A stretch of 64,000 nucleotides of DNA from the NCBI RefSeq assembly GCF_900206265.1, contig NZ_LT907782.1, positions 930,001-994,000 of the forward strand. The letters run 5' to 3'. The notes beneath the pieces were generated by a model that was not told the DNA's origin, did not search any database, and was given only the letters and a program-made list of their open reading frames with translations. Both the position numbers and the translations under genes were made by a program. The DNA is from Nitrosomonas ureae. GTDB lineage: Bacteria > Pseudomonadota > Gammaproteobacteria > Burkholderiales > Nitrosomonadaceae. This document shows positions 1 to 64,000 of this stretch, piece by piece (position 1 is the first letter of the stretch; every line of letters starts with the position of its first letter).

Positions 1-3000
1 TTATTATAGGGCGAGTATGCGGATCCCAAGTGGTTAATATCTGGCCTGCTTTAACCATCTCACCATCCCGTACTAGCAATGTTGCACCGTAAGAAGCTTT
101 ATGTCTTTCACGCTCGCGTCCATTTTCATCTTGAATAATGATTTCACCGCTTCGTGAAATAGCGATTAATTCATTTTGAGCATTGGTCACATATCTCATC
201 GTTGGAGAATAATGTACTGTGCCACTTGACTTGCTTTCAACCTGACTTACCACCGCAGTTCTGGAGGCTGCACCACCAATATGAAATGTACGCATTGTCA
301 ATTGCGTACCTGGTTCACCAATTGATTGAGCGGCAATAACTCCTATTGCTTCGCCCACATTGACCGGAGTACCACGCCCCAAATCCCGTCCATAACACTT
401 CGCACATAAACCATATCGAGTTTCACAGGTAAGTGGTGTACGGACTTTTACTTCATCAATACCCAAAGATTCAATCAAATCTACAGCATCTTCATCCAAC
501 AATACCCCCGATGCAAAAACCACTTCTTGACTCTCGGGATTAATTACATCGTTAACTACAACTCTACCTAAAATTCGCTCGCGTAATGCTTCAATAATTT
601 CACCACCTTCCACTAAAGCTTTCATAACTACGCCACTATCAGTATTACAATCTTCCTCTGTAACCACAAGATCTTGAGTAACATCAACTAATCGTCGAGT
701 CAAATAACCTGAGTTAGCAGTCTTTAATGCCGTATCTGCTAATCCCTTCCTGGCACCGTGTGTTGAAATAAAATACTGTAGGACATTTAAACCTTCACGG
801 AAGTTAGCTGTAATTGGTGTTTCAATAATCGAACCATCAGGTTTTGCCATCAATCCGCGCATACCTGATAACTGACGTATCTGTGCCGCTGAACCACGAG
901 CACCAGAATCCGCCATCATATAGATTGAATTAAATGATTCTTGCGTTAACTGTGCACCTGTCTCGTCAAGTTGAATCTTTCCGCTAGACGTGTCAAGTAC
1001 TGGCTCTACACCAAGCTGATTCATCATAGCTTTGGCAACTTGATCCCCTGCTCTACCCCAAATATCCACCACTTTGTTATAGCGCTCTCCTTGTGTCACC
1101 AAACCCGATATATATTGCCCTTCAATTTCTTTTACTTCTTGTTCCGCCTCAGCAATAATGTTGCTTTTCTGAGTCGGTATCAACATGTCATCCGCACAAA
1201 TAGAGATACCGGCACGCGTTGCATAACTAAATCCCGCATACATGAGCTTATCAGCAAAAATCACTGTTTCCCTCAATCCACAACGTCTAAAACTTGCATT
1301 AATCAGTTTTGATATCTCTTTCTTTTTTAATGTTTTATTGAGCAATGAGAATGGAAGTGCAGGAGGAAAAATTTCAAATAATAATGTTCTTCCTACTGTT
1401 GTTTCATACCGTGTAATTTTTTCATACCGTTCGCCATCCGCATTAATGTCATATTCCCTGATTCTCACCTTGATTCTTGCATTTAATTCTACATTCCTAC
1501 TTTCATAAGCACGTGAGACTTCACTGACATCCTGAAATAGCATACCTTCACCCCGAGCTCCCATTTTCTCCCTAGTAGTATAATAAAGTCCGAGTACGAT
1601 ATCCTGAGAGGGTACAATAATGGGTTCTCCATTAGCTGGGGATAAAACATTATTGGTAGACATCATTAATGTTCTGCACTCCATTTGTGCTTCTAATGAA
1701 AGCGGTACATGAACAGCCATTTGGTCACCGTCAAAATCAGCATTAAATGCAGCACAAACTAATGGATGCAATTGAATTGCTTTACCCTCGACCAGAACTG
1801 GCTCAAACGCTTGAATACCCAATCGATGCAGAGTTGGTGCACGATTTAACATAACTGGATGCTCACGAATTACATCTTCAAGAATATCCCATACTACTGC
1901 AGTTTCATTCTCAACTTCGCGCTTGGCAGCCTTGATGGTACTTGCAATTCCCATTAGCTCCAGTTTATTGAAAATAAAAGGTTTAAATAACTCGAGTGCC
2001 ATTTTCTTAGGCAATCCACACTGATGGAGCTTGAGTTGAGGTCCGACAACGATAACTGAGCGACCAGAATAATCCACACGTTTACCTAGCAAGTTCTGGC
2101 GGAAACGCCCACCCTTACCTTTGATCATATCCGCCAATGACTTAAGTGCTCGTTTATTAGCACCAGTCATTGCCTTACCCCGACGACCATTATCCAATAA
2201 TGAATCAACCGCTTCTTGCAGCATACGCTTTTCATTGCGAACGATAATTTCTGGTGCTTTTAACTCTAATAATCGTTTTAGCCGATTATTACGATTGATA
2301 ACCCGGCGATATAAATCATTCAAATCCGAAGTCGCAAAACGACCGCCATCGAGCGGCACCAAGGGACGAAGATCTGGTGGCAAAACTGGTAGCACGGTCA
2401 AAACCATCCATTGTGGTTTTATCCCTGACTTATTAAATGCCTCCAGCAGTTTAAGTCGCTTAGAAATTTTCTTAATCTTTGTTTCCGATCCAGTACTATC
2501 CATTTCACGCCGCAAGTTCTCAATCTCGGCTTTAATATCCAGATTACTTAATAGATCACGAATGCCTTCAGCGCCCATGCTCGCACTGAAATCATCTCCA
2601 TATTCTTCTGTTTTTATTAAATAATCCTCTTCAGTCAGTAGCTGACAACGCATTAGGGGCGTCAAGCCAGGATCAGTAACTACATAAGCTTCAAAATATA
2701 GGATTCGTTCAATATCACGTAAAGTCATATCCAATACCATACCCAAACGCGATGGTAGGGATTTTAAGAACCAGATATGTGAAACAGGTGAAGCCAGTTC
2801 GATATGCCCCATACGTTCACGGCGTACTTTTGACAAAGTTACTTCAACACCACATTTCTCGCAGATGACACCACGATGCTTTAGCCGTTTATATTTTCCA
2901 CACAAGCATTCATAGTCCTTAACTGGACCAAAGATCTTGGCACAAAACAGACCATCTCGCTCCGGTTTGAAGGTACGATAATTAATCGTCTCAGGTTTTT

Positions 3001-3115
3001 TTACTTCGCCATAAGACCAAGAGCGAATTTTCTCTGGAGAAGCAAGGCCAATTTTTATGGCATCAAACTCTTCTTTGTGAGTAACTTGTTTAAATAAATC
3101 TAGCAGTGCTTTCAT
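1..3115 (-). CDS. rpoC: RNA polymerase beta' subunit, 3' end outside window
   Basis: Largest subunit of the core RNA polymerase; it carries the catalytic Mg-binding site. The reading frame runs leftwards from the ATG at 3115 to the window edge, giving about 1038 codons of an expected ~1400, so the C-terminus is missing. The NADFDGD catalytic motif is encoded at 1724-1744 and falls at codon 458 in frame, the same position as in E. coli. The N-terminal zinc-finger cysteines are encoded near 2850-2910. It follows rpoB after a 100-bp gap (3116-3215) in which I see no gene, and is presumably cotranscribed with it. Small plus-strand ORFs inside it are shadows. Confidence 0.97.
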
Positions 3116-3215
3116 TTGTCACTCCTGTAAATCAGAGGGCAATAAAATTTTGATGAAATTTATGTAATATGCATGATGGGATAGGTAAAACTAACCATTC
3201 CATTCCTGGAAACAA

Positions 3216-6200
3216 TTAATGTTGTTCCAAATCGATATCCATACCCAGTGAACGTATTTCTTTTACCAATACATTGAATGACTCCGGCATTCCAGCATCA
3301 ATTTTATGATCGCCCTTAACAATACTTTCATAAACTTTAGTGCGCCCTGTGACATCGTCCGATTTGACAGTTAACATTTCCTGCAAGGTATATGCAGCTC
3401 CATATGCTTCCAATGCCCAGACTTCCATCTCACCAAAGCGCTGTCCACCAAACTGTGCTTTACCACCTAATGGTTGCTGTGTTACTAAACTATAAGGACC
3501 TGTTGAACGCGCATGCATTTTATCGTCCACCAAATGATGAAGCTTCAAAACATGCATATACCCAACAGTAACCGATCGATCAAAAGCTTCCCCTGTTCGG
3601 CCATCGTATAATGTAATTTGACCCGATCTTGGCAATCCTGCAAGCTCCAACATGTCTTTGATTTCTTTTTCAGTTGCACCATCAAATACTGGTGTAGCAA
3701 AAGGAACTCCAGCTATCAGATTTTCAGCCAATGATAAAATCTCTTTGTCTGACAAAGAGGAAATATTTTCTTTCTTACCGCTTTCATTATAAATCTTATC
3801 AATAAAATCCCTAATTTCATTTATGTTTCTTTGTGCTTTTAGCATTCCATCAATTTTCTTACCGAGACCTTTCGCTGCCCACCCTAAATGCACTTCAAGA
3901 ATTTGACCTACATTCATTCGCGAAGGAACACCTAGGGGATTTAATACCACATCAACAGGCGTCCCGTCAGCCATATAGGGCATATCTTCCAAAGGTACAA
4001 TTTTGGAAATAACACCTTTATTACCATGTCGTCCTGCCATTTTGTCACCCGGCTGCAAACGCCTTTTGACCGCGATATAAATCTTGACCATCTTTTGTAC
4101 GCCAGGTGCCAGTTCATCACCTTGAGTAAGCTTTTTCTTTTTCTCTTCAAATGCAACATCAAATGCCTTACGTTTTTGCACCATACTCTCACGTACTTGC
4201 TCTAATTGTATGCTCGCGTCCTCATCCATCAAACGGATATCAAACCAGTAATGTGGATCAAAGCTTTGTAGATATTCGACAGTAATTTCTTTCCCTTTTG
4301 CCAGCTTATTTGGCCCTCCCGTAGCAACTTTACCTATCAATAAGCGCTCAAGACGAGAAAATGCATCTTCTTCCACAATGCGCATCTGATCTGCCAAATC
4401 TTTTTTGTAGCGATCGAGCTCATCATCAATAATATTTTGAGCTCTCTTATCCCGCTCAATACCCTCACGAGTAAATACTTGCACATCAATTACAGTTCCC
4501 GAGATGCCTGATGGAACTCGCAGCGAAGTATCTTTTACATCTGATGCTTTTTCACCAAAAATAGCGCGCAATAACTTCTCTTCCGGTGTTAATTGCGTTT
4601 CACCTTTGGGTGTAACTTTGCCAACCAGAACATCACCGGCTTCAACTTCTGCACCAATATAAACAATACCCGATTCATCAAGACGTCCTAACTGATACTC
4701 AGATAAATTTGGAATATCAGCCGTTATTTCCTCAGTACCTAACTTGGTGTCACGACTTACAACTGATAGTTCTTCTATATGAATAGAAGTAAAACGATCT
4801 TCAGCCACGATCCGTTCTGAAATCAGGATAGAATCCTCAAAGTTATATCCATTCCACGGCATAAATGCCACCAACATATTTTGCCCTAACGCAAGTTCAC
4901 CCATATCAGTGGATGCACCATCTGCAATAACATCATCTTTGCTGATATTATCACCAACCTTAACTAAAGGACGCTGATTAATATTTGTATTTTGATTGGA
5001 ACGTGTATATTTTATAAGGTTATAAATATCCACCCCAACCTCTCCCATGTGCGTTTCGATATCATGCACACGCACTACAATTCGACCTGCATCCACATAA
5101 TCGACTATTCCACCTCGTTTAGCCCGAACAGTAGTACCGGAATGCATTGCTACAACCCTTTCAATTCCTGTACCTACGAGCGGCTTCTCCGCGCGCAAGC
5201 AGGGAACTGCTTGACGTTGCATATTTGAGCCCATTAATGCACGATTGGCATCATCATGCTCTAAAAACGGGATTAGGGATGCCGCCACCGATACAATTTG
5301 TGCTGGCGCCACATCCACGTATTCAATACGATCAGGTGAAGACAGTGCAAATTCGTTTTTGTAACGGCAAGATACAATCTCACTAATCAATCGATGATTG
5401 TGATCAAGCTCAGCATTAGCTTGAGCAATCATAAAGTTGCCTTCTTCAATTGCTGATAAATAATCAATTTCATCAGTTACTTGACTATTCTTAACCCTGC
5501 TATAAGGCGTTTCTATAAATCCATACTCATTGGTTCGTGCATATAGCGCCAGTGAGTTAATAAGACCAATATTAGGCCCTTCTGGGGTCTCGATTGGACA
5601 CACACGACCATAGTGTGTCGGATGGACATCACGCACTTCAAAGCCCGCTCTTTCCCGTGTCAATCCTCCGGGCCCCAATGCCGAAATGCGACGCTTATGC
5701 GTTATTTCAGATAATGGATTAGTTTGATCCATAAATTGCGACAGCTGACTGGATCCAAAGAATTCTCGAGCAGCTGCAGACACTGGTTTTGCATTAATTA
5801 AATCATGAGGCATCAGATTTTCTGATTCCGCCTGACTCAAACGTTCTTTGACCGCACGCTCTACACGCACCAAGCCGGATCTAAATTGATTCTCCGCCAA
5901 CTCACCAACTGAACGCACACGTCGATTTCCAAGATGATCAATATCATCTATTTCCCCTCGCCCATTTCTCAGTTCTACCAGAATTTTGATCACCGCAATA
6001 ATATCTTCATTCGATAGCGTTGGTGATCCTGTCAACTCGATTCTTCCTACTCTACGATTAAATTTCATCCTGCCTACTACGGATAAATCATATCGTTCTG
6101 GCGAGTAGAACAACCCGGCAAATAAAGCTTTAACCGCATCTTCTGTCGGCGGTTCACCAGGTCGCATCATACGGTAGATTGCAATCTGTGCATTCATTTC

Positions 6201-7289
6201 ATCGGTTGTTTCATCAATTTTTAATGTCTGAGAAATATAGGCACCATGATTAAGATCATTAACATATAGCGTATTAATTTTCTTTACATTTCCTATGCGA
6301 AACTTTGCTATCGTTTCTTCACTGATTTCATCATTAGCAAGCGCTATAATTTCACCGGTATCTGGGTCGACTATATTTTGTGCCAATATTCTTCCCAATA
6401 AAAAATCTTCAGGAACTTCTAATTGATCAATTTTAGCTTCTTGCATTTCTCGAATATGCTTAGCTGTAATCCGCTTATCTTTCTGAACAATTATTTTTTT
6501 GCCTTTGGCAAAAATATCGAAACTTGCTACTTCTCCACGCAAGCGATCCGGCACGAGCTCAAACCGTATTCCTTTGTCTGAAAAATGAAAGCAATCGAAA
6601 ATAAAGAACTCTTTCAATATTTGCTCAGAAGTACAACCAATTGCCTTCAACAACGTAGTTACAGGCATTTTACGGCGACGATCTATCCTAAAATACAAAC
6701 AATCTTTTGGATCAAACTCAAAATCTAACCATGATCCACGATATGGAATAATCCGTGCAGAAAATAGCAATTTTCCTGAAGAATGAGTTTTTCCACGGTC
6801 ATGTTCAAAAAATACCCCTGGAGAACGATGCAATTGAGAAACAACCACACGCTCAGTCCCATTAATAACAAAAGATCCTGTCTCCGTCATCAAAGGAATT
6901 TCACCCATGTAAACTTCCTGCTCTTTGACTTCTTTAACAGTTGGCTTGGATATTTCCTTATCCATAATTGTCAGTCTTACTCTTGCACGCAAGGGCGATG
7001 CATAAGTTAATCCTCGTTGCTGACACTCTTTTACATCAAATACTGGCGAACCAAGCTCATAGCTTATAAAATCTAAACGTGCATTTTTGGTATGACTCTC
7101 AATTGGAAAAATTGAATTAAAAGCAGCCTGTAATCCTTGAATCCGACGTTTACTAGGTGCGATATTTTCCTGCAGAAAAGCCGCGTAGGATTCTATCTGA
7201 GTTGCAAGTAGAAAAGGAATTGATAAAACACTTGCACGCTTGGCAAAACTTTTTCGAATACGTTTTTTCTCTGTGAACGAATAGCTCAT
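3216..7289 (-). CDS. rpoB: RNA polymerase beta subunit
   Basis: Catalytic beta subunit of RNA polymerase (rifampicin target), 1357 aa, the normal length for proteobacteria. I place the start at the ATG at 7289 ([13 protein letters not shown]), preceded by GGAG at a good distance. The frame stays open 28 codons further to 7373, but that extension is not family-like and lies close to the rplL-rpoB hairpin. The protein ends with the conserved GMDIDLEQH-type tail. It lies between rplL and rpoC in the standard beta operon. Confidence 0.98.
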
Positions 7290-7393
7290 GAGTTTTCTCC
7301 GGGAGAAGAAGACTGAGGGTTGAATAGTTGAAGTCAAGTAACTATCAATTGCTGAAATGCCAAAAAACGGCACCTCAGATGGTCAAAATATCA

Positions 7394-7438
7394 AGGGCTG
7401 GCAGCGTTAATCTCTTCCCACCAGCCCTATAAAATTAC
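7394..7438 (-). promoter_or_regulatory. rplL-rpoB intergenic hairpin
   Basis: A perfect 8-bp inverted repeat (AGGGCTGG at 7394-7401, CCAGCCCT at 7431-7438) with a 29-nt loop sits just after the rplL stop. In E. coli the same intergenic region holds a partial attenuator and an RNase III site that lower rpoBC relative to ribosomal-protein expression. A similar role here is inferred from position. There is no U-run, so it is not a classic terminator. Confidence 0.5.
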
Positions 7439-7442
7439 CTCT

Positions 7443-7823
7443 CTACTTAATCTCGCAAGTAGCACCCGCCTCTACCAGCTGCTTCTGAATTGAATCTGCT
7501 TCATCTTTGGATGCACCTTCCTTAACGGGTTTTGGTGCCCCATCAACTAAATCTTTTGCTTCTTTCAAACCTAGACCAGTCACCGCTCTTACTACTTTAA
7601 TAACATTCACTTTACTTTCGCCAGCGGAGGACAAAATCACAGTAAACTCAGTTTGCTCTGCCTCAGCTGCCGCTCCCCCACCACCGCTAGGTGCAGCGGC
7701 GACTGCAACAGCTGCTGCTGCAGACACCCCGAATTTTTCCTCCATTTCTTTAATCAACTTTGACAATTCAAGCACTGTCATATTTGCAATTGCTTCCAAT
7801 ATTTCGTCTTTCGTTACGGCCAT
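7443..7823 (-). CDS. rplL: 50S ribosomal protein L7/L12
   Basis: Stalk protein of the large ribosomal subunit that recruits and activates translational GTPases. At 126 aa it has the N-terminal dimerisation helices (residues 1-35), an Ala/Gly-rich hinge (about 36-55) and the conserved C-terminal domain ending in TCEIK. It lies 60 bp after rplJ, with which it forms the L10-(L12) stalk complex, and shares the L10 leader control. The plus-strand ORF opposite it is a low-complexity shadow. Confidence 0.98.
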
Positions 7824-7883
7824 AATTATCTCCTAGTAATTTCCTGTATATTAAGCTATTTATATAAAATAGAAGCTGATAAG

Positions 7884-8399
7884 CTATTTACTATCGCGCA
7901 CCATCGCTAAACCGCGTACAAATCTAGTTGGCACTTCATTAAGCGTTTGAACAAACTTAGCTATAGGTGCTTGCATTGTTCCCAGTAATTTAGATAACAA
8001 TTCATCACGACTCGGCAGCGCAGCTAGTGCAGTAATTTCATCACGTGATATTACCTGATTCCCTATTGCACCCACTTTAATCACGAATTTGTCATTCCCT
8101 TTGGAAAATTCATGCAATACTTTTGCAGCTGCGACTGGATCGGTACCTATACCATAAACAAGTGGCCCCACCATATGCTTGGCTAGTTCAGCATAAGGTG
8201 TGTCAGCAACAGCACGACGAACCAATGAATTTTTTATGACACGAAAATAAATTCCTGATTCACGAGTCTTTGCTCTTAGCTGAGTCAATTGACCAACTTC
8301 TAATCCTCGATACTCTGCAATAATGATAGCTTGAGCATTAGATATCCGGGTGCTCACTTCAGCTACTATAGCTTTTTTCTCTTCAAGATTTAGACTCAA
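7884..8399 (-). CDS. rplJ: 50S ribosomal protein L10
   Basis: Base of the ribosomal stalk, 171 aa; binds 23S rRNA and L7/L12 dimers. The start is a TTG at 8399 ([15 protein letters not shown]), placed 8 nt after GGAG; the only nearby ATG is in another frame, and the N-terminus matches the family from this TTG. The 308-bp gap upstream is the L10 leader, by which the L10-L12 complex represses its own mRNA in other bacteria. The rare TTG may help keep initiation tunable (inference). Confidence 0.97.
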
Positions 8400-8426
8400 G
8401 GTTCATTCTCCATCTGTAAAAATAAC

Positions 8427-8457
8427 ACTTAGAGTAATTAAATTAATTACTCTAAGT
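8427..8457 (-). promoter_or_regulatory. perfect 14-bp inverted repeat in rplJ leader
   Basis: Arms at 8427-8440 and 8444-8457 are perfectly complementary around a 3-nt loop, 27 nt upstream of the rplJ TTG. In RNA this is an A/U-rich hairpin between the L10-binding region and the ribosome-binding site. It could link L10 binding to start-site access; that role is inference. Confidence 0.5.
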
Positions 8458-8503
8458 ACTACAAATTGGCAACCTTAAACCAGGAAAACAAGACTCCTGT
8501 TTT

Positions 8504-8650
8504 GGGTTCACCATCTACGCTGGGTCTTCATTTGAATTGAGAAAAAATAAAATTTTTTATTTCTCAATTCAGTAAACAAATTTTAAGTATTTCAAATAAA
8601 ATCCCATTCAATCAGATCATTATTTACATACCCCAGCGGTCTTTGACAAC
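8504..8650 (-). ncRNA. L10 (rplJL) ribosomal-protein leader
   Basis: The mRNA segment carries GCGTAGATGGTG (encoded near 8509-8520), matching the GCGTAGAyGGTG core of known L10 leaders. The transcript segment GACCGCTGGGG (about 8631-8641) can pair through CGCTGGG with CCCAGCG (8519-8525), the closing helix of the L10 kink-turn. A further 11-bp inverted repeat (8534-8544 with 8560-8570) lies between them. In known cases L10-(L12)4 binds here and represses rplJL translation. The rest of the 8400-8706 gap shows no gene. Confidence 0.8.
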
Positions 8651-8706
8651 CTACTAATCCATATATACTTCTATATTTATTAGTAGCCCACAAAGTTCTG
8701 TCTTTA

Positions 8707-9402
8707 TTACTGTATTATACTTGTTTGATCTATCCTGACACCGACACCCATGGTGCTAGAAACAGAAACTCTTCTTAGATAAACACCCTTTGATGAGATT
8801 GGCTTAGATTTATTAAGCGCATCAACTAACGCCTTCAAATTCTGTTTTAATGCATCTATTTCGAATGATGCTCGTCCAATCGTGCAATGAATAATACCTG
8901 TTTTGTCAGCTCGAAATTGTATTTGTCCAGCTTTAGCATTCTTAACAGCATTCGCAATATCTGCAGTCACAGTTCCTACTTTTGGATTTGGCATCAGACT
9001 GCGAGGCCCTAGGATTTGACCTAATTGACCGACTACCCGCATAGCATCTGGACTTGCAATTGCAATATCAAAATTAATATTTCCCGCCTTGACATCAGCT
9101 GCTAAATCTTCAAATCCTACTATATCTGCCCCCGCTTCCTGCGCTTCTTTAGCTTTATCTCCCTGAGCAAATACTGCAACACGAACTATTTTTCCAGTTC
9201 CTGCGGGCAAAACTACCGATCCACGCACCGCTTGATCGGATTTCTTCGCATCTATCCCTAAATTTACTGCGATATCAATAGATTCATCAAATCTGGCCGT
9301 AGCTGCTTCCTTAACTAATCCAAGTGCTTCATCGATTTGATATATTTTATTGCGATTAACTTTCTCTGCTATGGTTATATAGCGCTTTGATGAACGTGTC
9401 AT
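8707..9402 (-). CDS. rplA: 50S ribosomal protein L1
   Basis: Primary 23S rRNA-binding protein of the L1 stalk, 231 aa, normal length. It has the family segment [15 protein letters not shown] in the second domain. The ATG start lies 1 bp after the rplK stop, so the two are translationally close-coupled. In E. coli L1 represses the rplK-rplA transcript; nothing here contradicts that. Confidence 0.98.
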
Positions 9403-9403
9403 T

Positions 9404-9835
9404 TTATATACCCTCTACTTCTATGCCCATACTGCGAGCACTTCCTGCTATAGTACGCACTGCAGCATCCAAGTTCGCTGCGGTTAAATCCGGCATTTTT
9501 GTTTTTGCTATTTCTTCTGCCTGATTACGATTCAATTTCCCAACTTTATCTGCATGCGGTCTAGCGCTTCCTTTACTTATTCCAGCAGCTTTCTTTATTA
9601 ATACCGATGCGGGCGTAGTTTTCATCACAAATGTAAAGCTTTTGTCAGCATAGGCAGTAATTACTACCGGTACGGGCAATCCCGGTTCAATTTTCTGCGT
9701 AGCTGCATTAAATGCTTTACAAAATTCCATAATATTTAGCTGCCGCTGCCCTAATGCAGGACCAATTGGTGGACTTGGGTTAGCCTTACCTGCCGGCACC
9801 TGTAATTTAATATAACCAATTATTTTTTTTGCCAC
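9404..9835 (-). CDS. rplK: 50S ribosomal protein L11
   Basis: Forms the GTPase-associated centre with 23S rRNA, 143 aa. The start is GTG at 9835 ([11 protein letters not shown]) behind AAGGAG. The conserved N-terminal segment [17 protein letters not shown] is present. The 115-bp leader upstream (9836-9950) contains a 7-bp hairpin (9859-9874) of unknown role. First gene of the rplKA pair after nusG. Confidence 0.98.
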
Positions 9836-9950
9836 TACGCTCTCCTTATGGGTTAAACGAGTGATGAATCACTCTCCCCAGTTATCTATAATACCAATCA
9901 ACACTCACACAGCTGTTCTTCAGTTTATTAATTTCAAGAATAAACACTAT

Positions 9951-10484
9951 CTAGGATTTTTCAACTTGATTGAAATCTAATTCTACTGGTGTGGGTCGAC
10001 CAAAAATTGACACCGATACTCTGAGTTTGCTTTTGTCGTAATTAACATCCTCTACATTGCCATGAAAATCAGTGAATGGACCATCCTTAACACGAATAGC
10101 TTCTCCTATTTCAAATAGGATTTTTGGTTTTGGTTTCTCCACGCCTTCTTGGATTTGGTGGAGTATATTATCTACTTCTTTTTGACTTATTGGTGTTGGC
10201 TTCATCGCTGATCCACCGACAAAACCCGTTACCTTGTCTATATTCTTAACCAAATGCCAAGTATCATCAGACATTTCCATCTCCACCAAAACATACCCTG
10301 GAAAGAATTTTCGTTCACTAATATTCTTTTGTCCGCTTTTCATTTCAATCACTTCTTCCACTGGCACCAAAATTTGACCAAATTTATCTTGCATGCCAGC
10401 ACGATCAATACGATCTCTTAATGCTCTCTGCACACTTTTCTCATACCCTGAATAAGCGTGAACTACATACCATTTCATACTCAT
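9951..10484 (-). CDS. nusG: transcription termination/antitermination factor NusG
   Basis: Binds RNA polymerase and links it to Rho or to the ribosome. It is 177 aa from the ATG at 10484 ([16 protein letters not shown]), preceded by GAGG. An in-frame extension to 10562 overlaps secE and is not NusG-like. It has the NGN domain (residues 1-110) and a KOW domain with [15 protein letters not shown]. It starts 17 bp after the secE stop. Confidence 0.98.
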
Positions 10485-10501
10485 TCTTTCCTCAGAGAAA
10501 T

Positions 10502-10846
10502 TTAAGCATCTTGATTCATCATAAGTTTCACAAGAGACATCAGAGCTGCATCGATGAGCCATAAAAACAAAGCCATCACAACAACAAAAGCAAACACCAC
10601 GCCAGATGTCTGAAGGGATTCCTTACGGCTTGGCCACACGACCTTTTTTATCTCTTCAGAGGATTCTTTACAAAAAGCGTAAAAGTTTTTCCCTTGAGTC
10701 GTAAACTTAGCAATAATGGCCGCTGACAATATCCCTATCAATATAGATAAAACACGAATAACCATAGCGCTTTCATTCAAATAAAAGAATCCAGCGACAC
10801 CTGCCAAAACAAAAAACACTGCAAGCAACAGCTTTAATTTATTCAC
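10502..10846 (-). CDS. secE: preprotein translocase subunit SecE
   Basis: Essential clamp subunit of the SecYEG inner-membrane channel. At 114 aa it has three predicted membrane segments (about 5-23, 28-48, 85-108) and the conserved cytoplasmic amphipathic stretch [14 protein letters not shown]. The start is GTG at 10846 behind AAGGGA. It sits between tRNA-Trp and nusG, as in most proteobacteria. Confidence 0.95.
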
Positions 10847-10965
10847 CTTTTGAATCCCTTGTACCTTACAAAAACATCCATCAAAGTATCTATGGTCGTT
10901 TGAATTTTTACTAGAATTATTTTTTATAACTACTTTCTATTTAATAATTCCACTAATTACCTATA

Positions 10966-11041
10966 TGGCAGGCCAGGAGGGCATCGAACCCCCAACCTTC
11001 GGTTTTGGAGACCGACGCTCTGCCAATTGAGCTACTGGCCT
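10966..11041 (-). tRNA. tRNA-Trp (CCA anticodon)
   Basis: A 76-nt cloverleaf with encoded CCA. The acceptor arms AGGCCAG/CTGGCCT pair perfectly, and the anticodon loop reads CTCCAAA. It lies between tuf and secE and is probably processed from their common transcript; no terminator is visible after tuf. Confidence 0.97.
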
Positions 11042-11112
11042 ATTATCTGAAACATTACTGGAGTTATAATAATGTAAGAACAATTATTATTTCAGTCTTT
11101 CGGAGAATGTAC

Positions 11113-12303
11113 TTACTCAATAATTTTAGCCACAACGCCTGCACCAACAGTTCTTCCACCTTCACGTATCGCAAAACGCAATCCGTCTTCCATCGCAATT
11201 GGCGCTATTAAGTTTACCGTCACCGAAACATTATCCCCAGGCATCACCATCTCTGTTCCCGCTGGCAACTCTATCGCTCCCGTCACATCTGTCGTTCTAA
11301 AATAAAATTGGGGACGATAGCCGGGAAAAAACGGAGTATGCCTTCCACCTTCTTCCTTACTTAATACATAAATCTCCGCCGTGAATTTAGTATGGGGTGA
11401 TATGCTGCCCGGCTTCGCCAATACTTGGCCTCGCTCCACCTCTTCACGCTTCGTACCACGCAAAAGTATCCCCACGTTGTCTCCTGCCTGCCCTTGATCC
11501 AGAAGCTTACGAAACATTTCGACCCCCGTGCATACTGTCTTTAGTGTCGGCTTGAGACCCACTATCTCAATCTCTTCACCCACTTTGATTATGCCTCTCT
11601 CTACACGACCCGTTACAACAGTTCCGCGACCAGATATTGAAAATACATCTTCAACCGGCATAATAAAGGCACCGTCAATAGCACGCTCCGGTTGTGGAAT
11701 ATAACTATCTAGCGCATCTGCCAATTTCAGAATGGAAGCCTCACCAATATCACTTTGATCACCCTCAAGCGCTTTCAACGCCGATCCAACTATAATCGGC
11801 GTATCATCACCTGGAAAATCATATTTCGATAGCAGCTCACGTATCTCCATTTCCACCAACTCAATCAGCTCAGCATCATCAACCATGTCTGCTTTATTCA
11901 TGTACACAATGATGTAAGGAACACCTACTTGGCGCGCCAACAAAATATGTTCTCGCGTCTGCGGCATCGGACCATCGGCTGCAGATACAACCAATATCGC
12001 TCCATCCATTTGGGCCGCTCCCGTAATCATATTCTTTACGTAATCCGCATGGCCCGGACAATCCACATGAGCATAATGACGCTTATCCGTCTCATATTCA
12101 ACATGAGCTGTGTTTATGGTTATCCCACGCGCACGTTCTTCCGGAGCAGAATCAATTTGATCATAACTCTTCGCTTCTCCACCAAACTTCTTCGTCAATA
12201 TCGTCGTAATTGCTGCCGTAAGCGTAGTCTTACCATGATCCACGTGCCCTATCGTTCCAACATTCACATGTGGCTTCGACCGCTCAAATTTACTCTTTGC
12301 CAT
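11113..12303 (-). CDS. tuf: elongation factor Tu
   Basis: GTPase that delivers aminoacyl-tRNA to the ribosome, 396 aa. It shows the P-loop GHVDHGKTT near residue 20, the DCPGHADY switch region and NKADM. This is the copy linked to the tRNA-Tyr/Gly/Thr cluster and secE-nusG. A second tuf copy in the str operon is common in this group but would lie outside the window. Confidence 0.98.
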
Positions 12304-12351
12304 GTCTTGTTTCCCCTTTACGTGCTTTAACCATAAAATCTATTCAACCTA

Positions 12352-12426
<75 letters not shown>

Positions 12427-12478
12427 AAGCATACACAAACAACATTAATTACAATTTACAATTGACACCACTCAAATC

Positions 12479-12552
12479 TGGAGCGGGTGAAGGGAATCGA
12501 ACCCTCGTCGTAAGCTTGGAAGGCTTCTGCTCTACCATTGAGCTACACCCGC
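12479..12552 (-). tRNA. tRNA-Gly (TCC anticodon)
   Basis: 74 nt including encoded CCA. The acceptor arm is GCGGGTG/CACCCGC and the anticodon loop CTTCCAA gives TCC. Middle tRNA of the Tyr-Gly-Thr cluster. Confidence 0.96.
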
Positions 12553-12634
12553 ATCAAACCTTATAAGAAAGCGCAAAATCTACCCATCAAATAGGATTCC
12601 CACTCCCTAAAACTGCTATTACTACTCTTTTTAA

Positions 12635-12721
<87 letters not shown>

Positions 12722-12735
12722 GAACGAAACAGGGA

Positions 12736-12764
12736 ATTATGAATATATTGCCCTAATAAGTCAA
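12736..12764 (-). promoter_or_regulatory. sigma-70-type promoter of the tRNA-tuf operon
   Basis: On the minus strand TTGACT (12759-12764) and CATAAT (12736-12741) are separated by exactly 17 nt. The predicted start is near 12729, just before tRNA-Tyr. This is close to consensus, as expected for a tRNA/tuf operon. Confidence 0.75.
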
Positions 12765-12869
12765 TCTTGTTTTATATTGAAGCAATATAAAAAACCAATA
12801 ATATTTCAGAATATCATTAAAACAAACCAGAAACACGTTATTTAACAAATCCTAGCGTTAGAAAACAAA

Positions 12870-13847
12870 CTAAGTAAGTCGAATTCTTGGATCAACAAAC
12901 GTATAAGAAATATCAGTAAGTATCAGGCCCAAAATATAAAGCATTGAGCCTAAAAAAACCATTGCCCTAACAATTGCAAAGTCCTGTGAATTAATGGCAT
13001 CAATTGTATAACTGCCCAATCCTGGAATACCGAAAAAAGACTCGACTAGCAGGCTGCCCAAAAACAATAGCGGCACCACAACCACCGCACCGGTTAGAAT
13101 TGGAATTAATGCATTCTTAAGCACATGCCTGAATAAAACCATACGCTCCGATAGTCCTTTCGCTCTAGCTGTACGCACATATTCTTTATTCATCTCCTCT
13201 AAAAATATTGTACGATACCAACGAATATTCGATCCAGCACTACTAATAATCCCAATTAAAACCGGCAGCACCAAAAATTTTGTTGCATCTAATCCAGTCC
13301 CATAGCCCGATATGGGTACCCAGTGCCATAGCTTGCTTATCAGAAACTGTCCAACGATAATATAAAATAAACTTGAAATAGACATCAGTCCCACACATAG
13401 AACTACACCCCAGAAGTCGATATAGGTAGCACGAAAAAAAACCATCAGTAATGCAAAAGTGACATACACAAGCAATCCCAATACAAATACAGGTAACGCA
13501 ATGGCAAGACTTGGCATCATGCGCGACTTAATTTCTCGTGCGATATCCCGACCATCATCGGAACGTCCAAATTCAAAGATAAACATTGAAATTGATTTCT
13601 CAAAGAAAATGGTATTCGTCAGTTTTTCCAGTTTCACAGCTTCGGAATTGAACAATAAAGGTTTATCGTAACCTCGCTCAACTTTCCATTTTTCAATTGC
13701 TTCAGGCGTTACATACTTGATACCCAACTGCATACGCGCCATATCGTCAGGTGTATTCACTACAAAAAACAAGGCGAATGTAAGTAAATTAACTCCGATT
13801 AAAATCGGTACCGCAAAAAACAAACGTCTAACAATATAACTAAGCAT
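12870..13847 (-). CDS. peptide-type ABC transporter permease (OppB/DppB family)
   Basis: Inner-membrane permease of the binding-protein-dependent oligopeptide/nickel type, 325 aa. It begins with the typical MLSYIVRRLFFAVPILIGV segment. About six membrane helices and the ABC-contact loop EYVRTARAKGLSERMV are visible. It lies 20 bp after the lipoprotein gene and is surely cotranscribed with it. Downstream come tRNA genes, so no second permease or ATPase gene follows. Substrate cannot be told from sequence. Confidence 0.88.
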   Translation of the reverse strand: MLSYIVRRLFFAVPILIGVNLLTFALFFVVNTPDDMARMQLGIKYVTPEAIEKWKVERGYDKPLLFNSEAVKLEKLTNTIFFEKSISMFIFEFGRSDDGRDIAREIKSRMMPSLAIALPVFVLGLLVYVTFALLMVFFRATYIDFWGVVLCVGLMSISSLFYIIVGQFLISKLWHWVPISGYGTGLDATKFLVLPVLIGIISSAGSNIRWYRTIFLEEMNKEYVRTARAKGLSERMVLFRHVLKNALIPILTGAVVVVPLLFLGSLLVESFFGIPGLGSYTIDAINSQDFAIVRAMVFLGSMLYILGLILTDISYTFVDPRIRLT

Positions 13848-13867
13848 TATCAGTTGTTATCTTTAAC

Positions 13868-16054
13868 TCAGACTATACGTATCGCAGAACTACTTTCATA
13901 ACGACGGAAAGCATTTACAGCGGGAATAATACTAATCACCAGAATAAATAATATCAATGCAATAGGCCAAAACACAGGCTGATTCCATTCCTGGCGTTTA
14001 GCTTCTCGCAAATTAGCATCAATTTTGAAATATTTGAGATTATTATTCGATATTCTATTAGGCTTAACATTCTGATACCAAGAATGATATAAACCATAGT
14101 CTTTAGGATGATACCCCCACAACCAAGGCGCATCATAACGTAATATCTCTACCATACGATCTATGATCAATTGTCGTTCCGCTCCGTCCTCCATATTCTT
14201 CATCTTTTCAAATAGCTGATTATATTCGTCATTATCATAATTTACAGCATTCTCACCGCTAATTCCGACCTTACGTTGAGGACCATATAATAAAAACAAG
14301 AAATTTTCCGGATCAGGATAATCTGCATTCCAGCCCCACTCGAAGATTTGTGCATTACCTTTCCGGATTTTATCCTGAAAACGATTGTAATCAGTACTTC
14401 TGACTACCAATTGTATATTTAATTTTTGAAATTGCTTACGCATCCAATCCAGCTTGGATCTATCTTCAGAACTACGTGCTGTCACATCAAAATACAAAAT
14501 TAATGGCGCTCCCGTTTTCCGATCAATTCCATTTGGATACCCGGCCTCTGCAAGCAAAGCCTTGGCAGTTTTTATTGATTTTCGCTGTGGCTGGTCATCA
14601 ATCCAGTCATAGACTATCGGATTAATACCTGCCCGGCCATCACGATAACCCACAATTCCAGGCGAAATCGGGCTTTGCGCAGGTATCCCTCGACCATTTG
14701 CAAAAATTGAAATAAATTCTTCATAATCTACCGCAATCGAAATTGCCTGACGAAGCTTTCTAGCTGATTCACGTTCACGTTCATTTCTCCCGCCCACCAC
14801 AGGATCCAGCATGTTAAAACCCATATAATAAGTTGATACCGCCACGGTTGTTTCCAATCTGATTCCTTGCTCTTCCATTTCTCGAGTAACTGTAGCCTCT
14901 CCTTGCCCCACTAACTGAACCGCTTGATCAAAACTATCGGAGCCTATGCCGGTGGCATCATAATAGCCTTGTAAAAATTTATTCCACCTGGGAATGCTTT
15001 CTTTTTCCCGGGTATAGACAACTTTATCAATAAATGGCAGTTTTTTTCCTGCATCCTTTAGCAACTCATTTTTCTCATCTTCAGACATACCATTTACCGG
15101 ATAGTATTCGTCACGAAAGTTCGGATTCTTTTCCAACACCATGCGCAGATTGGGATCGTTTTCAGTGAGCATATAGGGACCTGTACCAACTGGATACCAA
15201 TCTAGTGTTATGTTCTTTTGCACTAATCCCGGTTGAGAATAAAAGCGATCTGCTTCCCAAGGAATCGGCGCAAAAAAAGGCATAGCTAACCAATATTGAA
15301 ATTGAGGATACTTGCCATGTATTTTTATGCTATATGTATATTTATCAATTAGTTGAACTCCTTCCAGCTGATACTTCCTCAGATCCAGGTATGCTTCTTC
15401 CTTAGGTCGATTTTGTTCTGCATGCTTCAATTTAGCGGCGTAGTCCTTCAGCCCCACTATGTAATCCGCCATGAGTCCGTATATTGGAGAATGCAATCTT
15501 GGATGAGCCAGACGTTTAATCTGATATACATAATCTTCGGCTTCTAACTCTCTAGTATGCGTGTATGGAAAATCGGACAACTTAAATATCGATATTAATA
15601 CGTCCTCATTCAGTGCATGATATAACCAATTATTTTGTTCATCTATTACAAAAGCTGGATGTGGTTGAAAGGAAATTCCTGGTTTAATCGAGATCTCATA
15701 AACACTATAAGCAATATCGTCGGAACGCGCTTCATCCGGCAGCTGATTATCTTCTGCGTCAAAATATCTCACAACGGGCATTTTGTCTGCAGTTGCCGGA
15801 ATTAAAACAAAAGGTCGTTTCAAATAATGATACTGTAAGGGAGGCTCGTAAATTTGGGCAGTAAACTGAATTTCGTTTGAACTGTAAGATTGCACCGGAT
15901 CAAGATGCTTAGGGCGTTCACTAAATACGCTATAAAGAATATTTTTCCCTGCATCCGATGCAGCATAAGGATTATTCCAACTATACTCGCCACATGCGGC
16001 TAATTGCACAATAATAACAATCAATAACCAAAATTTAATTAATAAAATTTTCAT
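13868..16054 (-). CDS. extracellular solute-binding lipoprotein, family 5 (OppA-like)
   Basis: Binding component of the adjacent permease. From the ATG at 16054 it is 728 aa, with a signal peptide and lipobox LAAC around residue 21. An upstream GTG at 16102 adds 16 residues; neither has a clear ribosome-binding site. The SBP_bac_5 fold is suggested by the central segment on VGTGPYML and by DYPDPENFLFLLYG. It is longer than classic OppA (~540 aa), and a hydrophobic segment near the C-terminus (WPIALILFILVISII) may add a membrane anchor. Divergent from fabI. Confidence 0.85.
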   Translation of the reverse strand: MKILLIKFWLLIVIIVQLAACGEYSWNNPYAASDAGKNILYSVFSERPKHLDPVQSYSSNEIQFTAQIYEPPLQYHYLKRPFVLIPATADKMPVVRYFDAEDNQLPDEARSDDIAYSVYEISIKPGISFQPHPAFVIDEQNNWLYHALNEDVLISIFKLSDFPYTHTRELEAEDYVYQIKRLAHPRLHSPIYGLMADYIVGLKDYAAKLKHAEQNRPKEEAYLDLRKYQLEGVQLIDKYTYSIKIHGKYPQFQYWLAMPFFAPIPWEADRFYSQPGLVQKNITLDWYPVGTGPYMLTENDPNLRMVLEKNPNFRDEYYPVNGMSEDEKNELLKDAGKKLPFIDKVVYTREKESIPRWNKFLQGYYDATGIGSDSFDQAVQLVGQGEATVTREMEEQGIRLETTVAVSTYYMGFNMLDPVVGGRNERERESARKLRQAISIAVDYEEFISIFANGRGIPAQSPISPGIVGYRDGRAGINPIVYDWIDDQPQRKSIKTAKALLAEAGYPNGIDRKTGAPLILYFDVTARSSEDRSKLDWMRKQFQKLNIQLVVRSTDYNRFQDKIRKGNAQIFEWGWNADYPDPENFLFLLYGPQRKVGISGENAVNYDNDEYNQLFEKMKNMEDGAERQLIIDRMVEILRYDAPWLWGYHPKDYGLYHSWYQNVKPNRISNNNLKYFKIDANLREAKRQEWNQPVFWPIALILFILVISIIPAVNAFRRYESSSAIRIV

Positions 16055-16190
16055 TGCAAACGCGGCTTTTCGGAATCTGTTTAAAGTCAAAATGATACCC
16101 ACATCTTCAACTCATTCTTGTGTTTAACACCACCTAATTCAACCCTTCGGCTATAATTTGCCAAAATGCTCAATTTTACAAGGAAAATTT

Positions 16191-16976
16191 ATGGGATTTC
16201 TAGCAAATAAACGCGTGCTCATTACAGGATTACTCAGTAACCGCTCGATTGCTTATGGTATTGCCAGCGCCATGAAACGCGAAGGTGCATCATTAGCGTT
16301 CACTTATCAAAGTGAAGAGCTTCGTGGACGGGTTGAGAAACTGGCCGCTGAATTTAGCAGTAACTTACTTTTTCCCTGCAATGTAGCTAGTGACGATGAA
16401 ATATCGATGTGCTTTGAGCAACTGCAGAAACATTGGGACGGACTGGATTGTATTATCCATTCGATTGCCTTTGCACCCCGGGAAGCTCTAAGTGGAGATT
16501 ACCTAGAAAGTGTTAATAGAGAGGCTTTCCAAATTGCGCACGACATCAGTGCTTATAGTTTCTCCGCTCTTGCTAAAGCTGCTCTGCCATTAATGCAAAA
16601 CAGAAATGGCGCACTTTTGACATTAAGCTACTTGGGTGCTGTTCGCGTCATGCCCAACTACAATGTAATGGGATTAGCCAAAGCCAGTCTTGAAGCAAAT
16701 GTTCGCTTCATGGCTTCCAGTCTGGGTCAAAAAGGAATACGTGTTAATGCTATCTCTGCCGGACCAATTAAAACTCTGGCAGCTTCCGGTATTGGAAACT
16801 TTGGAAAGTTATTAGGTTATACTGAGAAAGTCTCTCCGCTACGACGCAATGTCACCATCGAAGAAGTTGGCAATGTCGCTGCATTCTTATGCAGTGATCT
16901 GGCTAGTGGAATTACCGGTGAGATAACTTATGTAGACGCAGGTTTCAATACCGTCGCATTTAATCTCAGTGATTAA
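16191..16976 (+). CDS. fabI: enoyl-[acyl-carrier-protein] reductase (NADH)
   Basis: Last reductive step of type II fatty-acid elongation. From the ATG at 16191 ([18 protein letters not shown] upstream) it is 261 aa, matching FabI. The catalytic Tyr157 and Lys164 sit in the YNVMGLAK motif, as at E. coli 156/163. The frame is open 11 codons upstream, but that stretch contains a TATAAT-like -10 (16152-16157) and is more likely promoter. Its stop is 6 bp from the convergent ppiD stop. Confidence 0.96.
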
Positions 16977-16982
16977 CCAAAA

Positions 16983-18866
16983 TCAAAAATTATTCTGTAT
17001 GATTTTGACATCATACCGTTGTCTGATTGCAGCCAGATAAGATGATATTTCTTCTTGTGTTATCATCTGCTGCAATTGTTTAGCGAAGTTCTCAGGCGTT
17101 GTTTTTTCATCTGAATCAGGTTCTATGACTTTGCTAATTCGTATCAAATTGAATCCACCTTCCGGTTTAACCGCACCGACATAAGCCGGAAGCTCATCAA
17201 CTTCTGCTCGAAAAATAGCCCGTAGAACCTCATGATCTAATCCCTGTGGCTGCATATAAGAAATCAACTGCGCATCGTCCCAAGCAACATCATCAAGAAC
17301 CTCCCCCGCCTGCAATCGGACAAGCTTTTCTTGCCCCTCTGCTACAGCCATTGATACAGCCATCTCTTTCTTGAGTTTCTCCACAATCTCATCCTTAACA
17401 ACCGCTAGTGATTGCGAAGTAGCCGGTTTATATTCAATAATACGCGCAGAAACAAATGTATCAGGGTTTACCTCGATAGCTTCTGTATTACGGTTATTTG
17501 AAATAACGTCATCTGAGAAAATTGCTGATAACAAATTTTCATTGGCAAGGATCGCAGGCTCTTTTGAATCTTTTGTAATCCAATCACTTTTCTCTATGAT
17601 TAATTCAAATTTTTCTGCTGCTGCTTGCAGACTTTCACCCTGCTCATAAACAACATTGCTAAAATCTTCAACAATCTCACCAAAAACACTTTCTACCATT
17701 TCAACTTTGAGCGTATTCTCAATTTGTTCACGAACCTCTTCTAGATCTGGATGCCGTTCTTCCTTAATTGCAGTTAATTTGATTATATGCAGACCAAAAT
17801 CTGTCTCCACTATGTCGCTGATTTCATCCAATTGCATCGAAAAAATTTCATCTTCAAAAGATTTAACCATGACTCCGCGGGCAAAGAAACCAAGATCGCC
17901 TCCTCGCATTGCTGAACCAGGATCATCTGAATGCTCCTTGGCTATTTCTGCGAATTGATCAGGATTCTGTTTAACCTGCTCCAAAATCCTCTTAGCCTTC
18001 TCTCGCGCCATCTGCTTTTCCTCTTCCGGCGCATCTGGAGATACACTGATTAATATGTGACTAGCCTTACGTTCTTCAGATTGACCAAACTCCGATTGAT
18101 GTTCTGAAAAATATGTATTGATCGCCTCGTCACTCACAAACTCATTTTTTGCCACCTTTTCCAACGACAAAACCAGATATTCAACTTTGGCACGTTCCGG
18201 CAAATCAAAATCTGTTTTATGCTGCTCATAATAAGCCGAAATATCTGCTTCTTCGGGTATGGCCTGAGAAAGGAATTGATCCGGCGTAATTTTCGACTGA
18301 CTGATTTCACGTCGTACCTCACTAAGATACTGTACCCTCTCAGTAGTAGTTCTAGGCGTAATGGCATTTTCACTATATCCATCCAGTAATTGTTGCAGCA
18401 ATAATTCATTGCGCACACGCGACTCAAATATTACCGGAGTAAGCCCCTGATTACGCAATAATTCCTCATACTGTTGCTTAGAGAACTTATTATTCTTTTG
18501 GAATGCTTGGACATCCTGAATTGTCTTAATTAACTGTGAATCCAAAACAACGAAGCCATTTTTAACAGCTTCTTGGTACAATAGCCTTTGCTGAATCAGT
18601 CTTTCAAGTACAGAGCTTCTCACTTCAGAAGTATCAAGCATCGCGCTATCAAAGTTTGCGCCAAGCATAGCCCGCACTCTTTCATGATGATCACGTAATG
18701 CCTGTTCATATTCTCGCCGAGAAATTTCTTCACCTTCGACGACCGCAACATAGCCTTCGCTACCATCATTCCTATAGGATTCCACACCCCAAAACATAAA
18801 TGGCAAAACTGCTAAGCCCAGAATTACTTGAACAACACGCTTTTTTCGATTGACTAGATCAAACAC
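16983..18866 (-). CDS. ppiD: membrane-anchored periplasmic peptidyl-prolyl isomerase PpiD
   Basis: Periplasmic chaperone tethered near the Sec exit, 627 aa. A short cytoplasmic tail is followed by one membrane helix (about 12-30), SurA-like N-terminal helices, then a parvulin domain (about 265-365) with RKASHILIS and GGDLGFF. The start is GTG at 18866; no better ATG is nearby and the N-terminus MFDLVNRKKR fits the family. It follows hupB-tRNA-Val-tRNA-Asp. Confidence 0.92.
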   Translation of the reverse strand: MFDLVNRKKRVVQVILGLAVLPFMFWGVESYRNDGSEGYVAVVEGEEISRREYEQALRDHHERVRAMLGANFDSAMLDTSEVRSSVLERLIQQRLLYQEAVKNGFVVLDSQLIKTIQDVQAFQKNNKFSKQQYEELLRNQGLTPVIFESRVRNELLLQQLLDGYSENAITPRTTTERVQYLSEVRREISQSKITPDQFLSQAIPEEADISAYYEQHKTDFDLPERAKVEYLVLSLEKVAKNEFVSDEAINTYFSEHQSEFGQSEERKASHILISVSPDAPEEEKQMAREKAKRILEQVKQNPDQFAEIAKEHSDDPGSAMRGGDLGFFARGVMVKSFEDEIFSMQLDEISDIVETDFGLHIIKLTAIKEERHPDLEEVREQIENTLKVEMVESVFGEIVEDFSNVVYEQGESLQAAAEKFELIIEKSDWITKDSKEPAILANENLLSAIFSDDVISNNRNTEAIEVNPDTFVSARIIEYKPATSQSLAVVKDEIVEKLKKEMAVSMAVAEGQEKLVRLQAGEVLDDVAWDDAQLISYMQPQGLDHEVLRAIFRAEVDELPAYVGAVKPEGGFNLIRISKVIEPDSDEKTTPENFAKQLQQMITQEEISSYLAAIRQRYDVKIIQNNF

Positions 18867-18938
18867 AATTAGAATCTGCGAAAACTATTTTAGTGGAAAA
18901 AACTCGGAGGATTAAAATCCTATTACTCATTCTTTTTT

Positions 18939-19015
18939 TGGCGGAGTGGACGGGACTCGAACCCGCGACCCCCGGCGTGACAGGCCGGTATTCTAACCAA
19001 CTGAACTACCACTCC
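18939..19015 (-). tRNA. tRNA-Asp (GTC anticodon)
   Basis: 77 nt with encoded CCA. Acceptor GGAGTGG/CCACTCC pairs, and the anticodon loop is CTGTCAC. Lies between tRNA-Val and ppiD. Confidence 0.96.
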
Positions 19016-19031
19016 CAAACTGGCTATTGAT

Positions 19032-19107
19032 TGGTGGGTGCTGACGGGATCGAACCGCCGACATTCGCCTTGTAAGGGCGACGCTCTACCAGCTGAGCTA
19101 AGCACCC
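19032..19107 (-). tRNA. tRNA-Val (TAC anticodon)
   Basis: 76 nt with encoded CCA. Acceptor GGGTGCT/AGCACCC pairs, and the anticodon stem-loop CCTTACAAGG gives TAC. It starts 15 bp after the hupB stop and probably shares its transcript. Confidence 0.96.
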
Positions 19108-19122
19108 CAATCAGAAAGTGCG

Positions 19123-19395
19123 CTAGTTTACTGCATCTTTGAGCGCTTTACCAGCACTGAATTTAGGAACCTTAGCTGCTTTGATCTTAATAGCTGCTCC
19201 CGTACGAGGATTACGACCCGTACGTGCAGCTCGTGTACCTACTTTAAAAGTCCCAAATCCGACCAAAGTTACACTCTCATTTTTTTTAAGCGCTCCCTTT
19301 ATTGCAGTTAATGCTCCATCCAATGCGCTTCCTGCCGAGGCTTTGGAAATTTTAGCCGATTTTGCGATAGCTTCAATAAGTTCGGATTTGTTCAT
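19123..19395 (-). CDS. hupB: DNA-binding protein HU-beta
   Basis: Histone-like nucleoid protein, 90 aa, family length. The DNA-bending arm [14 protein letters not shown] with the intercalating Pro is present, and the start [11 protein letters not shown] is behind AAGGGG. It precedes tRNA-Val/tRNA-Asp and ppiD. The lon gene often found upstream in betaproteobacteria is not here; gpsA is. Confidence 0.97.
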
Positions 19396-19452
19396 ATAAT
19401 TCCCCTTCTAAGTTTAATGGTAATTAAATCACAAGCAAATACTGCAGTCGCA

Positions 19453-19481
19453 CTTATATCAAGCCGTTAACGCACGGTCAA
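19453..19481 (-). promoter_or_regulatory. sigma-70-type promoter of hupB
   Basis: TTGACC (19476-19481) and TATAAG (19453-19458) on the minus strand are spaced by 17 nt, near consensus. The predicted start is about 50 nt upstream of the hupB ATG. Confidence 0.75.
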
Positions 19482-19579
19482 GCAAATTAAGGCATTTCGG
19501 CCACATCAATTATTTGATCAATCTACATCACGAAAAAACATATTTTATGCAACACGAATAAAATCATATAAAAACAATA

Positions 19580-19594
19580 CCCTATAAAATAGGG
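19580..19594 (-). terminator. possible gpsA terminator
   Basis: A 6-bp stem (CCCTAT/ATAGGG) with a 3-nt loop lies 36 bp past the gpsA stop. In transcript sense it is followed a few bases later by a U-rich stretch. It is short, so only a weak candidate. Confidence 0.35.
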
Positions 19595-19630
19595 CAAAAA
19601 CCACCTACTCTTCTTCGCATTAATAGAATA

Positions 19631-20623
19631 TCAATAAATTTCTGATTTCTGTTCACGATTTAACAACACCTCTACAGCACACCGTGCTGACACCCCTTCA
19701 TGTAAAATACTGCAAATTGCCTGTGTGATGGGCATTTCAATATTCAATCTCTTACCTAACTGCAGCACTGATAGCGCTGCATGCACACCTTCAGCAACAT
19801 GTCCAAGTTCATTTAAAATATCATGTAATGTTTTCCCCGCCGCTAACATCAAACCTACTTGCCTATTCCGAGATAAATCGCCCGTACTTGTCAGAATTAA
19901 ATCACCTACACCCGCTAACCCTATAAAAGTCTCCATCTTTCCGCCCAAGCTCAGACCCAGCCTAGTGATTTCCATTAAACCACGTGTGATTAATGCGGCA
20001 CGCGCATTGTGACCAAACCCAATGCCGTCAGAAATACCTGCGGCGATGGTAATTACATTCTTTATCGCACCTCCAATTTCCACACCAGTGATGTCTTCAC
20101 TCGTATAGATTCTCAGTCTTGAGCTATGTAATTCTACTGATATTCTGCTTGAAAACTCATGATCGGTAGAGGCAAATGTTAAAGCTGTCGGTAACCCTCG
20201 TGCAACTTCTTCCGCAAAACTGGGGCCCGATAAAACTCCGCAGCGAGAAAGCGTTACGTCATATTCTTCCGCAACGATCTGATGAGGTAGATAAGCAGTT
20301 CCTGTCTCTAAGCCCTTACATCCCCATACTAGCGGCACTCTGATATTGCTCGCAACAATAGTTCGTAAAGTTTCACGTAAACCCGCAATGGGAACAACAA
20401 GTAAAGCAAGATCAACATTATCAAGCGCTTCAGTGAGTTGCGAGGTAATATTTAGCGATTCAGGTAACGAATGTCCTGGCAAAAAGGATTGATTAATGCG
20501 CCTGCTACCCATGTCAATCGCGTGGTCTGGATCCTTTGTCCACAAATTTATTTGATGACGCGCAGAAAAACTAATTGCTAATGCAGAACCCCATGCACCT
20601 GCGCCCAGTACAGCAATTTTCAT
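19631..20623 (-). CDS. gpsA: glycerol-3-phosphate dehydrogenase [NAD(P)+]
   Basis: Makes sn-glycerol 3-phosphate for phospholipid synthesis; 330 aa. The Rossmann motif GAGAWGSALA is at residues 7-16 and the catalytic-domain segment GGAIKNVITIAAGISDG follows. The ATG at 20623 overlaps the upstream SH3 gene stop as ATGA, implying translational coupling; an earlier in-frame TTG (20632) is not needed. Terminal gene of the rhodanese-grxC-secB-SH3-gpsA operon. Confidence 0.96.
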   Translation of the reverse strand: MKIAVLGAGAWGSALAISFSARHQINLWTKDPDHAIDMGSRRINQSFLPGHSLPESLNITSQLTEALDNVDLALLVVPIAGLRETLRTIVASNIRVPLVWGCKGLETGTAYLPHQIVAEEYDVTLSRCGVLSGPSFAEEVARGLPTALTFASTDHEFSSRISVELHSSRLRIYTSEDITGVEIGGAIKNVITIAAGISDGIGFGHNARAALITRGLMEITRLGLSLGGKMETFIGLAGVGDLILTSTGDLSRNRQVGLMLAAGKTLHDILNELGHVAEGVHAALSVLQLGKRLNIEMPITQAICSILHEGVSARCAVEVLLNREQKSEIY

Positions 20624-21102
20624 GAACCCCAAACCTGGTTGACTTTGATATAGCCTGTTTGACCGTCTCTATGCCGCACTTTTATCCACCCTTGGATATC
20701 CGACGGCATCCACTCCATAACGATATTCTCTTCAACCTGAAATATTAATTCCGATTTAATATCGGCAGACTGGTGAACATCAGCCAATGGTACTATGACA
20801 ATGACATAGCGTTGCTGGCTCAAATCTTTCTTTTGAACCCAAGCAAGACTCCCGCTACTATCCCGGACTTTTGCCCATCCCTCGACATCCACTACGACTT
20901 CAACCGGTAGATGACGACCTGCAACAAATAATTTATCGGCCTGTAGCGATGGAGCGTCATACATAACGATTGCATTCTCGGCTATTGAAAAAAATTCCAT
21001 GTCAGCCAAAACATATCCTGGATATAAAAACCACATGCTCATCACTGCAGTCAGCATTTTATATTCCAATCTAAGTGTTAGATTTTGGAATTTTTTCTTC
21101 AT
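20620..21102 (-). CDS. exported bacterial SH3-domain protein
   Basis: A 160-aa protein starting at the ATG at 21102 (MKKKFQNL). A hydrophobic export signal ends near VLADMEF (about residue 36). Two SH3b-like repeats follow, each with a W-containing motif (GWAKVRDSSGSLAWVQ and GWIKVRHRDGQTGYIK), typical of envelope proteins that may bind peptidoglycan. It begins 37 bp after secB and overlaps gpsA by 4 bp. Exact function is unknown. Confidence 0.8.
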   Translation of the reverse strand: MKKKFQNLTLRLEYKMLTAVMSMWFLYPGYVLADMEFFSIAENAIVMYDAPSLQADKLFVAGRHLPVEVVVDVEGWAKVRDSSGSLAWVQKKDLSQQRYVIVIVPLADVHQSADIKSELIFQVEENIVMEWMPSDIQGWIKVRHRDGQTGYIKVNQVWGS

Positions 21103-21139
21103 TGTCAAATTACTTCTATTTTTCAAGTTTTTTATTCTT

Positions 21140-21577
21140 TTAGTGTGTGCTGGGTTCTGTTTTCTTTTGTTGATAGATCGCTTCAAAATTTACCGGATTA
21201 AGAATTACAGGCGGAAAGCCCGCCCTAGTCACAATATCCGATACTACCTCACGCAAATAAGGAAAAAGAATATTAGGACATCCAATACCCAGAACGGGAT
21301 CTATTTCCTCATTCGGAATATTTTGAATACGAAAAATACCGGTCTGTTGAGCCTCAACCAGAAACATTATTTTATCTTTAATCTTAGCGGTAACCGTTAC
21401 CGTTAACTGCACTTCGTACAAACCAGTATCAATACTCTGATTTCTAGTTCCAAGTTGCAGATTGATCTCAGGCGTATCCCTTTCCAAAAAGATACTGGGT
21501 GCATTGGGAATCTCCAAGGATAAATCCTTTACATAAATTTTTTCTATGGCAAAAACTGGTTGTTGTTGCTCACTCAT
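21140..21577 (-). CDS. secB: protein-export chaperone SecB
   Basis: Tetrameric cytosolic chaperone that hands unfolded precursors to SecA. At 145 aa it carries the conserved [20 protein letters not shown] stretch and the acidic/Pro N-terminus. It sits between grxC and the SH3 gene in the grxC-secB-gpsA arrangement also seen in E. coli. Confidence 0.97.
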
Positions 21578-21641
21578 ATTTAATATCCAGATGAATAAAA
21601 AGTTAACTTATTATTTAAATCGCAATGCTCTGATTACGTGA

Positions 21642-21899
21642 TTACACTGCCAGTAATGCCACCAACTCCCCCTTACGATCAAGTTGCGTTAAATCATCAT
21701 AACCTCCCACATGATGCCCACCGATATAAATCTGGGGAACAGTGCGGCGACCGGTTTTATCCATCATCTCAACACGCTGATCAGGCTCCAGGTCAATACG
21801 AATTTTCTCAATTACCTCAACGCCTTTTGAACGTAATAGACTTTCTGCCATTTTACAATAAGGGCAGAAACCGGTCGTATACATAATTACTTTGGGCAT
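21642..21899 (-). CDS. grxC: glutaredoxin 3
   Basis: Glutathione-dependent dithiol reductase, 85 aa from the ATG at 21899 (MPKVIMYTT). The active site CPYC is at residues 12-15, with the cis-Pro motif TVPQIYI and GGYDDL for glutathione binding. An upstream in-frame extension to 21944 overlaps the rhodanese gene and is not family-like. The start lies just within the tail of the upstream gene's 3' region, consistent with coupling. Confidence 0.95.
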   Translation of the reverse strand: MPKVIMYTTGFCPYCKMAESLLRSKGVEVIEKIRIDLEPDQRVEMMDKTGRRTVPQIYIGGHHVGGYDDLTQLDRKGELVALLAV

Positions 21900-21907
21900 A
21901 GGGTTCT

Positions 21908-22342
21908 TTAGCGTTTGGCAATTGGTAAACCTGCGCGTTTCCATGCGTCAATGCCGCCCATGAGATTAATTACCTGAGCAAATCCATTCTTCTTCAAAAC
22001 CAAACTGGGATTATTCGATCGAATACCACCACGATATATTACGATAATGGGCTTCTCTTTAAACTTCTGAAGTTCTGTCCAGCGTTCCGCAATTTTTTCA
22101 GCGGGAATATGCTTGGAGTTCGGCAAATGGCCCGCGGTATACTCACTATCATCCCGAACATCAAGCACTAGTGCATCCTGGTAGTTGATTAATTGTACAG
22201 CCGCTCGCGTATCAACTTCTTTTATGCCGCGCTGGGTAAATATTGGCCATAGCAATAACGATCCACTGACTAATGCAGTAATAACAAAGAGTAAATTTTC
22301 TAACCTGAGCAAAAAATGATCTTGAAATAGTGATAATTCCAT
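21908..22342 (-). CDS. membrane-anchored rhodanese-like protein lacking the catalytic Cys
   Basis: A 144-aa YibN-type protein with one N-terminal membrane helix (about 15-33) and a rhodanese fold (about 40-140; LDVRDDSEYTAGHLPNS, GGIDAWKRAGLP). In the active loop, where CxxGxRS is expected, the sequence reads YRGGIRS: Tyr103 (TAT) replaces the sulfur-carrying Cys. It heads the grxC-secB-SH3-gpsA operon. Classic sulfurtransferase activity is therefore unlikely; a scaffolding or binding role is inference. The 200-bp gap to glcF (22343-22543) has no gene. Confidence 0.87.
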   Translation of the reverse strand: MELSLFQDHFLLRLENLLFVITALVSGSLLLWPIFTQRGIKEVDTRAAVQLINYQDALVLDVRDDSEYTAGHLPNSKHIPAEKIAERWTELQKFKEKPIIVIYRGGIRSNNPSLVLKKNGFAQVINLMGGIDAWKRAGLPIAKR

Positions 22343-22543
22343 ATAAATTTTATTCTGTTTTTAAACGATGATTTTATCAGAAACTAAAAAACTGCGGGGT
22401 TCCTTTATCTTCCTACACAAAGAGCAAATACTTAATTCAGATAAGGCACTGACTGAGTTCTAAAAATTAAATCTAACTCAGTTTGTGCTTATGCGCGTCT
22501 TTGTTGCCCGAACCAAACTCATTTACTGGTAAATAATAAAACT

Positions 22544-23794
22544 TTAACCGTTATGGCTGGTTAACCGTTCGTCCAATAATTCAATCCAATGTTTAACAGG
22601 TATCGATGTACCGTTTTGCAGATGCATCAAACACCCAATATTAGCAGTAGCAACCTTAGTCGGTTTTCCGGATTCAAGGGCAATGACTTTGTTTCTCAAT
22701 AATTGCTGCGAAAGTTCCGGCTGTAAAATTGAATACGTACCTGCTGAACCGCAACACAGGTGTGCATCGGGCACAGCGGTTAAATCAAAGCCAGCAAGAG
22801 TCAGAATTTGCTCCACTACGCCAGGAATTTTCATGCCATGCTGCAGGGTACAGGGAGAATGAAAGGATAATTTCGTGTGATTCGGCTCTACTCTCAATTT
22901 GATCAATTCTTGCAGATTCCCGGTTTCAGCCAGTAATACTTCACTAATATCTTTGGTCAAAGCTGAAATATTTGCCGCTTTCTCTGCATAATCCGGATCA
23001 TGACTTAATAAATGTCCATATTCTTTAACTGTTACCCCACATCCACTGGCGGTCATCACAATCGCCTCAATCCCTTTCTGCTCAACTATAGGCCACCACG
23101 CATCGATATTGCGCCGCATATAATTAAGTCCATCCTGCTGGGCATTCAAATGAAAAGTAACCGCACCACAACATCCTGCATTCTCAGCCTTGATCAGTGA
23201 TATGCCCAAGCTGTTCAATACGCGTGCAGTAGCGATATTAATATTAGGTGCCAATGATGGTTGCACGCAACCAGCAAGAATCAGCATTGTGCGCACGTGC
23301 CGCTCTGCAGGCCATGCGTTGAGGGAGCCAGACCTGACTGGAATTTTTCTTTTAAGGCTTTGTGGTAAGAATGGACGAACGACTTGACCCATTCTTAATA
23401 ATGTATTGAACCACAATGGATTAGGTAAAATTTTTCGTAATGTGTAACGAAAAAATTCTGCTCCAAGATTACGTTTTACCTGTTTCTCGACAATGCCACG
23501 GCTAATATCCACCAACGTGCCATAACGTACTCCTGATGGGCAAGTTGTTTCACAGGCACGGCAAGTAAGACAACGATCCAGATGCAATTGCGTTTTTTGC
23601 GTTACCGGTTGCCCTTCCAGCATCTGTTTCATTAGATAAATACGACCGCGTGGACTATCCAGCTCATCCCCCAGAATCTGATAGGTAGGACAAGTAGCCA
23701 GACAAAAACCACAGTGTACACAACTGCGCAGAATGGCATCCGCTTCCTGTCCATGCGGTGAATTCTTTATAAAATCAGCAAGCTTGGTTTGCAT
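22544..23794 (-). CDS. glcF: glycolate oxidase iron-sulfur subunit
   Basis: Electron-transfer subunit of glycolate dehydrogenase GlcDEF, 416 aa. Two 4Fe-4S ferredoxin clusters (Cys25/28/31/35 and Cys75/78/81/85) are followed by two CCG domains (CCGAVTF, CCGSAGTY). The gene starts immediately after the glcE stop (0 bp). Oxidises glycolate to glyoxylate with the other subunits. Confidence 0.95.
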   Translation of the reverse strand: MQTKLADFIKNSPHGQEADAILRSCVHCGFCLATCPTYQILGDELDSPRGRIYLMKQMLEGQPVTQKTQLHLDRCLTCRACETTCPSGVRYGTLVDISRGIVEKQVKRNLGAEFFRYTLRKILPNPLWFNTLLRMGQVVRPFLPQSLKRKIPVRSGSLNAWPAERHVRTMLILAGCVQPSLAPNINIATARVLNSLGISLIKAENAGCCGAVTFHLNAQQDGLNYMRRNIDAWWPIVEQKGIEAIVMTASGCGVTVKEYGHLLSHDPDYAEKAANISALTKDISEVLLAETGNLQELIKLRVEPNHTKLSFHSPCTLQHGMKIPGVVEQILTLAGFDLTAVPDAHLCCGSAGTYSILQPELSQQLLRNKVIALESGKPTKVATANIGCLMHLQNGTSIPVKHWIELLDERLTSHNG

Positions 23795-24871
23795 TTAAAA
23801 TTCTGGATAAAGTCGACCGGGATTAAAGATTTTTGATGGGTCAAACTGCTCTTTCAGCAGATGATGAATTTTCATCATAACCGGATCCAATGGATGAAAT
23901 ACAGCATTGCGAAACTCACGACTACGAAACAAAGTAGCATGACCACCCGCATCTTTAGCTATTTTACGAATAATCTCCTGATCTACGCTTGCGTCGCAAA
24001 GCAACCACCGTAAACTGCCATTCCATTCCAGCAATTGTTTCCCAGGCAATAAAATCGGTACTGTTGTTGATTTAATCGATAAACGCCATAGAAGCTTATC
24101 TGATTGAAAAAAATCATGCCACTGCTCACGCACCGATTGCCAGAAGTCCCTGCCTCCAGCCAACTCTTCACCCCCCAATTTTGCCTGCGCTGCGCGAACC
24201 GCTGATTCCGCACCGGACAACCTGAGAAATAACACACCTCCCACATAACAAGTTGCCGAAATCGGCAGCGGCTTGCCAGCCCACTGATTCATTTTCTCAA
24301 TTGCTGCAGCTTCATCCATAGACATTTGCAATGTAATTTCAACCCTTGGTTTTGGCAAAACCTTCAATGAAATTTCGAGCAATACACCTAAAGTACCCAT
24401 GGCTCCCACCATTAGTCGGGAAACATCATAACCAGCAACATTTTTCATCACTCGCCCACCAAACCGCAAATCTCTACCTTTCCCGTCGAGTAATCGCATA
24501 CCCAGTACAAAATCACGTGCCGCACCCGCAGCAGCACGCCGCGGACCCGATAAACCCGTCGCCATACAACCGCCCAAAGTCGCATTCGCACCGAAATGGG
24601 ACGGCTCGAATGCTAGCATTTGCCCTTGTTGCTCCAGCAAAGACTCCAGATCCATTAAGCGTGTTCCCGCGCATGCTGTAATCACTAACTCCGTCGGTTC
24701 GTAATCAATAATGCCGTGATACGTCGTCATATCTAACACTATCTCCCCCTGCCCAAATGAGGAATTACCATAAAAATGCTTGGTACCGCCGCCACGTATT
24801 TGCAATGGGGATTTGTTCTCAGATGCAGTATGAATGACTGCTTTATACTGATCGATAATAGCTTGTTGCAT
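23795..24871 (-). CDS. glcE: glycolate oxidase FAD-binding subunit
   Basis: 358 aa with a PCMH-type FAD-binding domain in the N-terminal half (GGTKHFYG, GATLGGCMATGLSGPRR) and a short C-terminal part ending KIFNPGRLYPEF. Forms the flavin core with GlcD. Sits 5 bp after glcD and abuts glcF, so the three are one operon. Confidence 0.93.
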   Translation of the reverse strand: MQQAIIDQYKAVIHTASENKSPLQIRGGGTKHFYGNSSFGQGEIVLDMTTYHGIIDYEPTELVITACAGTRLMDLESLLEQQGQMLAFEPSHFGANATLGGCMATGLSGPRRAAAGAARDFVLGMRLLDGKGRDLRFGGRVMKNVAGYDVSRLMVGAMGTLGVLLEISLKVLPKPRVEITLQMSMDEAAAIEKMNQWAGKPLPISATCYVGGVLFLRLSGAESAVRAAQAKLGGEELAGGRDFWQSVREQWHDFFQSDKLLWRLSIKSTTVPILLPGKQLLEWNGSLRWLLCDASVDQEIIRKIAKDAGGHATLFRSREFRNAVFHPLDPVMMKIHHLLKEQFDPSKIFNPGRLYPEF

Positions 24872-24876
24872 AGATT

Positions 24877-26331
24877 CTAAAATCGCGGTAATTCCGCAAA
24901 TCTTTCTTCACCTCGATGCACATGCATCGCACCCAATTCCGCACAACGATGTAAAGTGGGAACCGCCTTACCGGGGTTCAGCAATCCCATCGGATCAAAT
25001 GCCGCCTTAACGGCATGAAACATTTCCAGCTCCCCCTTACCGAATTGGACGCACATCTGGTTGATTTTTTCCATACCCACGCCATGCTCCCCTGTTATCG
25101 TACCACCTGCATGAATGCACATTTCCAGTATCTTTCCACCAAACTCCTCTGTTCTTTCCAGTTCACCAGCCTGATTGGCATCATATAAAATGAGAGGATG
25201 TAAGTTACCATCCCCTGCATGAAACACATTCATACACCGCAATCCATATTCCTGGGATAGCTTCTCAATACCGCGCAGTACATCGGCTAATCGTTTGCGC
25301 GGAATCGTCCCATCCATGCAATAGTAATCCGGCGACACTCTTCCAGCAGCTGGAAATGCCGCTTTCCGTCCGGCCCAAAACCTAAGGCGCTCGGCTTCAT
25401 CGCGCGAGGTACTGATTTTGGTTGCGCCGCCTTGCTGCATAATGGCATAAATTCGCTTGATTTCATCGGCCACTTCTTCTGCGCTGCCATCGGATTCGCA
25501 TAGTAAAATTGCCTCCGCATTCAGGTCATAACCCGCATGTAAAAATTCTTCCACTGCATGGATAGTAATTTTATCCATCATTTCCATCCCTGCCGGGATA
25601 ATACCTGCCCCAATCACATCCGCCACCGCATTGCCCGCCTTGATCACATCATCAAATGCCGCCATTACCAGCTGTGCTTTTTCCGGCATAGGAATCAGTT
25701 TCACCGTAATTTCCGTGACTATACCGAGCATACCTTCACTTCCGGTTATTAATGCGAGCAAATCATATCCCGCACTATCCAAGCTCTCACCTCCTATTTC
25801 CAGAGGCTCTCCATCAATCATCACAATCCGCAATTTAACAATATTGTGCACAGTAAGACCATATTTCAGGCAATGCACGCCTCCTGAATTTTCCGCCACG
25901 TTGCCGCCAATCGAGCAAGCAATCTGCGATGAAGGATCTGGCGCATAATATAAACCATACATCGCCACTGCTTCACTAATTGCCAGATTTCTGACCCCGG
26001 GCTGTACACGCGCCGAACGCGCCAGTGGATCTATCGCAACGATTTGATTTAACCTCGCCAATGACAGTAAAACACCTTGTGCATGCGGAAGTGCGCCTCC
26101 CGATAAGCCAGTACCGGCGCCTCGTGCCACCACAGGAGTTCTCATTGCATGGCAAAGCTGCAAAATTTTGATGATTTGCTCTTCCGTATGCGGCAACACA
26201 ACTACCAGCGGCAAAGCCCGATACGCTGATAAACCATCGCATTCATACGGTCTCAAATCTTCGACTTCGTATAGCACCGCATCATGCGGCAATATCATAC
26301 GCAGTTTGTTAATAAGTTCTGGTAGAGCCAT
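24877..26331 (-). CDS. glcD: glycolate oxidase catalytic subunit
   Basis: FAD-linked oxidase of 484 aa. The FAD-binding motifs RGAGTGLSGGALP and CSIGGNVAENSGG and the C-terminal VFHAGDGNLHP and GTITGEHGVGMEK mark the GlcD/D-lactate dehydrogenase family. The operon context with glcE, glcF and garR supports glycolate as substrate. It lies 8 bp after garR. Confidence 0.94.
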   Translation of the reverse strand: MALPELINKLRMILPHDAVLYEVEDLRPYECDGLSAYRALPLVVVLPHTEEQIIKILQLCHAMRTPVVARGAGTGLSGGALPHAQGVLLSLARLNQIVAIDPLARSARVQPGVRNLAISEAVAMYGLYYAPDPSSQIACSIGGNVAENSGGVHCLKYGLTVHNIVKLRIVMIDGEPLEIGGESLDSAGYDLLALITGSEGMLGIVTEITVKLIPMPEKAQLVMAAFDDVIKAGNAVADVIGAGIIPAGMEMMDKITIHAVEEFLHAGYDLNAEAILLCESDGSAEEVADEIKRIYAIMQQGGATKISTSRDEAERLRFWAGRKAAFPAAGRVSPDYYCMDGTIPRKRLADVLRGIEKLSQEYGLRCMNVFHAGDGNLHPLILYDANQAGELERTEEFGGKILEMCIHAGGTITGEHGVGMEKINQMCVQFGKGELEMFHAVKAAFDPMGLLNPGKAVPTLHRCAELGAMHVHRGEERFAELPRF

Positions 26332-26339
26332 ATGGTTAA

Positions 26340-27245
26340 TTATTCCCGATGTTTTCGGATTTCGTGATCAGCAAGTTTTTCCAGTATTTTTACGATAGCA
26401 GAATTATCCCATTTTGCACCGCCATGTGCGAGGCAGGCAGAAAATAATTCTCGCACCGTTGCAGTATTAGGTAAGCTTACACCCAAAGCGGATGCGCTAT
26501 CCAATGCAATATTCAAATCTTTCTGATGTAATTCAATGCGAAAACCGGGCTCAAAGCATCGATTAATCATGCGTTCCCCGTGTACTTCCAGTACCCGAGA
26601 AGCCGCAAAACCACCCAACAAAGCTCGCCGAACTTTATCTGGATCTACTCCTGCCTTGGATACAAACAAGAGCGCTTCGGCCACTGCTTCGATCGCTGAG
26701 GACACAATAATTTGATTGGCAATCTTACAAACCTGGCCTGCACCATTTTCCCCTACATGAACTACATTTTTCCCTAACAATCCCAAAATAGGCCTGACTT
26801 TTTCGAACACTGTCGCGCTCGCACCCACCATGATCGTCAACGTTGCATTTTGCGCCCCGACATCACCTCCAGATACGGGTGCATCCACATAATCATGACC
26901 CAACGCATTGATACGCGCTGCAAACTTTCGCGTTTCCAGTGGCGAAATCGAACTCATATCCACAATCGTTTTAACATGCTCCGAACCAAACCTCAACAGT
27001 TCTATAATGCCATTATCGCTAAACAAGACTTTTTCAACATCTGGCGTATCTGGCAACATAGTCATAATAATATCCGCGTGCTGAGCTACTTCCTTAGGTG
27101 AAAGAAATTCCCTTCCACCCAATGCAATCAAATCTTCGGGGACCCTGCTGCGCGAGTGCAAAAAAAGACTATGTCCTCCCTTGATCAAATGCTCGGCCAT
27201 AGGCTTCCCCATAATACCCAGACCGATAAAACCAATATTTGCCAT
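26340..27245 (-). CDS. garR: 2-hydroxy-3-oxopropionate (tartronate semialdehyde) reductase
   Basis: NAD(P)-dependent beta-hydroxyacid dehydrogenase, 301 aa. It has the Rossmann motif GFIGLGIMGKPMAEHL, the substrate motif DAPVSGGDVGA and the catalytic Lys in GQVCKIANQI. With GlcDEF it fits the glycerate route that salvages glycolate (glycolate, glyoxylate, tartronate semialdehyde, glycerate). Glyoxylate carboligase is not in this window. The IS region begins about 75-120 bp upstream of its start. A related hydroxyisobutyrate dehydrogenase role cannot be excluded. Confidence 0.85.
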   Translation of the reverse strand: MANIGFIGLGIMGKPMAEHLIKGGHSLFLHSRSRVPEDLIALGGREFLSPKEVAQHADIIMTMLPDTPDVEKVLFSDNGIIELLRFGSEHVKTIVDMSSISPLETRKFAARINALGHDYVDAPVSGGDVGAQNATLTIMVGASATVFEKVRPILGLLGKNVVHVGENGAGQVCKIANQIIVSSAIEAVAEALLFVSKAGVDPDKVRRALLGGFAASRVLEVHGERMINRCFEPGFRIELHQKDLNIALDSASALGVSLPNTATVRELFSACLAHGGAKWDNSAIVKILEKLADHEIRKHRE

Positions 27246-27331
27246 AATTAAAATACACGCCGGATTTAAAAAAGATTGAATAAAAGTAGTTAATTACACC
27301 ATACTGGCATGATTTAATAAACTCGGACATT

Positions 27332-27640
27332 CCAGTTAAGGAAAAATAGCTTAACTGGAGGAAGAAATGATGACGAGGAAGCAGTATACAAAGGAATACA
27401 AATTAGATGCAGTCAGTTTGGTATTGGATCAGGGCCATACGACATCGGAAGTATCTCAAAGCCTGGAAATCAGTGCCAATATGCTGAGGAGATGGATCAG
27501 GGAATACCAGGCGGATGAAGCTGATCAATCACTCCGAGGTAATGGGAAACTGACGCCGGAGCAGGAAGAAATTCGGCAGTTGAAGTTGCAAATCAGACAA
27601 CTGAAGCTAGAGAGGTAAATATTAAGGAAGCGACTGAAGA
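27332..27640 (+). pseudogene. IS3-family transposase OrfA remnant
   Basis: The frame from 27367 encodes an 83-aa HTH protein like IS3-family OrfA (RKQYTKEYKLDAVSLVLDQGH, ISANMLRRWIREYQ, coiled LTPEQEEIRQLK). It stops at KLER-TAA where homologues read EREILKKAT. The next bases (ATATTAAGGAAG-CGACTGAA) still resemble ILKKAT with a stop and a 1-nt deletion, then meet the IS30 end. A 9-bp inverted repeat (27332-27340/27350-27358) precedes the start. OrfB is absent, so it is a dead fragment. Confidence 0.75.
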
Positions 27641-28445
27641 TTCAACCGGTCATTGCAACACTGCTGAAATTTTCTGTGATGGGGATAAGAAATTCAATGT
27701 TTTTCTTGGTCGATGATTTGATTCTTCTGCCATCATGTCGAGTTGCTCCTGTGAATAAACGGATATATCGGTCTTTTTAGGTATATATTCCAGTTAATTT
27801 AGCGGGAGCTTCGTTCGACTAAGGTTGCGATATACGACTTTTGGGTACCGCAGATTAAATCTGCCCTCCCAGTGTCCCGGAATGACTCGATCATTCACTT
27901 CTTGCGGTCGATCGTGGATGGATACCGCATCAATAATGCCGCCCCGGGCATTGCCTTGGTATTGAAGTGCCTGGATTGACGCATCACCCGTTGCGCCCGC
28001 AACTGCCGGAGCAGCTCCTTTTTTAAAGCACTATGTAATTGAATAAACATCATTTTATAGAGAGTTTCATGTGAAATATGCATAGTCGATGCTTCAGGAC
28101 CAGTTTGTTTCAGCCAACCCACCACTGGGTCGGGTGGCCACTTGCCAGTCAGTTTATCCGATACGATAGTGCAAAGCTGATGTTGTCATTAAGCTTACAG
28201 ACGCGTTTATCGGCCGCTACGGTACGGTATTTCGACAATCCACCATTGCGGTAGATTTCTCGGGAAACCGTTGACGTGGCCCTGTTGAGATTTCTGGCAA
28301 TCGCCCTAAAGGATAAATTAGCCGATAGTTCTCGTGATATTTTCTCACGCTCTAGTAACGACAAGTCCCTGGCCGAATGTTTGAGCGGCGATGGCTTTAT
28401 TCCATCGATTTTTTGTAAGTAGCAAAATACCGAACCGGCATGTTT

Positions 28446-28955
28446 AATGAACAACCCCGCCGCAAGCAGCGGGGTATCAGAAGAGAGCGAGTTGTCTGTC
28501 TTCGTATAACTGCTGATAGACATCTCCGTGCTTTTTAACGTAATCTCTTATTGTGTCCTCATCGCCATGACGGCCAACTGTACTGACGAAATAACCATCA
28601 GTCCAGAATTCCCCGCCCCACAACTGTTTCTTCACATGAGGACATAAGCGAAATACCTCCCGCGCCGTGATACTCTTGATCAGTGTCACCAGTTTTGTGA
28701 CACTGTATGCGGGACCGACTGCACCAGAAAATGCACATGATCCTTATCTGTACCAATCTCCATGAATTTCAACTGGTAACGCCGTTCGAGATCTAAACAG
28801 ACATCCCGCAACACCCCGTCCACAGCTTCATCAAATACGGCGCGGCGATATTTCGCCGGAAACACCACATGATAAAGCAGCACTGTTACATTATGGCTCT
28901 TATGTATATATTCGCTCACGCAAATATATTACGCCCCAAGGGGCGGGGAATATAT
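28446..28955 (-). mobile_element. IS200/IS605-type element inserted in the IS30 remnant
   Basis: A single-gene element bounded by GC-rich hairpins: CCCCGC/GCGGGG at 28455-28474 and CGCCCC-AA-GGGGCG at 28932-28945. Such subterminal hairpins are what the HUH transposase recognises in this family. IS30 coding sequence resumes on both sides, so the boundaries are known to within roughly 10 bp. No target duplication is expected for this family. Confidence 0.72.
28477..28919 (-). pseudogene. tnpA: IS200/IS605 TnpA transposase, single frameshift
   Basis: HUH/Y1 transposase in two frames: 28686-28919 (HNVTVLLYHVVFPAKYRRAV, DKDHVHFLVQSVP) and 28477-28689 (LIKSITAREVF, WTDGYFVSTVG, YVKKHG with the likely catalytic Tyr). 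Restoring one G in the run after SVP (near 28713) gives an uninterrupted family-like protein of about 147 aa. The lesion is thus one missing base, recent or a sequencing error. Confidence 0.8.
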
Positions 28956-29069
28956 CCCGGAGAGATTCAATTGCTGACCGATTTCGCTCAACGATTTACC
29001 TTGTGACCATAGCTACCACATCGTTTCCTGTGAATGATAAGTAAAACTTCGTTTTGAAGTTGATGATTC

Positions 29070-29658
29070 GAGACCTTTGCGCGGTTACAATCTTGGAGCA
29101 ATGGATCGGATGATATAACTATATTTTGAAACAATGAATTGAAGCTATGGCCATGAGTTTTTCGGAGTATGATGTAACCCGCCGTACCCGGAAAGAGAAT
29201 TTCCTGAAGCAAATCGATGAATTGATAGGGTGGCCCTCGATAGGGCAAGCTATCGCAGCGCATTATGCAGCGTGCAGCAGGTCGTCCGGCGTATTCCGGG
29301 CTGCTGCTGTTCAAGATGCTGCTGGTAGAATTCTGGCACGGCGGATTAAGTGATGAGTCAGTGGAAGACATGGCGAATTCGAATCTACACGTGATGCGAT
29401 TTCTGGGATTGCCGTTGTAAGATGATGTACCAGACCACTCAGTATTGTCGCGTTTCAGAACGCGGTTAATGGCGGCGGACGCGTGGATGGTCTATTAAAC
29501 CAAGTCAACCGGCAAATACAAGCGCACGATATCGAGGTCAGGAAAGGCTATCATGTCGATACGAGTATCACCCGGAGTCTACGCAAACATAAAACCCGAC
29601 CGGCGTATGACCAGAATTACAGCGGAATAAGAGGCTTGTGTGTTTTTGCAAAGGTCTC
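29070..29658 (+). mobile_element. IS5-family element remnant (about 590 bp)
   Basis: Terminal inverted repeats GAGACCTTTGC (29070-29080) and GCAAAGGTCTC (29648-29658) enclose a broken IS5-type transposase N-terminus. It reads MSFSEYDVTRRTRKE from 29153, then in another frame LLLFKMLLVEFWHGGLSDE and DDVPDHSVLSRFRTRL, then LNQVNRQIQAHDIEV from 29492. At least two frameshifts and one stop are present, and most of the gene is deleted after KTRPAYD. TTC flanks both ends (29067-29069, 29659-29661), a possible 3-bp target duplication. Marks a dead, MITE-sized copy. Confidence 0.78.
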
Positions 29659-29738
29659 TTCCTGATATACTTTAATACGAGACGCCACTCCGCAAACAGC
29701 GAGAAATTAAATTTGAATGAATATTCACCTTCAATCCC

Positions 29739-30113
29739 ATGAAAATTAACTCAAATCTAGACCTTTATAATTCATTCCGCGAGCTTATCCTCTTCTTTAT
29801 ATTTATTCTTTGCATCTCAGCCTCGCTGTATGCTAAAGCAGAAGGTATTGAGAACTTGCAAAAAAATGCAAGTATTACCTATGAAAAAATGATACAAGCT
29901 AAACAGAATGCTGAAACCTTCACTAAAGATTTAACTTTTGCTGAAAAAAAACTGGCTACAGCAAAACAAAAATTAGCGGAAGCGGAACAAGCAGTCGAAA
30001 CGGCAAAGAAAAAGTCTGAGCAAGCTAAGATCTCGATGGAGAAAGCAGTTAAGCAATGGAAGCAAGCCTCGGATGCGTTAGCGAACGAATGGGGTAAAAC
30101 CGAAGTAAAATAA
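29739..30113 (+). CDS. secreted coiled-coil protein of unknown function
   Basis: Intact 124-aa frame with an N-terminal hydrophobic segment (about 16-32, LILFFIFILCISASLYAKA) that looks like a signal peptide. A long Ala/Lys/Glu-rich helix follows (about 45-115; EKKLATAKQKLAEAEQAVETAK), predicted to form a coiled coil. There is no Cys and no enzymatic motif. It resembles low-complexity periplasmic stalk proteins only in style. It lies between the IS5 and IS481 remnants, with IS DNA starting 24 bp past its stop. No strong ribosome-binding site is visible. I do not recognise the family. Confidence 0.6.
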   Translation: MKINSNLDLYNSFRELILFFIFILCISASLYAKAEGIENLQKNASITYEKMIQAKQNAETFTKDLTFAEKKLATAKQKLAEAEQAVETAKKKSEQAKISMEKAVKQWKQASDALANEWGKTEVK

Positions 30114-31119
30114 TCATAGATAATATTATTAGTAGTAATTCAGATTTGATCTGACAATAAGATCTTGCCAAAGGGGGGATTACCCGGTTTGATAGAGGTG
30201 CGAAACTTTATCAACCAAGCGCGAAAGCGCAAAGGAGTAATCCCATAAGTATTGTTCAACACAATGTCATCAAACACAAAATTGGTTTGCTTAATCATCC
30301 GAACTTGGCACTGTATCCCGCGCTTGCAAGGTGATGGGGTTTTCTCGCGATACTTTTTATCGCTATCAGGCTGCCGTGGAAACAGATGGCGTTGATGCCC
30401 TGATTGATGCTAGCCAACGCAAGCCCAACATCAAGAACCGCCTCGAAGAAGCGAGGCAGCTGTCACAGCTTTTGCCCTTGGAGCAGCCTGCTTTTGGTCA
30501 AGTTCGGGTTTCCACGAACTGCGCAAATGCGGAATCTTCGTTTGTTTATCCGGTGTCCGTTCGGTGTGGCTGCTCCAGAATCTGTAGTCGTTCAAAAAGC
30601 GTCTATCCGCCTTGGAAAAGCATATCGCCGAAACCGGGAAGGTGTTAACCGAGACACAGTACAGGCGCTGGAGAAGAAACAAGAAGATGGTGTTCCCATG
30701 ATGAAATCGAGACCGCTCATCCCGAGTATTTCTGTAGCCAGATACCCTCTACGTCGGTACTATTAAGAGTGTGTGGCGGATTTATCAGCAGACTTTCGTC
30801 GGATAACTATTCCAAGTGGGCTGCCACCAAGCTATATACCACCAAGACACCGATCACAGTGGCTGATTTGCTCAATGATCGGGTGCTGCCATTCTTCGCC
30901 GAGCAGAGTATGTGCGTCATCAGTATCCCCTGATCGACCGTGGTACCGAATATTGCGGCAAGTCAGAGAATCACGATTACCAGTTCTATCTGGCACTGAA
31001 TGACATCGAGCATTCCAAAACCAAAGCCAATCATCCACAGACCAACGATATTTGCGAGCGTTTCCACAAAACAATCTTGTAGTTCTATCAGATAGCATTC
31101 CGGCGCAAGAATAAACAAT

Positions 31120-31625
31120 CCCGTGGCAAGACCACGAGGTATTAGAAAAGCTCAAGCTGACGCAGTTCTTCTTTTGGCTTGCCTTGATTCTTTACATACC
31201 GCTCAACTACACTCCAGTCCGCTCTTCTCCTATAGTTGCAACATAATAGCCATCCGTCCAAAACTCACTGCCCCACAGATCTCGTTTCAAATCCGGCTTC
31301 TTCTTGAACAATTCTCGCGCTGTAATACCTTTGAAAACCCTAACAATCTGACCCGGTGGAATTTTCGGATGTGCCGTACAAAGTATATGTACGTGGTCTT
31401 TGTCGCAACCTATCTGCTCAAACTCGATGTCGTATCGATCTTCTATCTCTTTTGCAGTCATCATAATGATTCTTACAACCGCCTCGTCTAATAATCCACG
31501 TCTGTATTTCACAGGAAATACAATGTGATAATGTATCTGCCACGCACAGTGGCCCGCTTTCTCTACAACATTTCGCATCCCAACATTTTAAAGCCTAGTT
31601 AGATCCCCGTGGCAAGACCACGGGG
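31120..31625 (-). mobile_element. second IS200/IS605-type element, inside the IS481 remnant
   Basis: Bounded by similar hairpins: CCGTGG-CAAGA-CCACGAGG at 31121-31139 and a perfect 8-bp stem CCCCGTGG-CAAGA-CCACGGGG at 31605-31625. It separates IS481 coding pieces that join as FRRK...YQSIEEL. Sequence and hairpins differ from the copy at 28446-28955, so these are two different elements, not a duplication. Confidence 0.75.
31142..31578 (-). pseudogene. tnpA: IS200/IS605 TnpA transposase, frameshifted before the catalytic Tyr
   Basis: The frame from 31578 encodes 123 aa with the HUH site DKDHVHILCTAHP and WTDGYYVATIG, then derails at GEERTGV-stop. In the next frame ERYVKNQGKPKEELRQLELF continues to a stop at 31142. 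One base missing near 31215 accounts for the break. The nucleophilic Tyr (RYVKNQG) lies beyond it, so the current product would be inactive. Confidence 0.8.
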
Positions 31626-31860
31626 AATCGCAAGTTTACCAATCCATTGAAGAGTTACAACATGAGGGGATAAATGGATAGTGTTACAACAGCACGCGTA
31701 CTCATCAGAGCAAGATGCTATGAGCGCACGCCAATGCAAACTTTAATTGACGCAAAGGAGGTATGGGACAATAAAATCGCTGCCTTGAATAATTGAATTT
31801 GATCTAACAGGCACATCATCAAACCGGATAACTGTCAGATCAGGTCTGAATTGCTATATT

Positions 31861-32295
31861 TTATTCTAAAAAAATCATCATCTTGACATGGGGAATTCCC
31901 GCTTCAATAAATTTTTCTGCAGAAACTTGCTGAAATCCAAATTTTTCATAAAACTTAACTGCGTTAATTTGCGCATTAAGCATTGCTTTTTGCATCTGAC
32001 GCCTCCTTAATTCCTCTAATATTTTTTTCAGCATCGCACTGCCATACCCTTTACCTCGCCATTCTTTCAATACAGCCATTCTCCCGATATGTCCGTCTGG
32101 CAATAGTCTTCCAGTTCCTACTGCCTCTCCGTGATTATTAAATACCAGAAAATGCGTACTGATAATATCAAACTCATCCCATTCTAAATCTACTGGAACC
32201 TGCTGTTCAAGAATAAAAACTGTTGTTCGAATATTTCGTAGAGTTAGAGTTTCCGTTTCCCAATCTACGACACGTACGAGATGATCGCATCGCAT
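31861..32295 (-). CDS. GNAT-family N-acetyltransferase
   Basis: 144-aa acyl-CoA-dependent N-acetyltransferase fold. The acetyl-CoA loop is in VLKEWRGKGYGSAML (about 75-90), with the upstream strands AVGTGRLLPDGHIGRMAV and C-terminal NAVKFYEKFGF. Substrate is unknown. It follows purA by 24 bp, so probably ends that operon. The right repeat of the IS481 remnant ends 8 bp beyond its stop; the C-terminus still looks natural. Confidence 0.85.
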   Translation of the reverse strand: MRCDHLVRVVDWETETLTLRNIRTTVFILEQQVPVDLEWDEFDIISTHFLVFNNHGEAVGTGRLLPDGHIGRMAVLKEWRGKGYGSAMLKKILEELRRRQMQKAMLNAQINAVKFYEKFGFQQVSAEKFIEAGIPHVKMMIFLE

Positions 32296-32319
32296 TTTTA
32301 TAACAATTTATTAAGAAAC

Positions 32320-33642
<1,323 letters not shown>

Positions 33643-33656
33643 TTAAACCCAAGAAA

Positions 33657-34808
33657 TTAAATCTCTTTAATTATCCATTTCCCATCAAGCAACACTAATT
33701 GTCTGTCACAAACTATAAATTCATCCTTTTGTTCTGGCAATTCCATAACTACAATATGTCCTGCTTTACGTAATTGCTGAATCATACCTTCCAGTCTCTT
33801 ATCCTTCTTCTCAAAAGGCGCTCGTATTCCTTTGGGATATTTTTTAGGTTTTACTAATCTGGATAATTCTCTTAAATCCATACTAAAACCAGTTGCCGGT
33901 CGTGCCCGCCCAAAGGTTTTCCCTATTTCATCGTAGCGTCCACCGAGGGCAATAGCACTTGAACATCCTCTCGCATATGCAGCAAATACCATTCCTGTAT
34001 GATAATGATACCCCCGCAAATCAGCTAAATCGAATGCAACGCTCCCCACTACTGGCTTCAGCTCTTTTTCAACCATACCAAGTTCATTCAATGCAGTTCT
34101 AATTACTGGATAGTCAGGCAGTCGCGCCATCGCATCGACCAGAATCTTTTTATCACCATAAAGCTCAGGTAATAAGAGCAATGCCTCACGAATACCTTTT
34201 TTCAGCTTTAAGCACAATTCCTGTAACGTTGAAATATCTTTTGCCTGTAGAACCGAAAATAATTCGGCCTCAAGTTCTCGTGATATTCCAGCACCTTTTA
34301 TTAGTCCACGAAAAACAGCTACATGACCGAGATCCAGATGAATTTCATTTATATGAGAAACCGACAAGCACTCCAGCATAAGACGTTGCACTTCCAAATC
34401 ACTCTCCAATCCTGAGTGACCATATAGCTCAGCACCAATTTGCAAGGGTTCACGGGTTTGTGTTATTCCTGATGGAATCGTATGTAGTACACTATTGACA
34501 TAGCAGAGTCGTGTTATACCGTTAAAATTCAATAAATGTGCATCAATTCTTGCCACTTGAGGTGTCATATCAGCGCGCAATCCCATCATTCGTCCACTTA
34601 ACTGATCGATAACCTTAAATGTTTGCAGATTCATATCACTGCCACTACCAGACAGTAATGACTCTACGTATTCTAATAAAGGTGGTATAACTTGCTGGTA
34701 ACCATGCGTCAGCAGTAAATCAAGAATCTGCCGACGCGTTACCTCAATATGCAATGCTTCTGCTGGCAATATATCTTCAACATATTCTGGGAGCAACCAA
34801 TTATGCAT
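33657..34808 (-). CDS. hisZ: ATP phosphoribosyltransferase regulatory subunit
   Basis: HisRS-like paralogue that activates short-form HisG in histidine synthesis, 383 aa. It has the class II synthetase core (PPLLEYVESL, MGLRADMTPQVAR, ALGGRYDEIG) but lacks the full HisRS C-terminal anticodon domain. The start MHNWLLPEYVEDILPAEA fits the family. Followed by purA. HisG itself is elsewhere. Confidence 0.94.
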   Translation of the reverse strand: MHNWLLPEYVEDILPAEALHIEVTRRQILDLLLTHGYQQVIPPLLEYVESLLSGSGSDMNLQTFKVIDQLSGRMMGLRADMTPQVARIDAHLLNFNGITRLCYVNSVLHTIPSGITQTREPLQIGAELYGHSGLESDLEVQRLMLECLSVSHINEIHLDLGHVAVFRGLIKGAGISRELEAELFSVLQAKDISTLQELCLKLKKGIREALLLLPELYGDKKILVDAMARLPDYPVIRTALNELGMVEKELKPVVGSVAFDLADLRGYHYHTGMVFAAYARGCSSAIALGGRYDEIGKTFGRARPATGFSMDLRELSRLVKPKKYPKGIRAPFEKKDKRLEGMIQQLRKAGHIVVMELPEQKDEFIVCDRQLVLLDGKWIIKEI

Positions 34809-34848
34809 GCTAAGACTGACAAAGCGTCAGAGGGAAGTGAAAAATGAT

Positions 34849-35034
34849 TTAAGTTATGACGACAAGTAGTATTAATCCGATCAACATTGAAGTTAATCCT
34901 ATGAAACGCAATTGATTATCATTGGTCTCAATTAACTTCCTGAATGCTTCTCTCCAAGTATCCGGAGATAAAAATGGCAACATTCCCTCTAGAATTAACA
35001 CCAGTGCAACTGCATTTAAGAAATTTTCCCACAT
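34849..35034 (-). CDS. DUF2065 small membrane protein
   Basis: 61 aa with two hydrophobic helices (about 5-22 and 43-60) separated by PDTWREAFRKL, the pattern of DUF2065 proteins. These commonly sit between hflC and hisZ/purA in proteobacteria, as here. Function is unknown; a link to the HflKC membrane complex is only suggested by position. Confidence 0.8.
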   Translation of the reverse strand: MWENFLNAVALVLILEGMLPFLSPDTWREAFRKLIETNDNQLRFIGLTSMLIGLILLVVIT

Positions 35035-35098
35035 GTATGATAACTCCTGCTTAATTACGCATTCATAATATCTTCAATGAGAAGCATAAAAAAATGAT

Positions 35099-35241
35099 AG
35101 GCTCTGCCACAAAATAGAATAAACAATAGCTTCTATTCTCAGAATTTCTGCATAAGCATCCACCATTATTAAATCCACGCACGCCTCAGTGAAAATACAT
35201 TAGGACGCTAAATTGTATCTATTTGTAATAAAACAGAGCCT
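35099..35241. repeat. 8-bp inverted repeats flanking a gene-free segment
   Basis: AGGCTCTG (35099-35106) and CAGAGCCT (35234-35241) are exact inverted copies 143 bp apart, filling most of the gap between hflC and the DUF2065 gene (35035-35268). The segment holds no ORF. It could be a small MITE remnant or chance; no target duplication is visible. Confidence 0.3.
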
Positions 35242-35268
35242 TAACTAATTCTACAAGAGCATATATTA

Positions 35269-36144
35269 CTATTTACTAACTGCAGGATTTTTTAAATATT
35301 TAAAGAAATCGGAGGTGGGCTCAAGAACCATCATATCCCCCTTATTCTTGAACGACTGCTTATAAGCATCAATACTACGCCAGAAGGCATAAAATTCAGA
35401 ATCTTTCTGAAATGCAGCTGCATAGATTGCAGCAGCCTGGCTATCACCATCACCCATTGTTTTTTGGGCTTCCCGATAGGCCTCAGCTAATATAATTTCT
35501 CTTTGTTTATCCGCGTCAGCACGAATTTTCTCCGATTCAGCAGCACCGGTTGAACGTAATTCATTTGCTACTCGTTTTCGTTCTGCCTCCATACGCCTAT
35601 ATACCGATTCACTCACTTCTTGTGGAAGATCCACACGTTTTAGGCGTACATCAACAACTTCCACTCCAATGGATCGAGCATCATTATCCGCTTTTTGACG
35701 CATAATCTCCATAATTACATCACGCTCACCCGAAACCACATCGTGAACCGTACGATTACCAAATTCATCACGCAAACTTGCATTGATGGTTTGAGCTAAC
35801 CGTGTTTGAGCTAATCCTTCATCTCCTCGTACGCTGATATAATATTGTTTCACATCCACGATACGCCATTTTACAAACAAATCTACTAAAACGTTCTTTT
35901 TCTCAGAAGTAATAAATCGTTCCGGCTCTTCAGTGTCCATTGTCAGAATACGCTTCTCAAAAAAACGTACATTTTGTGCAATTGGAATTTTAAAATATAA
36001 ACCTGGATCGGTTTTAACATCGATCACTTCCCCAAGTTGAAATAAAATTGCCTGCTGACGCTCATCAACAATATAAATTGCCGAACTGCCCAGAAAGAAA
36101 ATTGCAATAATGATGCCTGAGAATACTGATGTAAAACTTTTCAT
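35269..36144 (-). CDS. hflC: HflC, subunit of the HflKC membrane complex
   Basis: 291-aa SPFH/prohibitin-domain protein that, with HflK, forms a periplasm-facing cage around the FtsH protease and modulates it. It has an N-terminal membrane helix (about 5-25), the SPFH domain to about 190, and a helical region (VYRRMEAERKRVANELRSTG). It directly abuts hflK (0 bp). Confidence 0.96.
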   Translation of the reverse strand: MKSFTSVFSGIIIAIFFLGSSAIYIVDERQQAILFQLGEVIDVKTDPGLYFKIPIAQNVRFFEKRILTMDTEEPERFITSEKKNVLVDLFVKWRIVDVKQYYISVRGDEGLAQTRLAQTINASLRDEFGNRTVHDVVSGERDVIMEIMRQKADNDARSIGVEVVDVRLKRVDLPQEVSESVYRRMEAERKRVANELRSTGAAESEKIRADADKQREIILAEAYREAQKTMGDGDSQAAAIYAAAFQKDSEFYAFWRSIDAYKQSFKNKGDMMVLEPTSDFFKYLKNPAVSK

Positions 36145-37323
36145 TTATCTTATCTCCCGTTCGCGACTACGAAAAGATTCTCGTGCTCGTAAACTGCTAT
36201 CAGGTGTTGTTTCCTGTACTGCAGGTGATGTAGGGGCCGGTGAAACCGAAGTTGATCCGCTTATATTAATGAGTTTATCGAGCGGCAAATACAGAAGATT
36301 ATTACCGTTCTTCTGATCAACAACAATTTTACTCGTATTAGAAAGCACTTGCTGCATCATATCCAAATATAAACGCTCGCGTGTAACGTTTGGTGCTTTA
36401 CTATATTCAGTAAGAATCTGTTCAAAACGACTGGCATCACCCTCAGCGCTTACAATAACACGCTGCTTATACCCTTCAGATTCTTGAATTAGTCGAGCCG
36501 CATTACCGGCTGCTCTTGGTATGACATCATTTGCATACGCCTGCCCCTCATTTTTCTGCCGCTCTCTATCTTGACCTGCTTTTACTGCATCATCAAATGC
36601 AGCTTGGACTTGTTCAGGCGGCTGTGCATTCTGCATCGTCACTCTGCTAATCAAAATACCAATTTCATATCGATCAAGTATTTTTTGCATCAGCTGTGTT
36701 GCATTGGCTGCCACTTGTTCGCGTCCTTCATAAAGAACAAAATCCATTTTACTTTTACCTATGACTTGCCTGATTGCAGTCTCAGCTGCTTGAAGTACAG
36801 CTTCATCGGGGTTTCTATTGTTGAATAGAAAATCCTCTGGATCATTCAATATATACTGTACTGCAAACTGAATATCGATAATGTTTTCATCGTCTGTTAA
36901 CATTAATGCTTCGCGTAGCACCTTGCTTCTTACATTGTTCCGGTAGCCAATTTCAACTGTCCGGACCTGACTGACATTCACAACTTCCACTCTCTCAACC
37001 GGATAGGGAAAGTGCCAACGTAATCCTGCTGATGATGTATCGACATATTGACCAAATCGCAATACCACACCTCTATGGCCCTCATCGACAATATAAAAGC
37101 CACTACCTAACCACACCACAACCAACAAACCAAGGATTAGTATAATGCTTCCACTACTCTGCGGCTTAGATCCTTGAGTACGCGGCCCATCATCACCACC
37201 TCCGCTTTTTTTTTGCCCAAACATGTCATTGATTTTTTTATTGAAATTCCGCAACACGTCATCTAAATCTGGTGGACCAGAATCGCCTTTATTTTTTCCC
37301 CATTGTGGATCATTTAATCCCAT
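36145..37323 (-). CDS. hflK: HflK, subunit of the HflKC membrane complex
   Basis: 392-aa partner of HflC. A Gly/Asp-rich cytoplasmic N-terminus (MGLNDPQWGKNKGDSG) is followed by one membrane helix (about 60-82) and an SPFH domain with VDEGHRGVVLRFG. The start at 37323 has AGGA at 6-nt spacing; earlier in-frame starts run into hflX. The true start still lies close behind the hflX stop. Confidence 0.95.
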   Translation of the reverse strand: MGLNDPQWGKNKGDSGPPDLDDVLRNFNKKINDMFGQKKSGGGDDGPRTQGSKPQSSGSIILILGLLVVVWLGSGFYIVDEGHRGVVLRFGQYVDTSSAGLRWHFPYPVERVEVVNVSQVRTVEIGYRNNVRSKVLREALMLTDDENIIDIQFAVQYILNDPEDFLFNNRNPDEAVLQAAETAIRQVIGKSKMDFVLYEGREQVAANATQLMQKILDRYEIGILISRVTMQNAQPPEQVQAAFDDAVKAGQDRERQKNEGQAYANDVIPRAAGNAARLIQESEGYKQRVIVSAEGDASRFEQILTEYSKAPNVTRERLYLDMMQQVLSNTSKIVVDQKNGNNLLYLPLDKLINISGSTSVSPAPTSPAVQETTPDSSLRARESFRSREREIR

Positions 37324-37343
37324 AATCATTCCTGTTTGTTCGT

Positions 37344-38516
37344 TCAAAAAAAATCTTGTACAGAAGCACAATCTCGAAGCCCATTATTTATTTCCATTGA
37401 TTCTTTATTCAGTTTTTTGGAGTTTTCTAAGATTGTTTCTGTCAACGCCTGCCTTACAAACTCAACTCCCTCGCCTGTTTCTGCGCTTAAACGAATGCGT
37501 GATATTCTACCATATTCATCACGTACGCAACCTGCACTGCGTAAGGTTGCGTCGATTAAGTCAATTTTGTTGAAAATCAAGATCTGTGGAATAACATCAG
37601 CGCCAATTTCTTTTAATATTTTATTAACTTCTTTAATTTGCTCGTCACTATTGGAGTTACTAGCATCTATCACATGAAGCAATAAATCAGCCTGCACGGT
37701 TTCTTCGAGTGTTGCACGAAATGCAGCTATCAATGTATGCGGCAATTCCCGGATAAACCCCACTGTATCCGAGATAACTACAGTACTGCCTTCTTCAATG
37801 AATAATTTACGTGTTGTTGTATCTAGTGTAGCAAATAGCTTATCAGCAGCATACGATTGTGCACGGGTTAATTTGTTGAAGAACGTTGATTTACCTGCAT
37901 TAGTATAACCAACAATAGACACCGTGAGTGAGTTTGATCTTCGCCTAGATCGTCTTTGAACATTTCGTTGACACTGCAGATCCGAAAGTTTTTCCTTAAG
38001 TAATTTTACTCGCTTTTTAATTAATCTCCGATCCGTTTCCAGTTGAGTCTCGCCAGGTCCACGTAAACCTATACCGCCTTTCTGTCTTTCAAGATGGGTC
38101 CATCCGCGCACAAGACGTGTTAAAAGATATTCCAGCTGAGCCAATTCAACTTGCAGCATTCCTTCATGACTGTGAGCTCGCCGGGCAAAAATGTCAAGAA
38201 TCAGATTCGTGCGATCAATAACATTACAATTTAAACGCAAAGATAGGTTTCGTTGCTGTGCTGGGGACAGATCATGATTAAATATAACCAACCCAGCCTC
38301 TGTCTGCTGCATCACTCGCACGATTTCCTCAACTTTACCCCTTCCAATATATGTTGTGGAATCAGGGCGGGATCGCTTTCCCGTCACAATTGCAACAACC
38401 TCAAGCTTATCGCTGGAAGCTAACAGTTGCAACTCTAACAAACTGTCTTGATGAGTACCGCAGCCGAAATCGACACCCACCAAAATTGCTGTATCGGATG
38501 CTATTAATTTATTCAT
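37344..38516 (-). CDS. hflX: ribosome-associated GTPase HflX
   Basis: Ribosome-splitting/rescue GTPase of about 390 aa. The N-terminal HflX domain (STTYIGRGKVEEI), a linker (GGIGLRGPGETQLETDRR) and the G domain (GYTNAGKSTFFN, DTVGFIRELP, NKIDL) appear in order. ATG at 38516 is preferred over the in-frame TTG two codons earlier. Lies 14 bp after hfq in the conserved hfq-hflX-hflK-hflC operon. Confidence 0.95.
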   Translation of the reverse strand: MNKLIASDTAILVGVDFGCGTHQDSLLELQLLASSDKLEVVAIVTGKRSRPDSTTYIGRGKVEEIVRVMQQTEAGLVIFNHDLSPAQQRNLSLRLNCNVIDRTNLILDIFARRAHSHEGMLQVELAQLEYLLTRLVRGWTHLERQKGGIGLRGPGETQLETDRRLIKKRVKLLKEKLSDLQCQRNVQRRSRRRSNSLTVSIVGYTNAGKSTFFNKLTRAQSYAADKLFATLDTTTRKLFIEEGSTVVISDTVGFIRELPHTLIAAFRATLEETVQADLLLHVIDASNSNSDEQIKEVNKILKEIGADVIPQILIFNKIDLIDATLRSAGCVRDEYGRISRIRLSAETGEGVEFVRQALTETILENSKKLNKESMEINNGLRDCASVQDFF

Positions 38517-38530
38517 GCCCAATAGGCATA

Positions 38531-38776
38531 TCAGACATCGCGCGTTTCCACTGTTTCAACGGGAATAGTAACAGCTCTTGCAGGCACTACTGTAGAAATT
38601 GCGTGTTTGTATACCATTTGCGTAACCGAGTTTTTCAGCAACACTACATATTGATCGAATGAATCAATTTGTCCCTGTAGTTTAATACCATTCACTAAAT
38701 AAATGGATACTGGAATATGTTCTTTCCGTAATATATTTAGAAATGGATCTTGTAGTAACTGTCCCTTGTTACCCAT
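38531..38776 (-). CDS. hfq: RNA chaperone Hfq
   Basis: 81-aa Sm-like hexamer subunit that matches small RNAs to mRNA targets. It has the Sm1 motif ([25 protein letters not shown]) and Sm2 ([10 protein letters not shown]), followed by a short C-terminal tail of about 15 residues. The 272-bp upstream gap carries a predicted promoter and a 7-bp tandem repeat (see those entries). Confidence 0.97.
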
Positions 38777-38861
38777 AGGTAATTCCCTATTTTAATTATT
38801 CGTTATCGGAATGGTAACTCTACTTTATTTTTAAATGTAAATCTATATTAGATTTTACTCG

Positions 38862-38896
38862 TTCAGCATTCAGCATTCAGCATTCAGCATTCAGCA
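38862..38896. repeat. five tandem copies of a 7-bp unit upstream of hfq
   Basis: The heptamer TTCAGCA is repeated exactly five times (35 bp). It lies 86-120 bp upstream of the hfq start and overlaps the transcription start predicted from the adjacent promoter. A lone further copy is at 39020-39026. Units of this kind can gain or lose copies by slippage. Confidence 0.95.
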
Positions 38897-38901
38897 AAAA
38901 A

Positions 38902-38929
38902 GTTATATCAAATTAATTTGCCAATCCAA
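38902..38929 (-). promoter_or_regulatory. candidate hfq promoter
   Basis: TTGGAT (38924-38929) and TATAAC (38902-38907) on the minus strand are 16 nt apart. The start would fall at about 38895, inside the first repeat unit read by the polymerase, so the repeats would form the 5' end of the hfq mRNA. A GC-rich hairpin (GGCCGC/GCGGCC, about 38949-38980) lies further upstream, possibly ending ccp transcription. Confidence 0.45.
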
Positions 38930-39048
38930 TACTTTTATTCCACATTCAGGCCGCCCAGACTATGAATAATCCGAGCGGCCCGAACCCACTTTTTACACTT
39001 ATAATAGTCACACTAAAATTTCAGCAGTCTTCTGTTTGATTTCAACAA

Positions 39049-40041
39049 TTAGAATGGTACTGGCTTAGGGGTATTATTATTTGATGGTGGAAGAATGGGT
39101 AATTTAATTTCAGGCTGCACACCCGTTAGCGTTTTCAAAAAGGCGACAATACTATCAATTTCTTTCTTGTTGAAGTCGCGATCCAATTGTACTTTACCCA
39201 TTATTCTTACCGCATCTTCTAATGTGGTTACGGCGCCATCATGAAAATAGGGATAAGTTAATTCTATATTACGCAAAGTTGGTACTTTAAAGACATTTAA
39301 ATCAGTATCTTTTCCAGTAACTGCTTTTCGACCTTCCACCTTACTTTTTGTTTCATAAGGATGATGAACACCAAACTTCTGATACAGTGCACCTCCTACA
39401 GCTTTCCCATTATGACAACCAGTGCACCCACTACTTTTGAATAACGTATATCCTTCAAGTTCTTGCTGATTTAAAGCCTTTTTATCTCCTTCCAGCCATT
39501 TATCAAAACGAGATCCCGGAGTAACCAATGTATCTTCAAAAGCTGCAATTGCGGTGGTTATTCGATCAATATCAACTTGGTCTGAGCCAAACGCTTTCTC
39601 AAAATAGGTACGATATTGAGGAATCGATTGTATTACATCAACGGCAATTTTATGTGTCGAACCCATTTCTCCTGGATTTGCAATCGGCCCCCCGGCTTGC
39701 TCTTTTAAATCTTTAGCGCGCCCATCCCAAAATTGCGCCAAATTCATACTAGAATTTAATACAGTTGGAGCATTAATTGGTCCTTGATGCCATTTATGAC
39801 CGATAGAACTCGGAAGATTATCTGTTCCACCCATGCTCAAATTATGGCAAGAGTTGCAAGAAATAAATCCAGACATAGATAAACGCGGATCAAAAAATAA
39901 CATTTTCCCTAATTCAACCATATCAGCATTTTCAACTTTTGCAGGTTTAATAGGTTGGATAGGCTCATTGGCTGAGGTATTAACCGAAATGACAAGCATG
40001 CCAATCGATATAAGTGATGCAACAAGTATATGCATCTTCAT
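39049..40041 (-). CDS. di-haem cytochrome c peroxidase
   Basis: Periplasmic peroxidase that reduces H2O2 using cytochrome c, 330 aa. A signal peptide ends near NTSANE (residue 25). Two CxxCH haem sites are at Cys62-His66 and Cys206-His210. Segments FWDGRAKDLKEQAGGPI, GCTGCHNGKAVGG and PYFHDGAVTTLEDAV match the CcpA/MauG family. The start has GGGAG at good spacing. It is a single transcription unit. Such peroxidases are known from Nitrosomonas. Confidence 0.93.
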   Translation of the reverse strand: MKMHILVASLISIGMLVISVNTSANEPIQPIKPAKVENADMVELGKMLFFDPRLSMSGFISCNSCHNLSMGGTDNLPSSIGHKWHQGPINAPTVLNSSMNLAQFWDGRAKDLKEQAGGPIANPGEMGSTHKIAVDVIQSIPQYRTYFEKAFGSDQVDIDRITTAIAAFEDTLVTPGSRFDKWLEGDKKALNQQELEGYTLFKSSGCTGCHNGKAVGGALYQKFGVHHPYETKSKVEGRKAVTGKDTDLNVFKVPTLRNIELTYPYFHDGAVTTLEDAVRIMGKVQLDRDFNKKEIDSIVAFLKTLTGVQPEIKLPILPPSNNNTPKPVPF

Positions 40042-40214
40042 CGGTACTCTCCCTAATTTAATAATAAGCGGCTGTAATGGCGCAGCCGATTACGCCTGAT
40101 GAAAAGCTCACAGATGGAAAATTTTATTAAAAGATAAAACTAAACCATCCACTTCTATTTCTCTCAAATTTACAACAAAAGAATGATCCTAAGATACACT
40201 CATGTTAGATTTTT

Positions 40215-40775
40215 TTATTCATTCACTTCCAATTGATCAGTCAAAGCCTCTCTGCCAACCCCTGCCAAAGTATCCACATCATAATCAGCACATTGACAAG
40301 GATCTGTTTTTAACAGACGCGACAACTCCGTCAATGCTTGTTTATAAACTTTGCGTTTAAATTCCACAACCGAGTCTAACTCAACCCAATATTGATTCCA
40401 ACGCCAGGCATCAAATTCCGGATGGGTGCTTTGACGTAACGAAACATCGCTATCACGCCCAACCAATCGCAGCAAATACCAAATCTGCTTCTGCCCCTTA
40501 TAATTGCCACGCCATTCCCGTCTAATCCATCGATCAGGCACTTCATATCTCAGCCAATCACGTGTACGTCCAACAATTTCAACATGATTCGGACGCAATC
40601 CTATTTCTTCGCTCAGCTCTCGATACATAGCTTGCTCTGGACTTTCTCCAGACTTAATGCCTCCTTGTGGAAATTGCCAAGAATTCTGTCTAATACGTTT
40701 ACCCCAAAAAACTTCGTTTCTTGAATTTAAGAGAATAATACCAACGTTGGGACGATATCCATTACGGTCAATCAT
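40215..40775 (-). CDS. rppH: RNA pyrophosphohydrolase
   Basis: Nudix enzyme that converts 5'-triphosphate mRNA ends to monophosphate and so starts RNase E decay, 186 aa. The Nudix box spans [20 protein letters not shown] and the following IGL. The N-terminus [17 protein letters not shown] and the FPQGG motif are RppH-specific. It is divergent from proS, as is common in betaproteobacteria; the 212-bp gap between them (40776-40987) holds no gene. Confidence 0.95.
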
Positions 40776-40987
40776 ATGAACTGTTCATTTGACCCATCAA
40801 ATAAATGGATTTTTTCATACTTTACGATAGATTGAAAGTATTCATAACCCAAAAACAAAAACTCATGTCTTTTCATATACCTTGATTACCTAATCAAATC
40901 ACGAGCGCATAACTCATGGGATTACTGCACACTATCAACAAGCATTTCACGGTAAAATCATTATTTCTTATCATAATGGAATAGCTC

Positions 40988-42697
40988 ATGCGCGTCTCAC
41001 AATTTTTTGTTTCAACACTTAAAGAAGCACCCGCGGAAGCAGAGCTGATCAGCCACAAGCTTATGTTGCGCGCCGGATTGATCAAACGCCTTGGGAGTGG
41101 GCTATACACATGGATGCCACTGGGTTTGAGAGTATTAAGAAAAATCGAAAACATTATACGTGAAGAAATGAATAGCAGTGGCGCCGTAGAGATTTTAATG
41201 CCCGCTATACAACCTGCAGAATTATGGCAAGAAACTGGAAGATGGGACGTATTCGGTCTGCAAATGCTAAAAATCAAAGATCGCCATAAACATGATTTCT
41301 GTTTTGGCCCCACTCACGAAGAAATCATTACCGATACTGTACGCAAGGAAATCAAAAGTTATCGCCAGCTGCCGCTCAATTTCTATCAAATACAAACTAA
41401 ATTTCGCGATGAAATCAGACCCCGCTTTGGGGTTATGCGCGCACGCGAGTTTGTCATGAAAGATGCATACTCATTTCATACGAATGAAGATAGTTTAATG
41501 CAGACCTATCAACTCATGTATGAAACCTACAGCCGTATTTTTACTCGCATCGGATTGCAATTTCGCGCAGTCTCAGCTGATACGGGTGCTATAGGGGGCA
41601 GCGGCTCACATGAATTTCATGTCTTAGCGGATTCCGGCGAGGATGCAATTGCCTTCTGTCCTGATTCAGATTATGCGGCCAATATTGAATTGGCCAGTTC
41701 ACCAACACCTCCTCAAAGTCGCAGCATTCCCGATGGCAACATGCAAAAAATTGCCACCCCGGGTAAAAAGACTTGCACTGAAGTCGCAGAATTTTTGAAA
41801 ATTCCATTGAACAAAACCTTAAAAACACTCGCTGTAAAAACTAATGATCAAATATTCTTCTTATTATTACGTGGCGATCATCAATTGAACGAATTAAAAG
41901 TAAGGAAAATACCCTTTTTATCTGAATTTCAGTTAGCAAATGAAGAAGATATTCTAGATGAAACTGGCACGGTACCCGGATATATTGGTCCGGTCGGGTT
42001 AAATACCTGCGTGATTGCAGATCAAGCAGTTATAAATATGAGCAACTTTGTTTGCGGCGCAAATGAAGAAGGTTTTCACTTGATGCATGTCAATTTTGAT
42101 CGTGATCTCAAATTACCGGAATATGTTTTTGATATAAGAAATGTAGTTCCGGGTGATGCATCTCCTGATGGGAAAGGCATTTTAGAAATTTGCCGAGGAA
42201 TAGAAGTAGGGCATATTTTTCAATTACGCACGAAGTATTCTAAAATTATGAAAGCCACTTTTTTAGATGAATCCGGATGCACTCAATATATGGAAATGGG
42301 TTGTTACGGTATTGGTGTATCGCGTATTGTTGCTGCAGCCATCGAGCAAAACCACGATGAGTATGGCATTATTTTTCCGGCTGCAATAGCTCCGTTTCAG
42401 CTAGCAATAATTCCGATCGGCTTGCAGAAAAATCCTCAAGTAAAAGAAATCGTGGAAAAACTTTACCAACAATTCTTGGATGCACGCATAGAAGTACTTC
42501 TAGACGATCGAGATGAACGTCCCGGCGTCATGTTTGCTGATATGGAGCTAATGGGTATTCCACACCGGATAGTGATTGGAGAACGCGGGCTTAAACAATC
42601 GACTATTGAATATCAAGGCCGGAAAGATCGCTCTCCTGAAGCTATCTTTATTGATGAAATTTTTCCATTTATATTTACCAAACTATGCATAGATTAA
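40988..42697 (+). CDS. proS: prolyl-tRNA synthetase
   Basis: Class II aminoacyl-tRNA synthetase, bacterial type, 569 aa. Motif 2 ([21 protein letters not shown]) and motif 3 ([17 protein letters not shown]) are clear, with the INS editing domain between them (about 225-390) and the anticodon-binding C-terminus. The stop overlaps the next gene start by 13 bp. Confidence 0.97.
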
Positions 42698-43263
42698 CCT
42701 TCGCAATACTTTTATTACTCATTCCCAGTCTCATTTATGCCAATAATCCGGGTTATGAACAGCTCGCCGCCAGTACACAAACAATCATTCTGCATGAAAC
42801 AAGTGATCAGGCCGCCTCATACATAGAGTATGCAGCCATTGCAGATAATGTTACCTGGCTCATCAGCATGAGCCATCGTTTAGAAAAATACATACCTGAT
42901 CTAATCGAACGAGAGGATTTTCTAAGAACGGTTTATTATGAAGCAACGCGAGCAGGACTGGATCCTCAACTGGTGCTAAGCGTCATTCAAGTTGAAAGTG
43001 GTTTTAAAAAATATGCCGTTTCTCATGCAGGCGCGCGCGGCTATATGCAAATCATGCCATTCTGGGTAGGTGTCATCGGTCATCAGGATCACAATCTCTT
43101 TCACTTGCGCATGAATTTGCGTTATGGATGCACCATTCTTCGGCATTACCTAGATAAGGAAAATGGGGATTATTTCCGTGCGCTCGGAAGATATAACGGT
43201 AGCTTGGGGGAAGCTTTTTATCCACAACTTGTATTCAATAAATGGCGAACCACCTGGCGCTAA
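42685..43263 (+). CDS. lytic transglycosylase, SLT domain
   Basis: Exported peptidoglycan-cleaving enzyme of 192 aa. The signal peptide ends near LIYANNP (residue 20). The SLT domain (about 85-190) has catalytic Glu104 in [14 protein letters not shown], then [10 protein letters not shown] and [13 protein letters not shown]. It overlaps proS by 13 bp, a frequent pairing in betaproteobacteria. Convergent with the thioredoxin gene; no terminator is obvious in the 83-bp gap. Confidence 0.9.
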
Positions 43264-43346
43264 GCATCATTACAATGAGATAAGCTTATAATCAATAAAA
43301 TAATAACAATAAGAAACAGCTCCTACAAAGTCAGTACGGGTAAGTA

Positions 43347-43811
43347 TTATTTCTTTTCCATTGATTTTGACTCAATAAATTTTTCGATACTCTCACGTGA
43401 AATAATGCCTAGCTGCCGTGCAGCTGGATTACCATCAGGATCGTAAAAATACGTGCTGGGCAATAATGAAATCTCATCTAATTGCGAAGCAATTTTACGA
43501 TCGCCTAATACGATAGGATAGTTGATTGATAGAGAACGCACAAAACTCATAATTTCTTGTGGATCACTATAATCCATCGCAACGCCAATAATCATAATAT
43601 CTTTACGATCTTGATACAGAGAAATCAAGTCAGGAATTTCTTTAAGACACGGAGCGCACCAAGTCGCCCAGAAATTAATCAATACCCAGCGTCCCTTATA
43701 ATCCTCAAGGTTATGAAGCTCACCTGTGGCATCTTTAAATTGAAATGCCTGCACTTGAAAGCTTAGCAATAAAACTATTTTTAAAATCAATAGGCTGAAT
43801 TTATTTCTCAT
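43347..43811 (-). CDS. TlpA-like periplasmic thioredoxin
   Basis: 154-aa thiol-disulfide oxidoreductase with an N-terminal export signal (residues 1-22) and a redox-active WCAPC (Cys52, Cys55) in WATWCAPCLKEIP. The cis-Pro is in LLPSTYFYDPDG. The AhpC/TSA-like TlpA/ResA fold suggests reduction of apocytochromes or other periplasmic thiols (family knowledge). It follows leuA by 39 bp and may be read through from it. Confidence 0.87.
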   Translation of the reverse strand: MRNKFSLLILKIVLLLSFQVQAFQFKDATGELHNLEDYKGRWVLINFWATWCAPCLKEIPDLISLYQDRKDIMIIGVAMDYSDPQEIMSFVRSLSINYPIVLGDRKIASQLDEISLLPSTYFYDPDGNPAARQLGIISRESIEKFIESKSMEKK

Positions 43812-43850
43812 CGCATCAAGACAATAAATTTATAAATAACTTAAGTGTAA

Positions 43851-45383
43851 CTACACCTGTGGATGTGCCCGTTCCAGTTTACTGCATAGCTTATTTAATG
43901 CGCTCAGATATGCTTTTGCAGAAGCCACGACAATATCTGTATCCGCACCATGCCCATTAACAATACGATCAGATTTTTGTAATCGTACGGTTACTTCGCC
44001 TTGCGCATCAGTACCACTGGTGATATTGTTCACGGAATATAGTTGCAGCTTCGCCTCGCTCAAAAGCAATTTTTCAATCGCACGGAAAGTGGCATCTACG
44101 GGACCACTCCCTTCAGAATCAGCGCTCATCTCATTCCCGTTATCCGAAATCACCACACGTGCATAAGGGATCTCACCCGTTTCGCTATGCACAATCAACG
44201 AGATTAGCCGGAAACATTCATGCAATACTAACTCTTCATCCGATACCAATGCATGAAGATCTTCATCGAATATCTCATGTTTTTTATCGGCCAATTCCTT
44301 AAATCGCATGAAAGTATTGTTAAGCATCTCTTCGGATTCTAGCTCGATACCAAGTTCCATTAGGCGATTCCGAAAAGCATTACGCCCCGAATGCTTTCCC
44401 AGCAATAATTTGTTTGCACCCCAACCCACATCTTCTGCACGCATGATTTCATATGTCTCGCGGTGTTTCAATACGCCATCTTGATGAATACCCGACTCAT
44501 GTGCAAAAGCATTCGCACCGACTATCGCTTTATTGGGTTGGACTGGAAAGCCGGTGATACCCGAAACCAGTTTACTTGCCGAAACAATATGTGTTGTATC
44601 AATTCTTGTATCACAAGGAAAATAATCCTGTCGGGTACGAACAGCCATCACGATTTCTTCCAATGCAGCATTCCCCGCTCTTTCCCCCAAGCCATTGATG
44701 GTACATTCAACTTGCCGTGCGCCATTCATCACTGCAGTCAATGAATTAGCCACAGCCAGTCCTAAATCATTGTGGCAATGAACCGAGAAAATTGCCTTAT
44801 CCGAATTCGGAACGCGCTCACGTAAATTCCGAATAAGCGTCCCGAACTGATCCGGCATGGTATAGCCAACTGTATCAGGAATATTAACCGTGGTTGCGCC
44901 CGCATCGATCACAGCTTCAAGTACCCGGCACAAAAAATCCAATTCTGATCGACCCGCATCCTCTGGGGAAAACTCAATATTATCAGTGTATTGACGCGCC
45001 CAATTCACTGCCTTAACGGCTTGTGTTATTACCTGATCAGGTGACATTCGCAACTTTCTTTTCATATGAACCGGCGATGTAGCAATGAAAGTATGAATAC
45101 GCGCTGATTGCGCGCCTTTTAACGCTTCACCCGCACGCTGAATATCAGTTTCAATCGCACGCGCTAACCCACACACCATGCTATCCTTGACTGAGTCAGC
45201 AACTGCCTTCACAGCCTCAAAATCTCCATTTGATGCTGCCGGAAAGCCCGCCTCGATAACATCCACCCCCATGCGCTCCAGTTGCCAAGCAATACGCACC
45301 TTTTCTTCCTTAGTCATGGATGCACCCGGACTTTGCTCACCATCACGCAACGTTGTGTCAAAAATAATTAAATGCTCTTGCAT
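43851..45383 (-). CDS. leuA: 2-isopropylmalate synthase
   Basis: First step of leucine synthesis (2-oxoisovalerate + acetyl-CoA), 510 aa. The HMGL catalytic motifs [16 protein letters not shown] and [14 protein letters not shown] and the C-terminal allosteric LeuA domain (from about 395) are present. The ATG at 45383 follows GGAG; an in-frame GTG four codons earlier overlaps that site. The preceding leader suggests attenuation by leucine supply. Confidence 0.96.
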
Positions 45384-45419
45384 TATGCTCTCCACATGAA
45401 GAAGAAACCTTAAAGTAAG

Positions 45420-45444
45420 ATAAAATTCGCTACTCGAATTTTAT
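45420..45444 (-). promoter_or_regulatory. hairpin in the leuA leader
   Basis: A perfect 10-bp A/T-rich inverted repeat (45420-45429/45435-45444) with a 5-nt loop lies between the putative leader peptide and leuA. The run after it is only moderately U-rich (CTTACTTT), so it is at best a weak terminator or antiterminator arm. Confidence 0.4.
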
Positions 45445-45474
45445 AGGGAAGAAAGAAAATTAGGGAGAGAAAAT

Positions 45475-45567
45475 TTAGCGCGCAAAGCGCAACAACAGAC
45501 ACGCACGTGCCTTTATTGAAACTGCAGACAGGGAGAAAAAATATTTATCTTTCTTTTCAGACATCAT
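45475..45567 (-). CDS. putative leucine-rich leader peptide of leuA
   Basis: A 30-codon frame beginning MMSEKKDKYFF and ending CLLLRFAR-stop, 91 bp upstream of leuA. Three consecutive Leu codons (CTG TTG TTG) near the end resemble amino-acid-sensing leader peptides. Its ATG lies at the predicted transcription start, with no ribosome-binding site upstream, so it would be leaderless. The frame is also open upstream into pssA (to 45699), but that extension is antisense-like noise in another frame. Low-to-moderate confidence that it is translated. Confidence 0.45.
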   Translation of the reverse strand: MMSEKKDKYFFSLSAVSIKARACLLLRFAR

Positions 45568-45574
45568 GATGGGA

Positions 45575-45603
45575 AATATAATTAGTTTTTCCTTCGAATG
45601 CAA
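45575..45603 (-). promoter_or_regulatory. candidate leuA leader promoter
   Basis: TTGCAT (45598-45603) and TATATT (45575-45580) on the minus strand are exactly 17 nt apart. The start would be around 45567-45569, at the first ATG of the leader peptide. It lies just past the pssA stop region, giving leuA its own control within the ilv-psd-pssA-leuA block. Confidence 0.5.
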
Positions 45604-45613
45604 GGGGCAAACT

Positions 45614-46387
45614 TTAGGAATTAATTGTTTCACTACTTCTTTTGCTTCGACCAAACCGCCATAATTTAATAAAATATCCCGAAAACGCATATGCTGCAAA
45701 TAAAAAAAACAAAACCAAAGGTGGATGACTAGGTATCAATACAAAGAAAAACAAAACCAATAATAATACTGTAAAGAAGGGGACTCTTCGACGTAGATTT
45801 ATCTCTTTCCCGCTATAATACGGGATGTTACTTACCATAGTAAATGCAGCAAACAGTGTAACGATACTTGCCAGCCATTTAACATCACTTCCTTGTATCT
45901 GAAAATTAATCGTCACCCAAACAAGCCCCGCTATCAGCGCAGCAGCAGCGGGACTGGGCAAACCCTGGAAGAAACGTTTATCAACCACTTCGATATTAGT
46001 ATTGAATCGCGCAAGCCGTAAAGCTGCGCATGCACAGTATATAAACGCAACGATCCAACCCCACTGATCCATTTCTTTCAAGGCCCATTCATATACTATC
46101 AATGCAGGCGCAACACCAAATGAAACCATATCCGACATACTATCGTATTCGGCACCGAACTCACTTTGAGTTCCAGTAAGGCGCGCCACTCGACCATCGA
46201 GTCCGTCAAGAACCATCGCAATAAAGACAGCAATTGCCGAATACTCAAAATTCCCATTCATTGCTTGCACAATGGCATAAAATCCAGCAAACAGTGCGGC
46301 CGTCGTGAATAAATTCGGTAACAGATAAATACCACGCCTGCGCAATCTAGACTTGAGTACAGTGCGTTCTGATATGGAATCGGGCAT
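45614..46387 (-). CDS. pssA: CDP-diacylglycerol-serine O-phosphatidyltransferase
   Basis: Makes phosphatidylserine in the inner membrane, 257 aa, type II (integral membrane) form. The CDP-alcohol phosphotransferase motif DG(x)2AR(x)8G(x)3D(x)3D is in LDGLDGRVARLTGTQSEFGA and the following EYDSMSD. Around seven membrane helices are present. It precedes leuA and follows psd, whose product uses its substrate. Confidence 0.95.
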   Translation of the reverse strand: MPDSISERTVLKSRLRRRGIYLLPNLFTTAALFAGFYAIVQAMNGNFEYSAIAVFIAMVLDGLDGRVARLTGTQSEFGAEYDSMSDMVSFGVAPALIVYEWALKEMDQWGWIVAFIYCACAALRLARFNTNIEVVDKRFFQGLPSPAAAALIAGLVWVTINFQIQGSDVKWLASIVTLFAAFTMVSNIPYYSGKEINLRRRVPFFTVLLLVLFFFVLIPSHPPLVLFFLFAAYAFSGYFIKLWRFGRSKRSSETINS

Positions 46388-46540
46388 TATTAGTTAATGA
46401 AAGAAAATGCAGATAGTAATAAGAGCGGCAATGGATCATTGATTCAAATACACCGTTGAGAAACAACATAACAAGGGCCTTTGACAATAAAATTCTACTA
46501 GAAAGTAAAAAGAATCCACTTATTAACTTACCATTCTGAC

Positions 46541-47191
46541 TTATTCTTCTCGAAACTCAGCCAGAATTGTCAATGTTGCTGACACTTTATCGCCTATGTT
46601 GACATTAATTTTAGTATTCACCGGTAAATATACATCCACTCTCGAGCCAAAACGTATAAACCCAAAACGTTGCCCACGCGTCATATGATCTCCCGGGGAT
46701 ACTTGACAAAGAATCCGTTTCGCAATGAGTCCAGCTACCTGAACACAAGTCACATCGGCACCATTATCAGCTTTAATCCATAATGCATTGCGCTCATTCT
46801 CCAATGATGCTTTGGGTAAATCCGCATTTACGAATTTACCCGGGAAATACCATTTATCACGTATTTCACCATCAATAGGGCTGCGATTGGAATGCACATT
46901 AAATACATTCATAAATACGCTGATTTTGACAGCTTCCCGCTCCAAATAAGGATCCTGAGTTTTCTCAACTGCAACAATTCTACCATCCGCCGGCGCCAAT
47001 ATGGCATTACGGTTAGATGGCACTTCCCTCGGTGGATCGCGAAAAAACTGCAAAACGAAAAAAGCAATCACCCAAAAGGGGATTGACCAGAGCCAACCAA
47101 CCAGGAACACTGCGCCAAACGCAGCAGAAAATGCAATCGCGATATGCAACCAGCCTTCGCGAGCAATAATAGGATGAGGATAATAAGCCAT
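46541..47191 (-). CDS. psd: phosphatidylserine decarboxylase proenzyme
   Basis: Converts phosphatidylserine to phosphatidylethanolamine, 216 aa, short (PSD-B-like) class. Self-cleavage at Gly182-Ser183 in [11 protein letters not shown] makes the pyruvoyl group. Two N-terminal membrane helices (about 13-33, 34-50) anchor it. Adjacent to pssA, giving a complete PE branch. Confidence 0.95.
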
Positions 47192-47254
47192 AAATAAATT
47201 ACTACAATAGCTCCGTAAATAAAAAAACCAGAATTCTAATAATGAAATTATTAG

Positions 47255-48325
<1,071 letters not shown>

Positions 48326-48386
48326 TTAATGAATTGAATACTCTGGATTACTAACCTTGAGATCCGCGCAAATTGGCAATTGCGGA

Positions 48387-48878
48387 TTATACCTTTAAAA
48401 TCCATTCTCCGCGCCCTATACCGGAAGCACCGGTTCGCACGGTTTCGAGTACTGCACTGGATTCAATAGCTTCAAGAAATGCATCCAATTTCTCGCTGGT
48501 GCCAGTTAGTTCAATAGTATAAGATCTATCCGTAACATCGATAATAGAGCCACGAAAAATTTCAGCTAACCGTTTAATCTCTTCACGTTCCGCATCAACT
48601 GCACGCACTTTCACCAGCATCAGCTCGCGCTCGATATGATTTCCATCACTCAAATCTATAATTTTTACCACTTCGATCAGTTTATTCAATTGCTTGGTCA
48701 CTTGCTCCACGACTTCATCCGATCCAACGGTTACGAGGGTCATTCGTGATAAAGTTGGATCTTCAGTGGGTGCAACTGAAAGCGATTCAATATTATAGCC
48801 ACGCGCTGAAAACAGACCTGCTACACGAGACAAAGCGCCCGCCTCGTTTTCCATCAATAATGAAATAATATGTCGCAT
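48387..48878 (-). CDS. ilvN: acetolactate synthase small (regulatory) subunit
   Basis: 163 aa with an N-terminal ACT domain (MRHIISLLMENEAGALSRVAGLFSARG) that senses valine, and the ALS_ss C-terminal domain. Activates IlvB and confers feedback inhibition in the family. Lies 7 bp after ilvB. The name ilvH is also used for this subunit. Confidence 0.95.
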   Translation of the reverse strand: MRHIISLLMENEAGALSRVAGLFSARGYNIESLSVAPTEDPTLSRMTLVTVGSDEVVEQVTKQLNKLIEVVKIIDLSDGNHIERELMLVKVRAVDAEREEIKRLAEIFRGSIIDVTDRSYTIELTGTSEKLDAFLEAIESSAVLETVRTGASGIGRGEWILKV

Positions 48879-48885
48879 TTATTTT

Positions 48886-50589
48886 CTATACCAGAATCAT
48901 TTCAGAGAGCCCCTTACCACCTGGCACCATGGGAAAAACATTTTCAGATTGATCCGTAATAAAATCCATAAACACTAACTGATCTTTAAGCTTAAATGAC
49001 TCTTTCAAAGCATCTCCGACATCTTCCGGTTTTTCGATTTTCATTCCGATATGTCCATAACTTTCAGCCAGTTTTATAAAATCAGGCAACGCATTCATGT
49101 ACGATTCTGCATATCGATTCCCGTGAAAAAATTCTTGCCACTGCCTGACCATTCCCATGTAACGATTATTCAGATTGATAATTTTCAGCGGCAATTTATA
49201 TTGCTTGCAGGTCGATAACTCCTGAATGCACATCTGGATACTCGCTTCGCCGGTAACACAAGCTACTTTCCCATTCGGATTTGCCAATTGCACCCCCATT
49301 GCGGCAGGCATGCCAAATCCCATCGTACCCAGTCCACCGGAATTGATCCAACGTCGAGGTTTGTCAAATTTATAAAACTGCGCTGCCCACATTTGGTGCT
49401 GGCCGACATCTGAGGTTATAAATGCATCGCCTTTGGTAATCTCGAATAATTTCTCAATCACCATTTGTGGCTTGATAATCTTGCTCTTGCGATCAAATTT
49501 CAAGCAATCCCGCTCACGCCATAAATCAATCTGTTTCCACCATTCCTTCAGCGCAACATGATCCGGTTTATCTTTCTCAGTTTTAAGTAGCTTGATTAAT
49601 TCCTTGAGCACATCCAAAACATCGCCAACAATGGGTATATCTACTCTTACGCGTTTTGAAATTGATGATGGATCAATATCAATATGAATAATTTTCCTGT
49701 TTTCGTTAAAAAAGTGCTTGGGATTACCAATGACGCGATCATCAAATCGCGCACCCACAGCTATCAGGACATCACAATATTGCATCGCCATGTTCGCTTC
49801 ATAGGTACCATGCATCCCTAGCATACCCAATGATTGCTTATCAGTTGCAGGATATCCTCCCAATCCCATCAGCGTATTGGTACAAGGAAAATTCAGCATT
49901 TGCGTCATCTCGGTCAATTGCGGCGCAGCATCACTTAATATTACCCCGCCACCCGCATAAACCACTGGACGCTTGGCACTGAGAATCAGTTCGACAGCTT
50001 TTTTAATCTGCTTGGCATGCCCTTTCGTTACAGGATTATAAGAACGCATTGATACTTTGTCAGGATATACAAATTTGGTCTTTTGCTGCGAAACATCCTT
50101 CGGAATATCCACCAATACGGGGCCCGGACGACCTGTCGATGCAATGTAAAACGCTTTCTTAATCGTATGCGCCAGCTCTGTGATATCTTTCACCAGAAAA
50201 TTATGTTTGACACAAGGCCGTGTAATCCCAACAGTATCCACTTCCTGAAACGCATCCAAACCAATAGCGTTAGTCGGTACCTGACCGCTGATTACTACCA
50301 TCGGTATCGAATCCATATAGGCCGTGGCAATACCAGTCACTGCATTGGTTACACCGGGGCCGGAAGTCACCAGCGCAACCCCCACTTTATTGCTGGAACG
50401 TGCATAACCATCCGCCGCATGTATCGCTGCCTGCTCGTGGCGCACCAAAATATGCCGCACCTTATCCTGTTTAAACAATTCATCATAAATAAATAATACA
50501 GCCCCGCCAGGATAACCGAAAATACACTTTACACCCTCTTCCTGCAAACACCGTATGGTAATTTCAGCACCGGTCAATTCCGCACTCAT
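48886..50589 (-). CDS. ilvB: acetolactate synthase large (catalytic) subunit
   Basis: ThDP-dependent enzyme of 567 aa that makes acetolactate or acetohydroxybutyrate. The catalytic Glu is in VRHEQAAIHAADGYARS, and the ThDP/Mg region is GEASIQMCIQELSTCKQYKLPLKIINLNN; the usual GDGSF/GDxSF motif here reads GEASIQM, so Asp is replaced by Glu. First gene of the ilvBNC block; 69 bp separates it from tldD. Confidence 0.95.
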   Translation of the reverse strand: MSAELTGAEITIRCLQEEGVKCIFGYPGGAVLFIYDELFKQDKVRHILVRHEQAAIHAADGYARSSNKVGVALVTSGPGVTNAVTGIATAYMDSIPMVVISGQVPTNAIGLDAFQEVDTVGITRPCVKHNFLVKDITELAHTIKKAFYIASTGRPGPVLVDIPKDVSQQKTKFVYPDKVSMRSYNPVTKGHAKQIKKAVELILSAKRPVVYAGGGVILSDAAPQLTEMTQMLNFPCTNTLMGLGGYPATDKQSLGMLGMHGTYEANMAMQYCDVLIAVGARFDDRVIGNPKHFFNENRKIIHIDIDPSSISKRVRVDIPIVGDVLDVLKELIKLLKTEKDKPDHVALKEWWKQIDLWRERDCLKFDRKSKIIKPQMVIEKLFEITKGDAFITSDVGQHQMWAAQFYKFDKPRRWINSGGLGTMGFGMPAAMGVQLANPNGKVACVTGEASIQMCIQELSTCKQYKLPLKIINLNNRYMGMVRQWQEFFHGNRYAESYMNALPDFIKLAESYGHIGMKIEKPEDVGDALKESFKLKDQLVFMDFITDQSENVFPMVPGGKGLSEMILV

Positions 50590-50658
50590 GCTTTTTGCAT
50601 CCCACTGTTAATTCAACAAGTTAAAAATATTTCAACAGCAAAGTTTCATATCGTGCCG

Positions 50659-52134
50659 TCAAACACCTGTACCACCCACTGTCAGCCCATCAATCCGTAG
50701 TGTAGGCTGTCCAACGCCCACCGGAACGCTCTGGCCTTCTTTACCACAGGTCCCCACCCCTGGGTCCAATAGCATATCATTACCAATCATCGACACTCTC
50801 GTCAGTACGTCAGGTCCATTACCGATCAGAGTTGCCCCCTTAACCGGATAGGTAATTTTTCCGTCTTCGATCATATAAGCTTCCGCAGCGGAAAAAACAA
50901 ATTTTCCGCTGGTAATATCGACTTGTCCACCACCAAAATTGGCAGCATATAGACCGTGTTTCACTGAAGCTATTATTTCTGCCGGATCCTTGTCGCCATT
51001 AAGCATATACGTATTGGTCATACGTGGCATGGGGATATGTGCGAAAGATTCACGCCGACCATTGCCGGTCACCGGAGAATCCATCAATCGGGCATTCAAA
51101 CTATCCTGCAGATAGCCCTTAAGTATGCCATCCTCTATCAATACAGTACATTGGGTTGGATTACCCTCATCATCAATATTTAATGATCCTCGCCTGCGTG
51201 GAATTGTTCCATCATCGACTACCGTGACTCCGGGTGCTGCGACACGCTCACCAATTCGCCCTGAGAAAGCGGAACTACCCTTGCGATTAAAATCCCCTTC
51301 CAGGCCATGGCCAATTGCTTCGTGCAGCAATATCCCAGGCCAACCACTGCCCAAGACGACCGTCATGGTGCCGGCAGGCGCCGGACGGGCGTCAAGATTG
51401 ACGATTGCCTGATGCACAGCTTTTTGTGCATAGTCCTGCAAAATTTCATCGGTAAAATAAGCGTAATTGAAGCGCCCACCACCGCCAGCAACGCCTTGCT
51501 CACGACGACCATTTTCCTCGGCAATCACCTGCAAAGACAATCTGACCAGCGGTCTCACATCAGCGGCAAGCAATCCATCGCTTCGGGTTACCAATATAAC
51601 CTCATATTCACCGGCGAGCGATGCGACTACTTGAGTAACCCTGCGATCAAGCTGTCGCGTATAGCGTTCAATTTTTTCCAACAACGCTACTTTTTCCGCA
51701 TCCTTAAGACTTGCTATCGGATCGTCAGGCAAATACAACTGAGTTTGCCGATCCATTACGCCATTATGTTTTGCTATCTGCACGGAATGCATGGCACCCT
51801 GATCAGCAATGGCACGCGTTGCCTGCGCCGCCGAAATCAGTGCTGGCATACTGATATCATCGGAATAAGCAAAGCCGGTTTTTTCTCCGCTGATCGCACG
51901 AACTCCAACACCTTGTTCAATATTGAAGCTGCCTGACTTAACGATACCTTCTTCCAGCATCCAACCTTCCGAGCGGCTATATTGAAAGTATAAATCAGCA
52001 TAATCAATCTTATGCGTGAGTATTTGACCCAACACGCGCTGCAATCCTGCAGTATCAATATCATAGGGCGTCAATAAGCAACGATCTGCAATTGCAACAA
52101 ACTCTGTGGATTCTGTCATAGATTCAATGGTCAT
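50659..52134 (-). CDS. tldD: metalloprotease TldD
   Basis: 491 aa from the ATG at 52134 (GGA upstream), partner of TldE/PmbA in processing peptides such as microcins and antitoxins. The zinc site [11 protein letters not shown] is clear, with the C-terminal [20 protein letters not shown]. The frame is open upstream to 52287 but that part overlaps the nitrilase gene. Located next to a nitrilase-family gene, as often in betaproteobacteria. Confidence 0.94.
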
Positions 52135-52213
52135 TATATTCCGTTTATGTTGCTCAATAGAGCATGCGCCAGCCGAATAAGGCTGATTCAGTACACAAAG
52201 AAAGCACTTTAAT

Positions 52214-53044
52214 TTAACAAGGCTGTAAAGTTCGATGATCCAGCGCTGGCAAATTTGCCCGCAAACTGGTCTGGTAATCCGGATCAATTGTCGCCACTAC
52301 CGCTCCAGAACCACGTGGCAAACGTTCCATCACCACCCCCCAAGGATCAACGATCATGCTATCTCCATTGGTTTCACGTCCACTCACGTGATAACCTCCC
52401 TGCCCGGGCGCAATCACATAGGCCATATTTTCAACCGCCCGTGCACGCACCAATACTTCCCAATGCGCTTTTCCGGTAATTGCGGTAAACGCCGCAGGCG
52501 CAAGGATAATATCAACATTTCTCATAAGGCGAAACAGCTCCGGGAACCGCAAATCGTAGCATATCGATAGACCGATACGTCCAAAAGGCGACTCTACAGT
52601 CACCACTTTGTCTCCGGCTTTAATGGTTTTTTCCTCGGCATAATGTTCTTGCCCCAATTGCAACCCGAACAAATGAATCTTGTCGTAACGCGCAACCTGC
52701 TCTCCACTATCCGCATAAACCAGGCAGCTATTATAAACTTTGTCTGGATCCGGTGATGCCAATGGCACCGACCCCCCCACCAACCATATTCCCAAACGTT
52801 TTGCCGTATCACTGAGAAATTTCTGGATCTGCCCATCCCCTGGCTGCTCCCGAATCGCCAACTTATCCGTATCTTTCATCCCCATGATACAAAAATACTC
52901 GGGCAATACAACCAGTTTGGCCTGTTGTGAAACGGCATCCTCTATCAGACGCGCCGCTTCTTCCAAATTCGCGGTCACGCTTGGGCCCGAGGCCATTTGA
53001 ATCGCGGCCACACGGAACCCCTGGTGTTTCTCATTTTCCTTCAT
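52214..53044 (-). CDS. carbon-nitrogen hydrolase (Nit1-like amidase)
   Basis: 276-aa nitrilase-superfamily enzyme. The triad is Glu49 (LPEYF), Lys122 (YDKIHLF) and Cys162 ([10 protein letters not shown]). The closest type by wording is the Nit1/omega-amidase or deaminated-glutathione amidase group; the natural substrate is inference. Its ATG overlaps the stop of a small upstream frame as ATGA. tldD starts 79 bp downstream. Confidence 0.9.
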
Positions 53045-53202
53045 AGATCGTTGTTAAGCCATGTACTTTTCTGTGGTAAATCGCTTTGATTATTTGAATC
53101 CGCAGCAATATACGAAGTATCGGTAGATTGTGCTATTGGATTCTCGTTTTTATCAAGCACCTCTTCTTTTTCTTTTTTCTTAATTATTCCATATAAAATC
53201 AT
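53041..53202 (-). CDS. possible 53-aa protein coupled to the nitrilase gene
   Basis: An open frame of 53 codons from ATG at 53202 (MILYGIIKKKEKEEVLDKNE) to a TGA overlapping the nitrilase ATG by 4 bp. It is hydrophilic after a short hydrophobic start, with a Lys/Glu-rich segment and a Ser/Asn/Gln-rich tail. No clear ribosome-binding site and no family recognised. In related genomes a large yhdP-type gene often precedes this amidase; this could be a fragment or chance. The remaining gap to glnE (53203-53315) holds nothing obvious. Confidence 0.3.
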   Translation of the reverse strand: MILYGIIKKKEKEEVLDKNENPIAQSTDTSYIAADSNNQSDLPQKSTWLNNDL

Positions 53203-53315
53203 GGATTCATATTATTATGCAGAATTCTAGCATTTACTCTGACAACGTTGTATTTTGATTTTGCTTAACCTGGTATTAGCAGATTGGATCACAGTGAAGA
53301 ATTAACCGTTCAACA

Positions 53316-56123
53316 ATGGACACCACCGATCACTCCCCAGACGCGGCGCTAGCCGCAGCACTACCCTTCAGTCGCTATGCGCAGCGCCTGTTGGAAAGCG
53401 AACCTGCGCAAAAAAATATATTACTGAAAACCCTTCAATTTCCTCTCCAAAAAGTTGAGATGCAAACATTCCTTGCTTCTTACGCCAAACATATCACGGA
53501 TGAGCAAACTTTACACAGCGTACTGCGCAACTTACGCAAACAAACCCTGCTGCGTTTATTTATTCGCGACATTAACGGCCAGGCCGATTTATATGAAGTC
53601 ATGCGCTGCATGACCGAGCTTGCCGAAGTCACGATCAATTCCGCGCTTCAGTATCATGAAAACTGGATGACACAACCCGATCGCTTCGGGTTACCGCGAG
53701 GCGAACATAGTCATAGCATTCAACACCTATTAGTTGTCGCCATGGGCAAATTGGGAGGGGGCGAACTCAACGTATCCTCCGATGTTGATTTAATCTTTGT
53801 CTATCCGGAAGAGGGTGAAACCGATGGCGCCAAATCGATTTCGAACCATGAATTCTTCGCCCGCCTGGGACGCAAACTGATCGCCAGTCTGAATGATTTT
53901 ACCGTAGACGGGTATGTATTCCGGGTCGACATGCGTTTGCGCCCGCATGGTGAAAACAGTCCGTTGGCCATCAGTTTCCCCATGCTGGAAGAATATTTCA
54001 TTAAACAGGGAAGGGAATGGGAACGTCACGCCTGGATCAAAGGCCGGATCATTGCAGGCGATGCGGATGCCGAAACCCAATCGACCCTGATGGAAAAAAT
54101 AGTCAGACCTTTTGTATTCCGCAAATATCTGGATTTTAACGCGTATGCAGCGATGCGAAGTCTACATGCGCAATTGCGCAAGGAAGTCGAGCGCCGCGAA
54201 ATGCACGACAATATCAAACTGGGGCCTGGCGGCATTCGGGAAATAGAATTCATCACGCAGGTTTTCCAATTAATTCGCGGCGGCCGCGATGTCGATCTGT
54301 GCATCCGACCCACCCTCAGCGTTTTGCAACGCCTGAAAAAAAAGCAGCAACTGCCGGAGCAAGCTGTGACAGAACTCATTCAGGCTTATCACTTCCTGCG
54401 CAAACTGGAGCACCGCCTGCAATACCTGGATGATCAGCAAACGCAAACATTGCCATTGAACCCGGACGATCAGCAGTTAATCGCAAGCAGCATGGGTTTC
54501 CGGAATTATGTCGACTTTATGCACCAATTGGATATTCATCGAAGAGACGTAACGCGTCACTTTGAGCTCATTTTTGCCGCTCCCAAAAAATCGCGCACAC
54601 ACGACACACTGGCTTATTTGTGGCAAACCAAGGCACAAGATACCTCTCAAACCGAAGCTGCTGCATCGCAATTGAGCACAATGGGATTCACCGAGCCGGA
54701 AAAAGTATCCGAACGGCTCCGACTGTTTTATCACAGTACCTTTTATCATCAATTGCCTGAATTTAACCGTCAGCAGATCAATACCCTGGTTCCCTTGTTG
54801 ATTGAAGCCGTGGCCAAGCTCCCGCCGGTTGAAATTACGCTCGAGCGCATGCTGCGGCTGCTCGAGAAGATCAGCGCGCAAACTTCTTACTTAGCACTGC
54901 TGCTGGAGCATCCTCATACCCTGCAACGGGTTGCGGAACTAGCCAGTATCAGCCAATGGGCCAGCGACTATCTGGGACGTCACCCGATTTTAATGGATGA
55001 GTTATTGCGTCACAATGTGCCGCACCCGGCGCCGGACTGGACAGCACTCAATCGCGATCTTGTATATCAATTGAATCACGTCAATAATCCCAAAAATGAC
55101 GTAATCGAATGGCAAATGGATGTCTTGCGGCATTTTCAGCATGCGCAAGTGTTCCGGCTATTGGTCACCGATCTGGAAGGTTCGCTACTACTCGAAACGC
55201 TGAGCGATCATCTGACCGCATTGGCCGATTTGATTCTGGACAACATATTGAAGCTGGCCTGGGCGGGTTTAAAAAAACGCCATCGGGAGACGCCGGCATT
55301 TGCGATTATCGGCTATGGCAAATTGGGTGGGAAAGAACTGGGCTATGCTTCCGATCTTGATATGATATTTTTGTATCAGGATGATCATCCCGATGCGGCG
55401 GAAATTTATACCAAACTGGGGCAAAGCATCAATGCCTGGCTTACCCGCCACACATCGGCCGGCTTACTGTATGAAACCGATCTGCGCTTGCGCCCGAATG
55501 GTGCAACCGGTTTGCTGGTCAGCTCGATGGAAGCTTTCGCGCAATACCAGCATGAACAAGCCTGGGTATGGGAGCATCAGGCATTGACCCGAGCACGTTT
55601 CGTAGTGGGCGACCCACACGCCGGGAAAGTATTTGAAAACACCCGCAAAGAAATTCTGTGCAAAGCACGCAATGTAACCCAACTCAAACAAGAGATTCTG
55701 AAAATGCGCGAGAAAATGCGGGACGTTCATCCCAACCCCACTGCCCTGTTCGATATCAAGCATGACCGCGGCGGTATCATCGATGTTGAATTCATCGTGC
55801 AATATCTGGTTCTGGGTTATGCCTGCCAATATCCGCAACTTACTGGTAATATCGGCAACATTGCGTTATTAAAACTGGCCGGGGAACTCGGCCTGATCTC
55901 GACCAACACCGCGGAGCAAGTACGCTCGGCGTACCGGGAATTCCGCCGCATTCAACATCGCCTGAGGTTAAATGATGACGCGGACATGACCGGTAACGCG
56001 CCGAACGACGGACAAACACAGAAATTTGCCCGGGTCGACGGCAGTCATTTGAAAGACGATCGCACGGCCGTTCTGGCGTTATGGGAAGAAGTTTTTGGTC
56101 AGCAATCAAACCCACCCGGCTAA
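53316..56123 (+). CDS. glnE: bifunctional glutamine synthetase adenylyltransferase/deadenylase
   Basis: Controls glutamine synthetase by adding or removing AMP, 935 aa. Two nucleotidyltransferase domains are visible: the deadenylase half with GKLGGGELNVSSDVDLIF (Asp156, Asp158) and the adenylyltransferase half with GKLGGKELGYASDLDMIF near residue 670. HD/helical regulatory segments lie between. Start has no strong ribosome-binding site. Stands alone on the plus strand. Confidence 0.96.
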   Translation: MDTTDHSPDAALAAALPFSRYAQRLLESEPAQKNILLKTLQFPLQKVEMQTFLASYAKHITDEQTLHSVLRNLRKQTLLRLFIRDINGQADLYEVMRCMTELAEVTINSALQYHENWMTQPDRFGLPRGEHSHSIQHLLVVAMGKLGGGELNVSSDVDLIFVYPEEGETDGAKSISNHEFFARLGRKLIASLNDFTVDGYVFRVDMRLRPHGENSPLAISFPMLEEYFIKQGREWERHAWIKGRIIAGDADAETQSTLMEKIVRPFVFRKYLDFNAYAAMRSLHAQLRKEVERREMHDNIKLGPGGIREIEFITQVFQLIRGGRDVDLCIRPTLSVLQRLKKKQQLPEQAVTELIQAYHFLRKLEHRLQYLDDQQTQTLPLNPDDQQLIASSMGFRNYVDFMHQLDIHRRDVTRHFELIFAAPKKSRTHDTLAYLWQTKAQDTSQTEAAASQLSTMGFTEPEKVSERLRLFYHSTFYHQLPEFNRQQINTLVPLLIEAVAKLPPVEITLERMLRLLEKISAQTSYLALLLEHPHTLQRVAELASISQWASDYLGRHPILMDELLRHNVPHPAPDWTALNRDLVYQLNHVNNPKNDVIEWQMDVLRHFQHAQVFRLLVTDLEGSLLLETLSDHLTALADLILDNILKLAWAGLKKRHRETPAFAIIGYGKLGGKELGYASDLDMIFLYQDDHPDAAEIYTKLGQSINAWLTRHTSAGLLYETDLRLRPNGATGLLVSSMEAFAQYQHEQAWVWEHQALTRARFVVGDPHAGKVFENTRKEILCKARNVTQLKQEILKMREKMRDVHPNPTALFDIKHDRGGIIDVEFIVQYLVLGYACQYPQLTGNIGNIALLKLAGELGLISTNTAEQVRSAYREFRRIQHRLRLNDDADMTGNAPNDGQTQKFARVDGSHLKDDRTAVLALWEEVFGQQSNPPG

Positions 56124-56222
56124 AATCGATCACACTCTTATGCACGATCCATGAATCGGAGGGTAATGGCAAACCGATACATGGATATTTATTTTGCTAG
56201 AATGATCTTAAATAAAAATTTC

Positions 56223-56238
56223 TGGCACGATTTCTGCT
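56223..56238 (+). promoter_or_regulatory. sigma-54 promoter of the pilin gene
   Basis: TGGCACGATTTCTGCT matches the consensus TGGCACG-N4-TTGCW with one mismatch (C for the first T of the -12 box), with the GG and GC dinucleotides correctly spaced. It lies 54 bp upstream of the pilin ATG. Pilin genes are commonly activated by PilR with RpoN. A short palindrome (CACACACTGTGTG, about 56250-56262) is in the leader. Confidence 0.8.
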
Positions 56239-56291
56239 TATGAAGCATCACACACACTGTGTGCCCTAATCAACTTAAAGGAGAACAACAA

Positions 56292-56744
56292 ATGCAACAT
56301 ACACAAAAAGGTTTTACATTGATTGAATTGATGATCGTTGTCGCTATTATCGGTATTCTGGCTGCAGTGGCCGTACCTGCTTATCAAACTTATACTTTAA
56401 AAGCGCGGTTTACTGAAGTCACTAATGCAACGGCTCCATTCAAAACTGCAGTTGAATTGTGTGTACAAACTGGTGCTTGTGTTGTTGCCGGCGCCATCCA
56501 AGTCCCAGCAACAGGTGCCCGTGCTAACACTGATGTACCAAATGACGCAGGCGCTTCAGGCGCGGTAACTTCTGTAGCAGTAGGAGGTAATGGATTAATT
56601 ACAGCTATTCCCGTTGCTGCAAATGGAATAGCTGCGGGTGATACTTATACACTCCAACCTACTATAACTGGAACAGGTGGAGTATCATGGGTCGCTGGAG
56701 GTGGTTGTAAAACTTCAGCGTCTACTGGTGGCCCTATTTGCTAA
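56292..56744 (+). CDS. pilA: type IV pilin (PilA-like)
   Basis: Major-pilin-type subunit of 150 aa. Short basic leader MQHTQKG is cut before [20 protein letters not shown], with Glu5 of the mature protein present. Two Cys pairs occur (CVQTGAC near residue 54, [12 protein letters not shown] at the C-terminus); the latter may be the D-loop disulfide. Start at 56292 has AAAGGAG. Preceded by a sigma-54 promoter and followed by a terminator, so monocistronic. Confidence 0.92.
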
Positions 56745-56764
56745 TATCCAAGCAACTTGTTAAG

Positions 56765-56795
56765 GCGCAATGCCCTTTAGGGATTGCGCTTTTTT
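56765..56795 (+). terminator. Rho-independent terminator of the pilin gene
   Basis: GCGCAAT/ATTGCGC arms with an inner CCC/GGG stem and TTTA loop, followed by seven T residues. 20 bp after the pilin stop. The rest of the gap to the convergent ATPase gene (to 56975) shows no gene. Confidence 0.85.
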
Positions 56796-56975
56796 CATTT
56801 CTGTCTTAGAACATCCAGCATTCCTCAAGACCCAATATCCTTTAAGAAAGGATAGGAAAACCGGCCATCCCTTCAGGTATAAAACCGCTATTTATTTTTG
56901 ACTTATTTACGAGTCCAGCTTCTGCAACCCATTACGTCAAAATGTGACCATTTACGTCACATTCACTCGAATCAG

Positions 56976-59357
56976 TTACTTGATGCACACTATCCGCACT
57001 TGATGAATATCCGTCACGCCTTGCAAAACCTTTTCGATGCCATCCTGCTTCAGCGTGCGCATGCCTTCGCCTAACGCCGTCACCAGCATTTCAGCCACGC
57101 GCGCGCGTTCCTGGATGTTCTTCTTCAATGCATCAGTGGCGGTCATCAGTTCATGCAATCCCACCCGGCCGGAAAAACCGGTGTTATTGCACAGATCGCA
57201 ACCGACCGGTTTATGCAGCATGATCCGCCCGCTTTCATCGCCGTACCGTTCGATCCATTGTTGACGGATTTCTTGCATGGCGGCTTCGGGATCGGCTTTG
57301 AAATGATCGATATTCCTGAGTTCTTCGCAGTATTCGTTTAACAGCGCATTGATTTCCCGTTCGCCGGCCACATACGATTCCTTGCATTTGCACAAGCGCT
57401 TGGTCAACCGCTGCGCCAGCACGCCCAGCAATGCATCGGAAAAATTGAACGGGTCCATCCCCATATCCAACAAACGAATCACCGATTCCGGCGCGCTGTT
57501 AGTATGCAACGTGGCTAAAACCAAGTGCCCCGTGAGCGAGGCTTCAATGCCGATGCTGGTGGTTTCCTTGTCGCGCATCTCACCCACCATGATGATATCG
57601 GGATCCGCGCGCAGGAACGAGCGCATGATCGCCGGAAAAGTCAGCCCGGCTTTGACGTTAATCTGTACCTGCCTCAAGCCTTTCTGCGTGATCTCCACCG
57701 GATCCTCCGCGGTCCAGATTTTGGTATCGTCGCGATTGAGATATTTAAGCACCGAGTGCAGCGTGGTGGTTTTACCCGAACCTGTGGGGCCGCAGACAAA
57801 AAATAACCCATAAGGTTTGCTGACAATTTTTTTCAGCTCCTCCAGGTTACGCTCGGTGAATCCCATTTTATCCAACGGGATCGGCTCTCCAGCGGCCAGA
57901 ATACGCATTACTACATCTTCCACCCCACCTGCCGAAGGAATGGTCGCAACCCGCAATTCAATATCCAGTGGCGCAAATTTTCTGAATTTGATCTTGCCAT
58001 CCTGAGGCCTGCGCTTCTCCGAAATATCCAGATCGCACATGATCTTGATCCGTGTCACCAGCGGATTACGATAACTGGCCGGAATCTCGATATAGGGCAT
58101 CAATGAACCATCCTTGCGGAAACGGATTTTGGTTTTTTCCTTGCCCGAAAAAGGTTCGATATGAATATCGGACACCCCCATCTTGTAGGCATCGGTAATG
58201 ATTTTATTCACCAGTTTGACCAGTTCATTATCCGATGCGGCTGAAGATTCCTCTATGTCGTTGGAGCTCTCCTCAACATGCTCGTCTCCAAGATTGAAAA
58301 GCATTTCATTGATATCACCGGCCCCCGCCTCGTCCTGACTGCTGCCATAAAACTGCTCTACCGTCGCCGTGAATTCACGCTTGGTAGTCACCGCATAAAT
58401 AATCCTGTGCTTGGGAAAAATCGTATTTGCAATACGCTGCGATTTGATCTGCTCCGGATCGAGCGTTAAAACCACCACGCCTTCTTTGGTTTCATCAATG
58501 GGTAGCAAGGCATTACTTTCAACATAATCTTTTTTGATATTCTTCAGCAAATCCATCGGCTTGACCCGATCAGCCCGAAAAGATTCGTACTTGACGCCAA
58601 AAAACAAAGCCAGTGCCTTACCGATGAGCGGCAAGGCAATCTGAAACTCATCCGCCAGCACATCTTCTAAATCGCAGCCTTTTTTTCGTGCCGAACGTGT
58701 TGCCAGATCAAGTTCCGCGGCGGAAATCACCGCGTCGGAAATCAGATAGTCATATTTTGATTTAAGCAGGCGCACCGGTTGTTGCCGCTGATTAAACGCA
58801 ATCGCCAGCGCTTGGCAGATTTCAATGGCCTTCTTCACTGTCGCAGCTGAGAAAGGCTCATTATTATTGCTGTTAATGACCTGAACCACGCCTAACAGGT
58901 CTTGGTTATTCGGATTTAAGATCGGCACCGCCAGCATTTGTTTGGTTCGATAACCGGTACGTTTGTCGACATCGTTGGAGAAAGTAAGAGCTGCATTAAT
59001 TTTTTTTAACTCGGATTTATTGTAAACATCCTCAATATTGACCACTTTCTTGTGCAATCCGGCAAAACCGACAATACTTTTTTCCGTTACCGGCATTTGC
59101 AAATCCTGAAACGAATCAAGGCCTGTTTTAACCCGTGTCACAAAACATGATTTATCCACACTCAATGAATAAATCGTTAATCGTTCCGCATTAAATAGCG
59201 CACAGATATCTTTACTGACTTCCGCCATAATTTCGTCTAAATTAGTGGCAGCATTTATCTTGCCGACAACTTTACGGAAATTCGCAATCGCATCCGATCC
59301 CTCAGAGGTATGAGAGGTATCTTTCGGCTGATGAGGCGTTAATACAGTTGCATTCAT
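56976..59357 (-). CDS. GAF-domain-fused GspE/PilB-type secretion ATPase
   Basis: 793-aa hexameric motor-type ATPase. Order: GAF-like domain (about 25-195), MshEN-like N2 region (about 205-340), then the T2SS E ATPase (about 375-790). Walker A GPTGSGKTTT is at 523-532, Asp box/Walker B DPDIIMVGEMRD at 585-596, His box LATLHTN at 614-620. Zinc-type Cys pairs are at 656/658 and 720/723. The GAF domain is additional to standard PilB and may sense a small ligand such as a cyclic nucleotide (inference). Convergent with the pilin gene; 11 bp after an MBL gene. Confidence 0.9.
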   Translation of the reverse strand: MNATVLTPHQPKDTSHTSEGSDAIANFRKVVGKINAATNLDEIMAEVSKDICALFNAERLTIYSLSVDKSCFVTRVKTGLDSFQDLQMPVTEKSIVGFAGLHKKVVNIEDVYNKSELKKINAALTFSNDVDKRTGYRTKQMLAVPILNPNNQDLLGVVQVINSNNNEPFSAATVKKAIEICQALAIAFNQRQQPVRLLKSKYDYLISDAVISAAELDLATRSARKKGCDLEDVLADEFQIALPLIGKALALFFGVKYESFRADRVKPMDLLKNIKKDYVESNALLPIDETKEGVVVLTLDPEQIKSQRIANTIFPKHRIIYAVTTKREFTATVEQFYGSSQDEAGAGDINEMLFNLGDEHVEESSNDIEESSAASDNELVKLVNKIITDAYKMGVSDIHIEPFSGKEKTKIRFRKDGSLMPYIEIPASYRNPLVTRIKIMCDLDISEKRRPQDGKIKFRKFAPLDIELRVATIPSAGGVEDVVMRILAAGEPIPLDKMGFTERNLEELKKIVSKPYGLFFVCGPTGSGKTTTLHSVLKYLNRDDTKIWTAEDPVEITQKGLRQVQINVKAGLTFPAIMRSFLRADPDIIMVGEMRDKETTSIGIEASLTGHLVLATLHTNSAPESVIRLLDMGMDPFNFSDALLGVLAQRLTKRLCKCKESYVAGEREINALLNEYCEELRNIDHFKADPEAAMQEIRQQWIERYGDESGRIMLHKPVGCDLCNNTGFSGRVGLHELMTATDALKKNIQERARVAEMLVTALGEGMRTLKQDGIEKVLQGVTDIHQVRIVCIK

Positions 59358-59368
59358 GGCATCACATC

Positions 59369-60133
59369 CTAAAATTCAAGTAATTGATTATTTTCAAGCT
59401 GGCGAGGACGATAACTTTCCATACACTGATTGATTTCCTGCATCGTTATTTCAGCCTCGCCGGGTTTTAAATGCGTGATAAATATCTCCGCCGTTCGTTC
59501 CAGTTTCTTCAGGTCTTCTGCCAGCAAGCTGGGACAATAATGCCGGGATCTTTGAGCGATGTCCCGCTTCCGATTGCAGAAAGCCGATTCAATAATTAAA
59601 TATTTCAGATTTTCAATTTTATTAACGGCTATCCATAATGCATCATTAGTCGTAGTGTCACCGGTGAATACCAGGCTGGCTTGCCCGGAATCAAGCTGAT
59701 AGCCCACAGCCGGGATAGTATGATGCACAGGCAATGGGGTGATTTTTCGCTGATTGAGGCAAAGGGTTTGATCTAATGCCAGAGCCTCATAGCGCATATA
59801 AGGCATGGTGGCGACTGGGATTTTTGTAAAATCCGGCCAGAGATACCAGTTAAATAAGTGTTTTTGCAGTATATCCAGTGTCGCCGGTATGGCATGAATG
59901 ATTATCGGCTGAGTACGCATGGAGCCCACGGTATCCACCAGAAAAGGAATAAAAGCCACATGATCCAAGTGTGCGTGCGTCACCAAGACATGATCAATCT
60001 TGACCATTTCTGCAATGGTCAAATTTCCCACCCCGGTTCCGGCATCAATGAGAACATCATCATCCAATAACATGGCCGTGGTATGCGCACCGCTTCCCAC
60101 TCCCCCGCTACATCCGAGAACCCTGAGTTTCAA
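59369..60133 (-). CDS. MBL-fold hydrolase, class II cyclic-nucleotide phosphodiesterase-like
   Basis: 254-aa metallo-beta-lactamase fold with THAHLDH at residues 52-58 and later GDTTTNDALW and ITHLKPGE, resembling class II 3',5'-cyclic-nucleotide phosphodiesterases. The start is TTG at 60133 (MKLRVLGCSGGVGSG) behind GAGG; no in-frame ATG fits the N-terminus. It sits 11 bp before the GAF-ATPase gene and 21 bp after uspA, suggesting one operon. tRNase Z-like activity is the main alternative. Confidence 0.8.
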   Translation of the reverse strand: MKLRVLGCSGGVGSGAHTTAMLLDDDVLIDAGTGVGNLTIAEMVKIDHVLVTHAHLDHVAFIPFLVDTVGSMRTQPIIIHAIPATLDILQKHLFNWYLWPDFTKIPVATMPYMRYEALALDQTLCLNQRKITPLPVHHTIPAVGYQLDSGQASLVFTGDTTTNDALWIAVNKIENLKYLIIESAFCNRKRDIAQRSRHYCPSLLAEDLKKLERTAEIFITHLKPGEAEITMQEINQCMESYRPRQLENNQLLEF

Positions 60134-60154
60134 TGCAGTGGCCTCAGAAAAATA

Positions 60155-60580
60155 TTATCTAACCAGCAATACGGGAAGGTTTGACAGTTGCATCACTTTG
60201 TTCGTCACCGACCCCAGCAACATACCTTGTATGCCACCTTTACCACGCGGCCCCATAACAATCTGATCGTATTGCTTTTCGACCGCAAAACGAACAATCA
60301 TTTCAGCCGGATTTCCGATAGTAATGTGGTGCTGGTAGGGAATTCCCGCTTGATCCAGTAAATCCCGCGCGGATTGCAGGCTTTTTAATCCTTCTTCCTG
60401 ATGATATTGTGTGATATCCGATTGATTAATAAAGAGCGAGACATTGCCATCGAGAGGATATTGCACGTTCAATAAATGCAATTCCGGTTTTTCCTTATAC
60501 CACTCCAGTAATCGAATAAATTCACTGACCGTCTTGTCGGAATTATCAGAACCATCAACAGGTAACAGGATTTTTAGCAT
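60155..60580 (-). CDS. universal stress protein UspA family
   Basis: 141 aa, single Usp domain. The ATP-binding signature GPRGKGGIQGMLLGSVTNKV (about 113-132) indicates the nucleotide-binding subtype. N-terminal ILLPVDGSDNSDKTV is typical. It lies between terC (34 bp) and the MBL gene, so probably coexpressed. Specific role unknown. Confidence 0.9.
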   Translation of the reverse strand: MLKILLPVDGSDNSDKTVSEFIRLLEWYKEKPELHLLNVQYPLDGNVSLFINQSDITQYHQEEGLKSLQSARDLLDQAGIPYQHHITIGNPAEMIVRFAVEKQYDQIVMGPRGKGGIQGMLLGSVTNKVMQLSNLPVLLVR

Positions 60581-60613
60581 GATCAGTCCCTTTATTTTTA
60601 ATTACAGCAATCA

Positions 60614-61333
60614 TCAGTTGGATTTTTCTTCATCAACCAAATCAATGACAGGACCAATCTTGGCCTGCTGTCGGGCAGCCAACACTTTACCCAGGATAAT
60701 CACCAGCAAAGCCATTACCGGCGGCGCGATCCAATGCAAATATTTTGCCTGGGTACTGACCCAATCTTTGGTCGCCACATCGGTGACCGCCATATCGCCC
60801 GCGATCCACCCCAACAGTCCCGCACCTATCAGAATCGTCACGGGATAACGATCCATGACTCGCATCACCAGCTGACTTCCCCACACAATAATAGGCACAC
60901 TGATGACCAAGCCAAAAATTACCAAGCCCATACTATCCTTAGCCGCACCCGCGATAGCGATTACATTGTCGAGACTCATCACGGCATCGGCCACAATAAT
61001 CGTTTTAATTGCGCCCACTAAAGTCGTACTGGCATCAACTTCATGCACTTCTGCCGGTTCCGGTTGCAACAACTTGATACCGATCCATAGCAACAGTACC
61101 GCGCCAACAATTTTTAAATAGGGAATAGCAAGCAAACTGAGCGCAAAAAAGATCAATACCACACGTAACCCAATAGCACCGACAACACCCCACATAATGC
61201 CTAGTCTGCGTTGATGTTCCGGCAAGCGCCTGCAAGCAAGCGCGATGACAACCGCATTATCGCCTCCCAGCACGATATCAATTGCGATGATTTGCATAAC
61301 AGCAATCCAGAATTGCGGACTATCAAACGCCAT
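60614..61333 (-). CDS. TerC/YjbE-family integral membrane protein
   Basis: 239 aa with about seven membrane helices and the two conserved acidic motifs GGDNAVVIAL (about 23-32) and DAVMSLDNVIAIAG (about 115-128). TerC-family proteins are linked to metal efflux, especially manganese, and to tellurite resistance elsewhere; the substrate here is not known. No room for a long riboswitch in the 43 bp upstream. Confidence 0.87.
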   Translation of the reverse strand: MAFDSPQFWIAVMQIIAIDIVLGGDNAVVIALACRRLPEHQRRLGIMWGVVGAIGLRVVLIFFALSLLAIPYLKIVGAVLLLWIGIKLLQPEPAEVHEVDASTTLVGAIKTIIVADAVMSLDNVIAIAGAAKDSMGLVIFGLVISVPIIVWGSQLVMRVMDRYPVTILIGAGLLGWIAGDMAVTDVATKDWVSTQAKYLHWIAPPVMALLVIILGKVLAARQQAKIGPVIDLVDEEKSN

Positions 61334-61376
61334 TTAATCTTTCCCGGTTAAAATTCAAATCAAAATCACAAAAAAT

Positions 61377-62561
61377 TCAACCACCATTTTTCCCTGCCTG
61401 ATCCTCAACACCAATAAACTTCAGCAGCTCGTTTTTCTGCTGTAAAGTATCGCTGTAACCCAATTCAATCAAATGCCGGCAAAAAGGGGCTTCAAATAAC
61501 ACATAGCTCAGCAAGGTCGATCCATTGGGCCCCATGGCACCAATAGCGCGATATAGAGAACGCATGATCCACGGCAGGGTATGAGCGTAGTTCTGTGCAA
61601 TCTCGTTGATACCTTCGCTGGGCGCAATCATCATTGCTTCAACCGGACGCAGTGAAATATTGTTTTGTTTAAATACTTCAGAGGGAATCAACTTCAGCGT
61701 TTCATTAATGCGCAACAAGCGTTCCAGATCAACATCCAGACTGTCGACAAAAATACTGTTCAACGCATGCCCTGCAATCTGCGCAAAAGGGGGATAACTC
61801 GTAGCACTGGTACGTTTGGGTTCATCAGTCACGGGTTTACGTACACCGATAATCAACACCTTATCGGCACCCAGATGAAGCGCCGGGCTTATGGGGGCCA
61901 TCTGACGCATCGAACCGTCACCGAAATATTCCCGATTTAATTTCACGGCTGGAAAAATAAAAGGTATCGACGAAGAAGCCATTAAATGCTCAACCCCGAT
62001 TTCAACCGGAACCCCCAGCCGCTGCGCTCTTTTCCAAGGCAGAACTTCTCTTGCCGCTTGATAGAATGTAACCGACTGTCCCGAGGTATAGCCCCATGCG
62101 GTCAACCCCAAGGCATGTAATGAACCGGAGCGGATGCAGTGCTGGATGGTGCGAAAAGAAAAACGGCTCCTTAACAACGCTTCCAGCGGTGCATTATCTA
62201 ATAAAGAAATCGGATTATGCTGACCGTATTCAGTCGAAATTAACGATAGCAAGCAGCGCAAAGTATTATGAATCACACCGACCAGATCAGAGCGGTAAAT
62301 CTGATCTACGTGAAAATTTGACCAAACATCCTCTAACTGTGCCACACCTTCAGAAAAATTGTTGGCTGCAACGGCTATGCTGGCAGCATTGATAGCTCCG
62401 GCGGATGTTCCACAAATAACAGGAAACGGGTTACACGACTTATCCGGCAGTAATTCCGCAATAGCGCGCAATACCCCTACTTGATAAGCTGCACGCGCCC
62501 CTCCTCCGGTCAGTACAAGCCCAACCTTTGGTGCGCCTAGATTATGCTTTTTTTCATGCAC
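61377..62561 (-). CDS. patatin-like phospholipase
   Basis: 394-aa lipid acyl hydrolase. The oxyanion Gly-rich loop GGGARAAYQVG (19-29), nucleophile Ser53 in GTSAG and catalytic Asp215 in DGS form the Ser-Asp dyad. No signal peptide, so cytosolic or membrane-peripheral (RssA-like or predicted esterase). Its ATG lies within the last bases of the upstream 85-aa gene (8-bp overlap), so translation is probably coupled. Confidence 0.9.
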   Translation of the reverse strand: MHEKKHNLGAPKVGLVLTGGGARAAYQVGVLRAIAELLPDKSCNPFPVICGTSAGAINAASIAVAANNFSEGVAQLEDVWSNFHVDQIYRSDLVGVIHNTLRCLLSLISTEYGQHNPISLLDNAPLEALLRSRFSFRTIQHCIRSGSLHALGLTAWGYTSGQSVTFYQAAREVLPWKRAQRLGVPVEIGVEHLMASSSIPFIFPAVKLNREYFGDGSMRQMAPISPALHLGADKVLIIGVRKPVTDEPKRTSATSYPPFAQIAGHALNSIFVDSLDVDLERLLRINETLKLIPSEVFKQNNISLRPVEAMMIAPSEGINEIAQNYAHTLPWIMRSLYRAIGAMGPNGSTLLSYVLFEAPFCRHLIELGYSDTLQQKNELLKFIGVEDQAGKNGG

Positions 62562-62811
62562 GGACTGCAGATACTAACTTCACTCTTTCCAATGCATCCT
62601 GCAAGGTTTCTTCCGGTAAGCTATTAAGCGAACTGGATAAAATTTTCGCCGCCTGACAAGCCGATGCGGGCAACACAGCGCTATCCAATTTGGCTACAAA
62701 CATGGCCGCGGCCCCTGTGGTATCCAGCAAACATTGACGCTCATTCATCAAAATCTCCATCTCTTCACGTAACATGGAAACTTCCCGTCCTTTCAGTATA
62801 GTATTGGGCAT
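62554..62811 (-). CDS. small protein of unknown function coupled to patatin
   Basis: 85 aa, start at 62811 behind GGAATAAT. Mostly helical by composition; a Met/Glu-rich segment (about 13-27, MLREEMEILMNERQ) is followed by an Ala/Leu-rich part and EETLQDALERVKLVSAV. No signal peptide or known motif. The overlap with the patatin gene suggests a functional pair, perhaps a partner or regulator. Family not recognised. Confidence 0.7.
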   Translation of the reverse strand: MPNTILKGREVSMLREEMEILMNERQCLLDTTGAAAMFVAKLDSAVLPASACQAAKILSSSLNSLPEETLQDALERVKLVSAVRA

Positions 62812-62971
62812 ATATTATTCCTTAAAACATTGATACAGTATGCAACCTATGCAATCTTTCAAGCAATATATCAGAACCATAATTCATTTAAGCTTTAAAC
62901 TCTGTGCGGTTTGTCACGCTATTCCCTCAATTTCATGACTCATTCATCAGAAATCATTTTCGTTACACATT

Positions 62972-63949
62972 ATGGACAATCATTTAACTGCTGAATTATA
63001 CCCTGAAATCGAGCCTCATGGTCAAGGAAGATTACCCTTGGATGAAATTCACACCATGTATTGGGAAGAGTCCGGAAATCCTGCCGGAATTCCCGTAATA
63101 TTTCTGCACGGCGGCCCCGGAGCCGGATCAACCCCGGCGCACCGGCGTTTCTTTGATCCGGCGTATTATCGCATTGTCATTTATGATCAAAGGGGGGCTG
63201 GACGTTCCACCCCGCTCGGTGAAATTCGCGAAAATACAACCCCTCACCTGATTAACGATCTGGAATTACTCAGACAACATCTGGAAATTGATCGATGGTT
63301 GGTATTTGGAGGTTCCTGGGGCAGCACACTGGCGATTGCCTACGGCGAAGCACATCCAGAACGCTGCCTGGGCTTTATTTTGCGGGGAATTTTTCTTTGC
63401 CGCAAGCAGGAAATCGACTGGTTTCTTTACGGACTGCGCAATTTATTTCCCGAAGCTTGGCGTGTTTTGGTCGCACCGCTATCGACAGAGGAACGCAACG
63501 ATATTCTTGCGGCTTACTATCAGCGTCTGATGAGTCCTGATCCAGCCATACATTTGCCTGCCGCGCGCACTTGGAGCACCTACGAAGGTTCGTGCTCCAC
63601 CCTGTTGCCCAATCCCGCAACGATCAGTTATTTTGCCAGCGATACTGTCGCATTGGGTTTGGCACGCATGGAAGCACACTACTTTAGCCATAACATTTTT
63701 TTACCGGAAAACGCTTTGCTGAAAAATGTGCATAAACTGCACAACATTCCCGCCATCATTGTGCAAGGGCGCTATGATGCGGTCTGTCCAATCGTCAGCG
63801 CCGATGATCTGCATCGGGCCTGGCCACAAGCTGAATATATCATTATTGATGATGCCGGCCATTCGGCATGGGAGCCCGGCATACAATCAGCTCTGGTCAC
63901 GGCCACCGATCAATTTAAGATCACAATCGAAAGTACAGATTTACCATAA
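62972..63949 (+). CDS. pip: prolyl aminopeptidase (proline iminopeptidase)
   Basis: Alpha/beta-hydrolase of family S33 that removes N-terminal proline, 325 aa. HGGPGAGSTPAHRRFFDP and the nucleophile elbow GGSWGSTLA (Ser115) are characteristic, with Asp in GRYDAVCP and His in DAGHSAWE near the C-terminus. Divergent from the small-protein/patatin pair across a 160-bp gap without a gene. The last 51 bp of the window show no supported gene. Confidence 0.94.
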   Translation: MDNHLTAELYPEIEPHGQGRLPLDEIHTMYWEESGNPAGIPVIFLHGGPGAGSTPAHRRFFDPAYYRIVIYDQRGAGRSTPLGEIRENTTPHLINDLELLRQHLEIDRWLVFGGSWGSTLAIAYGEAHPERCLGFILRGIFLCRKQEIDWFLYGLRNLFPEAWRVLVAPLSTEERNDILAAYYQRLMSPDPAIHLPAARTWSTYEGSCSTLLPNPATISYFASDTVALGLARMEAHYFSHNIFLPENALLKNVHKLHNIPAIIVQGRYDAVCPIVSADDLHRAWPQAEYIIIDDAGHSAWEPGIQSALVTATDQFKITIESTDLP

Positions 63950-64000
63950 AGATATAGCTGTATATCTGCTGGTGAATTAAAGATGCAAGCCACACTCGGT

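Follow-up and report, generated by a model that had tools for sequence, protein, structure and literature searches.

A leucine-rich, probably leaderless reading frame conserved upstream of leuA in Nitrosomonadaceae and through much of the Burkholderiales as a candidate leucine attenuator

Does the short leucine-rich reading frame in front of leuA in Nitrosomonas ureae encode a leader peptide through which ribosomes sense leucine, and if so, by which route could it act on the gene behind it? The window analysed here is a stretch of 64,000 nucleotides of this organism (contig NZ_LT907782.1; family Nitrosomonadaceae, order Burkholderiales in the GTDB lineage of the source); all coordinates given below are window positions and all leader features lie on the minus strand. 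The gene leuA, encoding 2-isopropylmalate synthase (43851..45383; NCBIfam NF002087 and TIGR00973 above cut-off), is the last in a minus-strand order that we take to be ilvB-ilvH-ilvC-psd-pssA-leuA, the names other than leuA being read from the translations. A sequence-only reading of this locus had proposed a promoter with a 17-nt spacer, a 30-codon frame ending CLLLRFAR, a distance of 91 bp from there to leuA and a perfect 10-bp inverted repeat, and all of these are present. The -35-like element TTGCAT (45598..45603), read from the sequence and represented by TTGC at this place in most leaders of the family, is separated by 17 nt from the -10 element TATATT (45575..45580), whose position places the predicted leuA transcript start at about 45567-45568. 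Since the consensus promoter scan demanded four of six matches in the -35 element and TTGCAT has three, the leuA promoter is absent from that scan. The upstream open reading frame (uORF), with the peptide MMSEKKDKYFFSLSAVSIKARACLLLRFAR*, comprises 30 codons and a TAA stop (45477-45475) and occupies 45475..45567; its ATG at 45567 lies 7 nt past the -10 element, where one would expect transcription to begin, in line with the earlier claim that the transcript starts at the ATG, and a second ATG follows at 45564. Sequence and family comparison together suggest that the uORF is leaderless.

Towards its end the frame carries the Leu codon run CTG TTG TTG (45490..45498), and a hairpin, here called P2 (45478..45490; GCGC at 45490-45487, loop TTTGC, GCGC at 45481-45478), begins in the last Leu codon and extends to the stop codon. 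From the stop codon onwards there is a run of 42 nt without any G (45436..45477), which by its base composition is rut-like. The 10-bp inverted repeat ATAAAATTCG-AGTAG-CGAATTTTAT (hairpin P3, 45420..45444) is perfect over 10 bp and has no U-run immediately 3' of it in the window. The leuA Shine-Dalgarno sequence GGAGAG (45388..45393), of which GGAGA is invariant in an alignment of 45 leaders, precedes the leuA ATG at 45383, 91 bp past the uORF stop. In the region 45403-45390 a UUCC sequence (UUCU in the window) can pair with GGAG of the nearby Shine-Dalgarno sequence; such a small local hairpin might tune leuA translation.

The reading could have failed on the relatives, had the frame and its Leu codons not been conserved there; they are, and the idea survived. 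LeuA is present in 124 of 125 genomes of the family, and the region upstream of leuA was inspected in 108 of them, namely all 84 genomes of the genus with leuA and 24 of the 40 others. In 104 of these 108 genomes leuA is preceded by a uORF that starts in a like manner and whose end resembles LLR-x-A-R, 102 of them identified by a strict motif in an open ATG frame (81 in the genus, 21 in the rest of the family) and two by eye, one ending LLRRRR (G003) and one starting with GTG (G122). In the remaining four of the 108 (G047, G066, G088 and G108) the leader was not found, and in G108 the contig ends close by. Among the 102 strict leaders the uORF is 26-35 codons long; in 10 of the 81 from the genus the stop lies at least one codon past its usual position, and a few ends in the family deviate, for example LLRFMR and PLRLVR. 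With up to two mismatches allowed, the motif occurs in the source genome of the window at the known site and nowhere else, a reversed control pattern also giving one match. In one genome (G085, contig C11, 119637-121163) leuA itself reads with one in-frame TGA.

The promoter geometry is conserved along with the frame. The distance from the -10 element to the ATG is 6 nt in 20 leaders, 7 nt in 34 and 8 nt in 25 (79 of 102 in total), and 10 nt in another 20, the rest consisting of one leader with 9 nt, one with 1 nt and one without a promoter by the rule used. For Streptomyces lividans a mean distance of 6.3 nt between the -10 element and the transcription start is reported (PMC8079986). With a start some 6-7 nt after the -10 element, most leuA messages of the family would begin at or beside the ATG, and distances of 6-8 or 10 nt leave little space for a Shine-Dalgarno sequence.

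Several features suggest that the frame is translated. In the alignment of 45 genus leaders, chosen by hand from the 81 strict ones and mostly from the closer ones, all 209 gap runs inside the frame have a length of 3, 6 or 9, while those past the stop include lengths of 1, 2, 4, 7 and 8. Frames +1 and +2 contain stops in 92 and 58 of the 102 family leaders, respectively; the absence of a stop in frame 0 belongs to the selection rule, and one motif-bearing genome alone failed it, having GTG for ATG. The second-last Leu codon encodes Leu in 77 of 81 genus leaders, using CTG (40), TTA (23), TTG (8) and CTA (6), and in 20 of the 21 leaders from the rest of the family. On average, 23% of the residues in the 102 leaders are Leu, compared with 9.7% in the genes of the window. 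Both Arg codons are CGC in 102 of 102 leaders, a codon accounting for 20% of Arg codons in the window genes; it should be noted that the motif rule itself required CGC, and that 102 of 108 genomes satisfied it. CGC is invariant in spite of this modest usage, and the codon that follows the first Arg is free to vary among the 102 leaders; the nucleotides are conserved here, and not the peptide alone. Seven leader peptides compared with NCBIfam and Pfam gave no match, though peptides this short would rarely match. From sequence comparison, then, the frame upstream of leuA is conserved, looks translated and is not a product of chance, and what stands directly before the gene is, as is typical of an amino-acid attenuator, a short, translated-looking frame in which codons for the end product abound.

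The sequence-only reading had suggested an alignment across the Nitrosomonadales; the leader turns out to extend past the family, through much of the order. Named carriers include Nitrosomonas ureae, N. communis, N. marina, N. eutropha, Nitrosospira multiformis, Nitrosovibrio tenuis and two Aromatoleum species. The pattern CTGCTGCGCNNNGCGCGCT occurs in 75 of the 300 order genomes searched, and its reversed control in about 18. Thirty pattern loci were fetched: 14 have the motif directly before a stop, and all 14 lie upstream of leuA, six of them coming from a single family (f13), while the other 16 lack the stop. A further 80 genomes of the order were chosen by hand, of which 69 have a close LeuA; 60 upstream regions were fetched, one of just 101 bp. 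Just past a -10 box and before leuA, a Leu-rich frame is found in 32 of 59 genomes, as against 1.45 in shuffled sequences and 3 on the reverse strand, and under a stricter rule (LL near the frame end) in 27 of 59, as against 0.40 and 0. At least one of the 32 is a false entry, recognised by eye as the end of pssA (L179), and the rule misses frames visible by eye at other loci (such as L148 and L152). In the 27 of 59 genomes left over, the automatic rule detected no leader. Inspection by eye of genomes of the order without the leader showed that in some of them leuA directly follows pssA, and that at ten loci (L170, L174, L182, L183, L186, L190, L195, L196, L197, L199) a small HTH-like protein, starting MQLDIDRLIADFGGP... 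or similarly, is encoded directly before leuA; this could possibly be a different kind of leuA regulator.

In a class sample of 274 genomes, just three of which belong to the order, the strict combination of promoter and motif gave matches in 11, and none of the 12 loci fetched has leuA within 700 nt. As the same strict pattern matches 15 of 60 leuA upstream regions of the order, this strict form is not seen beyond the order in the class sample. A looser scan of 80 named loci reported a frame in 50; it was run without a control, includes clear false matches (L294, L311) and misses some family members through its Leu threshold (L246). Leader-like, Leu-rich frames past a -10 element and before leuA were seen at L289, L303 and L308, records titled Gammaproteobacteria or Acidiferrobacterales, and judging by such sequences the element may reach past the order.

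A like leader also stands upstream of a non-orthologous, yeast-type leuA in one genome (G395; loci L131/L202), whose protein scores above the cut-off of NCBIfam NF002991 and below that of TIGR00970, being cut by the end of the locus. Between this leader and the yeast-type gene there is a second small frame (MRIIPLISIVLSRLLS...) with a Shine-Dalgarno-like stretch of its own. With the yeast-type LeuA of G395 as query, 24 of 40 hand-chosen genomes were matched, and at 7 of 15 loci (those of 27 for which the script had placed the gene start; one of the seven is the query's own record) a small frame ends on LLLR or carries it close to the end, in a scan that ran without a control; at other yeast-type loci the Leu-rich frames are of a less clear kind.

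Three hairpins recur in the leader RNA: P1 immediately before the Leu codons, P2 and P3. In the genus they are more stable than shuffled sequences (mean z of -1.5, -1.2 and -1.8, respectively), whereas the start of the uORF (0.3) and the tract after the stop (0.1) are without extra stability; outside the genus the family has a weak P1 (-0.66), with P2 at -1.14 and P3 at -1.75. In the 45-leader alignment the three together form pairs in 85.9% of cells, compared with 82.7% after shuffling (0 of 500 shuffles as high) and 24-44% when slid; 54 cells are changed on both sides, where shuffles give 29.8 and none of 500 reaches as many. The covariation score of 0.196 compares with 0.156 in shuffles, again with none of 500 as high, and with 0.022-0.070 when slid. 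These comparisons should be read with the caution that related sequences can exceed shuffles without any structure. Two further measures in the same 45 leaders are not outstanding, namely the pairs with double changes (12 vs 9.8 shuffled, 43 of 500 as high) and the further pair types (30 vs 31.1, 391 of 500 as high). Within the 45 genus leaders both sides change at 9 of 10 pair positions of P1, and P3 shows double changes at two pairs, its nine inner pairs being formed in 96.5% of cells and the outermost in 76.7%. In the window just 5 of the 10 aligned P1 pairs form. P2 is paired and invariant in 45 of 45 genus leaders and, having no variation there, gives no covariation signal in that alignment.

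The 10-bp repeat singled out by the earlier reading is real and conserved in the genus, but another hairpin is more widespread: a different repeat takes the place of P3 in those other genera of the family that were inspected, and it is the P2 type that recurs across the order in varied forms. In 28 of 32 leaders of the order (all automatically found leaders from other families) a hairpin of at least 4 bp starts no more than 2 nt away from the final base of the last LL codon, where 4.0 are expected from shuffled segments. Its forms include GCGC(N5)GCGC, GCGCC(N3)GGCGC, TGCGCG(TTCG)CGCGCA, TGCGCG(GCCG)CGCGCA, TGCGC(GCAA)GCGCA, TGCCC(N6)GGGCA, CTGC(GCAA)GCAG and TGCGCC(GCTA)GGCGCG, the stop codon starting within the loop of the last.

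Which signal, then, would link the frame to leuA? Past the uORF stop, G makes up 6.5% of the 40 nt that follow in the 102 family leaders, compared with 22% in upstream control windows; 58 of the 102 have no more than two G in these 40 nt, and the best 78-nt value of C minus G exceeds 0.1 in 99 of 102 leaders as against 3 of 38 coding pieces. Since nine G-free runs of at least 42 nt exist in the window when both strands are counted, the tract of N. ureae by itself is unremarkable there. A G-poor tract with C over G is rut-like in the sense of being compatible with Rho-dependent termination, which is not proof of it; rho is encoded in the source genome. Candidates for intrinsic terminators depend on the rule applied. 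The strictest (a stem of at least 6 and 6 T of 8) finds 3 of 81 leaders in the genus (1.4 expected) and 0 of 21 in the others (0.5), so that a strong terminator of the enterobacterial type occurs in 3 of 102 family leaders; a middle rule (stem of at least 5, 5 T of 8) finds 27 of 81 (8.6) and 4 of 21 (1.6), and a third (stem of at least 4, four G-C pairs, 5 T of 8) 18 of 81 (2.5) and 4 of 21 (0.8). In the window, the consensus scan lists one weak terminator-like site in the leader, the GCGC hairpin at 45491-45479 with the tail CTAAATTTTC. Two of the 28 P2-type hairpins in the order have a T-rich stretch behind them, with 5 T of 8 in L163 and 6 T of 8 in L175. Sites under the strictest rule are near chance, those under the other two above it. 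The earlier remark that the hairpin lacks a strong U-run is borne out, which speaks against an enterobacterial design.

These data bear on several ways in which the leader might work. The sites in excess of chance under two of the three rules, together with the one in the window, the stability of the three hairpins in the genus, the changes on both sides of P1 and the T-rich stretch just after P2 in L175, could be taken to indicate attenuation in which P2 or P3, together with a U-rich stretch, makes a weak intrinsic terminator and P1 serves as antiterminator or pause hairpin. The scarcity of sites under the strictest rule, the 26 of 28 hairpins of the order that have no T-rich stretch just after them, and an unsystematic search that found no alternative pairing of the P2 and P3 arms make this unlikely in our estimation. 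We would give a modest, slightly better chance to translational control after the manner of the actinobacterial LEU element, in which folds would hide the leuA Shine-Dalgarno sequence and a ribosome stalled on the Leu codons would free it. There is a precedent in that element (PMC1262725), the Shine-Dalgarno sequence is mostly paired in whole-leader folds of 101 leaders, and the consensus fold pairs the conserved UUCC with the GGAG just after it. However, the partners of the Shine-Dalgarno sequence are scattered over the uORF, P1, the tract and P3 without a single conserved place, the stretch of Leu codons and P2 pairs with it at a mean probability of 0.011 in the same 101 leaders (pseudoknots lying outside the model), and the conserved P2 has no obvious link to it.

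Two further readings concern the frame itself. The peptide end LLR-x-A-R, conserved in the family, might act as an arrest sequence at the stop codon that leucine modulates, similar to RAPP in CruR, whose arrest motif lies near the C terminus (PMC9426467). Across the order, however, the ends vary (LLLRVRAH, LLLRASAN, LLLPPRGR, LLLRKQ, LLLLRR) while the hairpin stays; inside the family there is no constraint on the residue that follows the first Arg, and the stop comes later in the 10 genus leaders mentioned above; we regard this as highly improbable. It is harder still to hold that promoter and RNA element are what is conserved and that the frame just comes along with them, serving no purpose through its translation: GCGC...GCGC is indeed held at the nucleotide level, but gaps in multiples of three are confined to the frame, stops occur in the other frames, Leu is kept through synonymous codons and Leu-rich frames precede two unrelated types of leuA, leaving this a very slim chance. 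Taken together, the lack of a consistent strong intrinsic terminator, the lack of a conserved partner of the Shine-Dalgarno sequence and the rut-like tract lead us to favour Rho-dependent termination as the likely output.

The reading we prefer, a ribosome-sensed leucine attenuator with leaderless initiation and probably Rho-dependent termination before leuA, has in our judgement about an even chance of being correct. The leuA transcript would start at or a few bases from the ATG of the leader peptide, and ribosomes would load on the bare 5' end and translate it. When charged Leu-tRNA is scarce, the ribosome would stall on the Leu codons towards the frame's end, with the left arm of P2 under its front edge, and stalled and queued ribosomes would shield the C-rich, G-poor leader, so that RNA polymerase continues into leuA. 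With plentiful leucine, the ribosome would reach the stop and depart, P2 would re-form, the G-poor tract would lie bare, and transcription would end before leuA, most likely via Rho. The sequence comparisons show the frame, its Leu codons, the promoter geometry, P2, the G-poor tract (in the family) and the link with two unrelated leuA genes; we infer translation, stalling and the direction of the response from the arrangement of these parts, and the composition of the tract suggests the Rho step. A ribosome stalled on the Leu codons would by itself leave the downstream tract uncovered, and shielding would therefore need ribosome queues or an alternative fold; a search that was not systematic found no fold of the latter kind. 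More broadly, we tentatively consider, at somewhat less than even chances, that this is an ancient betaproteobacterial class of attenuator, in which leaderless start, Leu run and a hairpin joined to the last Leu codon make up a single unit. The hairpin would sense whether the Leu codons are occupied by a ribosome, the output would be Rho-dependent termination and not a terminator/antiterminator switch, and the unit would have been kept with, or moved to, two unrelated leuA genes.

In the enterobacterial leu attenuator, the leader peptide with its Leu codons precedes leuA, is provided with a ribosome-binding site and is followed by an intrinsic terminator with a U-run. The Leu codons in a peptide before leuA are shared with the leader described here, whereas there is no room for the ribosome-binding site and no strong terminator in the latter. 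The 2004 survey of proteobacterial attenuators by Vitreschak et al. is said to deal mainly with gamma- and alphaproteobacteria, and in the open-access literature, searched by title and the beginning of abstracts (subscription papers falling mostly outside this scope), we found, among the papers listed, no description of a betaproteobacterial leuA leader. Rfam at gathering score places no family on the leader stretch of the window, and at E values up to 1 just Afu_203 and asd appear there, both far below their gathering scores. Elsewhere in the window, at 30065-30243 on the minus strand, the proteobacterial small RNA psRNA2 (RF02349) is found well above its gathering score.

Closest in appearance is the leader of Streptomyces lividans leuA, LeuL1, which is likewise Leu-rich, leaderless and without a typical intrinsic terminator, and which has 15 residues compared with the 26-35 codons of the family studied here (PMC8079986). 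A leaderless Leu leader lacking a typical terminator is, on that account, already known, and the betaproteobacterial version would be a further variant. The actinobacterial LEU element is a pseudoknot whose base stem joins the Leu codons to the Shine-Dalgarno sequence (PMC1262725); such a stem is not evident here, where instead a hairpin starts in the last Leu codon, and an independent origin of the betaproteobacterial and actinobacterial leuA leaders looks likely. In the trpL/rnTrpL leader of Sinorhizobium meliloti trpE(G), transcription starts right at the ATG of the leader peptide (PMC7298713); the likeness lies in the leaderless start, which in our case is predicted, the difference in its tryptophan codons and classical attenuation. 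A leaderless leader peptide, which the sequence-only reading had expected to be uncommon, has precedents in these Streptomyces and Sinorhizobium examples. For the output, the uORF CruR of Bordetella pertussis, also a betaproteobacterium, which senses copper, offers a parallel (PMC9426467), combining a uORF with a bubble of C over G and Rho-dependent termination ahead of the regulated gene, the latter reported for CruR and conjectured here; it differs in its CXXC motif for copper and its RAPP arrest motif, and no relation in sequence is apparent.

Leucine attenuation is known from enterics and, in a terminator-less form, from Actinobacteria. On the strength of the comparisons presented, the Leu-rich uORF is probably a leucine gauge that switches leuA on and off in many betaproteobacteria, and it supplies candidate small genes for many genomes. 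If true, a betaproteobacterial version spread over the order would make leaderless uORFs a common way of building amino-acid sensors, and it would offer a well-conserved system in which the roles of 70S initiation, of a hairpin abutting the sensing codons and of Rho could be probed.
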